From: Roseofilum casamattae BLCC-M143
Lineage (GTDB): Bacteria; Cyanobacteriota; Cyanobacteriia; Cyanobacteriales; Desertifilaceae
Direction of reading: 5' to 3'
DNA: 45,113 bases
NCBI RefSeq assembly: GCF_030068455.1
Contig: NZ_JAQOSQ010000028.1
Coordinates: 1 to 45,113 of the forward strand
Both the position numbers and the translations under genes were made by a program. The notes under the pieces are model-generated. The model was not told the DNA's origin. It made no database searches and saw only the letters and a list, made by a program, of their open reading frames with translations. Below, in pieces: positions 1-45,113 of this stretch. Position 1 is the first letter of the stretch, and each line of letters begins with the position of its first letter.

Positions 1-283
1 AAATTTTATGAGCCGTAGACTCACTCACTCCAAACTGGATTCCTAAAATTTGAAACGTTGGGAAATTATGGAGATAGAAAAGAGTTAAGATAATCTGCTC
101 TTCTAACATCAGTTTCGCTTCCCTACCTCCTCCAGCTTTTATCAGTCTAGTTTTTTGTTTCTTTCTTTCCTGATATTTCTCTTTAGCTATCTTGGTTAAT
201 TTTTCCAGTTGCTCGGCATTAATACCTAATACTCTTTGGGTTTCCTGGGGATATTGTCGCAGAAATTCTTCAATATTACTCAT
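1..283 (-). CDS. IS transposase, N-terminal part (cut by window edge)
   Basis: Reading the minus strand from the ATG at 283 gives an open frame of 94 codons that runs off the left edge. The product starts MSNIEEFLRQYPQ, has a Lys/Arg-rich stretch (around residues 36-47), and then a helix-turn-helix-like segment (LMLEEQIILTLFYL ... FGVSESTAHKI). This resembles the N-terminal HTH region of DDE transposases of the IS5-like type (HTH_Tnp_4 family), which precedes the DDE catalytic domain. The catalytic domain would lie outside the window, so integrity cannot be judged. The gene points away from the truncated nnr gene on its right, and the junction between the two is the IS end. Family assignment rests on recognition of the HTH segment only; the IS group is not certain. 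Confidence 0.65.
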   Translation of the reverse strand, partial: MSNIEEFLRQYPQETQRVLGINAEQLEKLTKIAKEKYQERKKQKTRLIKAGGGREAKLMLEEQIILTLFYLHNFPTFQILGIQFGVSESTAHKI

Positions 284-350
284 GATTTGTTTTTGGCAAA
301 TCTTAATTATAACATACTTTTTCTTTCTGGATATTATTTTTAGGAGATGT
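1..350 (-). mobile_element. Right end of an insertion sequence
   Basis: The transposase start at 283 is followed by about 65 bp of AT-rich non-coding DNA (roughly 284-350). Homology to the NAD(P)H-hydrate dehydratase begins at about 351 without the gene's upstream half. The exact terminal inverted repeat and target duplication cannot be set because only one end is visible. The boundary is probably between 330 and 356. Confidence 0.55.
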
Positions 351-1142
351 CTATTAGTCGCGCAACTGCCGGAAGCTCTAGTTATTGGATGTCCGGAAAC
401 TGAAGAGGGCGCGATCGCAAAACTTCCCGATTCGATTACCCTACAATCTTATCAGGCGATCGCCTGCGGTCCGGGATTAACGCGATCGACCTTATCAATT
501 ATCGAACAATTACTCGATAGTCCCGTTCCTTTAGTTCTCGATGCCGACGGATTAAATAACTTAGTCACTTTGGGAATATCTCATCTGCACCAACGAAAAT
601 CTCCCACAATTCTTACTCCTCATGCTGGAGAATTCAAGAGATTATTTCCGCAGATTAAAATAATGCCCGATCGCATTCATGCCGCTCGCCAAGCTGCAAG
701 TGAATCTGGAACAGTGGTTATCTTAAAAGGAGCGAAAACTGCGATCGCCGATCCTGACGGAACCGTATGGGTCAATCCGGAAAGTACTCCAGCCCTGGCT
801 AGAGGCGGCAGCGGTGACGTTCTTGCCGGTTTATTAGGAGGGATACTAGCCCAAGGTTCCGCAACGGTTACAGCCGCAGCCAGCGCAGCTACAGCAGCCG
901 TTTGGTGGCACGGTCAAGCTGGAATCTTAGCCGCTGAAGACCGCAGCGTTTTGGGAGTCGATGCATTTCATTTAACTCAGTATCTGACAAGGAGCGTAAA
1001 CATTCCGCTGCGCTCCATTCGCAATGACTTAACGTCAGTTTTGGATAAGAACGAGGAGAAAGTCCGCTATGAGGTGAGAAACCGGGTTTCTCTCACCAAT
1101 GAGACTTCTAGCGTGAAGTCGAGTAAGAAACCCGGTTTCTGA
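351..1142 (+). pseudogene. nnr: NAD(P)H-hydrate repair enzyme, dehydratase domain only (5' truncated)
   Basis: Intact cyanobacterial Nnr is a bifunctional enzyme: an N-terminal NAD(P)HX epimerase domain (YjeF-N) followed by a C-terminal ADP/ATP-dependent NAD(P)H-hydrate dehydratase of ribokinase-like fold. Only the latter is present. Visible family marks are GPGLTRS, the DADGLN motif, TPHAGEF, KGAKTAI and the nucleotide-binding motif GGSGDVLAG near 805-830. The sequence becomes homologous abruptly at about 351 (LLVAQLPEALVIG). The frame can be extended back only into the IS, to a TTG at 192, so no native start remains. The C-terminus is also unusual: after the normal ending (DAFHLTQYL) about 40 extra residues are encoded, ending in KKPGF, contributed by interspersed palindromic repeats. 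It is probably non-functional, though a chimeric protein starting inside the IS is possible. Confidence 0.8.
1077..1140. repeat. Pair of AGAAACC/GGTTTCT palindromes
   Basis: Two 15-bp palindromes with 7-bp arms AGAAACC and GGTTTCT lie at 1077-1091 (centre G) and 1126-1140 (centre C). They are mutual reverse complements, so the region can also fold as a larger hairpin. They fall inside the reading frame of the truncated nnr gene and write its last residues, and they sit just before the convergent ycf45 gene, so they may double as a transcript end. Confidence 0.6.
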
Positions 1143-1177
1143 GATCCCCCTACTTTAGAGGATATTACGATCGCGCA

Positions 1178-3031
1178 CTAAGCGGGATAAATCCGCAAAC
1201 GGCGGTTGGGTTCCTCGCCAAAACTATCGGATTTGAGTCGATAATGCTCCACTAACTCGTGTTGCATTTTCCGGACTTTTCCAGAGCGCGGCAACAGTTC
1301 CACCGGTTGCCCTTTCGGAATCACGATTTGCTCCACAGCCAAGCGCGCTTCCTCCAAAGCTTCCAACTCATCTTCCGCACCGCTATGGGAGAACAAGTTC
1401 AGATCGATTTCGCGCTCCAACTGGCTACTGTCCAGTTGCAATAACCGTTGCAAAACGCGAATCATTTGCGGAATGGTATTCGACTTGAGGGTATGGACGG
1501 GGAGATGTCGAGATTTAGCCATCTGGCGCAATTTTCCTTGATTTTTCAAATGCGATCGCAAGGCCAAAACTGCATCGGCTCCATTAATATCCTTGGTCAA
1601 CAGTACGGGTAAGTTGAGCGAGCGAATCACCTGCTCCAGTTGATGGCGACTGATGCCATAAGGATAAATATGTAAGGGCCAGTCTTCTCCATTCGGTCCG
1701 GCGGGACGTTCTGCTCGATCGCCTCTGAGGGACTCTTCCAACAAGCGATCGAAGGTGTCCTCTTCCGAGGAACCTCGAAATACGGTGTTTTTTCCCTCTC
1801 TAGCTACCGGTAACATCCGTCCCTGCGATCGCCAACCTTTGACGCCGACAGCTTTCGACCAACCGCGATCGCCTTCTAGTCCTGGGGATAAAGGAATCGG
1901 AGCATTGGATTTTCCCGAACGTCTCGAATGTAACGAACTCGGTCGTTGCACGTTTAACCCGCTCTCGGTGGCTGGGGAGTCGATCTCCACTTCCCCCGCC
2001 TCATTGAGAGTCCGGACTTGCGGTAGAGGTTCTCGGCCGCGCAAGAGAGCATCAACCGTGCGATCGAGGTCTTCATGCACGATCCAGCGCTGGCGTTCTT
2101 GCATTTCAATCGCAATCTCGAAGGTCGCCGGAGCTTTGCGCTCGAGGACGGTTTTCTGCGACCCCCGACGGCGCGCTTCGTCATCCCCAAGGGTGACTGC
2201 TTGAATGCCGCCAACCAGATCGGAGAGGGTGGGGTTTTTGATCAAGTTTTCGATTTGATTGCCGTGAGCCGTTCCCACCAGCATGACGCCTCGTTCGGCG
2301 ATCGTCCGCGCGGCTAGGGCTTCGAGTTCCGTACCGATCTCGTCAATTACGATAACTTCCGGCATGTGGTTTTCCACTGCTTCAATCATCACCTGATGTT
2401 GCAATTCCGGACGAGCCACTTGCATCCGCCGGGCGCGACCGATGGCCGGATGGGGAATATCGCCATCTCCAGCAATCTCATTCGAGGTATCGATAATCAC
2501 CACGCGCTTTTCCAGTTCGTCGGCTAAGACTCGAGCAATCTCGCGCAATGCCGTGGTTTTCCCGACTCCAGGACGGCCGAGCATCAGAATCGACTGTCCG
2601 CGCTCGACCAAGTCGCGAATCATGCCAATAGTACCGAACACTGCCCGTCCCACGCGCACGGTGAGACCGATGATGTCGCCCTTGCGGTTGCGAATAGCGC
2701 TAATCCGATGCAAAGTTTGCTCGATTCCCGCTCGGTTATCGCCGCCAAAATGACCGATGCGATCGATACAGTGTTGGATATCGTCCCGGCGAATAACGGT
2801 ATCGGTAATATACTGGGCTTGGTTGGGAAACCGAGCTTCTGGTAAGCGACCGACATCTAAGACCACTTCAATCAGTTCGGAGCAGTTAGGATGGTCTTTT
2901 AGGACTTTCCTTATCGTTTCGGGGAGAATCTCCAGCAGTTGTTTGAGGTTATCAGCCCCATCCATCGACCGGGGTTGACTGGCTCCCGATGGTTCTACTT
3001 GAGGTATTTGGGGTAGCTCAAAAGCGTTCAT
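1178..3031 (-). CDS. ycf45: Ycf45-like AAA ATPase with R3H domain
   Basis: 617 aa protein of the Ycf45 family, found in cyanobacteria and some algal plastids and related in its ATPase part to SpoIIIAA-type proteins. The Walker A motif GRPGVGKTT is at residues 152-160 and Walker B (EVIVIDE) at 225-231. The remainder of the ATPase core continues to about residue 330. A low-complexity charged linker follows (about 345-430), and the C-terminus carries an R3H single-stranded nucleic-acid-binding motif (R..KMQHELVEHY, about residues 583-600). The biochemical role is not established; ATP-dependent binding of RNA or ssDNA is inferred from the domains. The ATG at 3031 starts 4 bp after the ldpA stop, so the two are very probably one transcript. 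It converges with the truncated nnr gene 35 bp away. Confidence 0.88.
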   Translation of the reverse strand: MNAFELPQIPQVEPSGASQPRSMDGADNLKQLLEILPETIRKVLKDHPNCSELIEVVLDVGRLPEARFPNQAQYITDTVIRRDDIQHCIDRIGHFGGDNRAGIEQTLHRISAIRNRKGDIIGLTVRVGRAVFGTIGMIRDLVERGQSILMLGRPGVGKTTALREIARVLADELEKRVVIIDTSNEIAGDGDIPHPAIGRARRMQVARPELQHQVMIEAVENHMPEVIVIDEIGTELEALAARTIAERGVMLVGTAHGNQIENLIKNPTLSDLVGGIQAVTLGDDEARRRGSQKTVLERKAPATFEIAIEMQERQRWIVHEDLDRTVDALLRGREPLPQVRTLNEAGEVEIDSPATESGLNVQRPSSLHSRRSGKSNAPIPLSPGLEGDRGWSKAVGVKGWRSQGRMLPVAREGKNTVFRGSSEEDTFDRLLEESLRGDRAERPAGPNGEDWPLHIYPYGISRHQLEQVIRSLNLPVLLTKDINGADAVLALRSHLKNQGKLRQMAKSRHLPVHTLKSNTIPQMIRVLQRLLQLDSSQLEREIDLNLFSHSGAEDELEALEEARLAVEQIVIPKGQPVELLPRSGKVRKMQHELVEHYRLKSDSFGEEPNRRLRIYPA

Positions 3032-3035
3032 AAAA

Positions 3036-4190
3036 TTAGGATTTAATTAACGAATCTGATGGCACTCGCTTCAGTTGAGTAACTAGGGTGCGAGCGAGCC
3101 GGACAGCTTCCCAGAGCAGATCTGGGTGAGAGTCTAAACGGGCAGGCGACTGCCGGTGGGATGAGTTGGGTGGAAGTAGGGCAAGCTGTTCCAGGGTTTC
3201 TAGAACGGGGGATAGTAAGACGCGAGCATAACTACCATAAGCAACGCCTACAACGGGGGGTTTTGGATTGGAGAGCAATCCAAGCTTGTTTTCCTCTGGT
3301 TTTCCCAAAAGTCCGAGGTGTCTGAGTTTGGGAACGGTACGGTCATTGGTACCTCCAGCTAATTGAATGACTCCGGGTAAACCGCTGGCTCGAACTTTTT
3401 GAGCCAGACGAATGGCTTTGTGGGTCGTCCCTGCTCCGATATCGCCACTCATGGGACGACCGTCGAGCTGCCAGAGCAGTTGGCAGGGTAGGGGCTGGAT
3501 CAGTTCCCAGAGGGATTTTAAGTAGTCGATGAGGCGATCGCCATCGGGGCAGCTAATAGCAATTAGTTGCAGCGAGGACGCGTAAGGACGAATGACTTGC
3601 CAAAGGTGTTTGAATTCTGTATAGTGAGACACCTGGGTATGAATTTCAATGGCTTGGATGCCGATAGCGGTTAATTGGGGTAAGAGAGTTTCGGCTCTGG
3701 AGAGATGGGAGTGGGTTTGAATCCGATCGTGGGGACAGATTGGAACGCAGCGCCCGCAACCATAGCAGCGTCGGTCGATAATTCCTTCGCTGCCTTCTGG
3801 GTGGCTGGGAATGGCAAGGGCCGGGCAGATTGACTGACAGGGACGAGGGCATTCTGGCGGGCACTGGGTTGGATCGAACTGAGCTTTGCGGAAGTGCGGA
3901 TCTTCTCCATCGTTGAGGCTGACCATGAGTAGAGGGTCGCTCCAAGGACTGGGGGGCCCGAGTTGTTTGTCCCAAGCGCGCGATCGCAACGATCGGGCGG
4001 CGACGATCGCGCCTCGAGCTACGGCTGCAATAGCTGGATCGGCTGCAATGTCAATACAGTCGGCTCCTGCTAGGGTATAGGCTAAAGTTAGGTTGGCGAT
4101 CGCGGGGGCGTGTTGATAACTTGCCCCGCAAATTAACTTGAACCAGCAACCGTCTCCGATTGATTTTAGGGCAGGGTAGAATTGAGTCAC
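3036..4190 (-). CDS. ldpA: Light-dependent period protein LdpA (Fe-S)
   Basis: LdpA is a cyanobacterial iron-sulfur protein that conveys redox/light information to the circadian clock. In Synechococcus elongatus it affects period length and associates with CikA and KaiA. Signature segments are WFKLICGASYQH near the N-terminus, LAGADCIDIAADP, and VSLNDGEDPHFRKAQFD. Two dense cysteine groups suit two [4Fe-4S] clusters: C..EC.R.C..ICP and CYGCGRC..ICP. The open frame reaches back to a TTG at 4250, but family members begin shortly before the WFKLICG segment, so the GTG at 4190 is preferred. Neither start has a good Shine-Dalgarno. Upstream of ycf45 with a 4 bp gap. Its presence 14 kb from kaiABC is noteworthy. 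Confidence 0.88.
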   Translation of the reverse strand: MTQFYPALKSIGDGCWFKLICGASYQHAPAIANLTLAYTLAGADCIDIAADPAIAAVARGAIVAARSLRSRAWDKQLGPPSPWSDPLLMVSLNDGEDPHFRKAQFDPTQCPPECPRPCQSICPALAIPSHPEGSEGIIDRRCYGCGRCVPICPHDRIQTHSHLSRAETLLPQLTAIGIQAIEIHTQVSHYTEFKHLWQVIRPYASSLQLIAISCPDGDRLIDYLKSLWELIQPLPCQLLWQLDGRPMSGDIGAGTTHKAIRLAQKVRASGLPGVIQLAGGTNDRTVPKLRHLGLLGKPEENKLGLLSNPKPPVVGVAYGSYARVLLSPVLETLEQLALLPPNSSHRQSPARLDSHPDLLWEAVRLARTLVTQLKRVPSDSLIKS

Positions 4191-4807
4191 CCTTTTAAAA
4201 TAAGGCCTTGTGGTCAAAATGGGGAGAAGTTGGGAATGAGGTCGGAACAAGAGGGTCTGGAGGCGTTGGCGTTAAGGGCTAGAGAATGCTGGGATGCTTG
4301 CCGATCGCTGCACTGGTATGAGCCGAAATACGGGCGAATGGCTGCAGGTATTTAACTGTAGTATTTATGTACTATACCATGATTGTGCAGTAATACAAGC
4401 CCTCCCATTGAAAGTTATCTCAAGTGTGTTGGATCGATTAAACCAACCAGATAGGTCGATCGAAGGTTTCTGCGGCAGTACATGCGATCTCTTCTGTAGT
4501 GTCAAGGAGACTTTCCATGGGCATCTCATTGGAAAATACTATGCATTCGCGTACTCCAAGTAGGGATCGCTATTGATTATACTGCCTATATAATAAAGTC
4601 ATGGCAGAACTTATTAGTAAAACCAATGCTCGAGCCAATGTCGATCGTCAAGAATGCGGTCCCTAGAAAAATTTGTGCAGCAGGGCGATCGGCTTAAGTT
4701 TAATCGGAAGTCCTTGTTTTTGTCCATTCTCTCATCGCTAATCTCTATCCATCTGCGATCGCTAAACCCAACATAATCACGATCCTAATAATGATATATT
4801 TTACACC
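4191..4807. other. Intergenic region without a supported gene
   Basis: About 620 bp separate the divergent ldpA and the hybrid kinase at 4808. An 89-codon frame (4294-4563) has no recognisable domain, no ribosome site and no repeats, and is treated as chance. The segment is relatively AT-rich near 4560-4610 and 4785-4805, as expected for promoters on both sides, but I could not pick out a convincing -35/-10 pair. No tRNA or hairpin terminator was seen. Confidence 0.5.
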
Positions 4808-7723
4808 ATGTCTGCCTCCCTCAACTCTCGCCAAGCTCAAATCCTCATCATTGATGATTCTCTTAATAATCTTCACGTCCTTTGTGCAACTTTAAAACAA
4901 GCGGGATATAAAACCCGTGGAGTGAAAAATAGTAAGATGGCACTGATTAGCATTCAAGCAGCTCTGCCCGATTTAATCTTACTTGATATTAAAATGCCGG
5001 GCATCGATGGTTATGAAGTCTGCCGTCGTTTAAAAGCAAATCCAGATATTTGTAATATTCCTGTTATTTTTATCAGCGCGTTAGACCAACCAATCGATCT
5101 GGTCAAAGCATTTGAGGTAGGTGGGTGCGATTATATCACGAAACCTTTTCAGATTGAAGAAGTCTTGGTCAGAGTCAAACACCAACTGACGATTCGCGAT
5201 CTAGAGAAACAGCTAACCGATCGCAATCACCAGTTACAGCATGAAATTGAACAACAACAAATTGCTCAAAAAGCATTACAAGAATCTAATAAAAAATTCA
5301 CCAAAGTTTTTTTGCTAAGCCCGAATGCAATGGCAATTACCGAATATCCAAAATGCACATTCCTTGAGGTAAATCAAGCTTTTTTGGAAATGACAGGATA
5401 TGCAAATTCTGAGGTTTTAGGTAAAGATCCATACTCTCTTAACTTATTTGTTAATCTATCCCAAGCTCAGGCAATTTCGGACTTGCTCAAAACTCATAAA
5501 AAAGTACAAAATCGCGATATAATCATTCAAACTAAAACAGCAGAAGAACGAGTCATTTTGCTGTCAGCAGAACTAATTTATTTGCAAGATAAATTATATT
5601 CACTTTGCGTATTTAATGACATTACAGAACGCCAAAAAATTGAACGAGAGAGGAATGCTATTTTAAACGAACTACAAGAACGAGTTCAACTTGAAAAAGT
5701 TACTCGACAGGTTGTAGAGAGAATGCGTCGTACTCTCGATCTCGAACAAATTTTTCGTAGTATTACTGAAGATATTCGGCAAACTCTAAGATGCGATCGC
5801 GTTGGGATTTTCCGTTTCAAGGAAGATTGGAGCGGAGAATTTGTTGCCGAATCTGTCGGGAAAGGTTGGCTCTCAATCTTAAATTGTGATGAGACAATCA
5901 AACAGCCTCTCGAGAGCGATCGCTGCTATATCAATCTCTATACCCAAGAACAGCAAACCCTCCTGGACACCTATTTGCAAGAAACCCAAGGAGGACGCTA
6001 CCACAATAGTACCCCTTATATGTGTGTTAGCAATATCGAACAGTCCGGGTTCGATCCTTGCTATGTCGATCTGCTCCGTCAGTTTCAAGCAAAAGCCTAT
6101 CTTACCGTTCCCCTCTTTACCGATCGGCAGCTTTGGGGACTGTTAGCTTGTTATCAAAATGATGGCCCTCGCCTATGGAAAGACACAGAAATTAATTTTC
6201 TCGTCGAAATTGGCGAACAACTTGGAGTTGCTCTCAACCAAGCTCAATTACTCGAAAAAGCCAGACAGCAATCGGAAGAACTCAATCGTACCATTCACCT
6301 GGCTGAAGCGGCCAACCAAACCAAAAGTGACTTTCTCGCAAAAATGACCCACGAGTTGCGAACCCCTCTCAATGCAATTCTCGGCTTCACCCAAATTTTG
6401 CAACAAGATGTAACTTTGGCTAATAGCACCCAAGAACACTTGAGTATTATTCATAATAGCGGCGAGCATCTGCTCGGACTAATTAATGATGTTTTAGAAA
6501 TGGCCAAACTAGAATCAGGCAGTACTCGACTGAATAATAACCCGTTCGATCTCCATAAGTTTTTAAACGACCTCGGGATGACTATTCGATTGCAAGCGAT
6601 CGCCAAAGGACTGTGCTTTCAAATCAATATCGATAGCCAAGTGCCTCAGTGGATTGAAGCCGATGAGATTAAACTGCGTCAAGTGCTCCTTAACTTACTC
6701 GATAATAGCCTTAAATTTACTGAATCAGGAACGATTTACCTGCGCGTTTCTTATCCTTCATCATTGCGGTTTGAGGTCGAAGATACTGGCTCGGGAATTT
6801 CCACAGAAACTCTCTCCACACTCTTCAGTCCTTTTTCCAATGCACCATCTCAAGAGGGGACGGGTTTAGGATTAGCGTTGAGCCAACGATTTATTAACTT
6901 AATGGGAGGACAGATCCAAGTACAAACAGAAGTTGGGGAGGGATCGTGTTTTACATTTGAACTACCTATAGAATCGATAAACTCTCAGATTCAAAGCACC
7001 AGCGAACATCAACATCCGAGCTATCGTATATTAGCAATTGGAGAACATGGGGCCGAGCATAACTACATCGTTCATCTACTGCAATTGATGGGATTTGAAG
7101 TCCGTGAAGCTACAGGAGAAGAGGAGGTGATGGCATTATGGGAGAGCTGGTTTCCTCATTTGATGCTAATCGATATCAGCATATCGACAATGGATAGCTG
7201 GGCGATCGCCCAACAAATTCGCGCCACTCCTCAAGGTCGCCATGCAGTTATTATTGCCACGATCCCTGAATCTTTTGATGCATTTATCAATCTCATGGAA
7301 TGGGACGATTGGATCGACTATCCCATTAATGAAGCAATTTTTATCGAAAAAATAGCCCGTTGTTTACAAATTCCCTACTCCAGCGATCGCAAAAGTGATG
7401 GATCGCATTATTCTAAAGCCACCAATGGTTATCTTTCTCCATCATCCTCGACTTCACTATCAGCTCTCGATCCCTATTGGAGACTGCGAAGAACTACCGA
7501 TCTCGAGCAATTAAAAGACCATTTAAATCAAATGCCGTTAGATTGGACCAAACAACTCTATCAAGCAGCATGTCGGGGATCGGATTTAACCATTCTTCAA
7601 TTGATTGCATCTATTCCCGAGCAATTCCAGAATCTATCCGATCGATTAGCAGGCTGGGCTAATGACTTCCAGTTCGAGCAAATTATATCTCTGATCGAAC
7701 CGATTGAAATATCTCAGGACTAA
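4808..7723 (+). CDS. Hybrid histidine kinase REC-PAS-GAF-HisKA-HATPase-pseudoreceiver
   Basis: 971 aa cytosolic signalling protein without membrane segments. Domain order: an intact receiver (acidic pair D16/D17, phospho-acceptor D60, K112), a coiled coil (about 130-160), a PAS domain (about 162-275), and a GAF domain (about 295-485) of cyanobacteriochrome type with C418 in a DPCY motif. These are followed by HisKA with H515 (THELRTPLNA), HATPase_c with N, G1 (DTGSG) and G2 (GTGLGL) boxes, then a degenerate receiver (about 740-860) and a helical tail. The terminal receiver keeps an Asp (LIDIS) but lacks the acidic pair and the conserved Lys. GAF-kinase-pseudoreceiver is the order of the clock input kinase CikA, but the N-terminal REC-PAS and the tail are extra, so orthology is not claimed. 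The stop is 2 bp before the next kinase gene, indicating co-transcription and probably translational coupling. Confidence 0.9.
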   Translation: MSASLNSRQAQILIIDDSLNNLHVLCATLKQAGYKTRGVKNSKMALISIQAALPDLILLDIKMPGIDGYEVCRRLKANPDICNIPVIFISALDQPIDLVKAFEVGGCDYITKPFQIEEVLVRVKHQLTIRDLEKQLTDRNHQLQHEIEQQQIAQKALQESNKKFTKVFLLSPNAMAITEYPKCTFLEVNQAFLEMTGYANSEVLGKDPYSLNLFVNLSQAQAISDLLKTHKKVQNRDIIIQTKTAEERVILLSAELIYLQDKLYSLCVFNDITERQKIERERNAILNELQERVQLEKVTRQVVERMRRTLDLEQIFRSITEDIRQTLRCDRVGIFRFKEDWSGEFVAESVGKGWLSILNCDETIKQPLESDRCYINLYTQEQQTLLDTYLQETQGGRYHNSTPYMCVSNIEQSGFDPCYVDLLRQFQAKAYLTVPLFTDRQLWGLLACYQNDGPRLWKDTEINFLVEIGEQLGVALNQAQLLEKARQQSEELNRTIHLAEAANQTKSDFLAKMTHELRTPLNAILGFTQILQQDVTLANSTQEHLSIIHNSGEHLLGLINDVLEMAKLESGSTRLNNNPFDLHKFLNDLGMTIRLQAIAKGLCFQINIDSQVPQWIEADEIKLRQVLLNLLDNSLKFTESGTIYLRVSYPSSLRFEVEDTGSGISTETLSTLFSPFSNAPSQEGTGLGLALSQRFINLMGGQIQVQTEVGEGSCFTFELPIESINSQIQSTSEHQHPSYRILAIGEHGAEHNYIVHLLQLMGFEVREATGEEEVMALWESWFPHLMLIDISISTMDSWAIAQQIRATPQGRHAVIIATIPESFDAFINLMEWDDWIDYPINEAIFIEKIARCLQIPYSSDRKSDGSHYSKATNGYLSPSSSTSLSALDPYWRLRRTTDLEQLKDHLNQMPLDWTKQLYQAACRGSDLTILQLIASIPEQFQNLSDRLAGWANDFQFEQIISLIEPIEISQD

Positions 7724-7725
7724 CT

Positions 7726-8871
7726 ATGGAATCTGAATCTAGACAAGAAAGTATTGCCGAAATTTTAGTCATTGATGATAATGTCGTCAATGTCCGCCTG
7801 CTGTCTGATATTTTGACGGGAATGGGATATGATGTTCGTAAATCTCTAAATGGAAAAGTTGCTCTCAATTCCATTCGGATCTCAGTTCCCGATCTAATTT
7901 TACTGGATATTAGAATGCCAGAAATGGATGGTTATGAAGTCTGTAAAATCCTTAAATCAGATCTGAAAACATGCGATATTCCAATTATTTTTATTAGTGC
8001 ATCTGATGACACGTGGGATAAGGTAAAAGCCTTTCAAGTTGGCGGTGCTGATTATATTACGAAACCCTTCAAAAATGCTGAAGTTCTAGCCCGAGTTAAG
8101 AATCACTTAAAAATTCGATCGCTGCAAAAAGAATTAACGGACAAAAATGAAAAACTTATGCAAGTGAATGAAGAGCTAGAACGCTTTACTACAGCAGTGT
8201 CTCACGACCTCCAGCAGCCAATTCAAAGTATTTTAGGATTTGCTCGATTATTAGAATTTAGCTTAAAAGAAGAAATTAAACCAGAAGAATACTCTTATTT
8301 ACAGAGTATTTTAGGAGCTGGAGAACGGATGAAACGCTTGATTCAAGATCTATTAGTTTACGCGAAAATGGGTCAAGAAACGATGATAGTAGAAACAATA
8401 GATTGCCAATACATTGTGGAGCAGGTGCAAGAAAATCTCGCGAGCGCGATCGCGCAAAGAGATGTACAGATTACCTATGCATCTTTGCCCATAGTACGGG
8501 GTAATGAAGTGCAACTGATTCAACTGTTTCAAAACCTATTGAACAATGCCATTAAGTTTACAGCACCTCAAATGCAACCACAAATTCAGATCAAAGCAGT
8601 CATCCGTAAAGAAAAGTGCTTAATTAGCGTCCAAGATAACGGCATTGGTATTCCTCCAGACGAAAAAGAACGAGTGTTCCAAGTTTTTAAGCGATTCCAC
8701 GATAGCAAAGACTATAGCGGTCATGGTATTGGGCTGGCAACCTGCCGCAAAATTGTGGAAAATCATGGCGGTAAAATTTGGTTTAAATCCAAGGTTGATG
8801 AAGGCACTTCTTTTTATTTTACTCTTCCCATTCCAGAGAAGAATGCCAAGAGCTTGGAAGGAACGGAGTAA
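7726..8871 (+). CDS. Response-regulator histidine kinase REC-HisKA-HATPase
   Basis: 381 aa soluble protein. A complete receiver (D17/D18, phospho-acceptor D61, K113) joins through a coiled coil (about 128-155) to HisKA with H160 (SHDLQQPIQS, the phytochrome-type variant of the H box). An intact HATPase_c follows with NLLNNAIKF, DNGIGIP and GHGIGLA boxes. Such REC-first kinases are usually second steps in cyanobacterial phosphorelays: phosphorylation of the receiver controls the kinase. The first 130 residues resemble the N-terminal receiver of the preceding gene closely (LILLDI.MP..DGYEVC, GG.DYITKPF), suggesting paralogous duplication. The ATG follows the upstream stop by 2 bp. Its last 53 bp overlap the 3' end of the opposite-strand kinase gene. 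Confidence 0.9.
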   Translation: MESESRQESIAEILVIDDNVVNVRLLSDILTGMGYDVRKSLNGKVALNSIRISVPDLILLDIRMPEMDGYEVCKILKSDLKTCDIPIIFISASDDTWDKVKAFQVGGADYITKPFKNAEVLARVKNHLKIRSLQKELTDKNEKLMQVNEELERFTTAVSHDLQQPIQSILGFARLLEFSLKEEIKPEEYSYLQSILGAGERMKRLIQDLLVYAKMGQETMIVETIDCQYIVEQVQENLASAIAQRDVQITYASLPIVRGNEVQLIQLFQNLLNNAIKFTAPQMQPQIQIKAVIRKEKCLISVQDNGIGIPPDEKERVFQVFKRFHDSKDYSGHGIGLATCRKIVENHGGKIWFKSKVDEGTSFYFTLPIPEKNAKSLEGTE

Positions 8872-11614
8872 TCAGATCTAAAATGGCTTCAAAATCAAAA
8901 TGATGTAACTTCTGATGGAACAAATTTTGCAGGTTTGTGGTGTTGGCAGGCAACTCTTCCAGCAGTTCCAAAACTCGTTGGTCATCCAGGGTAAGAGTGG
9001 CCTGATACAAGTCTTGTCGCCATTGTAGAGGCATGATTCCCAGAGGAGTGGGATCGATGGTTTCTGATTCGATCGCGATCGAACTCCGACTCGGTTGCGA
9101 GTCTTCTGCATAGGTATATTCGACGGATAAGTAATTGGCTAGAGTTGCAAAGAGAATGTCATCTTGCAAGGGTTTGCGCAAGAGAGCATCATAGTTAGCT
9201 CGAGCGATCGCTTCTTCTTCCGAGTCAAAGACAACAGCAGTCATGGCAATAATGGGTAGGGTTTCTCCTTCTGCAGTTCCTCGGATTTGCTCGATGAACG
9301 TCTTACTCTCGCCTTCCGAACGCTGCCAATGCATCAAGATAGCGTGGGGGCTAAATCCTTGCCATTGGTCGAGCGCGTCCATCGTACTCCCAACAGACCG
9401 AACGACAAAGCCAATGCGCTCCAATAATTGAGTTAACCATTGCCGGTCTTCCCGACGCTGTTCCACCAGCAAAATTCGCAGTTCTGGCTGATGAGGTGCT
9501 AAACCCCGAACGCGATGATAGCGGTCTCGATCTTTTTCTTTATAGATCGGATCGATCTGAACCGGAATTTCAAACCGGAATACCGTACCTCGATCTACAA
9601 CGCTTTCCACGGTCAGCTCTCCTCCCAAAAGCGCCACAAACTTGTCGCTAATCGATAAGCCTAAACCCGTTCCTTCATGAGATTTTAACCCGGCAGAGGC
9701 CTGTTGAAAGGGTTTAAATAACAGATGAATTTCATCAGCCGCAATACCCGGCCCCGTATCTTCCACTTCCACGGCCAAGACCGCAGTAGAGACGGAGAAC
9801 CCAGGTTGGAGGGTGCAACTCAATCCATCAGCGGGTAACGTTGCATCCTCTTGGAGAGAATAGCTCACCCGCAGAATAACTTGTCCTCGTTCGGTAAACT
9901 TAATCGCATTACCCAAGAGATTAATCAAAATTTGCCGCAGTTTCCCTTCATCAGTAGTCAACCATTGGGGCAAGTTAGCCTGCTTTTGCATGTGAAACTC
10001 AATCCCTTTTGTCTCAGCTTTGAGAGTGAGCATCTGATAGAGAGTATCGAGGAATACTTCCATGTCGATCGCTTTGGGATGAAGATAGATATATCCCGAT
10101 TCCACCTTAGAGAGATCCAAAATATCATTAATCAATCCCAATAAATGCTCGCCACTGTGATAGATCACTTGGAGGGGATGGCGATCGTCTGCCCGAACGT
10201 CTCGATCGCGGAGCAACAGTTGCGTAAAGCCTAAAATCGCATTCAGCGGCGTGCGTAACTCGTGACTCATATTAGCTAAAAATTGGCTTTTGGCTTGGTT
10301 CGCTGCTTGAGCTTGTGCCAGAGCCGCATCTCGTTCTAGCTCCGCTCGCTTAGCGTTGGTGATATCTCGAGCCAGCCAAATGACGCGATCGTCTCCCATG
10401 GGAGATAGCGAAACAGAAAACCAGAGAGTTTGTTCTGCGAAGGTCAAGGAACAGTCAAACTCTAGAGTGCATTTTTCCCGCACGACCTGTTGTAGTTTTT
10501 CTAAGAGACTCTCTCGCTGTTCGCCATAAATGATTTGATTAATGGTCTCGGAAATCAATTCAATCCCGTCGCTCAAGGCTGGAGCAGTGGGAATCATTGT
10601 AATTGTTTCTCCCGTTGCGTCGAGTGTCAAGACAATATCTGACATGGCAGCAAATACCGATCGCATTTCCATCTCGGAGGTTTGGATTTTCTGCTCCAGT
10701 ATTTTGCGCTCGGTGACATCAACCACAATGCCGAATAGCCCGACAACTTCTGTGGTGGCACTGAGAATCGGTTGAATTCGCAGTTGACAATAGCGTACGT
10801 TACAATCGGGCTTGTAGAATGCCACTTCTAAGTGCTGAGGGATAGCCGTGGCGATCGCCATTTGCACGCGATCGTGCAGTTCCCGTCGCTGGCCGGGGTA
10901 AACTCGTTTCAGGATCTGCCGATAACTTAAGCGCTGGGGAGGGTGACCTAAAATCTCGTAGGTTTCTCGCGAGGCGCGAATATGACGAGCGCTCAACCCT
11001 GGCTCTATCTCCAGACTCGGTTTCCATTCCCAACTGCCCAAGTGAGCGATCCGCTGTCCCTCCGGCAGAGGTAAACTAAAGGAAAGATCGTCAGTTGCTT
11101 CTAATTTCGTCGGATTCCATAATTGGCATTCAGGACAAGGAAGCAAATCGGCTGATTCCTCTCTTAACCTAGCTTTGGCCCGCATTAGATCGGCCTGAGC
11201 TTCAATTGTACTGACCAAATCGACTAAATTTGCAGATGAAACAAACGTGACTCCATGCTGAGAAAACTGTTTGATCGTCTTAACGGCTATGGAATGTTTT
11301 GTTAAGACCACTAAGGAGATATGTTGCGTTCGAGGATTCGATTTTAGACTTTGGTAAATCCCATTCCAAGAACACCGATCGTTGGCTTGAACCAAGACGA
11401 GATCTGTTAACACCGTCTCCGCTAACCGATGTACATCAGCTTCTGCGATCTCTCTAACCTCGTATCCGGCTGTCCGCAAAATGGGTGTTAAGGGCGATCG
11501 TTCAGTGGGTTGAGTTACTATCGACACGAATAATTGCTCGGGAAATTCGCGTCTCTGATTTCCAGGATTCGCCCGATCGTCATTTACGTTGGGACTAACA
11601 TGCACGTCATTCAC
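8819..11614 (-). CDS. Hybrid histidine kinase with PAS domains and two degenerate receivers
   Basis: 931 aa soluble protein. Residues 26-140 look like a receiver fold whose phospho-acceptor position is lost (DLVLVQAND). PAS/PAC domains span about 187-303 and 313-424, followed by HisKA with H451 (SHELRTPLNA) and HATPase_c with intact N, G1 (DTGPG) and G2 (GTGLGL) boxes. A second receiver-like domain (about 700-815) keeps the C-terminal Lys (LRKPL) but has His in place of the phospho-acceptor Asp (AILMHWQ). A helical tail at the C-terminus matches the tail of the kinase at 4808-7723. The kinase core appears active while both flanking receivers look unable to accept phosphate. The start chosen is GTG at 11614; no clear Shine-Dalgarno supports it. 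The gene is divergent from the response regulator at 11776 (161 bp between starts), a likely partner. Confidence 0.88.
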   Translation of the reverse strand: MNDVHVSPNVNDDRANPGNQRREFPEQLFVSIVTQPTERSPLTPILRTAGYEVREIAEADVHRLAETVLTDLVLVQANDRCSWNGIYQSLKSNPRTQHISLVVLTKHSIAVKTIKQFSQHGVTFVSSANLVDLVSTIEAQADLMRAKARLREESADLLPCPECQLWNPTKLEATDDLSFSLPLPEGQRIAHLGSWEWKPSLEIEPGLSARHIRASRETYEILGHPPQRLSYRQILKRVYPGQRRELHDRVQMAIATAIPQHLEVAFYKPDCNVRYCQLRIQPILSATTEVVGLFGIVVDVTERKILEQKIQTSEMEMRSVFAAMSDIVLTLDATGETITMIPTAPALSDGIELISETINQIIYGEQRESLLEKLQQVVREKCTLEFDCSLTFAEQTLWFSVSLSPMGDDRVIWLARDITNAKRAELERDAALAQAQAANQAKSQFLANMSHELRTPLNAILGFTQLLLRDRDVRADDRHPLQVIYHSGEHLLGLINDILDLSKVESGYIYLHPKAIDMEVFLDTLYQMLTLKAETKGIEFHMQKQANLPQWLTTDEGKLRQILINLLGNAIKFTERGQVILRVSYSLQEDATLPADGLSCTLQPGFSVSTAVLAVEVEDTGPGIAADEIHLLFKPFQQASAGLKSHEGTGLGLSISDKFVALLGGELTVESVVDRGTVFRFEIPVQIDPIYKEKDRDRYHRVRGLAPHQPELRILLVEQRREDRQWLTQLLERIGFVVRSVGSTMDALDQWQGFSPHAILMHWQRSEGESKTFIEQIRGTAEGETLPIIAMTAVVFDSEEEAIARANYDALLRKPLQDDILFATLANYLSVEYTYAEDSQPSRSSIAIESETIDPTPLGIMPLQWRQDLYQATLTLDDQRVLELLEELPANTTNLQNLFHQKLHHFDFEAILDLITPFLPSSWHSSLEWEE

Positions 11615-11775
11615 GGTAAAACATTACAATTAGGATCGGATTGTAGCTGTTTTTATTATACCTGTAACTCGATGAGCTTTCTGTATAGGAGGTCATAGCA
11701 ATTTGATGACAATCCCCATCTCTGACGAATTCTCCACCTGTTTGCCTATTTATTATCTTTGCCTATGCTCCGGTC

Positions 11776-13839
11776 ATGAGAATTTTATTAACTGAAGATG
11801 ACCCAATTTTAGCAACCATGCTGAAGGAAGCACTCACTCATCTGTACCATGTAGTCGATGTTGCCGATGATGGCAATTTGGCATGGGAACATGCGAAGGC
11901 CTTAACTTACGATTTAATTTTACTCGATATTGACCTACCTAAACTGGATGGGTTGAGTTTATGTCGCCGCCTGCGAGAGGCTGGATATCAAATCCCAATT
12001 ATTTTGTTAACGGCCAAAAAATTAAGTGCAGATAAAGTACAAGGATTGGATGCTGGTGCCGATGATTATATTGTTAAACCTTGCACAATTGACGAACTCA
12101 ATGCACGAATCCGTGCGGTGATGCGTCGCCGACAGTCTTATGCTCGGTCATTATTAACTTGGGGAAAACTGTCTCTTAATCCAAAAAGTTGTGAAGTGAC
12201 TTATGGCGATGAAAATCTGTCCTTATCCGCCAAAGAATATAGTTTGCTCGAGCTTTTTTTACGCAATCCTCAACGAATTTTTAGTAGTAGTAGTATTTTA
12301 GATTATTTATGGTCATTTCCAGATATTCCGGGTGAAGATACGGTGCGGGCGCACATTAAGCGGTTGCGACGCAAGTTAAAAGCAGCAGGAGTAGAAGGAG
12401 CAATTGAGACTGTCTATGGCATGGGATATCGTTTAAAAGAACAACCATCATCTCCGGAAAATATATTGGGTGACTCTGAGATCTCGGAAACTGCCCGCAC
12501 AGATGTATCTTCAACAACTGGGTTAGTGCAACAGGAAACTCAGGCAGCCATCGCTCAAATCTGGGAATCATTTCAAGGTACGATTCGCGAGCGGTTACAA
12601 ATTCTCGATGGAGCGATCGCAGCCTTAGAGCAAAATAGCCTGTCCGAAGAACAGCGCGAAGAAGGCAGAAGCGTTGCCCATAAGTTAGTCGGCTCCTTGG
12701 GCATGTTTGGATTCCCCCAAGGATCGCAGATGGCTCGCGCCATGGAAGATTTGTTGGTTTCCGATGGCTGGCAAGATACCGCAGAAGAGTTGCGATCGCG
12801 ATTCACCGAGCTGCAAACTTTGCTATTCCCGGATGTCCCAGCCATGGAGGAGGAATCACAGAGTGCGACTGTCTCGGTTGGCGATCGCAGCACCAGAGAG
12901 GAATCTTCAAAAGATCGCAGCGCCGAGTCCGATCGCTCATCTTCTCTGCAATTACTGTCTATCCTAGCAGTTGATGACGATCCGCTTATTCTAGAGCGCC
13001 TGCAACAATGTCTGTCTCCTTGGGGTTTAAACGTCACCCCAATCTCCGATCCTCATCAATTTTGGCCCGTGCTGCAACAGGTACAACCGCAACTATTAAT
13101 CTTTGATGTCGATATGCCAGAGATTACTGGAATGGATTTATGTCAAGCCGTTCGCAACGATCCCGACTGGAATGATTTGCCAATCCTCTTCTTTACCTCC
13201 TGTAACGATGCAGACACGATTCATCAGCTCTACCATTTCGGTGCTGATGACTATGTCCTCAAAACAGCCACCGATCCAGAACTCGTCACCCGAGTTCTCA
13301 ATCGTTTGGAGCGCTATCAATTACTCCAATCTCGCTCTCGTAGCGACGGAGCAATGTCCGGATTAGCCAACCCGGACGATGAGATAACCGGTTTGCTCCG
13401 TCGTTATCCTGCGGGAGAACAATTGCAACGACTGTTCGATCGCTCTTTGGAAGAACAACAGGCTTTAACGGTTGTCGCCATTGACATTAATGGCTTTCGC
13501 AACATTAATCGAGAGGGAGGATATCGGCTTGGCGATCGCATTCTCGAGAATATTGCCCAAATTTTACAGTCCGCTTTCGGCTCTGACGGACTACAAGTGC
13601 GCTGGGGAGACGATGAATTTTTACTGGCCATTCCTAACTTAGAACTAGGGGAAGTGCGATCGCGACTGCAAGCGATCGCGGATCGAGTGGTGCAGTTAGA
13701 AGTTGTCGCTTCTCCCCTCAATCCAGTTCGCCTGCGCTGGGGTTTAGCGCGATTTCCCGATAATGGCGAACAGTTAGAGCAATTGTGCCATCATGCTGAG
13801 AATGCGATGAATGTGGATACAAACCGGCTGAGAAACTAA
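11776..13839 (+). CDS. Five-domain response regulator REC-wHTH-HPt-REC-GGDEF
   Basis: 687 aa protein. REC1 (D8/D9, phospho-acceptor D51, K near 101) is followed by an OmpR-type winged helix (about 127-225, ending in TVYGMGYRLKE). An HPt domain has H302 in AHKLVGSLGMFG. After an acidic/serine-rich linker comes REC2 (about 393-510; VDDD, D444), whose conserved Lys region reads VLKTAT. The C-terminal GGDEF-like domain has the signature GDDEF (611-615) instead of GGDEF/GGEEF. The metal-binding Asp (AIDIN) and the downstream Asn/Asp positions seem kept, so diguanylate cyclase activity is uncertain. The protein could combine DNA binding, phosphotransfer and c-di-GMP output in one chain. It is divergent from the hybrid kinase at 8819-11614 and 28 bp ahead of ligA. 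Confidence 0.9.
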   Translation: MRILLTEDDPILATMLKEALTHLYHVVDVADDGNLAWEHAKALTYDLILLDIDLPKLDGLSLCRRLREAGYQIPIILLTAKKLSADKVQGLDAGADDYIVKPCTIDELNARIRAVMRRRQSYARSLLTWGKLSLNPKSCEVTYGDENLSLSAKEYSLLELFLRNPQRIFSSSSILDYLWSFPDIPGEDTVRAHIKRLRRKLKAAGVEGAIETVYGMGYRLKEQPSSPENILGDSEISETARTDVSSTTGLVQQETQAAIAQIWESFQGTIRERLQILDGAIAALEQNSLSEEQREEGRSVAHKLVGSLGMFGFPQGSQMARAMEDLLVSDGWQDTAEELRSRFTELQTLLFPDVPAMEEESQSATVSVGDRSTREESSKDRSAESDRSSSLQLLSILAVDDDPLILERLQQCLSPWGLNVTPISDPHQFWPVLQQVQPQLLIFDVDMPEITGMDLCQAVRNDPDWNDLPILFFTSCNDADTIHQLYHFGADDYVLKTATDPELVTRVLNRLERYQLLQSRSRSDGAMSGLANPDDEITGLLRRYPAGEQLQRLFDRSLEEQQALTVVAIDINGFRNINREGGYRLGDRILENIAQILQSAFGSDGLQVRWGDDEFLLAIPNLELGEVRSRLQAIADRVVQLEVVASPLNPVRLRWGLARFPDNGEQLEQLCHHAENAMNVDTNRLRN

Positions 13840-13861
13840 ACTAACCATTGCTAGGAGTTAG

Positions 13862-15967
<2,106 letters not shown>

Positions 15968-15971
15968 ATTT

Positions 15972-17750
15972 TTAATTGATAAAAGGATGCTGACTGGTCG
16001 CAATTCTAATCACTTGTAGTAAGGTGAATGCAGCCAGCTCTGAGTCGGGGGAGACTAAGCAGGGATAGACCGATAATCTAGGAATTTGATTGGCTAATTC
16101 TGTCGTTGATTGGCTTAAGGTGACTAGAGGGAGTTGGGATAAAACCTCCGAGTTTTTGATGCCGTTTAAATAGAGATGAATATCTTGAGTTTCGCCACCA
16201 TTCAAGACGAGAACGTGGGGCGTCCAAACTTTAGCTAAGAGTTCTGCTTGTTCGAGATCGTCGGCTTCTAAAAAGCGGCAATCTTTTCCTTGTAAGGCAT
16301 GACATTGTTTCAGCCAATCACGATCGCCTCCAGTTTCAGCCGTTCCCATGGATAAGTATAATACGGTTAGTTTGGTCGGGAAGGAGCGATCGACGGGATC
16401 GGCATCGCGATGGAGAAACTGGGAAGGCAAAAGTAAGGTAAAATGAGTGCCGCGATCGCGATGAGTCACGCAGGCTAAATCTCCCCCTTGCAGTTTGGCC
16501 AGTCGGCTAACAACAGCTAATCCGAGTTCCCATGTGGAGGAGGTATCGGCGAAAGCAGAGGAGTGCGATCGCGGGATCCAAGGCGTCAGATTTGCTGGTG
16601 TCATTAAATCCAGATTAACGACCTCTATACTAATCCAAAATAGCCCTTGAGATTGTACCCGAAATTGCAGGGATTGGCACTGTCCCGGTCTCTCCAACGC
16701 TCCGGTAACTAATAGATTATAAAGCAGTAACCGCTCGATGCTATAGCGCAACCAAACCTTATCGGCGATCGCATCACAAAGGTTCGCCTCTTGCACGACT
16801 TCTAGGGGGGAAATGGCGGGCAGATGATGGGTGAGATCGGTGAAGCTAGATAAGGCGCGATCGCACAAATCCTCGGGACTTATTGGCTCTCGCTGCAGTT
16901 CGATTTGTCCCAATTCCAGTTGGCTCCAAGCAACCACATCATCGAGACTGACGCGCATTTTTTTGCCCGCTTGATGGATTAATTGAATGTATTGATATTG
17001 CTTGGAATCTAGGGCAAATCTTTGCCGATTTTGTAATAAGTTGGATAAGCCTAAAATTCCGGTAATTGGAGTTTTAAAGGCATGAGCAATATAGGCGAGG
17101 ATGCGGTCTTTATTCTGATTGCGATCGAACAGTTCTGTGGCTCGCGCGAGCAGAGTTTGCATCTGCGAGTTCGGAACCTCGGATGGGGTGGCTCGGGAGG
17201 CGGAGATTTCGACTGCGGGGGACTGTATTGCGCTTTGTCCGAGAGGGGAGTGCAGATCGCAAAAGAGGGCGCTTTGACGCTCGGGAGGGGTTCGCGAGGG
17301 GGAGATTTGGCGATCGCTGGGATCGCGTTCGATCAGATAATGCAAGAGGCGCTTCGTATCTAATAATGCCAGAAATTTTCCCTCCCGGTCGGTCAGGGCA
17401 TAATAGTAGCGATCGGAAGGATAGAGACTGTGAATGTGTTGGGGGAAATCTAAGAGGGTTAGATCTCCGGAAACACAGCAGATCGGCATCAGAAAAGATG
17501 GAGGTAGCTCGCAGAGAGGGGGATTTGCTTTCAATAAGGATGAAGCGATCGCGCCTTCGGCGTCATAGCCATACAATACTGATAGCCATCGGGAAAATAG
17601 GATACATCCTTGGGGACGTTGTTCTTCATCGATCGTCACGAGCACGTCTTGGTCAGTCAGACTCCACTGACTCAGAGCATTTTGGAGTAAGGTCGTTTGG
17701 ACGCAAACGGCCGCTGGCGCAATAAAAGCGGTGAGTGGAGGAGAGTTCAT
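15972..17750 (-). CDS. Degenerate histidine kinase (pseudokinase) divergent from kaiA
   Basis: 592 aa. The N-terminal 140 residues contain two CBS-like segments (VTIDEEQRPQGCI and ALTDREGKFLALL). A poorly conserved linker follows, then a HisKA-like helix pair with H223 in AHAFKTPITGILGL. The following HATPase-like region is eroded: the N box reads LLYNLLVTGAL, the G1 DxGxG motif is missing (VVNLDLMTP), and G2 is WELGLAV. The last 130 residues resemble a receiver without a phospho-acceptor (HVLVLNGGE). Autophosphorylation therefore looks unlikely, and a scaffold or phosphotransfer role through H223 is possible. It is not SasA, since there is no KaiB-like thioredoxin domain. Transcribed away from kaiA across a 264-bp shared upstream region. 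The exact family is not known to me. Confidence 0.75.
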   Translation of the reverse strand: MNSPPLTAFIAPAAVCVQTTLLQNALSQWSLTDQDVLVTIDEEQRPQGCILFSRWLSVLYGYDAEGAIASSLLKANPPLCELPPSFLMPICCVSGDLTLLDFPQHIHSLYPSDRYYYALTDREGKFLALLDTKRLLHYLIERDPSDRQISPSRTPPERQSALFCDLHSPLGQSAIQSPAVEISASRATPSEVPNSQMQTLLARATELFDRNQNKDRILAYIAHAFKTPITGILGLSNLLQNRQRFALDSKQYQYIQLIHQAGKKMRVSLDDVVAWSQLELGQIELQREPISPEDLCDRALSSFTDLTHHLPAISPLEVVQEANLCDAIADKVWLRYSIERLLLYNLLVTGALERPGQCQSLQFRVQSQGLFWISIEVVNLDLMTPANLTPWIPRSHSSAFADTSSTWELGLAVVSRLAKLQGGDLACVTHRDRGTHFTLLLPSQFLHRDADPVDRSFPTKLTVLYLSMGTAETGGDRDWLKQCHALQGKDCRFLEADDLEQAELLAKVWTPHVLVLNGGETQDIHLYLNGIKNSEVLSQLPLVTLSQSTTELANQIPRLSVYPCLVSPDSELAAFTLLQVIRIATSQHPFIN

Positions 17751-18014
17751 GGAAATTGAGCGCTTTGTGCCGGCAAGAGATTGAGGAGGAAAGTCGTATT
17801 AATAACGAACCGAGACGTTTTGATTATAGTCCAGGTTTCAGAGAAATTTCGGAGAAAACGATCGGATTAGCTCGAGCTTCCCAAAACCTGAAAATTTAGT
17901 TACAATCTCTTATGAAAATATTTGCGTTAATATAAAGGTTGGTAAAAAAAAAGCCAAGTTACCCGATTATTGAAGCAACCCTTAAACCTGTAGTTTTTCT
18001 TTCAACACTTTGGC
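17751..18014. promoter_or_regulatory. Shared upstream region of the pseudokinase and kaiA
   Basis: A 264-bp AT-rich region lies between two divergent starts and should hold the promoters of both. TACAAT near 17901 and TAATAT near 17928 are possible -10 elements for kaiA, but no well-spaced -35 partner is evident. Polypurine and polypyrimidine tracts occur (an A run near 17944-17952). Nothing here identifies a specific clock-output motif. Confidence 0.35.
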
Positions 18015-18932
18015 GTGCGATCCCAACTCTCTGTTTGTACTTTTGTCCGAGATCGGTCTCTTGGCGATCGCCTGGAACGATGCCTAGAAGGCGATCGCTA
18101 TACCCATACTCTCTTGTTGTCAGAAACCGATTTTCTTCAACATTTACATCAGCATAGGCAGCAAACAGACTGTTTGGTCGTGCAGTATGTTGCTAATCTT
18201 ACCGAATTACTCGGTCAACTGCGCCAGCTAGAAGCGTTTTTACCCATAGTTGTAATGGCGGGACCGCTCGGTTCTTCCGAAAGCCGATTGCCGACTTCAG
18301 AACCTGCGCTCGATACTCAAACCCAACTAGAACTAACTGGTATTCGGAAATTATATCACGATGCGGCGATCGAGACCTCAAGCGAAGATATCGCCCGGAT
18401 ACCATCAGCCATCGAAGAAGCGATCGCCAAATTTATCGAAATCTCATCCAGCGCCGATCCCGGAAATGAGCTAGCAGAGGGTCGTCGAGCAGAGGGAATT
18501 GCCGACAACAGCTCAACCCCCCTGAAACGACAACAAAAGCGTTTAGCTGAGAAACTGAAAGAACGGCTAGGATATCTGGGCGTGTATTATAAACGAGATC
18601 CCAAACATTTTTTCCGTCGTTTGTCTCATGAAAAGCAACAGCATCTCCTGGAACGTTTAAGAGCAGACTATCAGGACATCATCCTGAATTATTTCAGCGA
18701 TGATGAAAAAATAAATACCAACATTGATGACTTTGTAAACCTTGCTTTTTTTGCAGATATTTCCGTGTCTCAGCTCGTCGAAATTCATATGGAACTGATG
18801 GAAGAATATTCCAAGCAATTACAGCTTGAAGGACGAAATGACGAGATTCTACTTGACTATCGTTTAACCTTGATCGATACTATTGCACATTTATGTGAAA
18901 TGTATCGTCGTTCGATTCCGCGCGAATCCTAA
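18015..18932 (+). CDS. kaiA: Circadian clock protein KaiA
   Basis: 305 aa, slightly longer than the 284 aa Synechococcus elongatus protein. KaiA stimulates KaiC autophosphorylation by binding its C-terminal A-loop. Residues 1 to about 135 form the poorly conserved pseudoreceiver domain (SQLSVCTFV, ESD-like region without phospho-acceptor). A linker with acidic stretches follows (about 140-175), and the C-terminal KaiC-binding four-helix domain is highly conserved (LGYLGVYYKRDP, VNLAFFADI, VEIHMELM, DYRLTLIDTIAHLCEMYRR). The start is GTG at 18015 by homology of the first residues; no good ribosome site precedes it. The long form differs from the short KaiA of Anabaena. kaiB follows after 64 bp. 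Confidence 0.96.
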   Translation: MRSQLSVCTFVRDRSLGDRLERCLEGDRYTHTLLLSETDFLQHLHQHRQQTDCLVVQYVANLTELLGQLRQLEAFLPIVVMAGPLGSSESRLPTSEPALDTQTQLELTGIRKLYHDAAIETSSEDIARIPSAIEEAIAKFIEISSSADPGNELAEGRRAEGIADNSSTPLKRQQKRLAEKLKERLGYLGVYYKRDPKHFFRRLSHEKQQHLLERLRADYQDIILNYFSDDEKINTNIDDFVNLAFFADISVSQLVEIHMELMEEYSKQLQLEGRNDEILLDYRLTLIDTIAHLCEMYRRSIPRES

Positions 18933-18996
18933 ACCTTGTCCGATCGCTTCCCCAGTCCCCAACCCCTTACCGATAGCAACCTGAGACGCAATACCC

Positions 18997-19311
18997 ATGA
19001 CTCATCTAAAAAAAACTTACATTCTGAAGCTTTATGTTGCTGGCAATACGCCCAACTCAGTTCGGGCCCTGAAGACTCTCAATGATATCCTCGAACAAGA
19101 ATTTCAAGGGGTTTATGCTCTCAAAGTTATTGACGTGCTGAAAAACCCCCAACTGGCTGAAGAAGACAAAATTTTAGCAACCCCAACCCTGGCCAAGATC
19201 TTGCCACCGCCCGTGCGGAAAATTATTGGCGATCTTTCCGATCGCGAAAAAGTGCTAATCGGACTGGATTTATTATATGATGAGCTGCGCGACGATGAAA
19301 GTGTTATTTAA
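18997..19311 (+). CDS. kaiB: Circadian clock protein KaiB
   Basis: 104 aa, standard length. KaiB is a thioredoxin-like, fold-switching protein that binds the CI ring of phosphorylated KaiC and sequesters KaiA, closing the clock's negative feedback. The sequence is nearly invariant with other cyanobacteria: [76 protein letters not shown] at 18997. In S. elongatus kaiB and kaiC share a promoter upstream of kaiB. The 64-bp kaiA-kaiB gap here could hold one, but no clear elements were identified. Confidence 0.97.
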
Positions 19312-19378
19312 TATAATTAACTCTTAAGCGGCGATAATGCGATCGCTTGCTGGCGCTTGCGCCGATCTCCCATTTATC

Positions 19379-19402
19379 CATTTTCATTTTCATTTTCATT
19401 TT
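19379..19402 (+). repeat. CATTTT hexamer, four tandem copies
   Basis: Four perfect CATTTT units lie in the kaiB-kaiC spacer, ending 26 bp before the kaiC ATG. Such a microsatellite can vary in copy number by slippage and lies where it would change the 5' leader length of kaiC. Confidence 0.75.
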
Positions 19403-19428
19403 CCGATTAAACCCATCCATCCAATCCT

Positions 19429-20994
19429 ATGAGTCAGACCGGCCCGGACACCCCCCCAGAAGCCACTCCGAAGAAAAAACTTAGTGGGATCGCCAAAATC
19501 AGAACCCTCATTGAAGGGTTTGACGACATCAGTCATGGCGGACTGCCTCAAGGAAGAAGTACCTTAGTCAGCGGTACATCCGGCACCGGTAAAACGATGC
19601 TGACTATTCAGTTTCTCTATAACGGAATTACCTATTTCGACGAACCCGGTATCTTTGTCACCTTTGAAGAATCTCCAACCGATATTATTAAAAACTCGGC
19701 TAGTTTTGGTTGGGATTTACAACATTTAATCGATCGCGGACAACTCTTTATTCTAGATGCTTCTCCCGACCCAGAAGGACAAGATATTGTCGGGAACTTC
19801 GACCTTTCTGCACTCATCGAACGGTTGCAATATGCCATTCGTAAATATAAGGCCAAACGAGTGTCGATCGACTCGGTCACTGCTGTATTCCAGCAATACG
19901 ATGCTGCCTCCGTCGTGCGGCGAGAAATATTTCGATTAGTGGCTCGACTAAAACAACTGGGAGTCACCACAATCATGACCACCGAGCGCGAGGAAGAATA
20001 CGGGCCTGTCGCTCGGTTTGGGGTAGAAGAATTTGTCTCTGATAATGTGGTTATCGTGCGCAATGCCCTAGAAGGAGAACGACGCCGGCGAACGGTGGAA
20101 ATCCTCAAACTGCGAGGTACGACGCACATGAAAGGAGAATATCCCTTCACCATTACCGATAATGGGATTAATATATTCCCTCTCGGAGCAATGCGCCTCA
20201 CCCAACGCTCCTCCAACGCTCGCGTTTCTTCTGGAGTGGAGACTCTGGATGCAATGTGTGGTGGCGGTTTCTTCAAAGATTCGATTATTTTAGCCACGGG
20301 TGCAACGGGAACCGGTAAAACCCTCCTGGTGAGTAAATTCCTCGAAAATGCGTGCCAAAACTCCGAGCGAGCTATTCTCTTTGCTTACGAAGAATCTCGA
20401 GCGCAACTGTTCCGCAATGCCTACTCTTGGGGGATTGATTTTGAAGCTTTAGAATACCAAGGATTGCTAAAAATTCTGTGTGCCTATCCGGAATCAGCAG
20501 GATTAGAAGATCACCTGCAAATGATTAAGTCGAAAATTACAGAATTTAAGCCGTCGCGCATTGCAATTGACTCTCTCTCTGCTTTGGCGCGAGGCGTGAG
20601 TAACAATGCATTTCGTCAATTTGTTATTGGCGTCACCGGTTATGCCAAACAAGAGGAAATTACCGGATTTTTCACCAATACCACCGACCAATTTATGGGG
20701 TCGCACTCAATCACGGAATCTCATATTTCCACGATTACCGATACCATTCTGATGTTGCAGTATGTGGAAATTCGCGGCGAGATGTCTCGCGCGATTAATG
20801 TGTTCAAGATGCGCGGTTCTTGGCACGATAAAGGAATTCGCGAATATACCATTACCGAACATGGAGCGGAAATTAAAGATTCATTCCGAAACTATGAAGG
20901 AATCATTAGCGGTTCTCCCAGTCGGATTTCGGTGAATGAAAAGAGCGAGCTGTCGCGGATTGTGCGCGGGGTTCAATTGAGAGATGAGGAATAA
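19429..20994 (+). CDS. kaiC: Circadian clock protein KaiC
   Basis: 521 aa, two fused RecA/DnaB-type ATPase domains. CI has Walker A GTSGTGKT (49-56) and catalytic glutamates E80/E81. CII has Walker A GATGTGKT (about 291-298). The autokinase/phosphatase sites corresponding to S. elongatus S431/T432 are S434/T435 in HISTITDT, and the T426 equivalent is T429. The residue after T429 is Glu. The C-terminal A-loop and tail end in DSFRNYEGIISGSP and SELSRIVRGVQ. The daily phosphorylation cycle of KaiC hexamers is the core of the cyanobacterial clock. It follows kaiB by 117 bp and converges with the methyltransferase gene, leaving 11 bp between stops. Confidence 0.98.
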   Translation: MSQTGPDTPPEATPKKKLSGIAKIRTLIEGFDDISHGGLPQGRSTLVSGTSGTGKTMLTIQFLYNGITYFDEPGIFVTFEESPTDIIKNSASFGWDLQHLIDRGQLFILDASPDPEGQDIVGNFDLSALIERLQYAIRKYKAKRVSIDSVTAVFQQYDAASVVRREIFRLVARLKQLGVTTIMTTEREEEYGPVARFGVEEFVSDNVVIVRNALEGERRRRTVEILKLRGTTHMKGEYPFTITDNGINIFPLGAMRLTQRSSNARVSSGVETLDAMCGGGFFKDSIILATGATGTGKTLLVSKFLENACQNSERAILFAYEESRAQLFRNAYSWGIDFEALEYQGLLKILCAYPESAGLEDHLQMIKSKITEFKPSRIAIDSLSALARGVSNNAFRQFVIGVTGYAKQEEITGFFTNTTDQFMGSHSITESHISTITDTILMLQYVEIRGEMSRAINVFKMRGSWHDKGIREYTITEHGAEIKDSFRNYEGIISGSPSRISVNEKSELSRIVRGVQLRDEE

Positions 20995-21005
20995 ATGCAA
21001 CTCGA

Positions 21006-21947
21006 CTACTTCCGTTTCACCAGAGAATTTCGCTCCCAAAATACCCCATCATCATAGCCTTGAATTCGAGTATTTTCTCTGGCCAAATGCAACCGTTTTT
21101 GCGCCCAACAGCAATATTCAAGATTAATTTCAACCCCAGAAAAACATCGATTCAGCTTTCGCGCTACCACAGCCGATGTTCCGCTCCCTAAAAATGGATC
21201 GAAGACAAAATCTTCCGGTTGCGAGCTTGCTAAGATGAGCTTTGCCAGAAGCTTTTCCGGTTTCTGCGTCGGATGATTGGTATTTTCTGGCATTGACCAA
21301 AACGGCACGGAAATATCCGTCCAAATATTAGAGGGATGAGTCAGCCGATATTTTCCCTTGGGTTCTTCCACCCAATCTTTTGGTTCCCCATCGCGATCGC
21401 GGTAAGGGGCGATCGCCTGTTTTTTCATTTTTACGGCATCCACATTAAAATAATAATCTTTCCCTACCGTACAAAACCAAATATCCTCCGTATTATTTTT
21501 CCAATTCGTTTTCGATCCTCTTCCTTTCTCTCGTTCCCAGGTAATCCGATTTTGAATATAAAAATAGTTGTCTAACACCGGAGCAATAATCATCGAAGTT
21601 TTCCAATCCGAACAAACATAAACCGTCGCCGTTGGCTTCAATATGGATTCGAGACTTTGCATAATTTCCGCAAACCATCGGGTATACTCGCTTCCATCTC
21701 GTTCGCGAAACAGATGGCCGTGATAATTCTTAGACAAATTGTAGGGATGATCGAGAATTAACAGATCGACAAAGGCTTCCGGCAAATAAGACGCGCACGC
21801 AAGCCAATCTTGATGAATAATCTTCCCTTCGATATCGGCCGGGAGTGCCGGAGCCTCCAGGGTAATTAACTCCTGTTGCAGCATCGCCATTTCTGCCTCA
21901 GTGCAGCTCAGCGTGCGGTTGCGAGATGCTTTAGACTTGAATGCCAT
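21006..21947 (-). CDS. Beta-class DNA methyltransferase (N4-C or N6-A)
   Basis: 313 aa solitary methyltransferase. Motif IV comes first (DHPY, residues 66-69) and the SAM-binding FxGxG motif last (DPFLGSGT, 250-257), which is the beta-class order. HPTQKP (225-230) precedes motif I as usual. Family motif IV is (D/S/N)PPY; here the first Pro is His, read clearly as CAT. It resembles the conserved cyanobacterial orphan enzyme of the DmtB / M.Ssp6803II kind (known to methylate GGCC as N4-methylcytosine), by length and segments such as NLSKNYHG and TWEREKGRG. That assignment is from memory and not certain. No restriction endonuclease lies beside it. Convergent with kaiC; ATG at 21947. Confidence 0.82.
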   Translation of the reverse strand: MAFKSKASRNRTLSCTEAEMAMLQQELITLEAPALPADIEGKIIHQDWLACASYLPEAFVDLLILDHPYNLSKNYHGHLFRERDGSEYTRWFAEIMQSLESILKPTATVYVCSDWKTSMIIAPVLDNYFYIQNRITWEREKGRGSKTNWKNNTEDIWFCTVGKDYYFNVDAVKMKKQAIAPYRDRDGEPKDWVEEPKGKYRLTHPSNIWTDISVPFWSMPENTNHPTQKPEKLLAKLILASSQPEDFVFDPFLGSGTSAVVARKLNRCFSGVEINLEYCCWAQKRLHLARENTRIQGYDDGVFWERNSLVKRK

Positions 21948-22143
21948 CGATCGCTCTCTCCTCGAAAACTCATACTATTTCTATTTAAAATATCCCGCTC
22001 CTATGGGAGAAAGACTTTTCATGAACTCACTAAATTAGCCGTGTCGCGGCACTAGCACCCAATAAACCAAGCACTTTCGCAAGAGTCGTATTAAGATCGC
22101 CATCAGCAGACATTGTTTGCTTGTCCCCCATACTGGGTCAATT

Positions 22144-25023
22144 ATGCCTATGGAACCGCTACTCAAAGGGTTAGCGATTTTCACCCTCTGCCCATTACTC
22201 GGAGGAATTCCTCTCATCCAATGGTTTACCTTCTTGCTGACCGGGAAAAACCTGTCTCAGTTGGGAACCGGAAATATATCTGTATCGGCAGCATTTTATC
22301 ATGCCGGCACTCCAGCAGGGATTGCGTCCGTGTTATCAGAAGCAGGCAAAGGCATAGGTGCTGTGCTCTTGGCGCGATCGCTCTTTCCTCACGATCCGGT
22401 CTGGGAACCCATCGCCCTCCTCGCCTTGGTTCTCGGACGCTACTTTATCTCTCAAGGCGCAGGAACCACCAATGCTGCTTGGGGACTCATCGCCCACGAC
22501 TGGCAAATCTCCGCCCTAGTCGCCCTGATTGGGGGTATTGGTTGTACTGTCGTTCGCGATCGCAAATCTCGCCAATATGGCATCCTCGTCCTTTTTCCCC
22601 TGCTGCAATTTCTCATGCATCCCAATGCCAAAGGCTTGGCACTGGCTGCCCTTGCGCTCAATAGTACTCTGGCTCTCATCTACCTCCGCATTCCCGACGA
22701 TCTGTCCCTCTCCTCTGACGAGAGTCCTACCGAAACAGCAACCATGACCGGACTATTTTCTAGGAATAACGGCCTTCTCTCTCTCGATCGCAATCTCAAA
22801 TCCAAAGACGTTGGTGGAAAAGCCGCCAACCTGGCTTATCTGAAAAAACTGGGCTATCGCGTACCTTCCGGTTGGGTGCTCCTTCCCGGAGACGACCCTC
22901 AAATCGCGATCGCCAACCTCCAACCCTCGCCGCAAAATCCTCTAGTAGTGCGCTCCTCTGCCTTTGGTGAAGATACTCTCCACTCTTCCGCCGCCGGCCA
23001 ATACACCAGCATTCTCAACGTCACCAGTCCTCAAGCTCTGCATCAAGCTATTCTCACCTGCTTCCAATCTGTCGATAATCCGCAAGCAAAGGTCTATCGC
23101 CAAACCCGACAGCTCTTCGAGACCAAAATCGCCGTTTTAATCCAAAAACAAATTCCTGGAGTCTTCTCTGGGGTTGCCTTTAGCCGCGATCCGATCGCGC
23201 GGACGGGAGACGAGGTTGCCATCGAAGCGTTACCCGGAGATGCGGCCAGAATTGTCTCCGGACGAGTTACGCCAGAGGCTTATCGAGTAGCGGTTGTGGA
23301 GACCGATGGAGAACCGACAACGCAAATTGTCCAAGGAACCGGGGATGTTCCTCCCGCATTAATTCATCAGGTGGCGCAAATAGCTCGCCAAATTGAAAGC
23401 CATTATCGCGGTATTCCACAAGATATTGAATGGACTTATGATGGTCGGGAATTATGGATTTTGCAAACTCGCCCGATTACGACGTTGGTTCCGATCTGGA
23501 CGCGAAAAATTGCAGCAGAAGTCATTCCCGGATTTATTCATCCCCTGACCTGGTCGATTAATCAGCCCCTAACCTGTGGGGTCTGGCGCGATATTTTTGC
23601 GATCGCCCTCGGGACGAAAATGGCTCGCTTGGATTTGAATCGACTGGCAACATTGCACTCTTCCTCAGCGTATTTTAATGCCTCCTTACTCGGAGAAATC
23701 TTCCTTAAGATGGGACTGCCCCCAGAAAGTTTAGAGTTTCTGACCCGAGGTGCTAAATTTAGCCGCCCGCCCCTACTCTCTACCCTGAAACAATTGCCCG
23801 GACTGCTGCGCCTGGCCAACCGAGAGTGGAGATTAGAAGATGATTTTAACCGAGACGATCGCCAATGGTTTCAGCCCACTTTGGCTCAGTTAATCCAAGA
23901 GCAGCCGGAGAGCGATCTCGAGTACGGACATCGAATTGATTTAATTTTGGAAACCCTGAAACGAGCCACTTATTACAGTATTTTTGCCCCGCTCAGTTTT
24001 GCCTTAAGACAAGCCATTTTACGGATCGATCCGGAGGATTTAGATTGGACGGTGATGCCTGAGGTGGCAGCAACCCGCGCGCTGGAAGAACTGGCAACCT
24101 GTGCCCGTCGCTTGCTCCCAGATTTGGAAGACGAAACCCCAGAAACGTTATTTGGAACTCTTGCCGAGTCTCCCGACGGTCAAACCATCATCGACCAGTT
24201 GGCTGCATTCGTGCACGAGTATGGCTATTTAAGCCAAGTCGCCACGGATATTTCTGTTCCTCGTTGGTACGATAGTCCCAGAATGGTTCGCGATTTGTTT
24301 TTGCAACAGTTGCATGGCGAACCTGGCGATCGCCCTACGGTATTGCAGAAACAGCTAAAAATACAAATCGTGCAAGATCGTCTTCATTTGAAAGGGCGCG
24401 TGACTCAAGTTTACAGCCAGTTATTGGCTCAGTTGCGCTGGAGTTTTCTTCGTTTGGAGAAACGATGGTTGGAGCAGGGCAAATTAGAGATGGCAGGGGA
24501 TATTTTCTTTCTTACCCTTGCTGAAGTGCGATCGCTCATTGATACTGAGTCCGAGGTTTCGGCTAGTTTGTCCGAACTCCTGGCCGCGCGCAAAGCCGAG
24601 TTCGCTCGAGATAAGCAGTTGAAATCTTTGCCATACATTGTCTATGGCGATCGCCTGCCGACCCGAATTAGGCAATTCTCGCCATTGACAGGAGGGCAAC
24701 AGTTGCGGGGAATTGGCGCGAGTCCGGGACAAGCTCGCGGACAGGTGAAGATCGTACAAAATTTAGACTCGTTACCAGACATCAATCGGGATACCATTCT
24801 GGTTGTCCCTTACACTGATTCGGGTTGGACGCTCCTACTTTCGCAAGCAGGAGGCGCGATCTCGGAAGTGGGAGGTAAACTCTCTCATGGCGCGATCGTT
24901 GCACGGGAATATGGCATTCCAGCCGTGATGGATGTTCCCCACGCCATGGAAAAGCTCCGGGATGGGCAATGGGTACAGATTGATGGCAGCCAAGGAACGA
25001 TCGTAATATTGCGGACTGATTAG
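22144..25023 (+). CDS. PlsY-like membrane domain fused to PEP-synthase/RPH-like enzyme
   Basis: 959 aa from ATG 22144; the open frame extends back to a TTG at 22117, and an ATG at 22150 is also possible. Residues 1 to about 195 are a multi-pass membrane domain related to glycerol-3-phosphate acyltransferase PlsY, with motif 1 (LGTGNIS, about 40-46) and EAGKG (66-70). The second PlsY motif is altered: GH becomes GR (98-99) and GGKG becomes GAGT (105-108). A pyruvate-phosphate-dikinase-type ATP-grasp domain follows (about 210-445; DVGGKAANLAYLKK, VRSSAFGED, DIEWTYDG.ELWILQTRP). Then comes a long helical middle region (about 450-860) and a phosphohistidine swivelling domain with H915 in GGKLSHGAIVAREYGIPAV. 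ATP-grasp first, middle domain, His domain last is also the order of rifampicin phosphotransferase. The substrate is unknown. Confidence 0.85.
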   Translation: MPMEPLLKGLAIFTLCPLLGGIPLIQWFTFLLTGKNLSQLGTGNISVSAAFYHAGTPAGIASVLSEAGKGIGAVLLARSLFPHDPVWEPIALLALVLGRYFISQGAGTTNAAWGLIAHDWQISALVALIGGIGCTVVRDRKSRQYGILVLFPLLQFLMHPNAKGLALAALALNSTLALIYLRIPDDLSLSSDESPTETATMTGLFSRNNGLLSLDRNLKSKDVGGKAANLAYLKKLGYRVPSGWVLLPGDDPQIAIANLQPSPQNPLVVRSSAFGEDTLHSSAAGQYTSILNVTSPQALHQAILTCFQSVDNPQAKVYRQTRQLFETKIAVLIQKQIPGVFSGVAFSRDPIARTGDEVAIEALPGDAARIVSGRVTPEAYRVAVVETDGEPTTQIVQGTGDVPPALIHQVAQIARQIESHYRGIPQDIEWTYDGRELWILQTRPITTLVPIWTRKIAAEVIPGFIHPLTWSINQPLTCGVWRDIFAIALGTKMARLDLNRLATLHSSSAYFNASLLGEIFLKMGLPPESLEFLTRGAKFSRPPLLSTLKQLPGLLRLANREWRLEDDFNRDDRQWFQPTLAQLIQEQPESDLEYGHRIDLILETLKRATYYSIFAPLSFALRQAILRIDPEDLDWTVMPEVAATRALEELATCARRLLPDLEDETPETLFGTLAESPDGQTIIDQLAAFVHEYGYLSQVATDISVPRWYDSPRMVRDLFLQQLHGEPGDRPTVLQKQLKIQIVQDRLHLKGRVTQVYSQLLAQLRWSFLRLEKRWLEQGKLEMAGDIFFLTLAEVRSLIDTESEVSASLSELLAARKAEFARDKQLKSLPYIVYGDRLPTRIRQFSPLTGGQQLRGIGASPGQARGQVKIVQNLDSLPDINRDTILVVPYTDSGWTLLLSQAGGAISEVGGKLSHGAIVAREYGIPAVMDVPHAMEKLRDGQWVQIDGSQGTIVILRTD

Positions 25024-25126
25024 GAATTAGGTTGGATTAAACTCAATTTTAATTAATCTTAATTAAAGTGAATCATTACTCAGTGTAATATTTTTTTATA
25101 AAAGCCTGACTTTAAATCACACCCAT

Positions 25127-25155
25127 TTGAATGTAGAAATGCCATTATATATATA
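25127..25155 (+). promoter_or_regulatory. Putative sigma70-type promoter of the DUF4278 gene
   Basis: TTGAAT (25127-25132) and TATATA (25150-25155) are separated by 17 bp and lie about 75 bp upstream of the start at 25230. The surrounding 200 bp is AT-rich, including the TTAATTAATCTTAATTAA inverted segment near 25050-25067. Inference from consensus only. Confidence 0.4.
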
Positions 25156-25229
25156 GGAGTCAAAAAAATATTATTGAAAACCACTTATTTATCCATTGCG
25201 CTCGCTATCTAATAACAAGGAAAATACTC

Positions 25230-25628
25230 ATGAAATTGTTTTACCGACCCCTGGGATCTCCAAATTCTGCCTTCGAGATCGATCTCTCCAATGAGGATAC
25301 GACCGGCCGCTATCGAGGGCAAACCTATCGAGTGAATAATCGCTATCCCAGACATTTATCAGGACCTCAAACCGTCACTCGGTTTAAATATCGCGGTATT
25401 GATTATGGCGTGTATCGTCAGATTCCCTGCGACAATCCCAACGGTAGTTCCCTCGATGCCACCGATCTGGCTTCCGAAACGGCTATAGAGGTTGGTCAAA
25501 CTCACTGTCACAACCTTCTGCTCAATTTAGAGCATCGCTTGCAAGTCGCGAAAGCAAACAACGATCGCGTCCTGATCGATTGCTTAGAACGGGAACGCCA
25601 GGAAATTTTTCAAAGTTGTTCTCTATAG
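25230..25628 (+). CDS. DUF4278 domain protein
   Basis: 132 aa. DUF4278 proteins are small, cyanobacterial and of unknown molecular function; some respond to salt or other stress. The family's paired motifs are visible: YRGQTYRV near residue 28 and FKYRGIDYGVYRQ near residue 51, after the MKLFYR start. The second half (about 75-132) is predicted helical (HNLLLNLEHRLQVAKANNDRVL) and may form a coiled coil. ATG at 25230 is preceded by AAGGAAAA at a suitable distance. It stands alone, downstream of a recognisable promoter, and converges with argF across a strong hairpin, so it is a monocistronic unit. Confidence 0.8.
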   Translation: MKLFYRPLGSPNSAFEIDLSNEDTTGRYRGQTYRVNNRYPRHLSGPQTVTRFKYRGIDYGVYRQIPCDNPNGSSLDATDLASETAIEVGQTHCHNLLLNLEHRLQVAKANNDRVLIDCLERERQEIFQSCSL

Positions 25629-25677
25629 CATGAGTGGGTGAGGACGCTTATCCCTCTTTTGTTAATCTCCGAAATAT

Positions 25678-25708
25678 AGCGCTTTGCGATCTAACATCGC
25701 AAAGCGCT
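25678..25708. terminator. Bidirectional hairpin terminator
   Basis: A perfect 13-bp stem AGCGCTTTGCGAT / ATCGCAAAGCGCT around the 5-nt loop CTAAC lies between the convergent DUF4278 gene and argF. No long T tract follows on either side, so termination efficiency is uncertain, but its position between two stops and the long perfect stem fit a shared transcript end. Confidence 0.75.
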
Positions 25709-25716
25709 AGCACCAC

Positions 25717-26640
25717 TTAATCTTTACCTAAAATACTAGCTAACAAAGCCTTTTGCGCGTGCATTCGATTTTCGGCCTGATCCCATAACCGAGACTGGGC
25801 ACCTTCCATCACTTCACCTGTAATTTCTTCACCTCGGTGGGCGGGCAAACAGTGCAATACGATCGCATCGGAATGAGCTAAGCTTAATAGCTCCTGATTC
25901 ACCTGATAGGGTTTGAACAACGGAATGCGCTCCCGAGCTTCCATTTCTTGACCCATGCTCGCCCAAACGTCAGTATATAAAACATCAGTTCCTTCAGCGG
26001 CGGCTTTAGAATCGTAGGTGACGGTGATTTCTGCCTTATCGCCAGCAAATTCTTTAGCTTTTGCCACAATTTCCGGATCGGGTTCGTACGGCTCGGACGG
26101 CACGGCAACTCGCACATTCATCCCCATCATCGCACAACCCAAGAGCAAGGAATGAGCGACATTATTGCCATCTCCAAAATAAGATAAGGTCTTGCCAGCG
26201 CAAGAGCCAAAGCATTCTTGAATCGTTAATAAATCGGCAAGAATTTGACAGGGATGTTCCAGATCGGTGAGAGCATTAATCACTGGAATTCCCGAATACT
26301 TGGCATAATCTTCTAATTCTGATTGCTTGAAGGTGCGCACGGCTAAAATATCTAGATATCGACCTAAAACCCTTGCGGTATCGGTAACGGGTTCGCCGCG
26401 ACTGACTTGAGTCACGCTAGGATTAAGGTCGATGACTTGTCCGCCTAGCTGATACATGGCGACGGTGAAGCTGACGCGGGTGCGAGTGGAAGCTTTGGTA
26501 AATAAGAGTCCGAGAATTTTGCGGCACGTCCAGCTTGTTTCTCCTGATTTCAGTTGGGCGGCAAAGGCAAGTAAATCGGTCAACTCTTGGACGTTTAAGT
26601 CTGCAACGCTGAGTAGATGCCGTCCTTTTAATGCTGCCAT
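25717..26640 (-). CDS. argF: Ornithine carbamoyltransferase
   Basis: 307 aa. Transfers the carbamoyl group to ornithine to form citrulline in arginine biosynthesis, in the cytosol. Motifs seen: the carbamoyl-phosphate-binding STRTRVSF, the HPCQ-type segment (EHPCQILADLLT), and the ornithine-loop Cys in LHCLPAHRGEEIT. The frame opens at a GTG at 26652, but the ATG at 26640 has GGAG 7 bp upstream and matches the family start (MAALKGRHLLS), so it is preferred. It lies 1.4 kb from argB of the same pathway, separated by the DUF3153 and TPR genes on the same strand, so joint transcription is possible. Confidence 0.97.
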   Translation of the reverse strand: MAALKGRHLLSVADLNVQELTDLLAFAAQLKSGETSWTCRKILGLLFTKASTRTRVSFTVAMYQLGGQVIDLNPSVTQVSRGEPVTDTARVLGRYLDILAVRTFKQSELEDYAKYSGIPVINALTDLEHPCQILADLLTIQECFGSCAGKTLSYFGDGNNVAHSLLLGCAMMGMNVRVAVPSEPYEPDPEIVAKAKEFAGDKAEITVTYDSKAAAEGTDVLYTDVWASMGQEMEARERIPLFKPYQVNQELLSLAHSDAIVLHCLPAHRGEEITGEVMEGAQSRLWDQAENRMHAQKALLASILGKD

Positions 26641-26692
26641 AGTGTTCTCCACAATAGTATTGCGATAGTTGTTGGGTTTAAAACCAATCTAA

Positions 26693-27475
26693 TTAACGAG
26701 ATTGAGCCGGAATCAAATCTTTAAGATACATGCCACCGAGAACGGCAGCAATAATAATCAGTGCGCCAATGCCTACCGGACTGGGCAACCAAAAAATAAC
26801 CTCTAAATGATGGCTGTCTCCAGCCTTGAGAGTCCAGGTTAATTGGTGAGTCTCTTCATTCACTTCAGGAGCTGGGCTGGTTTCATCTGGAGAAACAACT
26901 TTAGCTCCCCAAGGTGTGGTTAAGCCAAATTTGAGATCGAGTAAGGAACCGGGAGCGAGCAATACTTCGCCTTCTTCGGAGACGACAGCGAGCGATCGCA
27001 AATCCACATCAACTTGCAATCGGTTGCGCACGGCAATCCAGAAGTTATTCTGAGCTATAGTTAGCTCGGAGGTTAATTTTGGCAATCCGGAATCGGTTTC
27101 TGTTCCTAGAGTATTGGTCGGATTAAAAAAGCGATCGAATTTCGAGGTGAGTTCGTCAGCATTACTAAAGGGAATGGTAACGAAAATCTCGCGATCGGAC
27201 ACTCGTTTGGTTCGTCCCCGCAATTGGCGAGTGCGTTGCTCTAAGTTTTGCACCCACTGTTCGGCCACCTCTTGGTTGAAATCTTGCAAACTATCGGAGA
27301 GCGCGATGTGCTGCACCATTTCGCCGTAGTTTTGGCTGCGAAAGTCCACGCCAATGTCATAATTAACGCATCCGGTGAGGGCGATCGCCACTAGCACGTA
27401 CAGAGGCAATAAAACCCGAAGAATCGACTGATGTTTTCCCATAATTGGTACATGTTGTCTTGCCTGCTTTCCCAT
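26693..27475 (-). CDS. DUF3153 lipoprotein
   Basis: 260 aa from the ATG at 27475. The N-terminus is basic, followed by a hydrophobic signal (VLLPLYVLVAIA) and a lipobox ending LTGC, so it should be a lipid-anchored protein. NYDIGVDF directly after the lipobox and the rest of the chain match the cyanobacterial DUF3153 family, whose function is unknown. A C-terminal membrane segment (GIGALIIIAAVLGGMYL) precedes a short basic tail. The open frame continues upstream to 27526 inside the preceding gene, but the ATG 7 bp after that gene's stop fits better. Together with the TPR gene it forms a conserved-looking membrane-associated pair. Confidence 0.8.
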   Translation of the reverse strand: MGKQARQHVPIMGKHQSILRVLLPLYVLVAIALTGCVNYDIGVDFRSQNYGEMVQHIALSDSLQDFNQEVAEQWVQNLEQRTRQLRGRTKRVSDREIFVTIPFSNADELTSKFDRFFNPTNTLGTETDSGLPKLTSELTIAQNNFWIAVRNRLQVDVDLRSLAVVSEEGEVLLAPGSLLDLKFGLTTPWGAKVVSPDETSPAPEVNEETHQLTWTLKAGDSHHLEVIFWLPSPVGIGALIIIAAVLGGMYLKDLIPAQSR

Positions 27476-27482
27476 TATCGCT

Positions 27483-28004
27483 CTAACCCCACCAAATGAA
27501 CCCGGCGATCGCCAAACCGACAGCAATCAGAGCCACCCAGACAAAGGAGTTATCCTGGTCTCCGGCAGGCGGCACGGAAGTTTTCTCCGTTGTCTTCGAT
27601 ACTTTAGTCTGAGTAACTCCCGAACCTTGACGATAGGTGCGATCGCTCTCGTCCATAGTCGCAAAGTCGGGAATTTTGGTATTCCAGTCCGAGGAACGCA
27701 TCAGTTGCGGCGCGCGCAAAATTTCTAACAACCTGCGGGCTTGCTTGCGCGTATCGTAGTCGGGATGCTTTTCTAGGGTTTCGCATAAGGACAGGGCTTC
27801 CTCCCGTTTTCCAGCAGCTTCATAAGCCGTAACCAACCAAATTTGTACCTGTCCTTTTAGAGAGACGGGAACTGGAGGCTGACTGGTTTGCTCCATCTGC
27901 GCTCTGGCTTGTTCTAAAGCGGCGATCGCCTCGCGATACTTCCCCCGCTCAAACGCAATGCGCCCCGTCTGATAGGCCTGTTGCACGAGTTCTAATGGCT
28001 CCAT
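27483..28004 (-). CDS. TPR protein with C-terminal membrane anchor
   Basis: 173 aa from ATG 28004, which has a GGAG site upstream; a TTG at 28010 opens the frame. Residues 1 to about 100 form TPR-like helical pairs (AYQTGRIAFERGKYREAIAALEQA, then VTAYEAAGKREEALSLCETL). A polar linker with Ser/Thr/Lys follows, and a single membrane helix closes the chain (FVWVALIAVGLAIAGFIWWG). This suggests a tail-anchored adaptor with the TPR facing the cytoplasm. The next gene starts 7 bp later, and argB ends 17 bp upstream of this start. No specific function is known to me. Confidence 0.78.
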   Translation of the reverse strand: MEPLELVQQAYQTGRIAFERGKYREAIAALEQARAQMEQTSQPPVPVSLKGQVQIWLVTAYEAAGKREEALSLCETLEKHPDYDTRKQARRLLEILRAPQLMRSSDWNTKIPDFATMDESDRTYRQGSGVTQTKVSKTTEKTSVPPAGDQDNSFVWVALIAVGLAIAGFIWWG

Positions 28005-28021
28005 AATCAACTCTCCACCCC

Positions 28022-28915
28022 TTAAGCCACAATCATCGAGCCAATACCAGTATCGGTTAATACCTCTAAGAGTAAGGAATGAGGGACTCGGCCGTCAATG
28101 ATATGAGTCGCTTTCACCCCTTGAGCCAAACTGCGCACGCAACATTGCACTTTCGGAATCATACCGCCGGCGACGATACCAACTTCAATTAAACGGCGAG
28201 CTTCTTGAATATCGAGCTGGGGAATGAGGGTGGACTGGTCTTTATAATCGCGCAGAATTCCCGATGTATCGGTTAACAGGATTAATTTTTCGGCAGCCAG
28301 AGAGGCCGAAATTTCGCCAGCGACGGTATCGGCATTGATATTATAGGCTTGCCCGTTGCGATCGGCGGCGACGCTGGAGATGACGGGAATATAACCGTTG
28401 TCTAATAGGGGTTTTAAGACTTCAGTGTTAATGGTACTGACTTCTCCGACAAACCCGATGCCTTCTTGCCCTTGGGGACGGGAGACGATTAAGTTACCAT
28501 CTTTCCCACACAGTCCGATGGCTTGACCTCCAGCTTGGTTCACTAAGGAGACAATCTCTTTATTCACGCGACCGACAAGCACCATTTCAACCACATCCAT
28601 GGTCGGCGCGTCAGTCACTCTGAGTCCATTTTTAAACTGGGGTTCGATGCCGAGTTTACCCAACCAGTTATTAATTTCCGGTCCGCCACCATGAACGATA
28701 ATGGGACGAACGCCAACACAGGACAGAAAGACAATATCTCGCATGACTTGGTCTTTGAGGCTGCTGTCTTTCATGGCAGCCCCGCCGTATTTAATCACAA
28801 CTGTCCGACCGGCAAATTTCTGGATATAGGGGAGAGCTTCGCTGAGAACGCGCACGCGAGTCTCTTTGTTTAGGAGTAGTTCTTCGGGTTGGGAGGGAGC
28901 TGCTTCAGTGGACAT
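28022..28915 (-). CDS. argB: Acetylglutamate kinase
   Basis: 297 aa. Phosphorylates N-acetyl-L-glutamate, the controlled step of arginine synthesis. In cyanobacteria it is feedback-inhibited by arginine and activated by the PII protein GlnB. Seen: [12 protein letters not shown] near residue 40, the substrate loop [21 protein letters not shown], and the C-terminal [22 protein letters not shown]. The extended N-terminal helix region ([14 protein letters not shown]) is typical of hexameric, arginine-sensitive, PII-binding enzymes. ATG at 28915. First gene of a four-gene same-strand run toward argF. Confidence 0.97.
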
Positions 28916-28965
28916 AGGGTTGTCTGTCGCGGAAAATCAATATTATACACAACCAACGGCCGGAA

Positions 28966-29526
28966 CTAGTTGAGATGGGTATTAGCTTTAGATTTGGGTT
29001 TGAGAATTTTCGGCAGTTCGTTTAAGATTTGCTCGGCGACTTGTTCTGGGGGTTCGGCTCCGCTTAAGGTTAGGTGTAAGTCGGCTTGAGCATAGAGAGA
29101 ACGCCGGCGATCGCAAAGTTCCTGTAAGGTTTGTAGGGGATCTGGAGTTTGTAGGAGGGGACGACTGCTGTCGGCGCCCAGGCGGTGGTAGAGTACGGGA
29201 GCGGGGATATCGAGCCAGACGACGATGCCGTGGCGCAAATAGCTCCAGTTTTCGGCTTTGAGAATAATACCGCCTCCAGTCGCGATGGTCGATCGCGTTT
29301 GGGCAGAGAGTTGTCCGAGAACTTGGCTTTCCAGTTTCCGAAAGGCCTCTTCGCCGTCGGTAGCAAAAATCTCGGGGATGGGTTTTCCGGCCACTCGTTC
29401 GATGAGGTTATCGGTATCGAAAAATCGATAGTTGAGTTGCTTTGCCAGCTCTTGACCGACCGTAGTTTTACCCACTCCCATCATGCCAATGAGAAATAAG
29501 CTACAGTTTTGCAGGGGATGTGACAT
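28966..29526 (-). CDS. aroK: Shikimate kinase
   Basis: 186 aa, usual length. Phosphorylates shikimate at the 3-hydroxyl in aromatic amino-acid biosynthesis. Walker A is GMMGVGKTT near residues 14-22. The shikimate-binding segment is FFDTDNLIE, with the RK.E motif (AFRKLESQVL) and the GGG motif (ATGGGIIL). The lid Arg region reads SSRPLLQTPD. ATG at 29526. It ends 50 bp upstream of argB and may share a transcript. The 159-bp region upstream of its start holds no gene. Confidence 0.96.
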   Translation of the reverse strand: MSHPLQNCSLFLIGMMGVGKTTVGQELAKQLNYRFFDTDNLIERVAGKPIPEIFATDGEEAFRKLESQVLGQLSAQTRSTIATGGGIILKAENWSYLRHGIVVWLDIPAPVLYHRLGADSSRPLLQTPDPLQTLQELCDRRRSLYAQADLHLTLSGAEPPEQVAEQILNELPKILKPKSKANTHLN

Positions 29527-29685
29527 CGATTGAGAGAAGGTAACTAGAGAGTTTGAGGGGCGATCGCGATGCCCTCCAATCTAGAATAGCGGAGTTTGGC
29601 AACCGGCGATTATCGTATAACGGATACCGTACTTTCAACCTGGAGCGCGATCGCCAAACTTCATTTCATCTTACCTCCCTAGAAC

Positions 29686-30906
29686 TTACGGACAAAATCC
29701 ATTGGGATCTGATGTTACGGTTTGACAAAGTGTCTCTAAGGTAAAGAGACCATCTTTAATTAAGGTTTGCTCCAGAGTATCGATGGTGACAGGAATAGGG
29801 TCTAAAAGCAATGACTGAATGGCAACGTCATTGTTTGGAGTTTCGCTATTTGCTATGGAATCTAGACTATACCCATTCCTTAATGCACGAATAACTCTAA
29901 CGGTTTCATTCGCTATATCATCAATCGGTTTATACAGCGTCATGGCCTGATAACCTTGAACGATGTAGACTGCAGTTAAGAAACTACCATCTTGTCCCGT
30001 AATGAGAATTTTACCTTGTTTATCTTTACCAATCTTGGGGATAATACTATGTGCCATGCCATCATTAGCCACGAGAATAACCTGAATATTCTGATTTTGA
30101 TTCAGTAATTCTTGCACCGTTTTTGCTGCTTCATCTCCAGACCAACGATTCATAAAATATTGTTCGGAATCTTCTGGAATAAACTCTAAAATCCGATCGC
30201 CTTCAGCCGTTCCTTTGGTTTCATCAATTCTCGGGAAAACAAAATTGATTTGCAACTCCTTATCTGTATTAATTTCTTTTTCCAGGGTGGTTAACCAACC
30301 TCGTTCAATTCTTTCTGTATTCCCATCTTTAGGATCGCCATTAATTAGGACTAAGTTAACCTCGTTTCCAAGCTGATACTGACCTGCTGTACCTTTCTTA
30401 ATTTCGGCGATCGCATATTCAGCCTGTGCTGCTCCAACTTCCTCGCTATCAAAAGTGATATAAAAGCTTAAATTATTGTTTTCAATAAAGCGATCGTAAG
30501 CGATAACCGGAACGCCTTTTTCCTCCGCTGCATCGACAATCTTACTAGCTTCCGTGCTATCGACAGGAACAACAACTAAAATACAACTGCCTTGCGCTAA
30601 CGCCAACTTGGCTTGCTCGAGCTGCTTAACTGAGTTACTATTCGCATTAAAGTGACGAATTGTTACCTCAGGAATGGAATCAATAATTTCCCGTTCCATT
30701 TTCGGGTAATCTTTTTCTTCCCAGCGCCCTGATTCTTGACCCGTTGCCGGAAGCAAGATCCCAATATCATTGCACTCTCGCGCCGCGCTCATCGGGAGAT
30801 CTTGACTGCCCGGACGACAACTGGTTATTATAATCGGTATTCCCAGCCAGCCTATGACTGCAAATAGATAAGCGCCGCGCGAACGTGGAGAGAACATGCC
30901 TGACAT
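29686..30906 (-). CDS. Sugar-binding periplasmic lipoprotein (XylF/RbsB type)
   Basis: About 406 aa from the ATG at 30906, which has an AGGA site 8 bp upstream; the frame opens at a TTG at 30918. A basic N-terminus, hydrophobic segment (LFAVIGWLGIPII) and Cys in ITSC indicate a lipoprotein. The body is a type I periplasmic binding protein fold close to D-xylose/ribose-binding proteins: VVVPVDSTEASKIVDAAEEKGVPVIAYDR, INGDPKDGNTERIERGW, VILVANDGMAHSIIP and ILITGQDG. No ATPase or permease gene is adjacent, so it may serve a transporter encoded elsewhere or act as a sensor input. It is divergent from the SUMF1-domain gene with 75 bp between starts. Ligand not determinable. Confidence 0.82.
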   Translation of the reverse strand: MSGMFSPRSRGAYLFAVIGWLGIPIIITSCRPGSQDLPMSAARECNDIGILLPATGQESGRWEEKDYPKMEREIIDSIPEVTIRHFNANSNSVKQLEQAKLALAQGSCILVVVPVDSTEASKIVDAAEEKGVPVIAYDRFIENNNLSFYITFDSEEVGAAQAEYAIAEIKKGTAGQYQLGNEVNLVLINGDPKDGNTERIERGWLTTLEKEINTDKELQINFVFPRIDETKGTAEGDRILEFIPEDSEQYFMNRWSGDEAAKTVQELLNQNQNIQVILVANDGMAHSIIPKIGKDKQGKILITGQDGSFLTAVYIVQGYQAMTLYKPIDDIANETVRVIRALRNGYSLDSIANSETPNNDVAIQSLLLDPIPVTIDTLEQTLIKDGLFTLETLCQTVTSDPNGFCP

Positions 30907-30981
30907 AAATCCTAACAAAAATAAGTTGAATCGACGAACAACTCTGAAGTTATTCGTGCTTTTTTTTTGGGGATAATCGCT

Positions 30982-31929
30982 ATGGCATTAGCCCTATTGA
31001 CCAAAGGAGTCGTCAATAGCTTCAGCCGTCGTCTTAATATTATACCGAAACCTGCGAATACACCATTTTCGTTTACTATTGCGAAGTTAAGTAAAGAAAG
31101 AAAATTAATATCCGAGAGAGGCTCAGCTCAGTCATTTACCCTAGATCTAGGCAATGACGTGACAATCGAGATGGTAGAGATCCCTGAAGGCGAGTTTACC
31201 ATCGGTTCGCCGGAGGGAGAAAAAAGTCGCGGAGGTGATGAAAGGCAAACCCCTCGATTAGTCGAGACTTTTTACATGAGCCGAACGCCAGTCACGCAAG
31301 CTCAGTGGCAAAAGGTGGCCCAACTTCCTCAAGTTAAGCGTCCTCTGCTGGAAATACCTTCTACATTTGTAACGTTAACGAACAATTCGGTCAATCCAGT
31401 AGCGATGATTCCCAATGCACCCGTGGAAACTGTATCCTGGGAAGAGGCACGAGAATTTTGCGATCGCCTCACCCGAATTTTCGCGGGAACTTATCGGTTG
31501 CCTAAAGAGGATGAATGGGAATATGCTTGTCGAGCAGGAACAACAACTCCATTTTTCTGTGGCGAGACGATTACTCCAGAGGTCGCCAACTATGACTGTA
31601 ACTTTTCCTACCTGGAAGGACAGGAAAGACAACCAGAGGATTATAAGGGTGAAACCATATGGGTTAACCAAATTCAAACGTCTAATGGGTTTGGATTGCA
31701 AGGCATGGCTGGTAATGTTTGGGAGTGGTGCGAGAATGTTTACGAATCCAATTATCTGAAGAGTTTTAATACTCAAGCTAATGCCAACGATACATCGCCA
31801 CAGTCCCGCACGATTCGAGGCGGTTCTTGGAGTAGTTTTCCGCAAGACTGCCGCAGCGCCAAACGGAAAGCTCAACTACAAACCGTGCGTACGAATACGG
31901 TTGGGTTTCGTATTGCATTTAATGAATAG
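30982..31929 (+). CDS. SUMF1 (formylglycine-generating-enzyme-like) domain protein
   Basis: 315 aa from ATG 30982; a TTG at 30967 is also open. The N-terminal 45 residues contain a short hydrophobic stretch (IIAMALALLT if the TTG is used). The SUMF1/C-type-lectin fold begins near residue 60: VEIPEGEFTIGSP, YMSRTPVTQAQW, VETVSWEEAREFCDRL, YRLPKEDEWEYACRAGT, GNVWEWCENVYES, and RGGSWSSF...DCRSAKR with the final VGFRIAF. True FGEs have two catalytic cysteines near the C-terminus. Only the DCRSAKR cysteine is present, so sulfatase activation is unlikely, and a binding or regulatory role is more probable. Divergent from the sugar-binding lipoprotein; converges with the next gene (6 bp). Confidence 0.82.
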   Translation: MALALLTKGVVNSFSRRLNIIPKPANTPFSFTIAKLSKERKLISERGSAQSFTLDLGNDVTIEMVEIPEGEFTIGSPEGEKSRGGDERQTPRLVETFYMSRTPVTQAQWQKVAQLPQVKRPLLEIPSTFVTLTNNSVNPVAMIPNAPVETVSWEEAREFCDRLTRIFAGTYRLPKEDEWEYACRAGTTTPFFCGETITPEVANYDCNFSYLEGQERQPEDYKGETIWVNQIQTSNGFGLQGMAGNVWEWCENVYESNYLKSFNTQANANDTSPQSRTIRGGSWSSFPQDCRSAKRKAQLQTVRTNTVGFRIAFNE

Positions 31930-31935
31930 TGCGGT

Positions 31936-32532
31936 TTATTCGCGATCGAATTGTGCTGAGATTCGATCGAAAACAAACATCAACATTGCCGCTAGACTAA
32001 AATTTACTAGTGTCAGAATTAACAAGGTGGTAACAGAGACTGGGTTCGGAGAAAAAATGAGCCATCCTAAATTAGGGAGAGTCGCGATCGCAATTTGATA
32101 CAGTTGTTGTTCTCGGGATATGCCGCTCTGCACGAAGGAAAGCACCAGCACGATAACGCCCGAAACCACGATCGCCCCCGGCAATGGTAAAGTATCTCGG
32201 TGAAAAATCCCCATTCCGATCCAAACCATAGCCACGCTCGATAAAGCAGTTCTCAAGGATAAACCGAGACGTTTAAAATTAGCACCATCCTTAAGTTGAG
32301 CGGGTGCAGAAGCTTGCGATCGCAAAAAGGGTTCTAAGCCTTCTAGAGCCAGCAAAATCTTACTATCATTTCCCGGTTCGCTCAACAGCACATCGACGAT
32401 CGCCCTCGCAATTTCCGGTTGTCCCTGACTCATAGATATAATTTTCTGAGCGATCGCTTGAGGATTCTCGCAATAATGACGATCGACCAACCGCTCCAAA
32501 ATTTGAACCAGTTGTTGCTTCCGTTCATTCAT
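31936..32532 (-). CDS. Membrane protein of unknown function
   Basis: 198 aa. No family recognised. Residues 1 to about 85 are soluble and helical (EIARAIVDVLLSEP). From about residue 90 there are hydrophobic segments: LSSVAMVWIGMGIF, AIVVSGVIVLVLSFV, YQIAIATLPNLGWLIF, and VTTLLILTLVNFSLAAMLMFV, suggesting three to four membrane helices with a short charged tail (DRISAQFDRE). ATG at 32532 follows AAAGG by 8 bp. It lies 42 bp downstream of the yceD stop on the same strand and may be the last gene of that operon. Confidence 0.65.
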   Translation of the reverse strand: MNERKQQLVQILERLVDRHYCENPQAIAQKIISMSQGQPEIARAIVDVLLSEPGNDSKILLALEGLEPFLRSQASAPAQLKDGANFKRLGLSLRTALSSVAMVWIGMGIFHRDTLPLPGAIVVSGVIVLVLSFVQSGISREQQLYQIAIATLPNLGWLIFSPNPVSVTTLLILTLVNFSLAAMLMFVFDRISAQFDRE

Positions 32533-32574
32533 TTGCCTTTGCCATAAATCGATAGTTTATCTCGCCCGTGATGC

Positions 32575-33093
32575 TTAAGATGGAGGGAGTCGATCTTTGA
32601 GGTTCGCTAAAGCTGCCCAGCGACTATCGACAGGGGTATTACTAGTATCCTGGGACTGACTGTCAAGCTCGATACCGGGACAAGCGCCATCGCACAGTTG
32701 CCGATGGGGGAGTTGCAAGCAGAGCTGTTCGTAAAGCCATCCCGCCGCATCAAAATGGCCGTAAGGAGACAGCGTTTCCACCAATTCCTCTAAGGGAACT
32801 TCCCGCTCTAAGGGCAAATTGTCGTCCAGAATCTCGGCATCGCGGTTGAGCCAAATCAGCTCCTTTGCTTTCGCGCGCAAGCGATAGTTGTACTGTTGCA
32901 AACAGCGATCGCATTTCAGCGTCACGATGGTTTCCGCGATCGCCTTCACCTCCAAATAACTTCCCTGATGAATAACTTTCAGCCATCCCTGTACCGGCAT
33001 CAGAGACTCTAGTCCGGGTAGATACTCATCCACCTCAACTTTTCGCGCCCCATCCGGGTGTTTTAACAACTCGGGAATATAAATTGCATCCAT
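32575..33093 (-). CDS. YceD / DUF177 protein
   Basis: 172 aa. DUF177 (YceD) proteins are linked in bacteria and plastids to accumulation of 23S rRNA and large-subunit biogenesis. Visible: VQGWLKVIHQGSYLEVKAIAETIVTLKCDRCLQQ with a CxxC pair, then the C-terminal CDGACPGI, which supplies a second pair of cysteines typical of the family. ATG at 33093 has GAGGAGAGG about 8 bp upstream, a strong ribosome site. It follows the khpB-like gene by 30 bp, completing a yidC-khpB-yceD run. A metal-binding function of the Cys pairs is inference. Confidence 0.85.
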   Translation of the reverse strand: MDAIYIPELLKHPDGARKVEVDEYLPGLESLMPVQGWLKVIHQGSYLEVKAIAETIVTLKCDRCLQQYNYRLRAKAKELIWLNRDAEILDDNLPLEREVPLEELVETLSPYGHFDAAGWLYEQLCLQLPHRQLCDGACPGIELDSQSQDTSNTPVDSRWAALANLKDRLPPS

Positions 33094-33123
33094 CGGTTCC
33101 TCTCCTCAACTGCGATCGCTTTG

Positions 33124-33618
33124 CTACTGTGGCAAGCGCCGGACGATCAGCCGCCGGTGAGGCTCTTTCCCTCGACTTTCCGTCTCCAGATCCTCATAAG
33201 CTTGCAAAAACTGGTGAACCTGTCGTCGTTCGGCAGAAGAAAGAGCATTCATCTCATACTCAACTCCCGTTTGCCGTACGCTCTGAGCCGCCGCTTCCGC
33301 CATTTTCTGCAATTCCTGCTGTCGCTGTTGGCGATAGCCGTGCAACTCAACCGTAAACGAACCTTGTTCCTCCGCATTCTGCCCCAGATTGAGAATAGCA
33401 TTGGTCAGGTATTGAACCGCATCCAACCGTTCTCCTCCCGAACCGATCGCCATCTCAATCTGCTCGTCGCTCAACAACGAAGAATCAATGGTCAACCAAC
33501 AGCTCTCGCTCTCGAGCCATCCCTCGCTCGCCGTTATCCTCACTGTCGCATTCAGGCCCATCTTTTGGACAAGCTCCTCCAGCCATTGGCGGCCTCGTTG
33601 CTGTATGGTTTCCTTCAT
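33124..33618 (-). CDS. Jag/KhpB-like RNA-binding protein (KH + R3H)
   Basis: 164 aa from ATG 33618, with GGAG about 10 bp upstream; a TTG at 33630 also opens the frame. The KH-like part includes LLSDEQIEMAIGSGGERLDAVQYL. The R3H part includes MNALSSAERRQVHQFLQ and ends with the R3H arginine/histidine context SRGKEPHRRLIV. The short cyanobacterial form lacks the N-terminal Jag domain. KhpB/Jag binds RNA, and its gene almost always accompanies yidC, as here (6-18 bp after the yidC stop). Cytosolic. Confidence 0.9.
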   Translation of the reverse strand: MKETIQQRGRQWLEELVQKMGLNATVRITASEGWLESESCWLTIDSSLLSDEQIEMAIGSGGERLDAVQYLTNAILNLGQNAEEQGSFTVELHGYRQQRQQELQKMAEAAAQSVRQTGVEYEMNALSSAERRQVHQFLQAYEDLETESRGKEPHRRLIVRRLPQ

Positions 33619-33636
33619 TAATTTCTCCAAACCTAT

Positions 33637-34851
33637 CTATTTCTTTTTCGGAGACTTAGATTTCGGCGATTTGGGTTCGGTTTTCCCTTTCTTCTTCGAG
33701 CGCTTCGGTTCAAACGGCAGATCTTGACGATTAGTTGCCATTGCTGCCGTTCCCGAGCCACTGACGCTCAGTCCTTTTTCCTCCACTAATTTTTGCAGAT
33801 TCTCGGGTAGAGGTTCTTTAGACAGAATAAAAGTTTGTGCGGTTTGGAAAATATTGGCGATCGCCATATACATCAACACCCCAGCTGGCAGAGGGAAGAA
33901 TAAAAACATCCCTGTAAAAAGAATGGGAGTAATTTTATTAATGGTTTGTTGCTGAGAGTTGGCATCCGTTGCCGCTCCCTGTCCGGAGAGCACTTGGTTT
34001 AGATACAAGCTGAGACCGAAGAACATAATCATGCCGACAATGTCCCAGTTAACCTGACCATCTTCGCCGATCGCGCCGACTTGTCCTAACGCTTGAATAA
34101 ATAGAAATCCTTTTTCGGCTGCCAGTCCCGGAACCGTACCTTGCAAAGTTACATCTCCTGGAGCCAGAGCAACTAAAGTGCCATCCGGATTCAGTTGCAC
34201 TCTCTCTTCACCTTTGGTCACCGTCCAAGTGGGTTGCAGTTTTTGGACTTCTTCAGGAAATCGAGCCGTAAGTTCGCTGACTGTTTGGCCTTCAACCGTT
34301 TGCAGATTTACCTGCACTTCTTCACCCACTCCAAGTTTATTTCCGCCGGGAAGAATCGCAGCCACTTTGGCATGAACGCCATCTTCAATATAGATATTTT
34401 GCGGTTTAGTGGTATAAATTTGCGGTTGAATCCGCTCGATTTGCTCTTGGGGAAAGATTTGCACGTCAACGGTGTAGTTTACGTTAGCAAAGGGCGATCC
34501 GCGCAAGGTGGCAAACAAGGCAAATAGAACCGGCATTTGCACGATTACGGGCAAGCAACCGGCCAGAGGATTGCCCACTTCCTTAAACAAGCCGGCCATT
34601 TCTTCTTGCTGTTTCGCCGGATCGTCTTTATAGCGAGAGCGAATTTCTTCTTGTCGCTTTTGCATGTAAGGCTGGACGATGCGCGTGCGGCGCATACTGC
34701 GAATCGATCCGGCGCTCAGGGGATAGAGAGCGAAGCGAATCACGAGGGTTAGGGCGACGATCGCCAAACCATAGCTGGGCACGATCCCGTAGAAAAAATC
34801 CAGGATCGGTAACATCACGTTACCGGAGAGAAAACCAATACCAAAGTCCAT
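33637..34851 (-). CDS. yidC: Membrane protein insertase YidC
   Basis: 404 aa, Oxa1/Alb3/YidC family. It inserts and folds membrane proteins with or without SecYEG; in cyanobacteria it serves both plasma and thylakoid membranes. Visible: the conserved first core helix ([19 protein letters not shown]), the cytosolic hairpin with [30 protein letters not shown] split by charged residues, [20 protein letters not shown], and later helices ([39 protein letters not shown]). A long hydrophilic insert (about residues 125-250) between core helices is common in cyanobacterial YidC. The C-tail is strongly basic ([19 protein letters not shown]), suited to ribosome contact. rnpA and rpmH, often upstream, are not here. 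Confidence 0.96.
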
Positions 34852-34977
34852 TCGTCGTGAGTTAAGTTTTGTGTTGAGAAACTGCCTCTTCAGTTTATCC
34901 GATCCTTGCAGCTTAGATTTTCGATTTTCGATTTTAGCGGTCAGATTGTAGGAATTGAGGAACGAGGAACGGGCAAT

Positions 34978-35880
34978 TTAACCGGCGAATACCACTTTTG
35001 GGGTTAACTGACGTTCCTTTCCAACGTCCTCACTTTCTGGCAGCAAGCCGATGCCCAAAAATTCGCCACTTTCGGCGCTCACTCGCTGAACGCCGGAAGA
35101 AAGAACGTCCGCAGAGATCGGGACAGATTGACCGTGAGACCAAGCCCGAGCTTCATCAAGAGATAAGATCAGATGGGGCAGATGAGCTAGCGCTACATGA
35201 GGAGAGACCAAAGGAAGGGAAATAGGTTGAACCTTCGGATCTATCTCCTCTAGATTAATGGTGTTTTGCAGGGTAAATCCGCTGCTTGCGGTGCGTATGA
35301 GACGGGCTAATGTAGCGCCGGTTCCCACTAATTCTCCTAAATCGCGAGCGATCGCGCGAATATAAGTTCCCGAGCCGCAGGCGATCGCTAAATCCAGCTC
35401 GGGATGCTCTCCATCGCGCCAATCTAATGCTCGAATCTCGTGCACTTCAACCCTTCGCATCGGAACCTCCACCCGTTCTCCCCGTCGAGCCAGATCGTAC
35501 AACCGCCGCCCTCCCAACTGAATAGCACTGTAGATCGGAGGAATCTGCTCGATTTTTCCCTGGAATTGAGTCAAGACCGATTGGATCTTATCTAAGGTGA
35601 GAGAGGATGCCGATTGAGTTGCGGTCACTTCTCCATCTAAATCGTTCGTATCCGTACGAATGCCAAAGCGCACGGTAGCCTCATAAGCTTTATCTGGAGG
35701 TAGAAACTGCAACAGGCGAGTGGCCTTGCCAACGGCAATGGGTAACACTCCAGTGGCTGCCGGATCGAGAGTTCCAGCGTGGCCGACTCGCTTGATGCCC
35801 AATAAGCGACGCACCCGCCCTACACAATCATGGGATGTCCAGCCCATGGGTTTATTCACATTGAGAAATCCGATATCCAC
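34978..35880 (-). CDS. truB: tRNA pseudouridine-55 synthase
   Basis: 300 aa from the GTG at 35880. Makes pseudouridine 55 in the T-loop of tRNAs. The start was chosen because family members begin just before GFLNVNKPMGWTSHD and an AAGG lies about 10 bp upstream. The open frame goes on to 36084, which would overlap the neighbouring gene with low-complexity sequence. The catalytic Asp is D39 in GHAGTLDPAATGVLP. Other motifs: YEATVRFGIRTDTNDLDGE, IPPIYSAIQLGGRRLYDLAR, and CGSGTYIRAIARDLG. Same strand as the RodZ-like gene, 52 bp after its stop. Confidence 0.95.
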   Translation of the reverse strand: MDIGFLNVNKPMGWTSHDCVGRVRRLLGIKRVGHAGTLDPAATGVLPIAVGKATRLLQFLPPDKAYEATVRFGIRTDTNDLDGEVTATQSASSLTLDKIQSVLTQFQGKIEQIPPIYSAIQLGGRRLYDLARRGERVEVPMRRVEVHEIRALDWRDGEHPELDLAIACGSGTYIRAIARDLGELVGTGATLARLIRTASSGFTLQNTINLEEIDPKVQPISLPLVSPHVALAHLPHLILSLDEARAWSHGQSVPISADVLSSGVQRVSAESGEFLGIGLLPESEDVGKERQLTPKVVFAG

Positions 35881-35932
35881 ACCGCGATCGCCTTGGGAAC
35901 CATAGAACCCATAATTATCTCTGAGAACGATC

Positions 35933-36880
35933 TTACAGCGAATTGGGTTCGAGGGCTTCCGGTGGCGGAATCTCCGCGCTAGACAAGGATTCGGCGGCAT
36001 AGGCTTCGCGATCGCGATCGGGAGCGGAATGCTGGGGACCGGGTTGCAATTGCTCTTGTGCTGCCCCAGAAGGCGCTTCACCATACAGTAATGTCAAACC
36101 TCCTACTGCTCCTGCCATTAGTGCCGTGTAGCCCACATAGAGGTGCGCTGGTTGCAAATACATGCTCCGCTTATTGCCAGTCGGAGGGCGATACCAAGAA
36201 GGAATCACGGAGTGACGAGTATCGGGAGTGGGAAGAGTTGAGAGAAGTTGTTGGCTGTCTAAACCGAGCACGATGCTTAAGCGACGGACAAAGCCTTGAA
36301 GATAAACTTCTTCGGGCAAGCGATCGAGATCGCCGGCTTCCAATGCTTTTAACTCGTGCAGAGGAATTCGTGTTAGGGCATGTAATTGCTCGAGGGACAA
36401 AGAACGGGCATAACGGGCGTGTTGCAGTTGTTCCCCGATCGCTTTCCAAGCTTGTTCTTTTTCTTCTTTGGCTTTTTGTTGGGCTAATTGTGCTTTGGAG
36501 ACCTTTCGAGGACGGAAAGACGCTACTTTTTTCGTCGTCTCAATCGCCGGTGGAGTCGGATTTGAGGGCGGGGTGGTCACTGGGGCGATCGCGGCTTCCG
36601 ATTGCGATCGGTGTATTTTTTTTCGCTCTTGCGCGAGAAAATGCTGAAGAGAAATACGGATGGCTTCTCTGCCCATGGCTTTAATCAACATGGACATATC
36701 TTCTAAGGGAGGGTTTAAGGCCTCTCCTGACTGAGTTTGCAAGGCTGCTAGGGTACGGCGATAGACTTCGGAATGGTGCAGCTTATCTTCAATCTGCCCC
36801 AGGAGCGATCGCAACTGTTCCGGGGAAATATTCCAAGTTTCGCAAGCATTGACGCTTAATGGTTTGGCACGATCGGTCAT
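35933..36880 (-). CDS. RodZ-like helix-turn-helix membrane protein
   Basis: 315 aa. Residues 1-100 are helical and unassigned; 100-145 form a Pro/Lys-rich linker. Residues about 145-212 are an HTH_25/RodZ-type helix-turn-helix (IGEQLQHARYARSLSLEQL, IPLHELKALEAGDLDRLPEEVYLQGFVRR). A single membrane helix follows near 245-265 (LYVGYTALMAGAVGGLTLLYG), and the tail is acidic. RodZ links MreB to the envelope; this HTH-TM layout is similar, but the N-terminal extension and the short tail differ from E. coli RodZ, so only likeness is claimed. ATG at 36880 has GGGAG upstream. Confidence 0.75.
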   Translation of the reverse strand: MTDRAKPLSVNACETWNISPEQLRSLLGQIEDKLHHSEVYRRTLAALQTQSGEALNPPLEDMSMLIKAMGREAIRISLQHFLAQERKKIHRSQSEAAIAPVTTPPSNPTPPAIETTKKVASFRPRKVSKAQLAQQKAKEEKEQAWKAIGEQLQHARYARSLSLEQLHALTRIPLHELKALEAGDLDRLPEEVYLQGFVRRLSIVLGLDSQQLLSTLPTPDTRHSVIPSWYRPPTGNKRSMYLQPAHLYVGYTALMAGAVGGLTLLYGEAPSGAAQEQLQPGPQHSAPDRDREAYAAESLSSAEIPPPEALEPNSL

Positions 36881-36997
36881 TGTCGTTATTTCTCCCTACA
36901 AGGTATCCCAAAGTTGGGGGTAACTCGGTATTTTCTCATTACTCTTCGTCTCTTTCGGTTCCTTGTCCGGAGTCTCAGTGGAGTTGGGCGATCGTTC

Positions 36998-37726
36998 TTA
37001 TGAGGAGGAGCCATGGAGGGCTTCTTCTTGAGCGCTTAATAACTGCTCGATCGCGGTTTCGGCAACTTCGAGCATTTGATTCAGTTGGGCGCGGCTAAAG
37101 CTTTGGTGTTCTGCGGTTCCTTGGATTTCGATCGCCTCTAAGCGCTGATTCATGACCACATTGAGATCCACATCCGCTTGCGAGTCTTCTTCGTAGCACA
37201 GATCGAGATAAACTTCTCCTTGCAAGAGTCCGACGGAAACGGCGGCAATGCGATCGCGCAAGGGAGATTCCGCTAGCAGTCCTTTGGCGATCGCCCATTC
37301 GACGGCATCGACTAAGGCAACATAGCCTCCAGTAATCGAAGCAGTGCGGGTTCCGGCATCGGCTTGCAAGACATCGGCATCTACAGTAATCGTTAATTCT
37401 CCTAACTTCTGTAAGTCTAGGGAGGCGCGCAAACTCCGTCCGATCAATCGTTGAATTTCTTGGGTGCGCCCCGATAATTTCAGAAGTTCTCTCGAGTGGC
37501 GGCGATCGGTAGCGTTGGGCAACATGCGATACTCGGCAGTGAGCCATCCTTTTCCGGTTCCTTCCAAAAATCTGGGAACTCCTTCTTGTATCGAAACGGT
37601 ACATAAAACTCGGGTATCGCCAAAGCTGGTAAGGACGGAGGCTGCTCCATATTTAGTATATCCCCGCTGGAAGTGAATGGGGCGCAGTTGGTTTGGTTCG
37701 CGGCCGTCGGGACGAGGTAAAGGCAT
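36998..37726 (-). CDS. rph: Ribonuclease PH
   Basis: 242 aa. Phosphorolytic 3'-5' exoribonuclease that trims the 3' ends of tRNA precursors. Visible: [12 protein letters not shown] at the start, [36 protein letters not shown] (phosphate-binding Arg), the [14 protein letters not shown] segment, [23 protein letters not shown] and [18 protein letters not shown]. Complete length for the family. ATG at 37726 lacks a clear ribosome site. It starts 19 bp after the adk stop and is likely co-transcribed. Confidence 0.97.
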
Positions 37727-37745
37727 TTTAATTAATAATGAACAA

Positions 37746-38303
37746 TTAATAACGGGGTTGGAGTTGGCTATTCAAGTCGGCGAAGACTTGTTCTGGATCG
37801 CGATCGCCATCGACGGTTAATAATCGCTGTCGCCGGCCATAATAATCGAGAATGGGTAGAGTGCGGCTTTGGAAGAGGTCGATGCGCCGCTGAATGAGTT
37901 CGGGGCGATCGTCGATTTCAGACATCTGCAACCGACGTTCCATCATGATGGAGGGGGAGACTTTCAGGAAAATGGCTTGGGTGAGGCGCTGGTTCAGTTC
38001 GTCCAGGAGAAAATCTAGTTCTTCTGCTTGGAAGGCAGTGCGCGGATAGCCTTCGAGCAACCATCCCGAGGAGATATCCGGTTGCAAGAGCCGATCGCGA
38101 ATGAAGGCAATTAAAATGCGATCGGGAACCAGTTCTCCTTTTTCCACATAAGATTGGCATTCTTGTCCTAATGGGGTTTGGGTTGCGATCGCTTCTCGCA
38201 GAGTTGCTCCCATAGAAATTAACGGAATTTGCAGGCGATCGCATAACCGTTGCGCTTGGGTGCTTTTTCCCGCACCAGGGCCGCCCAATATTACCAATCT
38301 CAA
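37746..38303 (-). CDS. adk: Adenylate kinase
   Basis: 185 aa from a TTG at 38303. Interconverts ATP + AMP and 2 ADP. The frame opens at another TTG at 38321. GGAGG lies about 9 bp before the TTG at 38303, and that start gives the family-typical [15 protein letters not shown], so it is preferred. Walker A is GGPGAGKST; the AMP-site GATLREAI and DGYPRT-like [13 protein letters not shown] are present, and the lid is short (no Zn-finger insertion), as in cyanobacterial short-lid enzymes. Final motif: [19 protein letters not shown]. One of several small adenylate kinases that cyanobacteria often carry. Confidence 0.93.
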
Positions 38304-38329
38304 GGGTTCGCTCCTCCCCAATTTGTCTC

Positions 38330-38371
38330 TGTAGGAAAGAATACCAAATTAAGCTGAGGTTCTAAAGGGCG
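38330..38371. repeat. Direct repeat, copy A (left of the HEAT gene)
   Basis: The segment CTGTAGGAAAG...ATACCAAATTAA followed by TGAGGTTCTAAAGGGCG recurs with small changes at 40764-40810 in the same orientation. It lies just upstream of adk, between adk and the HEAT-repeat gene. Confidence 0.7.
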
Positions 38372-38384
38372 ATCGTCTTTTCTA

Positions 38385-40667
38385 TCAACCCGGACGCGAA
38401 CCCTGCCATGCTTCGTAGAAATCAGGATAGGAGAGATTTCGAGCAATATCCCACAAGCGCTGGTAGCAATTTGTGAAGAGGTAAATATCTGTTTCATGAG
38501 TTTCACTATCTAGAAAAGGCTGGAGGACGGATACTATATGTTTCTGTTGTTCGACAGTAATAGGTTTCGGTGGTTTCCAACTAATGTATTTCCGATGCTC
38601 TAAAGTCGTTGTAATTTGTAATAAGGCATTGACTGCCTTTTTCCGAGTCACTGGATTGGAATTGGAGCGCACTATGTCTGCTAATGCTGCGATCGCATTA
38701 GAATTGCCGACAGCAATTTTTCCTAAACTATGAGCTGCTGCCTGACGAGTCTTGACATTAGACTCACAGCGCAAGATTTCGACTAAAGCTACAATTGCCT
38801 CGGGATTATCTACAGCAATTTTTCCTAAACTATGAGCTGCTTCCTGACGAGTCTTGACATTAGACTCACAGTGCAAGATTTTGACTAAAGCTGCAATTGC
38901 CTCAGGATTATCTACAGCAATTTTTCCTAAACTATGAGCTGCTTCCCGACGAGTCTCTACATTAGACTCACAGCGCAAGATTTCGACTAAAGCTGCAATT
39001 GCCTCAGGATTACCGGGGTCAATTCTGCCCAGACACCAAGCCGCTCGATAACGAGTTTTTCGATCGGAGTTGGAAGAGGCTATTTTGGCTAAAACTGCGA
39101 TCGCATCTGGGTTTCCGGCGGCAATCTGCTCGAGACTCCTACCCGCCAGCTTATAGATCTGTTCCTCCGGGCTGAAACAGGCTATTTCTATGAGGGTGGC
39201 GATCGCCTCAGAATTTCCAACTGCAATAAATCCTAAACTACAAATTGCGTGCCTGCGGGTTTCTGCATCTGAGTCATATCGGACTGTCTCGAGCAGAATT
39301 CCAATAGTCTGTGGACTTCCGACAGTAACTCCCTCTAAACTCCGAGCTGCGAGTCTGCGGATCTCTACATTGGAATCAGAGTCTAGCATTTTTTCTAAAG
39401 CAGCGATCGCGTGAAGATTTCCTGAGTCAATGTTCTCTAAGGTAGTAACGACCCTTCTACGGAGATCTGCATCAGAGCTAGAGCATATTATTTCTACTAG
39501 AGTTGCGATCGCTTCTGAGTTTCCAACAGCAATCTGTCCTAAAGTCTTCAACACCAATCTACGGAGACGAGTATTGCCATCCAAGTTAGAGCCTAGGATT
39601 TCTAATAGAGTTGCGATCGCCTCTGGGTTTCCTTCAGCAATATCCCACAAAGTCCTGGCTGCTCCCTGGCGGGTGTACTCCGGAGATTGTGAGTTTGTGA
39701 GGAGATTGCAGAGCGGCTTGATGGCTGCGTTGCTATTTGTCTCGAGGAGAACTTCTGTAGCTCCTTTTCTAATAAAATGGAGAACGGTAGACCACTTTTG
39801 TTTGTTGGTATCAAAATGCCCAAAACTCCACTGGACGATTTGCTGCGCGATCGCATCAGCAAGAGAACAAGATTTAAATTCGTTAATACCGGTAGCAGCC
39901 AGCCAGAAAGCACGATAGCCGTAACAACAACATCCATCCTCAAATTGCACCAATGTCCAAACGAAAGCTTCTTTCTGTTCTGACTCTACATCCTCGCGTC
40001 CCAACCAAAACAAAATTACCGGCTTCCACCGATCCTCAAAAATCCGGTATTCCTTTCCGGGAATGGGATAATCTTTATGGTCTTGCGGCAGGAAATAATC
40101 TCGGCTGGCGATCGCGAAAGCCGCAAAATACTCGGCAAATGTAGAAGAATAAAATTGGTAGGTTTTCTCATTAGTTTCTCCCTCTTGCAGCCAACCGACT
40201 TGCAAGGCGAGCTGACACGAGTTATTTTCTAAACTACCGAACTCTTCTGGCAGCCAATGCTCTGGCAACTCGAACTGAGAAAAATCCCCTTCCTCGTCTT
40301 TCACATTCATCGCTCGCAGTGCCAGCCTTCCCAGCTTCTGATGCAGCTCCTGTTTCTGGGACTCGGCAGGCAGTGTTTCTAATTTCCATTCATACAGAGC
40401 ATCAGCCAATTTCGCGTATAACTGCGATCGCATCTCTGGTAATGACTGCTCCTTGTTCCAGAGTAAGCATAACAACAATAACTCAGCCGGATGGGCGATC
40501 GCATTCTGCAGATAAGAATACTTGCCACTCTGCACCGTTTCCCATAATTCTGCTCCCACCTCTGGAGCATTGGCATCGCGAAACCAACCATGGATATACG
40601 CTTCTACCTCAGAGAGGTTGAATGGAGAGTTGGGACTCTCTTCAGAATCTAATGTTGTATCGCTCAT
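38385..40667 (-). CDS. HEAT-repeat protein derived from a NACHT ATPase (P-loop part missing)
   Basis: 760 aa from ATG 40667 (the frame opens at 40697). Residues about 12-100 match the winged-helix/arm region that follows the nucleotide-binding core of NACHT proteins (VEAYIHGWFRD, AIAHPAELLLLCLLW, LPEMRSQLYAKLADALYEW). Residues 100-330 continue as the post-NACHT helical region (YQFYSSTFAEYFAAF). From about residue 345 there are ten to eleven HEAT-like repeats of 34 residues (consensus TR..AA.SLG.IAVGNPEAIAAL.EIL). Walker A and B are absent, and no upstream frame supplies them. NACHT-HEAT proteins act in bacterial antiphage defence and signalling; this one is either a decayed fragment or a binding partner. 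No frameshift is needed to read the 760 codons. Flanked by direct repeats. Confidence 0.8.
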   Translation of the reverse strand: MSDTTLDSEESPNSPFNLSEVEAYIHGWFRDANAPEVGAELWETVQSGKYSYLQNAIAHPAELLLLCLLWNKEQSLPEMRSQLYAKLADALYEWKLETLPAESQKQELHQKLGRLALRAMNVKDEEGDFSQFELPEHWLPEEFGSLENNSCQLALQVGWLQEGETNEKTYQFYSSTFAEYFAAFAIASRDYFLPQDHKDYPIPGKEYRIFEDRWKPVILFWLGREDVESEQKEAFVWTLVQFEDGCCCYGYRAFWLAATGINEFKSCSLADAIAQQIVQWSFGHFDTNKQKWSTVLHFIRKGATEVLLETNSNAAIKPLCNLLTNSQSPEYTRQGAARTLWDIAEGNPEAIATLLEILGSNLDGNTRLRRLVLKTLGQIAVGNSEAIATLVEIICSSSDADLRRRVVTTLENIDSGNLHAIAALEKMLDSDSNVEIRRLAARSLEGVTVGSPQTIGILLETVRYDSDAETRRHAICSLGFIAVGNSEAIATLIEIACFSPEEQIYKLAGRSLEQIAAGNPDAIAVLAKIASSNSDRKTRYRAAWCLGRIDPGNPEAIAALVEILRCESNVETRREAAHSLGKIAVDNPEAIAALVKILHCESNVKTRQEAAHSLGKIAVDNPEAIVALVEILRCESNVKTRQAAAHSLGKIAVGNSNAIAALADIVRSNSNPVTRKKAVNALLQITTTLEHRKYISWKPPKPITVEQQKHIVSVLQPFLDSETHETDIYLFTNCYQRLWDIARNLSYPDFYEAWQGSRPG
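38711..39016 (-). repeat. Three 102-bp tandem repeats within the HEAT region
   Basis: Units starting at 38711, 38813 and 38915 are nearly identical at the DNA level (CAGCAATTTTTCCTAAACTA recurs exactly at 102-bp spacing), each encoding one 34-residue HEAT unit. Neighbouring units keep the period but are diverged, so the central three look recently amplified or homogenised. Confidence 0.85.
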
Positions 40668-40763
40668 GAACCACCGAGAACGCCATTGCGAACCCAATTA
40701 TTGCGAATTTTCAGTATATCTAATCTGCCCCAGGAATAACCTAGAGAGATCCTGAAGGCGATT

Positions 40764-40810
40764 CTGTAGAAAAGAATACCAACCAAATTAATCTCAGGTT
40801 CTAAAGGGCG
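40764..40810. repeat. Direct repeat, copy B (right of the HEAT gene)
   Basis: CTGTAGAAAAGAATACCAAC then CAAATTAATCTCAGGTTCTA and AAGGGCG, about 47 bp, matches copy A at 38330-38371 apart from a short insertion and a few substitutions. It lies between the HEAT gene and the divergent methyltransferase operon. Confidence 0.7.
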
Positions 40811-40909
40811 CTAACATAGAATGGTATAGCAAAGATTAAACACTATTGCGCTGCACTCATCTTTACCGAATCGTGCCCATTTGACTCGTTCCTCTCTGTT
40901 AACCCTCTC

Positions 40910-41968
40910 ATGATTGACTCCCCACATAACCCGTCCAAAGAGGTTTGGATTCAGCAAACGAACGAATCTCTGCGCATACCACAGAAAAAACGGAATGAGA
41001 GAGTAATAGACCTTTTTGCTGGCTGTGGCGGTTTAGCCCTTGGTTTTGAAGCCGTTGGACTCCAAACTTGTGGCTTTGAATCCAATACAGAATGCGTAGA
41101 GACATACCAGTTTAACTTAGCCGGTCAGTGCATAGGCGAGCATCTGACTCCCGATACTCGATATCCTGATGCCGAAATTATCATCGGAGGTCCTCCATGT
41201 CAGCCATTTAGTGTTGGAGGAAAGCAAAAAGGACTGGCAGATTCTCGAGACGGATTTCCCGTTTTTATTGCTGCTGTAGAGCAACTCAATCCAGATATAT
41301 TTTTATTGGAAAATGTGCGCGGTCTGCTTTATCGCAACAAATGGTATTTCGAGCAGATCCAAAACAGATTAGAGAAACTTGGATATATCGTGGAAGCCAA
41401 ATTACTCAATGCGAAATATTATGGCGTTCCGCAAAACAGAGAAAGAGTTATTGTTGTCGGCCATCGCGGAGGCTTTCAGTTCCCAACTCCCCAAACCCAG
41501 ATTATCTCGGCTGGCACTGCTCTCGGCTCTATGTTTGAGGAAATACCGGATAATGTTAAGTGGCTGACTCCAAGTATGGATGCCTATATTGCTAAATATG
41601 AGAAAGCCAGTTGTTGTCGCAACCCGCGCGATCTCCATTATGACAAACCCGCTAGAACACTCACTTGTCGTAACTTAGCGGGTGCCACGGGAGACATGCA
41701 TCGCATACGCTTACCCGATGGTGGTCGCAGACGTATTACCCTGAGAGAAGCTGCTCGGCTTCAGTCTTTCCCCGACTGGTTTCAGTTTGCTGGTCGTGAA
41801 ACTAGCCAGTATTATCAAGTGGGAAATGCTGTTTCGCCTTTGTTTGCTAAAGCTCTGGCTCAGTCTGTTATCGATTACCTGGATAGGGGGACCGAGTATA
41901 CTTCTGAAGCAGTTATCCAAGGTAACAAAACTAAAGAGCAGAAACGAAAAATATTAGAAGCTGTATGA
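40910..41968 (+). CDS. DNA (cytosine-5-)-methyltransferase
   Basis: 352 aa. All m5C methyltransferase motifs are in order: motif I DLFAGCGGLALGFE (34-47), motif IV GGPPCQPFS with catalytic C97, motif VI ENVRGL (134-139), motif VIII QNRERVIVVG, then the target-recognition region (about 205-255), motif IX ARTLTCRNLAG and motif X YYQVGNAVSPLFAKAL. The enzyme should be active; its target sequence cannot be read from the protein. Its last 4 bp (ATGA) overlap the start of the endonuclease III gene, giving translational coupling. Divergent from the HEAT gene across 242 bp. With the nuclease-like gene two steps downstream, it could be the modification half of a restriction-modification system. Confidence 0.95.
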   Translation: MIDSPHNPSKEVWIQQTNESLRIPQKKRNERVIDLFAGCGGLALGFEAVGLQTCGFESNTECVETYQFNLAGQCIGEHLTPDTRYPDAEIIIGGPPCQPFSVGGKQKGLADSRDGFPVFIAAVEQLNPDIFLLENVRGLLYRNKWYFEQIQNRLEKLGYIVEAKLLNAKYYGVPQNRERVIVVGHRGGFQFPTPQTQIISAGTALGSMFEEIPDNVKWLTPSMDAYIAKYEKASCCRNPRDLHYDKPARTLTCRNLAGATGDMHRIRLPDGGRRRITLREAARLQSFPDWFQFAGRETSQYYQVGNAVSPLFAKALAQSVIDYLDRGTEYTSEAVIQGNKTKEQKRKILEAV

Positions 41969-42618
41969 GTATAACTCGCAAATGGTCTAGCCAACAACAA
42001 AAAGCTCGGGAAATCCTGATTCGGCTGAAACGCTTGTATCCAGATGCCACATGTAGTTTAACCTACGACAGTCCGGTACAGTTGCTCGCGGCTACGATTC
42101 TTTCTGCTCAATGTACAGACGAACGAGTGAATAAAGTGACTCCAGAATTATTTAGTCGCTATCCGGATGCACCGGCAATGGCAGCAGCTCCTTTGGAAGA
42201 GCTAGAAACTTTAGTGCGATCGACTGGATTTTATCGGAATAAGGCGAAAAATATTAAAGGTTCTTGTCAGAAAATTGTACAAGATTTTGACGGTAAAGTT
42301 CCGAAAACTATGGAGCAGTTGCTGACTCTTCCTGGAGTGGCGCGGAAAACAGCTAATGTGGTTCTCGCTCATGGATTTGGCATTAATATGGGAGTAACGG
42401 TCGATACTCACGTAAAGCGCTTGAGCAAGCGTTTGGGATTGACCAAATCCGATAATCCGATTCAGGTGGAACGAGATTTAATGCGCTTGTTGCCGCAACC
42501 GGATTGGGAAAATTGGTCGATTCGCTTAATTTATCACGGTCGTGCGGTTTGTCGCGCTCGAAAACCGGATTGCGATCGTTGTTCTTTGGTCGATTTGTGC
42601 GACTTTGTCAATAGTTAA
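41965..42618 (+). CDS. nth: Endonuclease III
   Basis: 217 aa. Bifunctional DNA glycosylase/AP lyase of base-excision repair acting mainly on oxidised pyrimidines. The helix-hairpin-helix is LPGVARKTA (122-130) with catalytic K128; the catalytic Asp is D147 in VTVDTHVKRL. The C-terminal [4Fe-4S] loop is C196-x6-C203-x2-C206-x5-C212. These are the classic Nth residues, unlike the thymine glycosylase Mig.Mth, which lacks the Lys. Start ATG overlaps the methyltransferase stop (ATGA), an arrangement that ties its expression to a cytosine-5 methyltransferase. It may be the cell's housekeeping nth captured behind the methyltransferase, or a dedicated partner. Confidence 0.96.
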   Translation: MSITRKWSSQQQKAREILIRLKRLYPDATCSLTYDSPVQLLAATILSAQCTDERVNKVTPELFSRYPDAPAMAAAPLEELETLVRSTGFYRNKAKNIKGSCQKIVQDFDGKVPKTMEQLLTLPGVARKTANVVLAHGFGINMGVTVDTHVKRLSKRLGLTKSDNPIQVERDLMRLLPQPDWENWSIRLIYHGRAVCRARKPDCDRCSLVDLCDFVNS

Positions 42619-42636
42619 TGGTTGGAGAGTGGAGTT

Positions 42637-43272
42637 ATGGCTTATAGTAATTTTACGGACGTAGAGGCGATCGCAAACGAATTAAATCTGTCGGTTATTA
42701 GCCGCAAACATTTGTTTTCCGATATTCCAGCCATAGACTACAGTCAGTTGTTGACGCAGATACTAGAAGATAACGTACCTCTCGCTTTGGCAATTAATAC
42801 GGAAAAATCTCGTTCGGAATTAATTATTACTCCAATTCTGGTTGAGTTACGCAAAAAAATGCAGGACAAAATTAGTCTGTTTTCCGGTCGCGAGTTTAAT
42901 GTGGCTCCGGAAAAAGGATTAAATGGATTTTGCGATTTTTTGATTAGTCGGTCTCCAGAACAGTTGTTTATTCAAGCTCCCGCGATCGCGATCGTGGAAG
43001 CGAAAAATGATAATATTCAAGGAGGTTTAGCTCAATGTATTGCCGAAATGGTTGCCGCGCAATTGTTTAACGAACAAAAGCAGAATGCGATCGCCCGAAT
43101 TTATGGAGTAGTAACGACAGGCACAAATTGGCGTTTTTTGCAACTGGAAGATCGGGTAGTACAAGTCGATTTAACCGAATACTTTTTAGATAACCTAGGT
43201 CAAATTATCGGAATTTTCTGCGCTTGTATCGACGATCGCGAGGATGGCTCGGTGGAATCGCCTGACCTATAA
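42637..43272 (+). CDS. Putative PD-(D/E)XK-fold protein
   Basis: 211 aa from ATG 42637, with GGAG about 9 bp upstream; a TTG at 42622 opens the frame 3 bp after the nth stop. The centre has a nuclease-like pattern: FCDFLISRSP followed by IAIVEAKNDN, that is Asp then E-x-K at the end of a beta strand, then GGLAQCIAEMVAAQ helix with Gln. This resembles PD-(D/E)XK proteins, including restriction enzymes. The final part contains YGVVTTGTNWRFLQL, seen in several uncharacterised cyanobacterial proteins. Function unproven: restriction endonuclease partner of the upstream methyltransferase, or an unrelated conserved protein. Confidence 0.7.
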   Translation: MAYSNFTDVEAIANELNLSVISRKHLFSDIPAIDYSQLLTQILEDNVPLALAINTEKSRSELIITPILVELRKKMQDKISLFSGREFNVAPEKGLNGFCDFLISRSPEQLFIQAPAIAIVEAKNDNIQGGLAQCIAEMVAAQLFNEQKQNAIARIYGVVTTGTNWRFLQLEDRVVQVDLTEYFLDNLGQIIGIFCACIDDREDGSVESPDL

Positions 43273-43304
43273 TAACGGAGTCAGCCTAACATGAGCGAGC
43301 GATC

Positions 43305-44294
43305 GTGAAACCACTTCAGGGAAAAATTGCCTTAGTTACGGGAGCCTCGCGCGGGTTAGGGAAAGGAATTGCGATCGGATTAGCCGAAGCGGGTGCTACG
43401 ATTTATTTGACCGGACGGACGTTGGAGGCCGCGGGAGAAGAGGTCTCGGACGAACAGCGTTTGGGGAACTTGGTGGCGACTCAGAAAGCGGTAGAGGACG
43501 CTGGAGGGGTGGGGATTCCGGTGCGAGTGGATCACGGCGATGACGAGCAAATTCGCCAGCTATTCGATCGCATTCAAGACGAGCAGCAGGGACAGTTAGA
43601 TATTCTGGTGAATAATGCTTATTCTGGGGTTTCCAGCTTGCGCGCTACCTACGGCAAACCCTTTTGGGAGTCGGAACCGAGTTTGTGGGATAAAGTCAAT
43701 CACGTGGGGTTGCGCAGCCATTATATTACTAGTGTTTATGCCGCGCGGATGATGGTTCCCCGCAAACAAGGAGCCATATTTACGCTTTCGTCTTGGGGAG
43801 GATTGTTTCCCGTGTTTGGTGCGGTTTATGGGGTAGGGAAAACGGGGTGCGATCGCCTGGCATTAGAATTAGCCTTAGAACTAAAATCCCATAATATTAC
43901 TTCATTATCGGTCTGGCCGGGAATCGTCGGTACGGAACAGTTTATCCAGTTTTTCCAAGAACAAGACTCTGCTCCTACACCAGAACCGCAAGGCAACCCA
44001 TTCGGTGATGGCTATAATTGGGAAACTCCCTTACTCGCAGGACGAGTAATTGCCTGTTTGGCCGCCGATCCTGGGATAATAAAACGTACGGGGAAAGTTC
44101 ATATCGTGGCAGAGGAAGCGCGGCGATATGGCGTTGTCGATAAAGAGGGAAATCAGCCAGCTTCGTTGCGATCGCTCCGATTTATTTTACCGTTACTTAT
44201 CCCACAATTGCGATCGTACTCGACATGGGTTCCCAATCTGCATATTCCTTGGCGCGCCTTAGCTGCTTTTGTCTTACAATCTCCGCAAGTTTAG
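43305..44294 (+). CDS. Short-chain dehydrogenase/reductase
   Basis: 329 aa, longer than the usual 250 because of a C-terminal extension (about residues 255-329). NAD(P)-binding TGASRGLGKG at 13-22, NNAYSG in the central strand region, catalytic Ser in TLSSWGG and the YxxxK pair in YGVGK. The pattern is close to the DHRS1-like group. Substrate unknown. GTG start at 43305; an alternative start is not obvious, and no strong ribosome site is seen. It lies 32 bp after the PD-(D/E)XK-like gene on the same strand, and its stop directly abuts the IS630 element. Confidence 0.88.
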   Translation: MKPLQGKIALVTGASRGLGKGIAIGLAEAGATIYLTGRTLEAAGEEVSDEQRLGNLVATQKAVEDAGGVGIPVRVDHGDDEQIRQLFDRIQDEQQGQLDILVNNAYSGVSSLRATYGKPFWESEPSLWDKVNHVGLRSHYITSVYAARMMVPRKQGAIFTLSSWGGLFPVFGAVYGVGKTGCDRLALELALELKSHNITSLSVWPGIVGTEQFIQFFQEQDSAPTPEPQGNPFGDGYNWETPLLAGRVIACLAADPGIIKRTGKVHIVAEEARRYGVVDKEGNQPASLRSLRFILPLLIPQLRSYSTWVPNLHIPWRALAAFVLQSPQV

Positions 44295-45113
44295 TAGTGG
44301 ACTGGCAAGCTTAAAATTATGGGTAAGAGTTATCGGAGCTATCTATGAGTAACCCCAATCTCAAGTATCGCATTAAACTGAGTGTTGAGCAACGGCAAGA
44401 ATTGCTAGAGATAGCCAAAAATGGGAAAAAGTCAGCGAAAGAAATCTGTCACGCGAATGTTCTATTAATGGCCGATGACAATGCAATAGAAGGTCGGTGG
44501 AGGGATGTGGATATTAGTGCGGCTCTCAATATGCATGTGAATACCATTGCCTCCATCCGAAAGAAATTTGTTCAGGGAGGAATCCAACCAGCAGTGGAGA
44601 GGAAACCTCGCTCTTCTCCCCCGAATCCCCCCAAGTTAGATGGGCGACAAAAAGCCTATTTAATTGCCCTGTGTTGTAGTGAAGCTCCCCAGGGAAGAGT
44701 GCGTTGGACGCTGCAATTACTTACCCAAGAATTTAATGCGCGATCGCTAGCGGTTTCGATTAGTAAAGAAGAAGATTATCATTATGGACGACATGGAACC
44801 CAAGCGATATTTATGTTTATTGACCCGAATCGTGGCTGGAGAAGAGTGAGTAATCGCCAGCAAAGAACGAAGAAAGATTGGGCAGAAGAAATTGAGCAAT
44901 TATTGGAGGTAGATTATCCTGATGCTCGGAAAATCAAGCTAGTGAGTGACAATCTGAACACTCATAATATTTCTTCTTTATATGCCAAATTTCCGGCTCA
45001 GAAAGCTCGACGTTTAGCAAGAAGATTGGAAATGTATCATACTCCTCGCAATGGAAGTTGGCTAAATATGGCGGAAACTGAATTGAGCGTGTTGTCCAAA
45101 CAATGTCTAGATC
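44295..45113 (+). mobile_element. IS630-family element, left end and body (cut by window edge)
   Basis: The IS630-type transposase gene starts 50 bp after the SDR stop codon. The intervening segment (TAGTGGACTGGCAAGCTTAA and following) is probably the left terminal inverted repeat, next to a TA dinucleotide as expected for IS630. The right end is outside the window, so the repeat cannot be confirmed. Confidence 0.6.
44345..45113 (+). pseudogene. IS630 transposase with internal deletion, 3' end outside window
   Basis: One open frame from ATG 44345 to the window end (256 codons). The N-terminal part is normal for cyanobacterial IS630 (LKYRIKLSVEQRQ, ALNMHVNTIASIRKKF, ERKPRSSPPNPPKLDG, CCSEAPQGRVRWTLQLL). 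After VSISKE the chain jumps directly to EDYHYGRHGTQAIFMF. In intact relatives about 75-80 residues lie between these points, including the ETVRQTLKK helix and the strand with the first catalytic Asp. The other two DDE residues remain (VSDNLNTH and AETELS). The deletion keeps the frame, but the product should be catalytically dead. Confidence 0.75.

What the first reader, a model, noticed from the sequence alone, without database searches (positions are those of the whole stretch)
40910..43272. Cytosine-5 methyltransferase translationally coupled to endonuclease III, then a PD-(D/E)XK-like gene
Three genes are packed as one unit: m5C methyltransferase, nth overlapping its stop by 4 bp (ATGA), and a putative nuclease 3-18 bp further on. 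Deamination of m5C makes T:G mismatches, and some restriction-modification systems carry a dedicated repair enzyme (Vsr, or the Nth-family thymine glycosylase Mig.Mth). Here the coupled enzyme keeps the standard Nth catalytic Lys/Asp and Fe-S cysteines, so it is not a plain Mig.Mth copy. The set could be a restriction-modification module with built-in base repair, or the cell's only nth placed under methyltransferase control.
Basis: partly seen in the sequence, partly recalled or inferred. Interest (0 to 1): 0.7.

Follow-up and report, generated by a model that had tools for sequence, protein, structure and literature searches.

The report
Orphan methyltransferase joined to nth by deletion
In one cyanobacterium a DNA-methylating gene lost its partner DNA-cutting gene, and the break left its end overlapping the start of the cell's only clear endonuclease III repair gene; it looks like an accident of genome decay, not a purpose-built repair module.

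Summary
In detail: an m5C methyltransferase (MTase), nth overlapping it by ATGA, then a PD-(D/E)XK-like gene 3-18 bp on. The reading as a restriction-modification module with built-in repair is not supported.

This MTase family normally has a BsuBI/PstI-type restriction endonuclease (REase) directly downstream: of 80 GTDB loci, 58 have a full adjacent copy and 6 none despite enough DNA. The window genome has no such domain. The window MTase's last 15 residues match, 12 of 15, REase residues 11-25 encoded right behind its closest relative's MTase, L063. So the tail is an in-frame REase scar that ends at nth's own start codon, which creates the overlap.

nth is ordinary, vertically inherited and the genome's only clear nth, and has lost the neighbours it has in congeners. 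No nth was found beside this MTase in 12 relatives or in the 80 loci.

The third gene is one of 9 matches scattered in this genome, not the MTase's partner.

The parts
40910..41968 (+). C5-cytosine DNA methyltransferase, motifs intact, now without its restriction endonuclease
   Evidence: PF00145 217.6 bits; alignment A1 with 11 relatives; sister to L063, 100/100
41921..41965 (+). Scar: last 15 residues of the methyltransferase, derived from residues 11-25 of the lost BsuBI/PstI-type restriction endonuclease (the first of them, Gly, could also be the methyltransferase's own)
   Evidence: 12 of 15 identical to the L063 REase N-terminus, score 59 against a shuffle maximum of 31 (300 shuffles, same peptide) and 33 (60 shuffles, six frames); numbering checked; the L063 ORF is REase by family profile, 28.8 bits. 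The family profile itself does not detect the short tail.
41965..41968 (+). ATGA: nth start codon overlapping the methyltransferase stop; inferred deletion junction
   Evidence: Sequence; five same-genus nth genes begin at the same codon with other DNA upstream
41965..42618 (+). nth, endonuclease III, only clear copy in the genome, vertically inherited
   Evidence: TIGR01083; single clear copy; groups with same-genus nth 96/94
42622..43272 (+). PD-(D/E)XK-like protein of a dispersed paralogue family (ATG start at 42637); neighbour, not partner
   Evidence: PADLOC PDLC01472; 9 matches in this genome; D100, E121-A-K123 and Q133 invariant in 10 aligned members; differing neighbours

Best explanation
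The unit is the relic of a type II restriction-modification pair: an m5C MTase that was followed by, or fused to, a BsuBI/PstI-type REase. In this lineage an in-frame deletion (72 bases relative to L063) removed the MTase's native C-terminus, its stop and the first ten REase codons. A further deletion or rearrangement removed the REase from about codon 26 onward and joined the remnant to the start codon of the native nth. The MTase still looks intact and is now solitary. The ordinary Nth is probably translated from the MTase message by stop-start reinitiation at ATGA and does general base excision repair. The third gene is a bystander. Shown: gene content, missing REase, scar match, single clear nth, lost nth context, no conservation. 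Inferred: order of events, methylation activity, co-transcription and coupling.
For: Four sampled proteins behind or fused to the MTase in relatives carry PF06616, three of them also PF17728. In 12 relatives: separate full-length REase in 5, fused full-length in 2, broken or truncated in 3, none in 2. In 80 GTDB loci: 58 full adjacent, 10 partial, split or distant, 5 cut by the contig end with the REase start visible, 6 none, 1 without downstream DNA. PF06616: 0 matches in G000; 19 of 59 genomes positive in the same call, among them 9 of the 12 MTase-bearing relatives. Scar: 12 of 15 residues, and 32 of 39 bases counted by hand on the alignment. L063's downstream ORF is REase by profile, and the later part of a REase lies at another contig end of that genome. 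nth vertical, ancestral context gone. MTase dN 0.13, dS 2.13 against L063.
Against: The scar is 15 residues long and rests on one close relative; a profile of 48 REases does not detect it. The L063 REase ORF itself runs into a stop after 83 codons just before its contig end, so that this REase is intact is not shown. Only one genome shows the junction and no reads or second strain could be checked, so a misassembly is not excluded. The dN/dS figure covers both branches since L063, dS is near saturation, the second method failed, and it need not apply after REase loss.
Confidence: 0.85

Rival explanations
1. A dedicated RM or methylation-plus-repair module: the coupled Nth repairs T:G (or related) lesions made by deamination of this MTase's 5mC, as Vsr does beside dcm or Mig.Mth beside its MTase.
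For: An m5C MTase and an HhH glycosylase gene overlap by ATGA. The analogous vsr lies downstream of dcm and is co-transcribed with it (PMC12907096, passages).
Against: Not found in 12 relatives or 80 GTDB loci. nth is the genome's own housekeeping gene, 82-84% identical to same-genus nth genes that lie in other contexts. It scores 267 bits as nth, but only 57.7 bits with PADLOC's nicking-endonuclease model and 59.8 bits with the G-T repair enzyme 1kea.
Confidence: 0.05
2. The junction is real and, whatever its origin, is now functional: the methyltransferase promoter drives the only nth, so losing the MTase would also reduce Nth, which helps keep an otherwise dispensable orphan MTase.
For: Only clear nth; the upstream DNA of same-genus nth genes is absent; no + strand promoter-like site in 40600-43400. 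A repair gene stabilising a solitary cytosine MTase is reported in PMC12907096 (passages).
Against: No expression data. The scan covers only a sigma-70-type consensus, found none before the MTase either, and its total was at chance (3 found, all on the - strand, shuffle mean 4.4). The MTase is also kept without a REase and without nth beside it (6 of 80 loci).
Confidence: 0.35
3. The MTase-nth junction is an assembly chimera.
For: Seen in one draft genome of 74 contigs; no reads available. A 12-base exact direct repeat has one copy 9 bases before the nth start and one inside nth, although such two-copy repeats are often chance.
Against: The join is neat (the MTase stop is formed at nth's native start codon), no repeat spans it, and no other strong nth match exists in this 98% complete genome.
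Confidence: 0.08
4. The PD-(D/E)XK-like gene is the new restriction endonuclease of the MTase.
For: Same strand, close by, PD-(D/E)XK signature.
Against: 9 matches in this genome and 0-28 per genome in 59 genomes. In nine other regions examined the neighbours differ. None lies within the 10-18 kb around the MTase of 12 relatives. The MTase family's REase is of the BsuBI/PstI type.
Confidence: 0.03

Closest known systems
Type II RM pair: m5C MTase plus BsuBI/PstI-type REase (PF06616/PF17728), as in L051 and L053
   Same: Homologous MTase; the window's C-terminal tail matches the start of such a REase in L063
   Different: The REase itself is gone; nth occupies its place
Solitary (orphan) m5C methyltransferases derived from decayed RM systems
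   Same: Intact-looking MTase, no adjacent REase; this origin is suggested in print (PMC12907096 and PMC6471742, passages)
   Different: Here the scar is still readable and the next gene is a repair gene
dcm-vsr operon of E. coli
   Same: m5C MTase gene followed directly by a DNA repair gene (co-transcription of dcm-vsr: PMC12907096, passages)
   Different: Nth is not a Vsr and is not conserved with the MTase
Mig.Mth T:G glycosylase beside its MTase (the linkage is recalled; Mig.Mth as an Nth-like Fe-S glycosylase: PMC9266487, passage)
   Same: HhH glycosylase with Fe-S cluster motif next to an m5C MTase
   Different: Window protein is a canonical Nth by NCBIfam cut-off and catalytic residues

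Membership tests
Endonuclease III (Nth) | Equivalog model above cut-off | tested here: met
   TIGR01083 267.1 bits, cut-off 211.7
Endonuclease III (Nth) | Catalytic Lys and Asp and four Fe-S cysteines | tested here: met
   K128, D147, C196/203/206/212 by motif; role of the residues recalled
Mig.Mth-type T:G glycosylase | Closer to Mig.Mth than to Nth | tested here: not met
   1kea 59.8 bits against 197.5 bits for Nth 1p59; PADLOC nicking-endonuclease model 57.7 bits
Mig.Mth-type T:G glycosylase | T:G glycosylase activity | not testable with these tools
   Needs enzymology
m5C DNA methyltransferase | PF00145 with the catalytic PPCQ, ENV and QxRxR motifs | tested here: met
   motifs present in alignment A1; their roles recalled
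Type II RM system (m5C MTase plus BsuBI/PstI-type REase) | REase gene present | tested here: not met
   0 PF06616 matches in G000; 19 of 59 genomes positive in the same search. Other kinds of REase in the genome were not searched for.
Solitary MTase from a decayed RM system | Usual REase partner, remnant at the locus, REase now absent | tested here: met
   the remnant is 15 residues
PD-(D/E)XK nuclease superfamily (211-aa protein) | D...E-x-K signature and family model | tested here: met
   PADLOC PDLC01472 E 2.6e-53; invariant D100, E121, K123, Q133. No NCBIfam match and no Pfam model above its cut-off.
PD-(D/E)XK nuclease superfamily (211-aa protein) | Fold | tested here: inconclusive
   Single-sequence AlphaFold2 pLDDT 34; the profile against PDB gave one weak non-nuclease hit, E 0.02; among 10 members in Pfam, PDDEXK_12 matched 1 (E 0.095) and PSDC 4 (best E 0.0015)

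The most novel reading that the evidence does not exclude
RM decay has wired a housekeeping base-excision gene into an epigenetic operon: the cell's only Nth is made solely by reinitiation on the MTase message, so methylation and repair of oxidised or deaminated bases rise and fall together, and the orphan MTase is held in the genome because losing it would cost nth. This would be a new way for an orphan methyltransferase to become fixed, separate from any regulatory role of its methylation.
Probability: 0.15. Interest if true: 0.65.

Novelty: new variant of a known kind. Interest (0 to 1): 0.4.

Why it matters
It gives a readable case of how an orphan methyltransferase arises: a stretch of the lost endonuclease's N-terminus is still fused to the methyltransferase, and the neighbouring gene shows what the deletion joined to it. 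It warns that an ATGA overlap between functionally linked-looking genes can be a deletion scar. It also makes one idea testable: that a repair gene captured downstream can entrench a solitary cytosine methyltransferase.

Tried and rejected
Rejected: a conserved MTase-nth-nuclease module; the PD-(D/E)XK-like gene as cognate REase; nth acquired together with the MTase (the nth tree groups it with the genus; the MTase groups with Cyanothece SIO2G6 and far from the same-genus MTase-REase fusions).

Led nowhere: genome-contig scan with the single MTase sequence; viral-contig scan with the 211-aa protein; single-sequence fold of the 211-aa protein; PDB profile search; Pfam scan of the 83-aa L063 ORF (no hit at 1e-4; the purpose-built profile did hit); promoter and terminator scan, both at chance; REase protein query against the own genome, empty but without a positive control. 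The methylated motif could not be predicted.

Rows dropped: L055 was left out of alignment A1; L148 and L150 were skipped in the MTase tree and L051 is represented there by L090. The 12 relatives leave out G047, which has only pieces of a similar MTase (54% over 151 residues and 62% over 74, with a stop), on the same one-contig genome as its nth but about 108 kb away.

Papers: for PMC12907096, PMC6471742, PMC9266487 and PMC12707154 I saw passages; all others only as search listings. The listings of searches show no title on an m5C MTase-nth junction or on an m5C MTase paired with a BsuBI/PstI REase; the library holds open-licence papers only.

Full report
What is there. The three ORFs are as described: an m5C methyltransferase at 40910-41968, nth at 41965-42618 overlapping it by ATGA, and a 211/216-aa ORF ending at 43272. 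Domain searches agree. That it is a cyanobacterium is inferred: its MTase's nearest named relative is Cyanothece sp. SIO2G6, and a same-order genome, G011, holds the same MTase and REase stretch as an uncultured cyanobacterium record.

nth is ordinary. It passes the nth equivalog cut-off and keeps K128, D147 and four cysteines. It is the only strong nth match in the genome; two weaker hits score better as MutY than as nth (170.6 against 84.4 bits and 210.6 against 73.6; both scanned as fragments, below the MutY cut-off). 58 of 59 genomes in the relatives search, the window's included, have nth at E<=1e-30. In a tree of 20 nth proteins the window groups with five same-genus nth genes (96/94), so it is the native gene. 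In those five genomes nth has other DNA upstream and sits beside other genes, in four of five a divergent permease ORF that I name FecCD-type by eye. No other window ORF of 90 aa or more matches the 8 nth regions examined. The permease orthologue of the window genome is on another contig with a different gene upstream. So nth stands in a new context.

The methyltransferase belonged to a restriction-modification system. Of 58 other genomes in the relatives search, 12 have a near full-length MTase at 53-62% identity; a thirteenth, G047, has only pieces. Behind the 12 lies a separate full-length endonuclease ORF in 5 and an in-frame fused one in 2; it is broken or truncated in 3 (G009, G012, G036) and absent in 2 (G016, G028). 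Four sampled proteins carry PF06616 (BsuBI/PstI REase), three of them also its N-terminal domain PF17728. In 80 GTDB loci found with the alignment (the best 80 of 349 were kept), 58 have a full-length adjacent REase, 10 a partial, split or distant one, 5 a REase start cut by the contig end, 6 none, and 1 no downstream DNA. The six without are all cyanobacteria: one Calothrix, four Brasilonema, one Scytonema. None of the 80 has an nth match in the DNA held, nor have the 10-18 kb around the 12 relatives' MTases. Among 386 genomes of the phylum, 13 including the window have this MTase at E<=1e-100. Of the 8 newly fetched there, 5 have a near full-length REase match, 1 fragments and 2 none, and none has nth (at most about 1.5 kb of flank, less for some).

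The window genome lost that endonuclease. PF06616 gives no match in it, while 19 of the 59 genomes searched match in the same call, 9 of the 12 MTase-bearing relatives among them; at least 8 of the 19 sit in much longer ORFs of another make-up. A REase protein query also found nothing (without a positive control). Other REase types were not searched for.

The scar. The closest MTase relative, L063 (75% identity; sister with 100/100), ends with its own stop and is followed 6 bases later by an ORF that a profile of 48 REases recognises (28.8 bits, residues 12-70). That ORF meets a stop after 83 codons just before the contig ends, so this REase is not shown to be whole; the later part of a REase of that genome lies at another contig end. 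The window MTase lacks L063's native C-terminus. Its last 15 residues instead match residues 11-25 of that REase, 12 of 15 identical, score 59. The best of 300 shuffles against the same peptide is 31, and the best of 60 shuffles against all six frames of L063 is 33. The family-wide profile does not pick up so short a tail. Read against L063, 72 bases are missing in frame: the MTase's last residues and stop, the spacer and REase codons 1-10 (by inspection). After the matching block the window runs straight into nth's native ATG, which supplies the TGA stop. L060 (G012) shows what looks like an intermediate: an MTase fused to the first part of a REase without the catalytic domain. No repeat spans the join; a 12-base exact repeat lies 9 bases before the nth start and again inside nth, perhaps by chance.

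How it works, most likely. The MTase keeps its motifs and changes slowly (dN 0.13, dS 2.13 against L063 over 330 codons; dS near saturation, second method failed), so I expect it to methylate still, as a solitary enzyme. Nth is probably made by reinitiation at ATGA on the MTase transcript. No + strand promoter-like site was found in 40600-43400, before the MTase either, so the scan decides nothing. Expression, methylation and coupling are inferred.

The third gene. It has the PD-(D/E)XK signature, with invariant D100, E121, K123 and Q133 in 10 aligned members, and PADLOC's PD_DExK model recognises it and two paralogues. Pfam gives nothing above cut-off; weak hits favour PSDC (4 of 10 members) over PDDEXK_12 (1 of 10). 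It has 9 matches in this genome; 40 of 59 genomes have any, up to 28. The nine other regions examined have differing neighbours, two of them with a second copy close by. The fold could not be modelled from the single sequence. I take it for a bystander from a dispersed family.

Against what is known. That solitary MTases can derive from degenerate RM systems is in print (PMC12907096; PMC6471742; passages), as is stabilisation of a solitary cytosine MTase by a Vsr-like repair gene (PMC12907096). The new part is the readable scar and the capture of nth.

Limits. One genome, no reads, no expression; the scar rests on one close relative; names for flanking genes without a domain call are by eye.

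Noticed in passing
L079, L093, L098, L114, L115, L140 (also L055, L060, L061, L106, L122): The same MTase is kept while its BsuBI/PstI REase is missing, truncated or broken in several other cyanobacterial loci, suggesting repeated endonuclease loss with MTase retention.
   Followed up: partly
L059 and L062 (same-genus genomes G003 and G001): MTase and BsuBI/PstI REase are fused in one ORF of 684 or 670 aa.
   Followed up: partly
window 22117-25023: One 968-aa ORF carries a glycerol-3-phosphate acyltransferase domain, a PPDK_N domain and a PEP-utilizers domain, an unusual combination.
   Followed up: no
window 38385-40697 (-): HEAT-repeat protein with the NACHT C-terminal NCC-H domain but no NACHT domain found, divergent to the MTase.
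   Followed up: no
window 44345-45113: The contig appears to end inside a transposase-like ORF (by eye, not tested), about 1.1 kb past the PD-(D/E)XK-like gene; a possible agent of rearrangement.
   Followed up: no
G000 (9 matches) and up to 28 per relative genome: The 211-aa PD-(D/E)XK-like family is strongly amplified and scattered in some genomes of the order and absent in others, with no common neighbour seen.
   Followed up: partly
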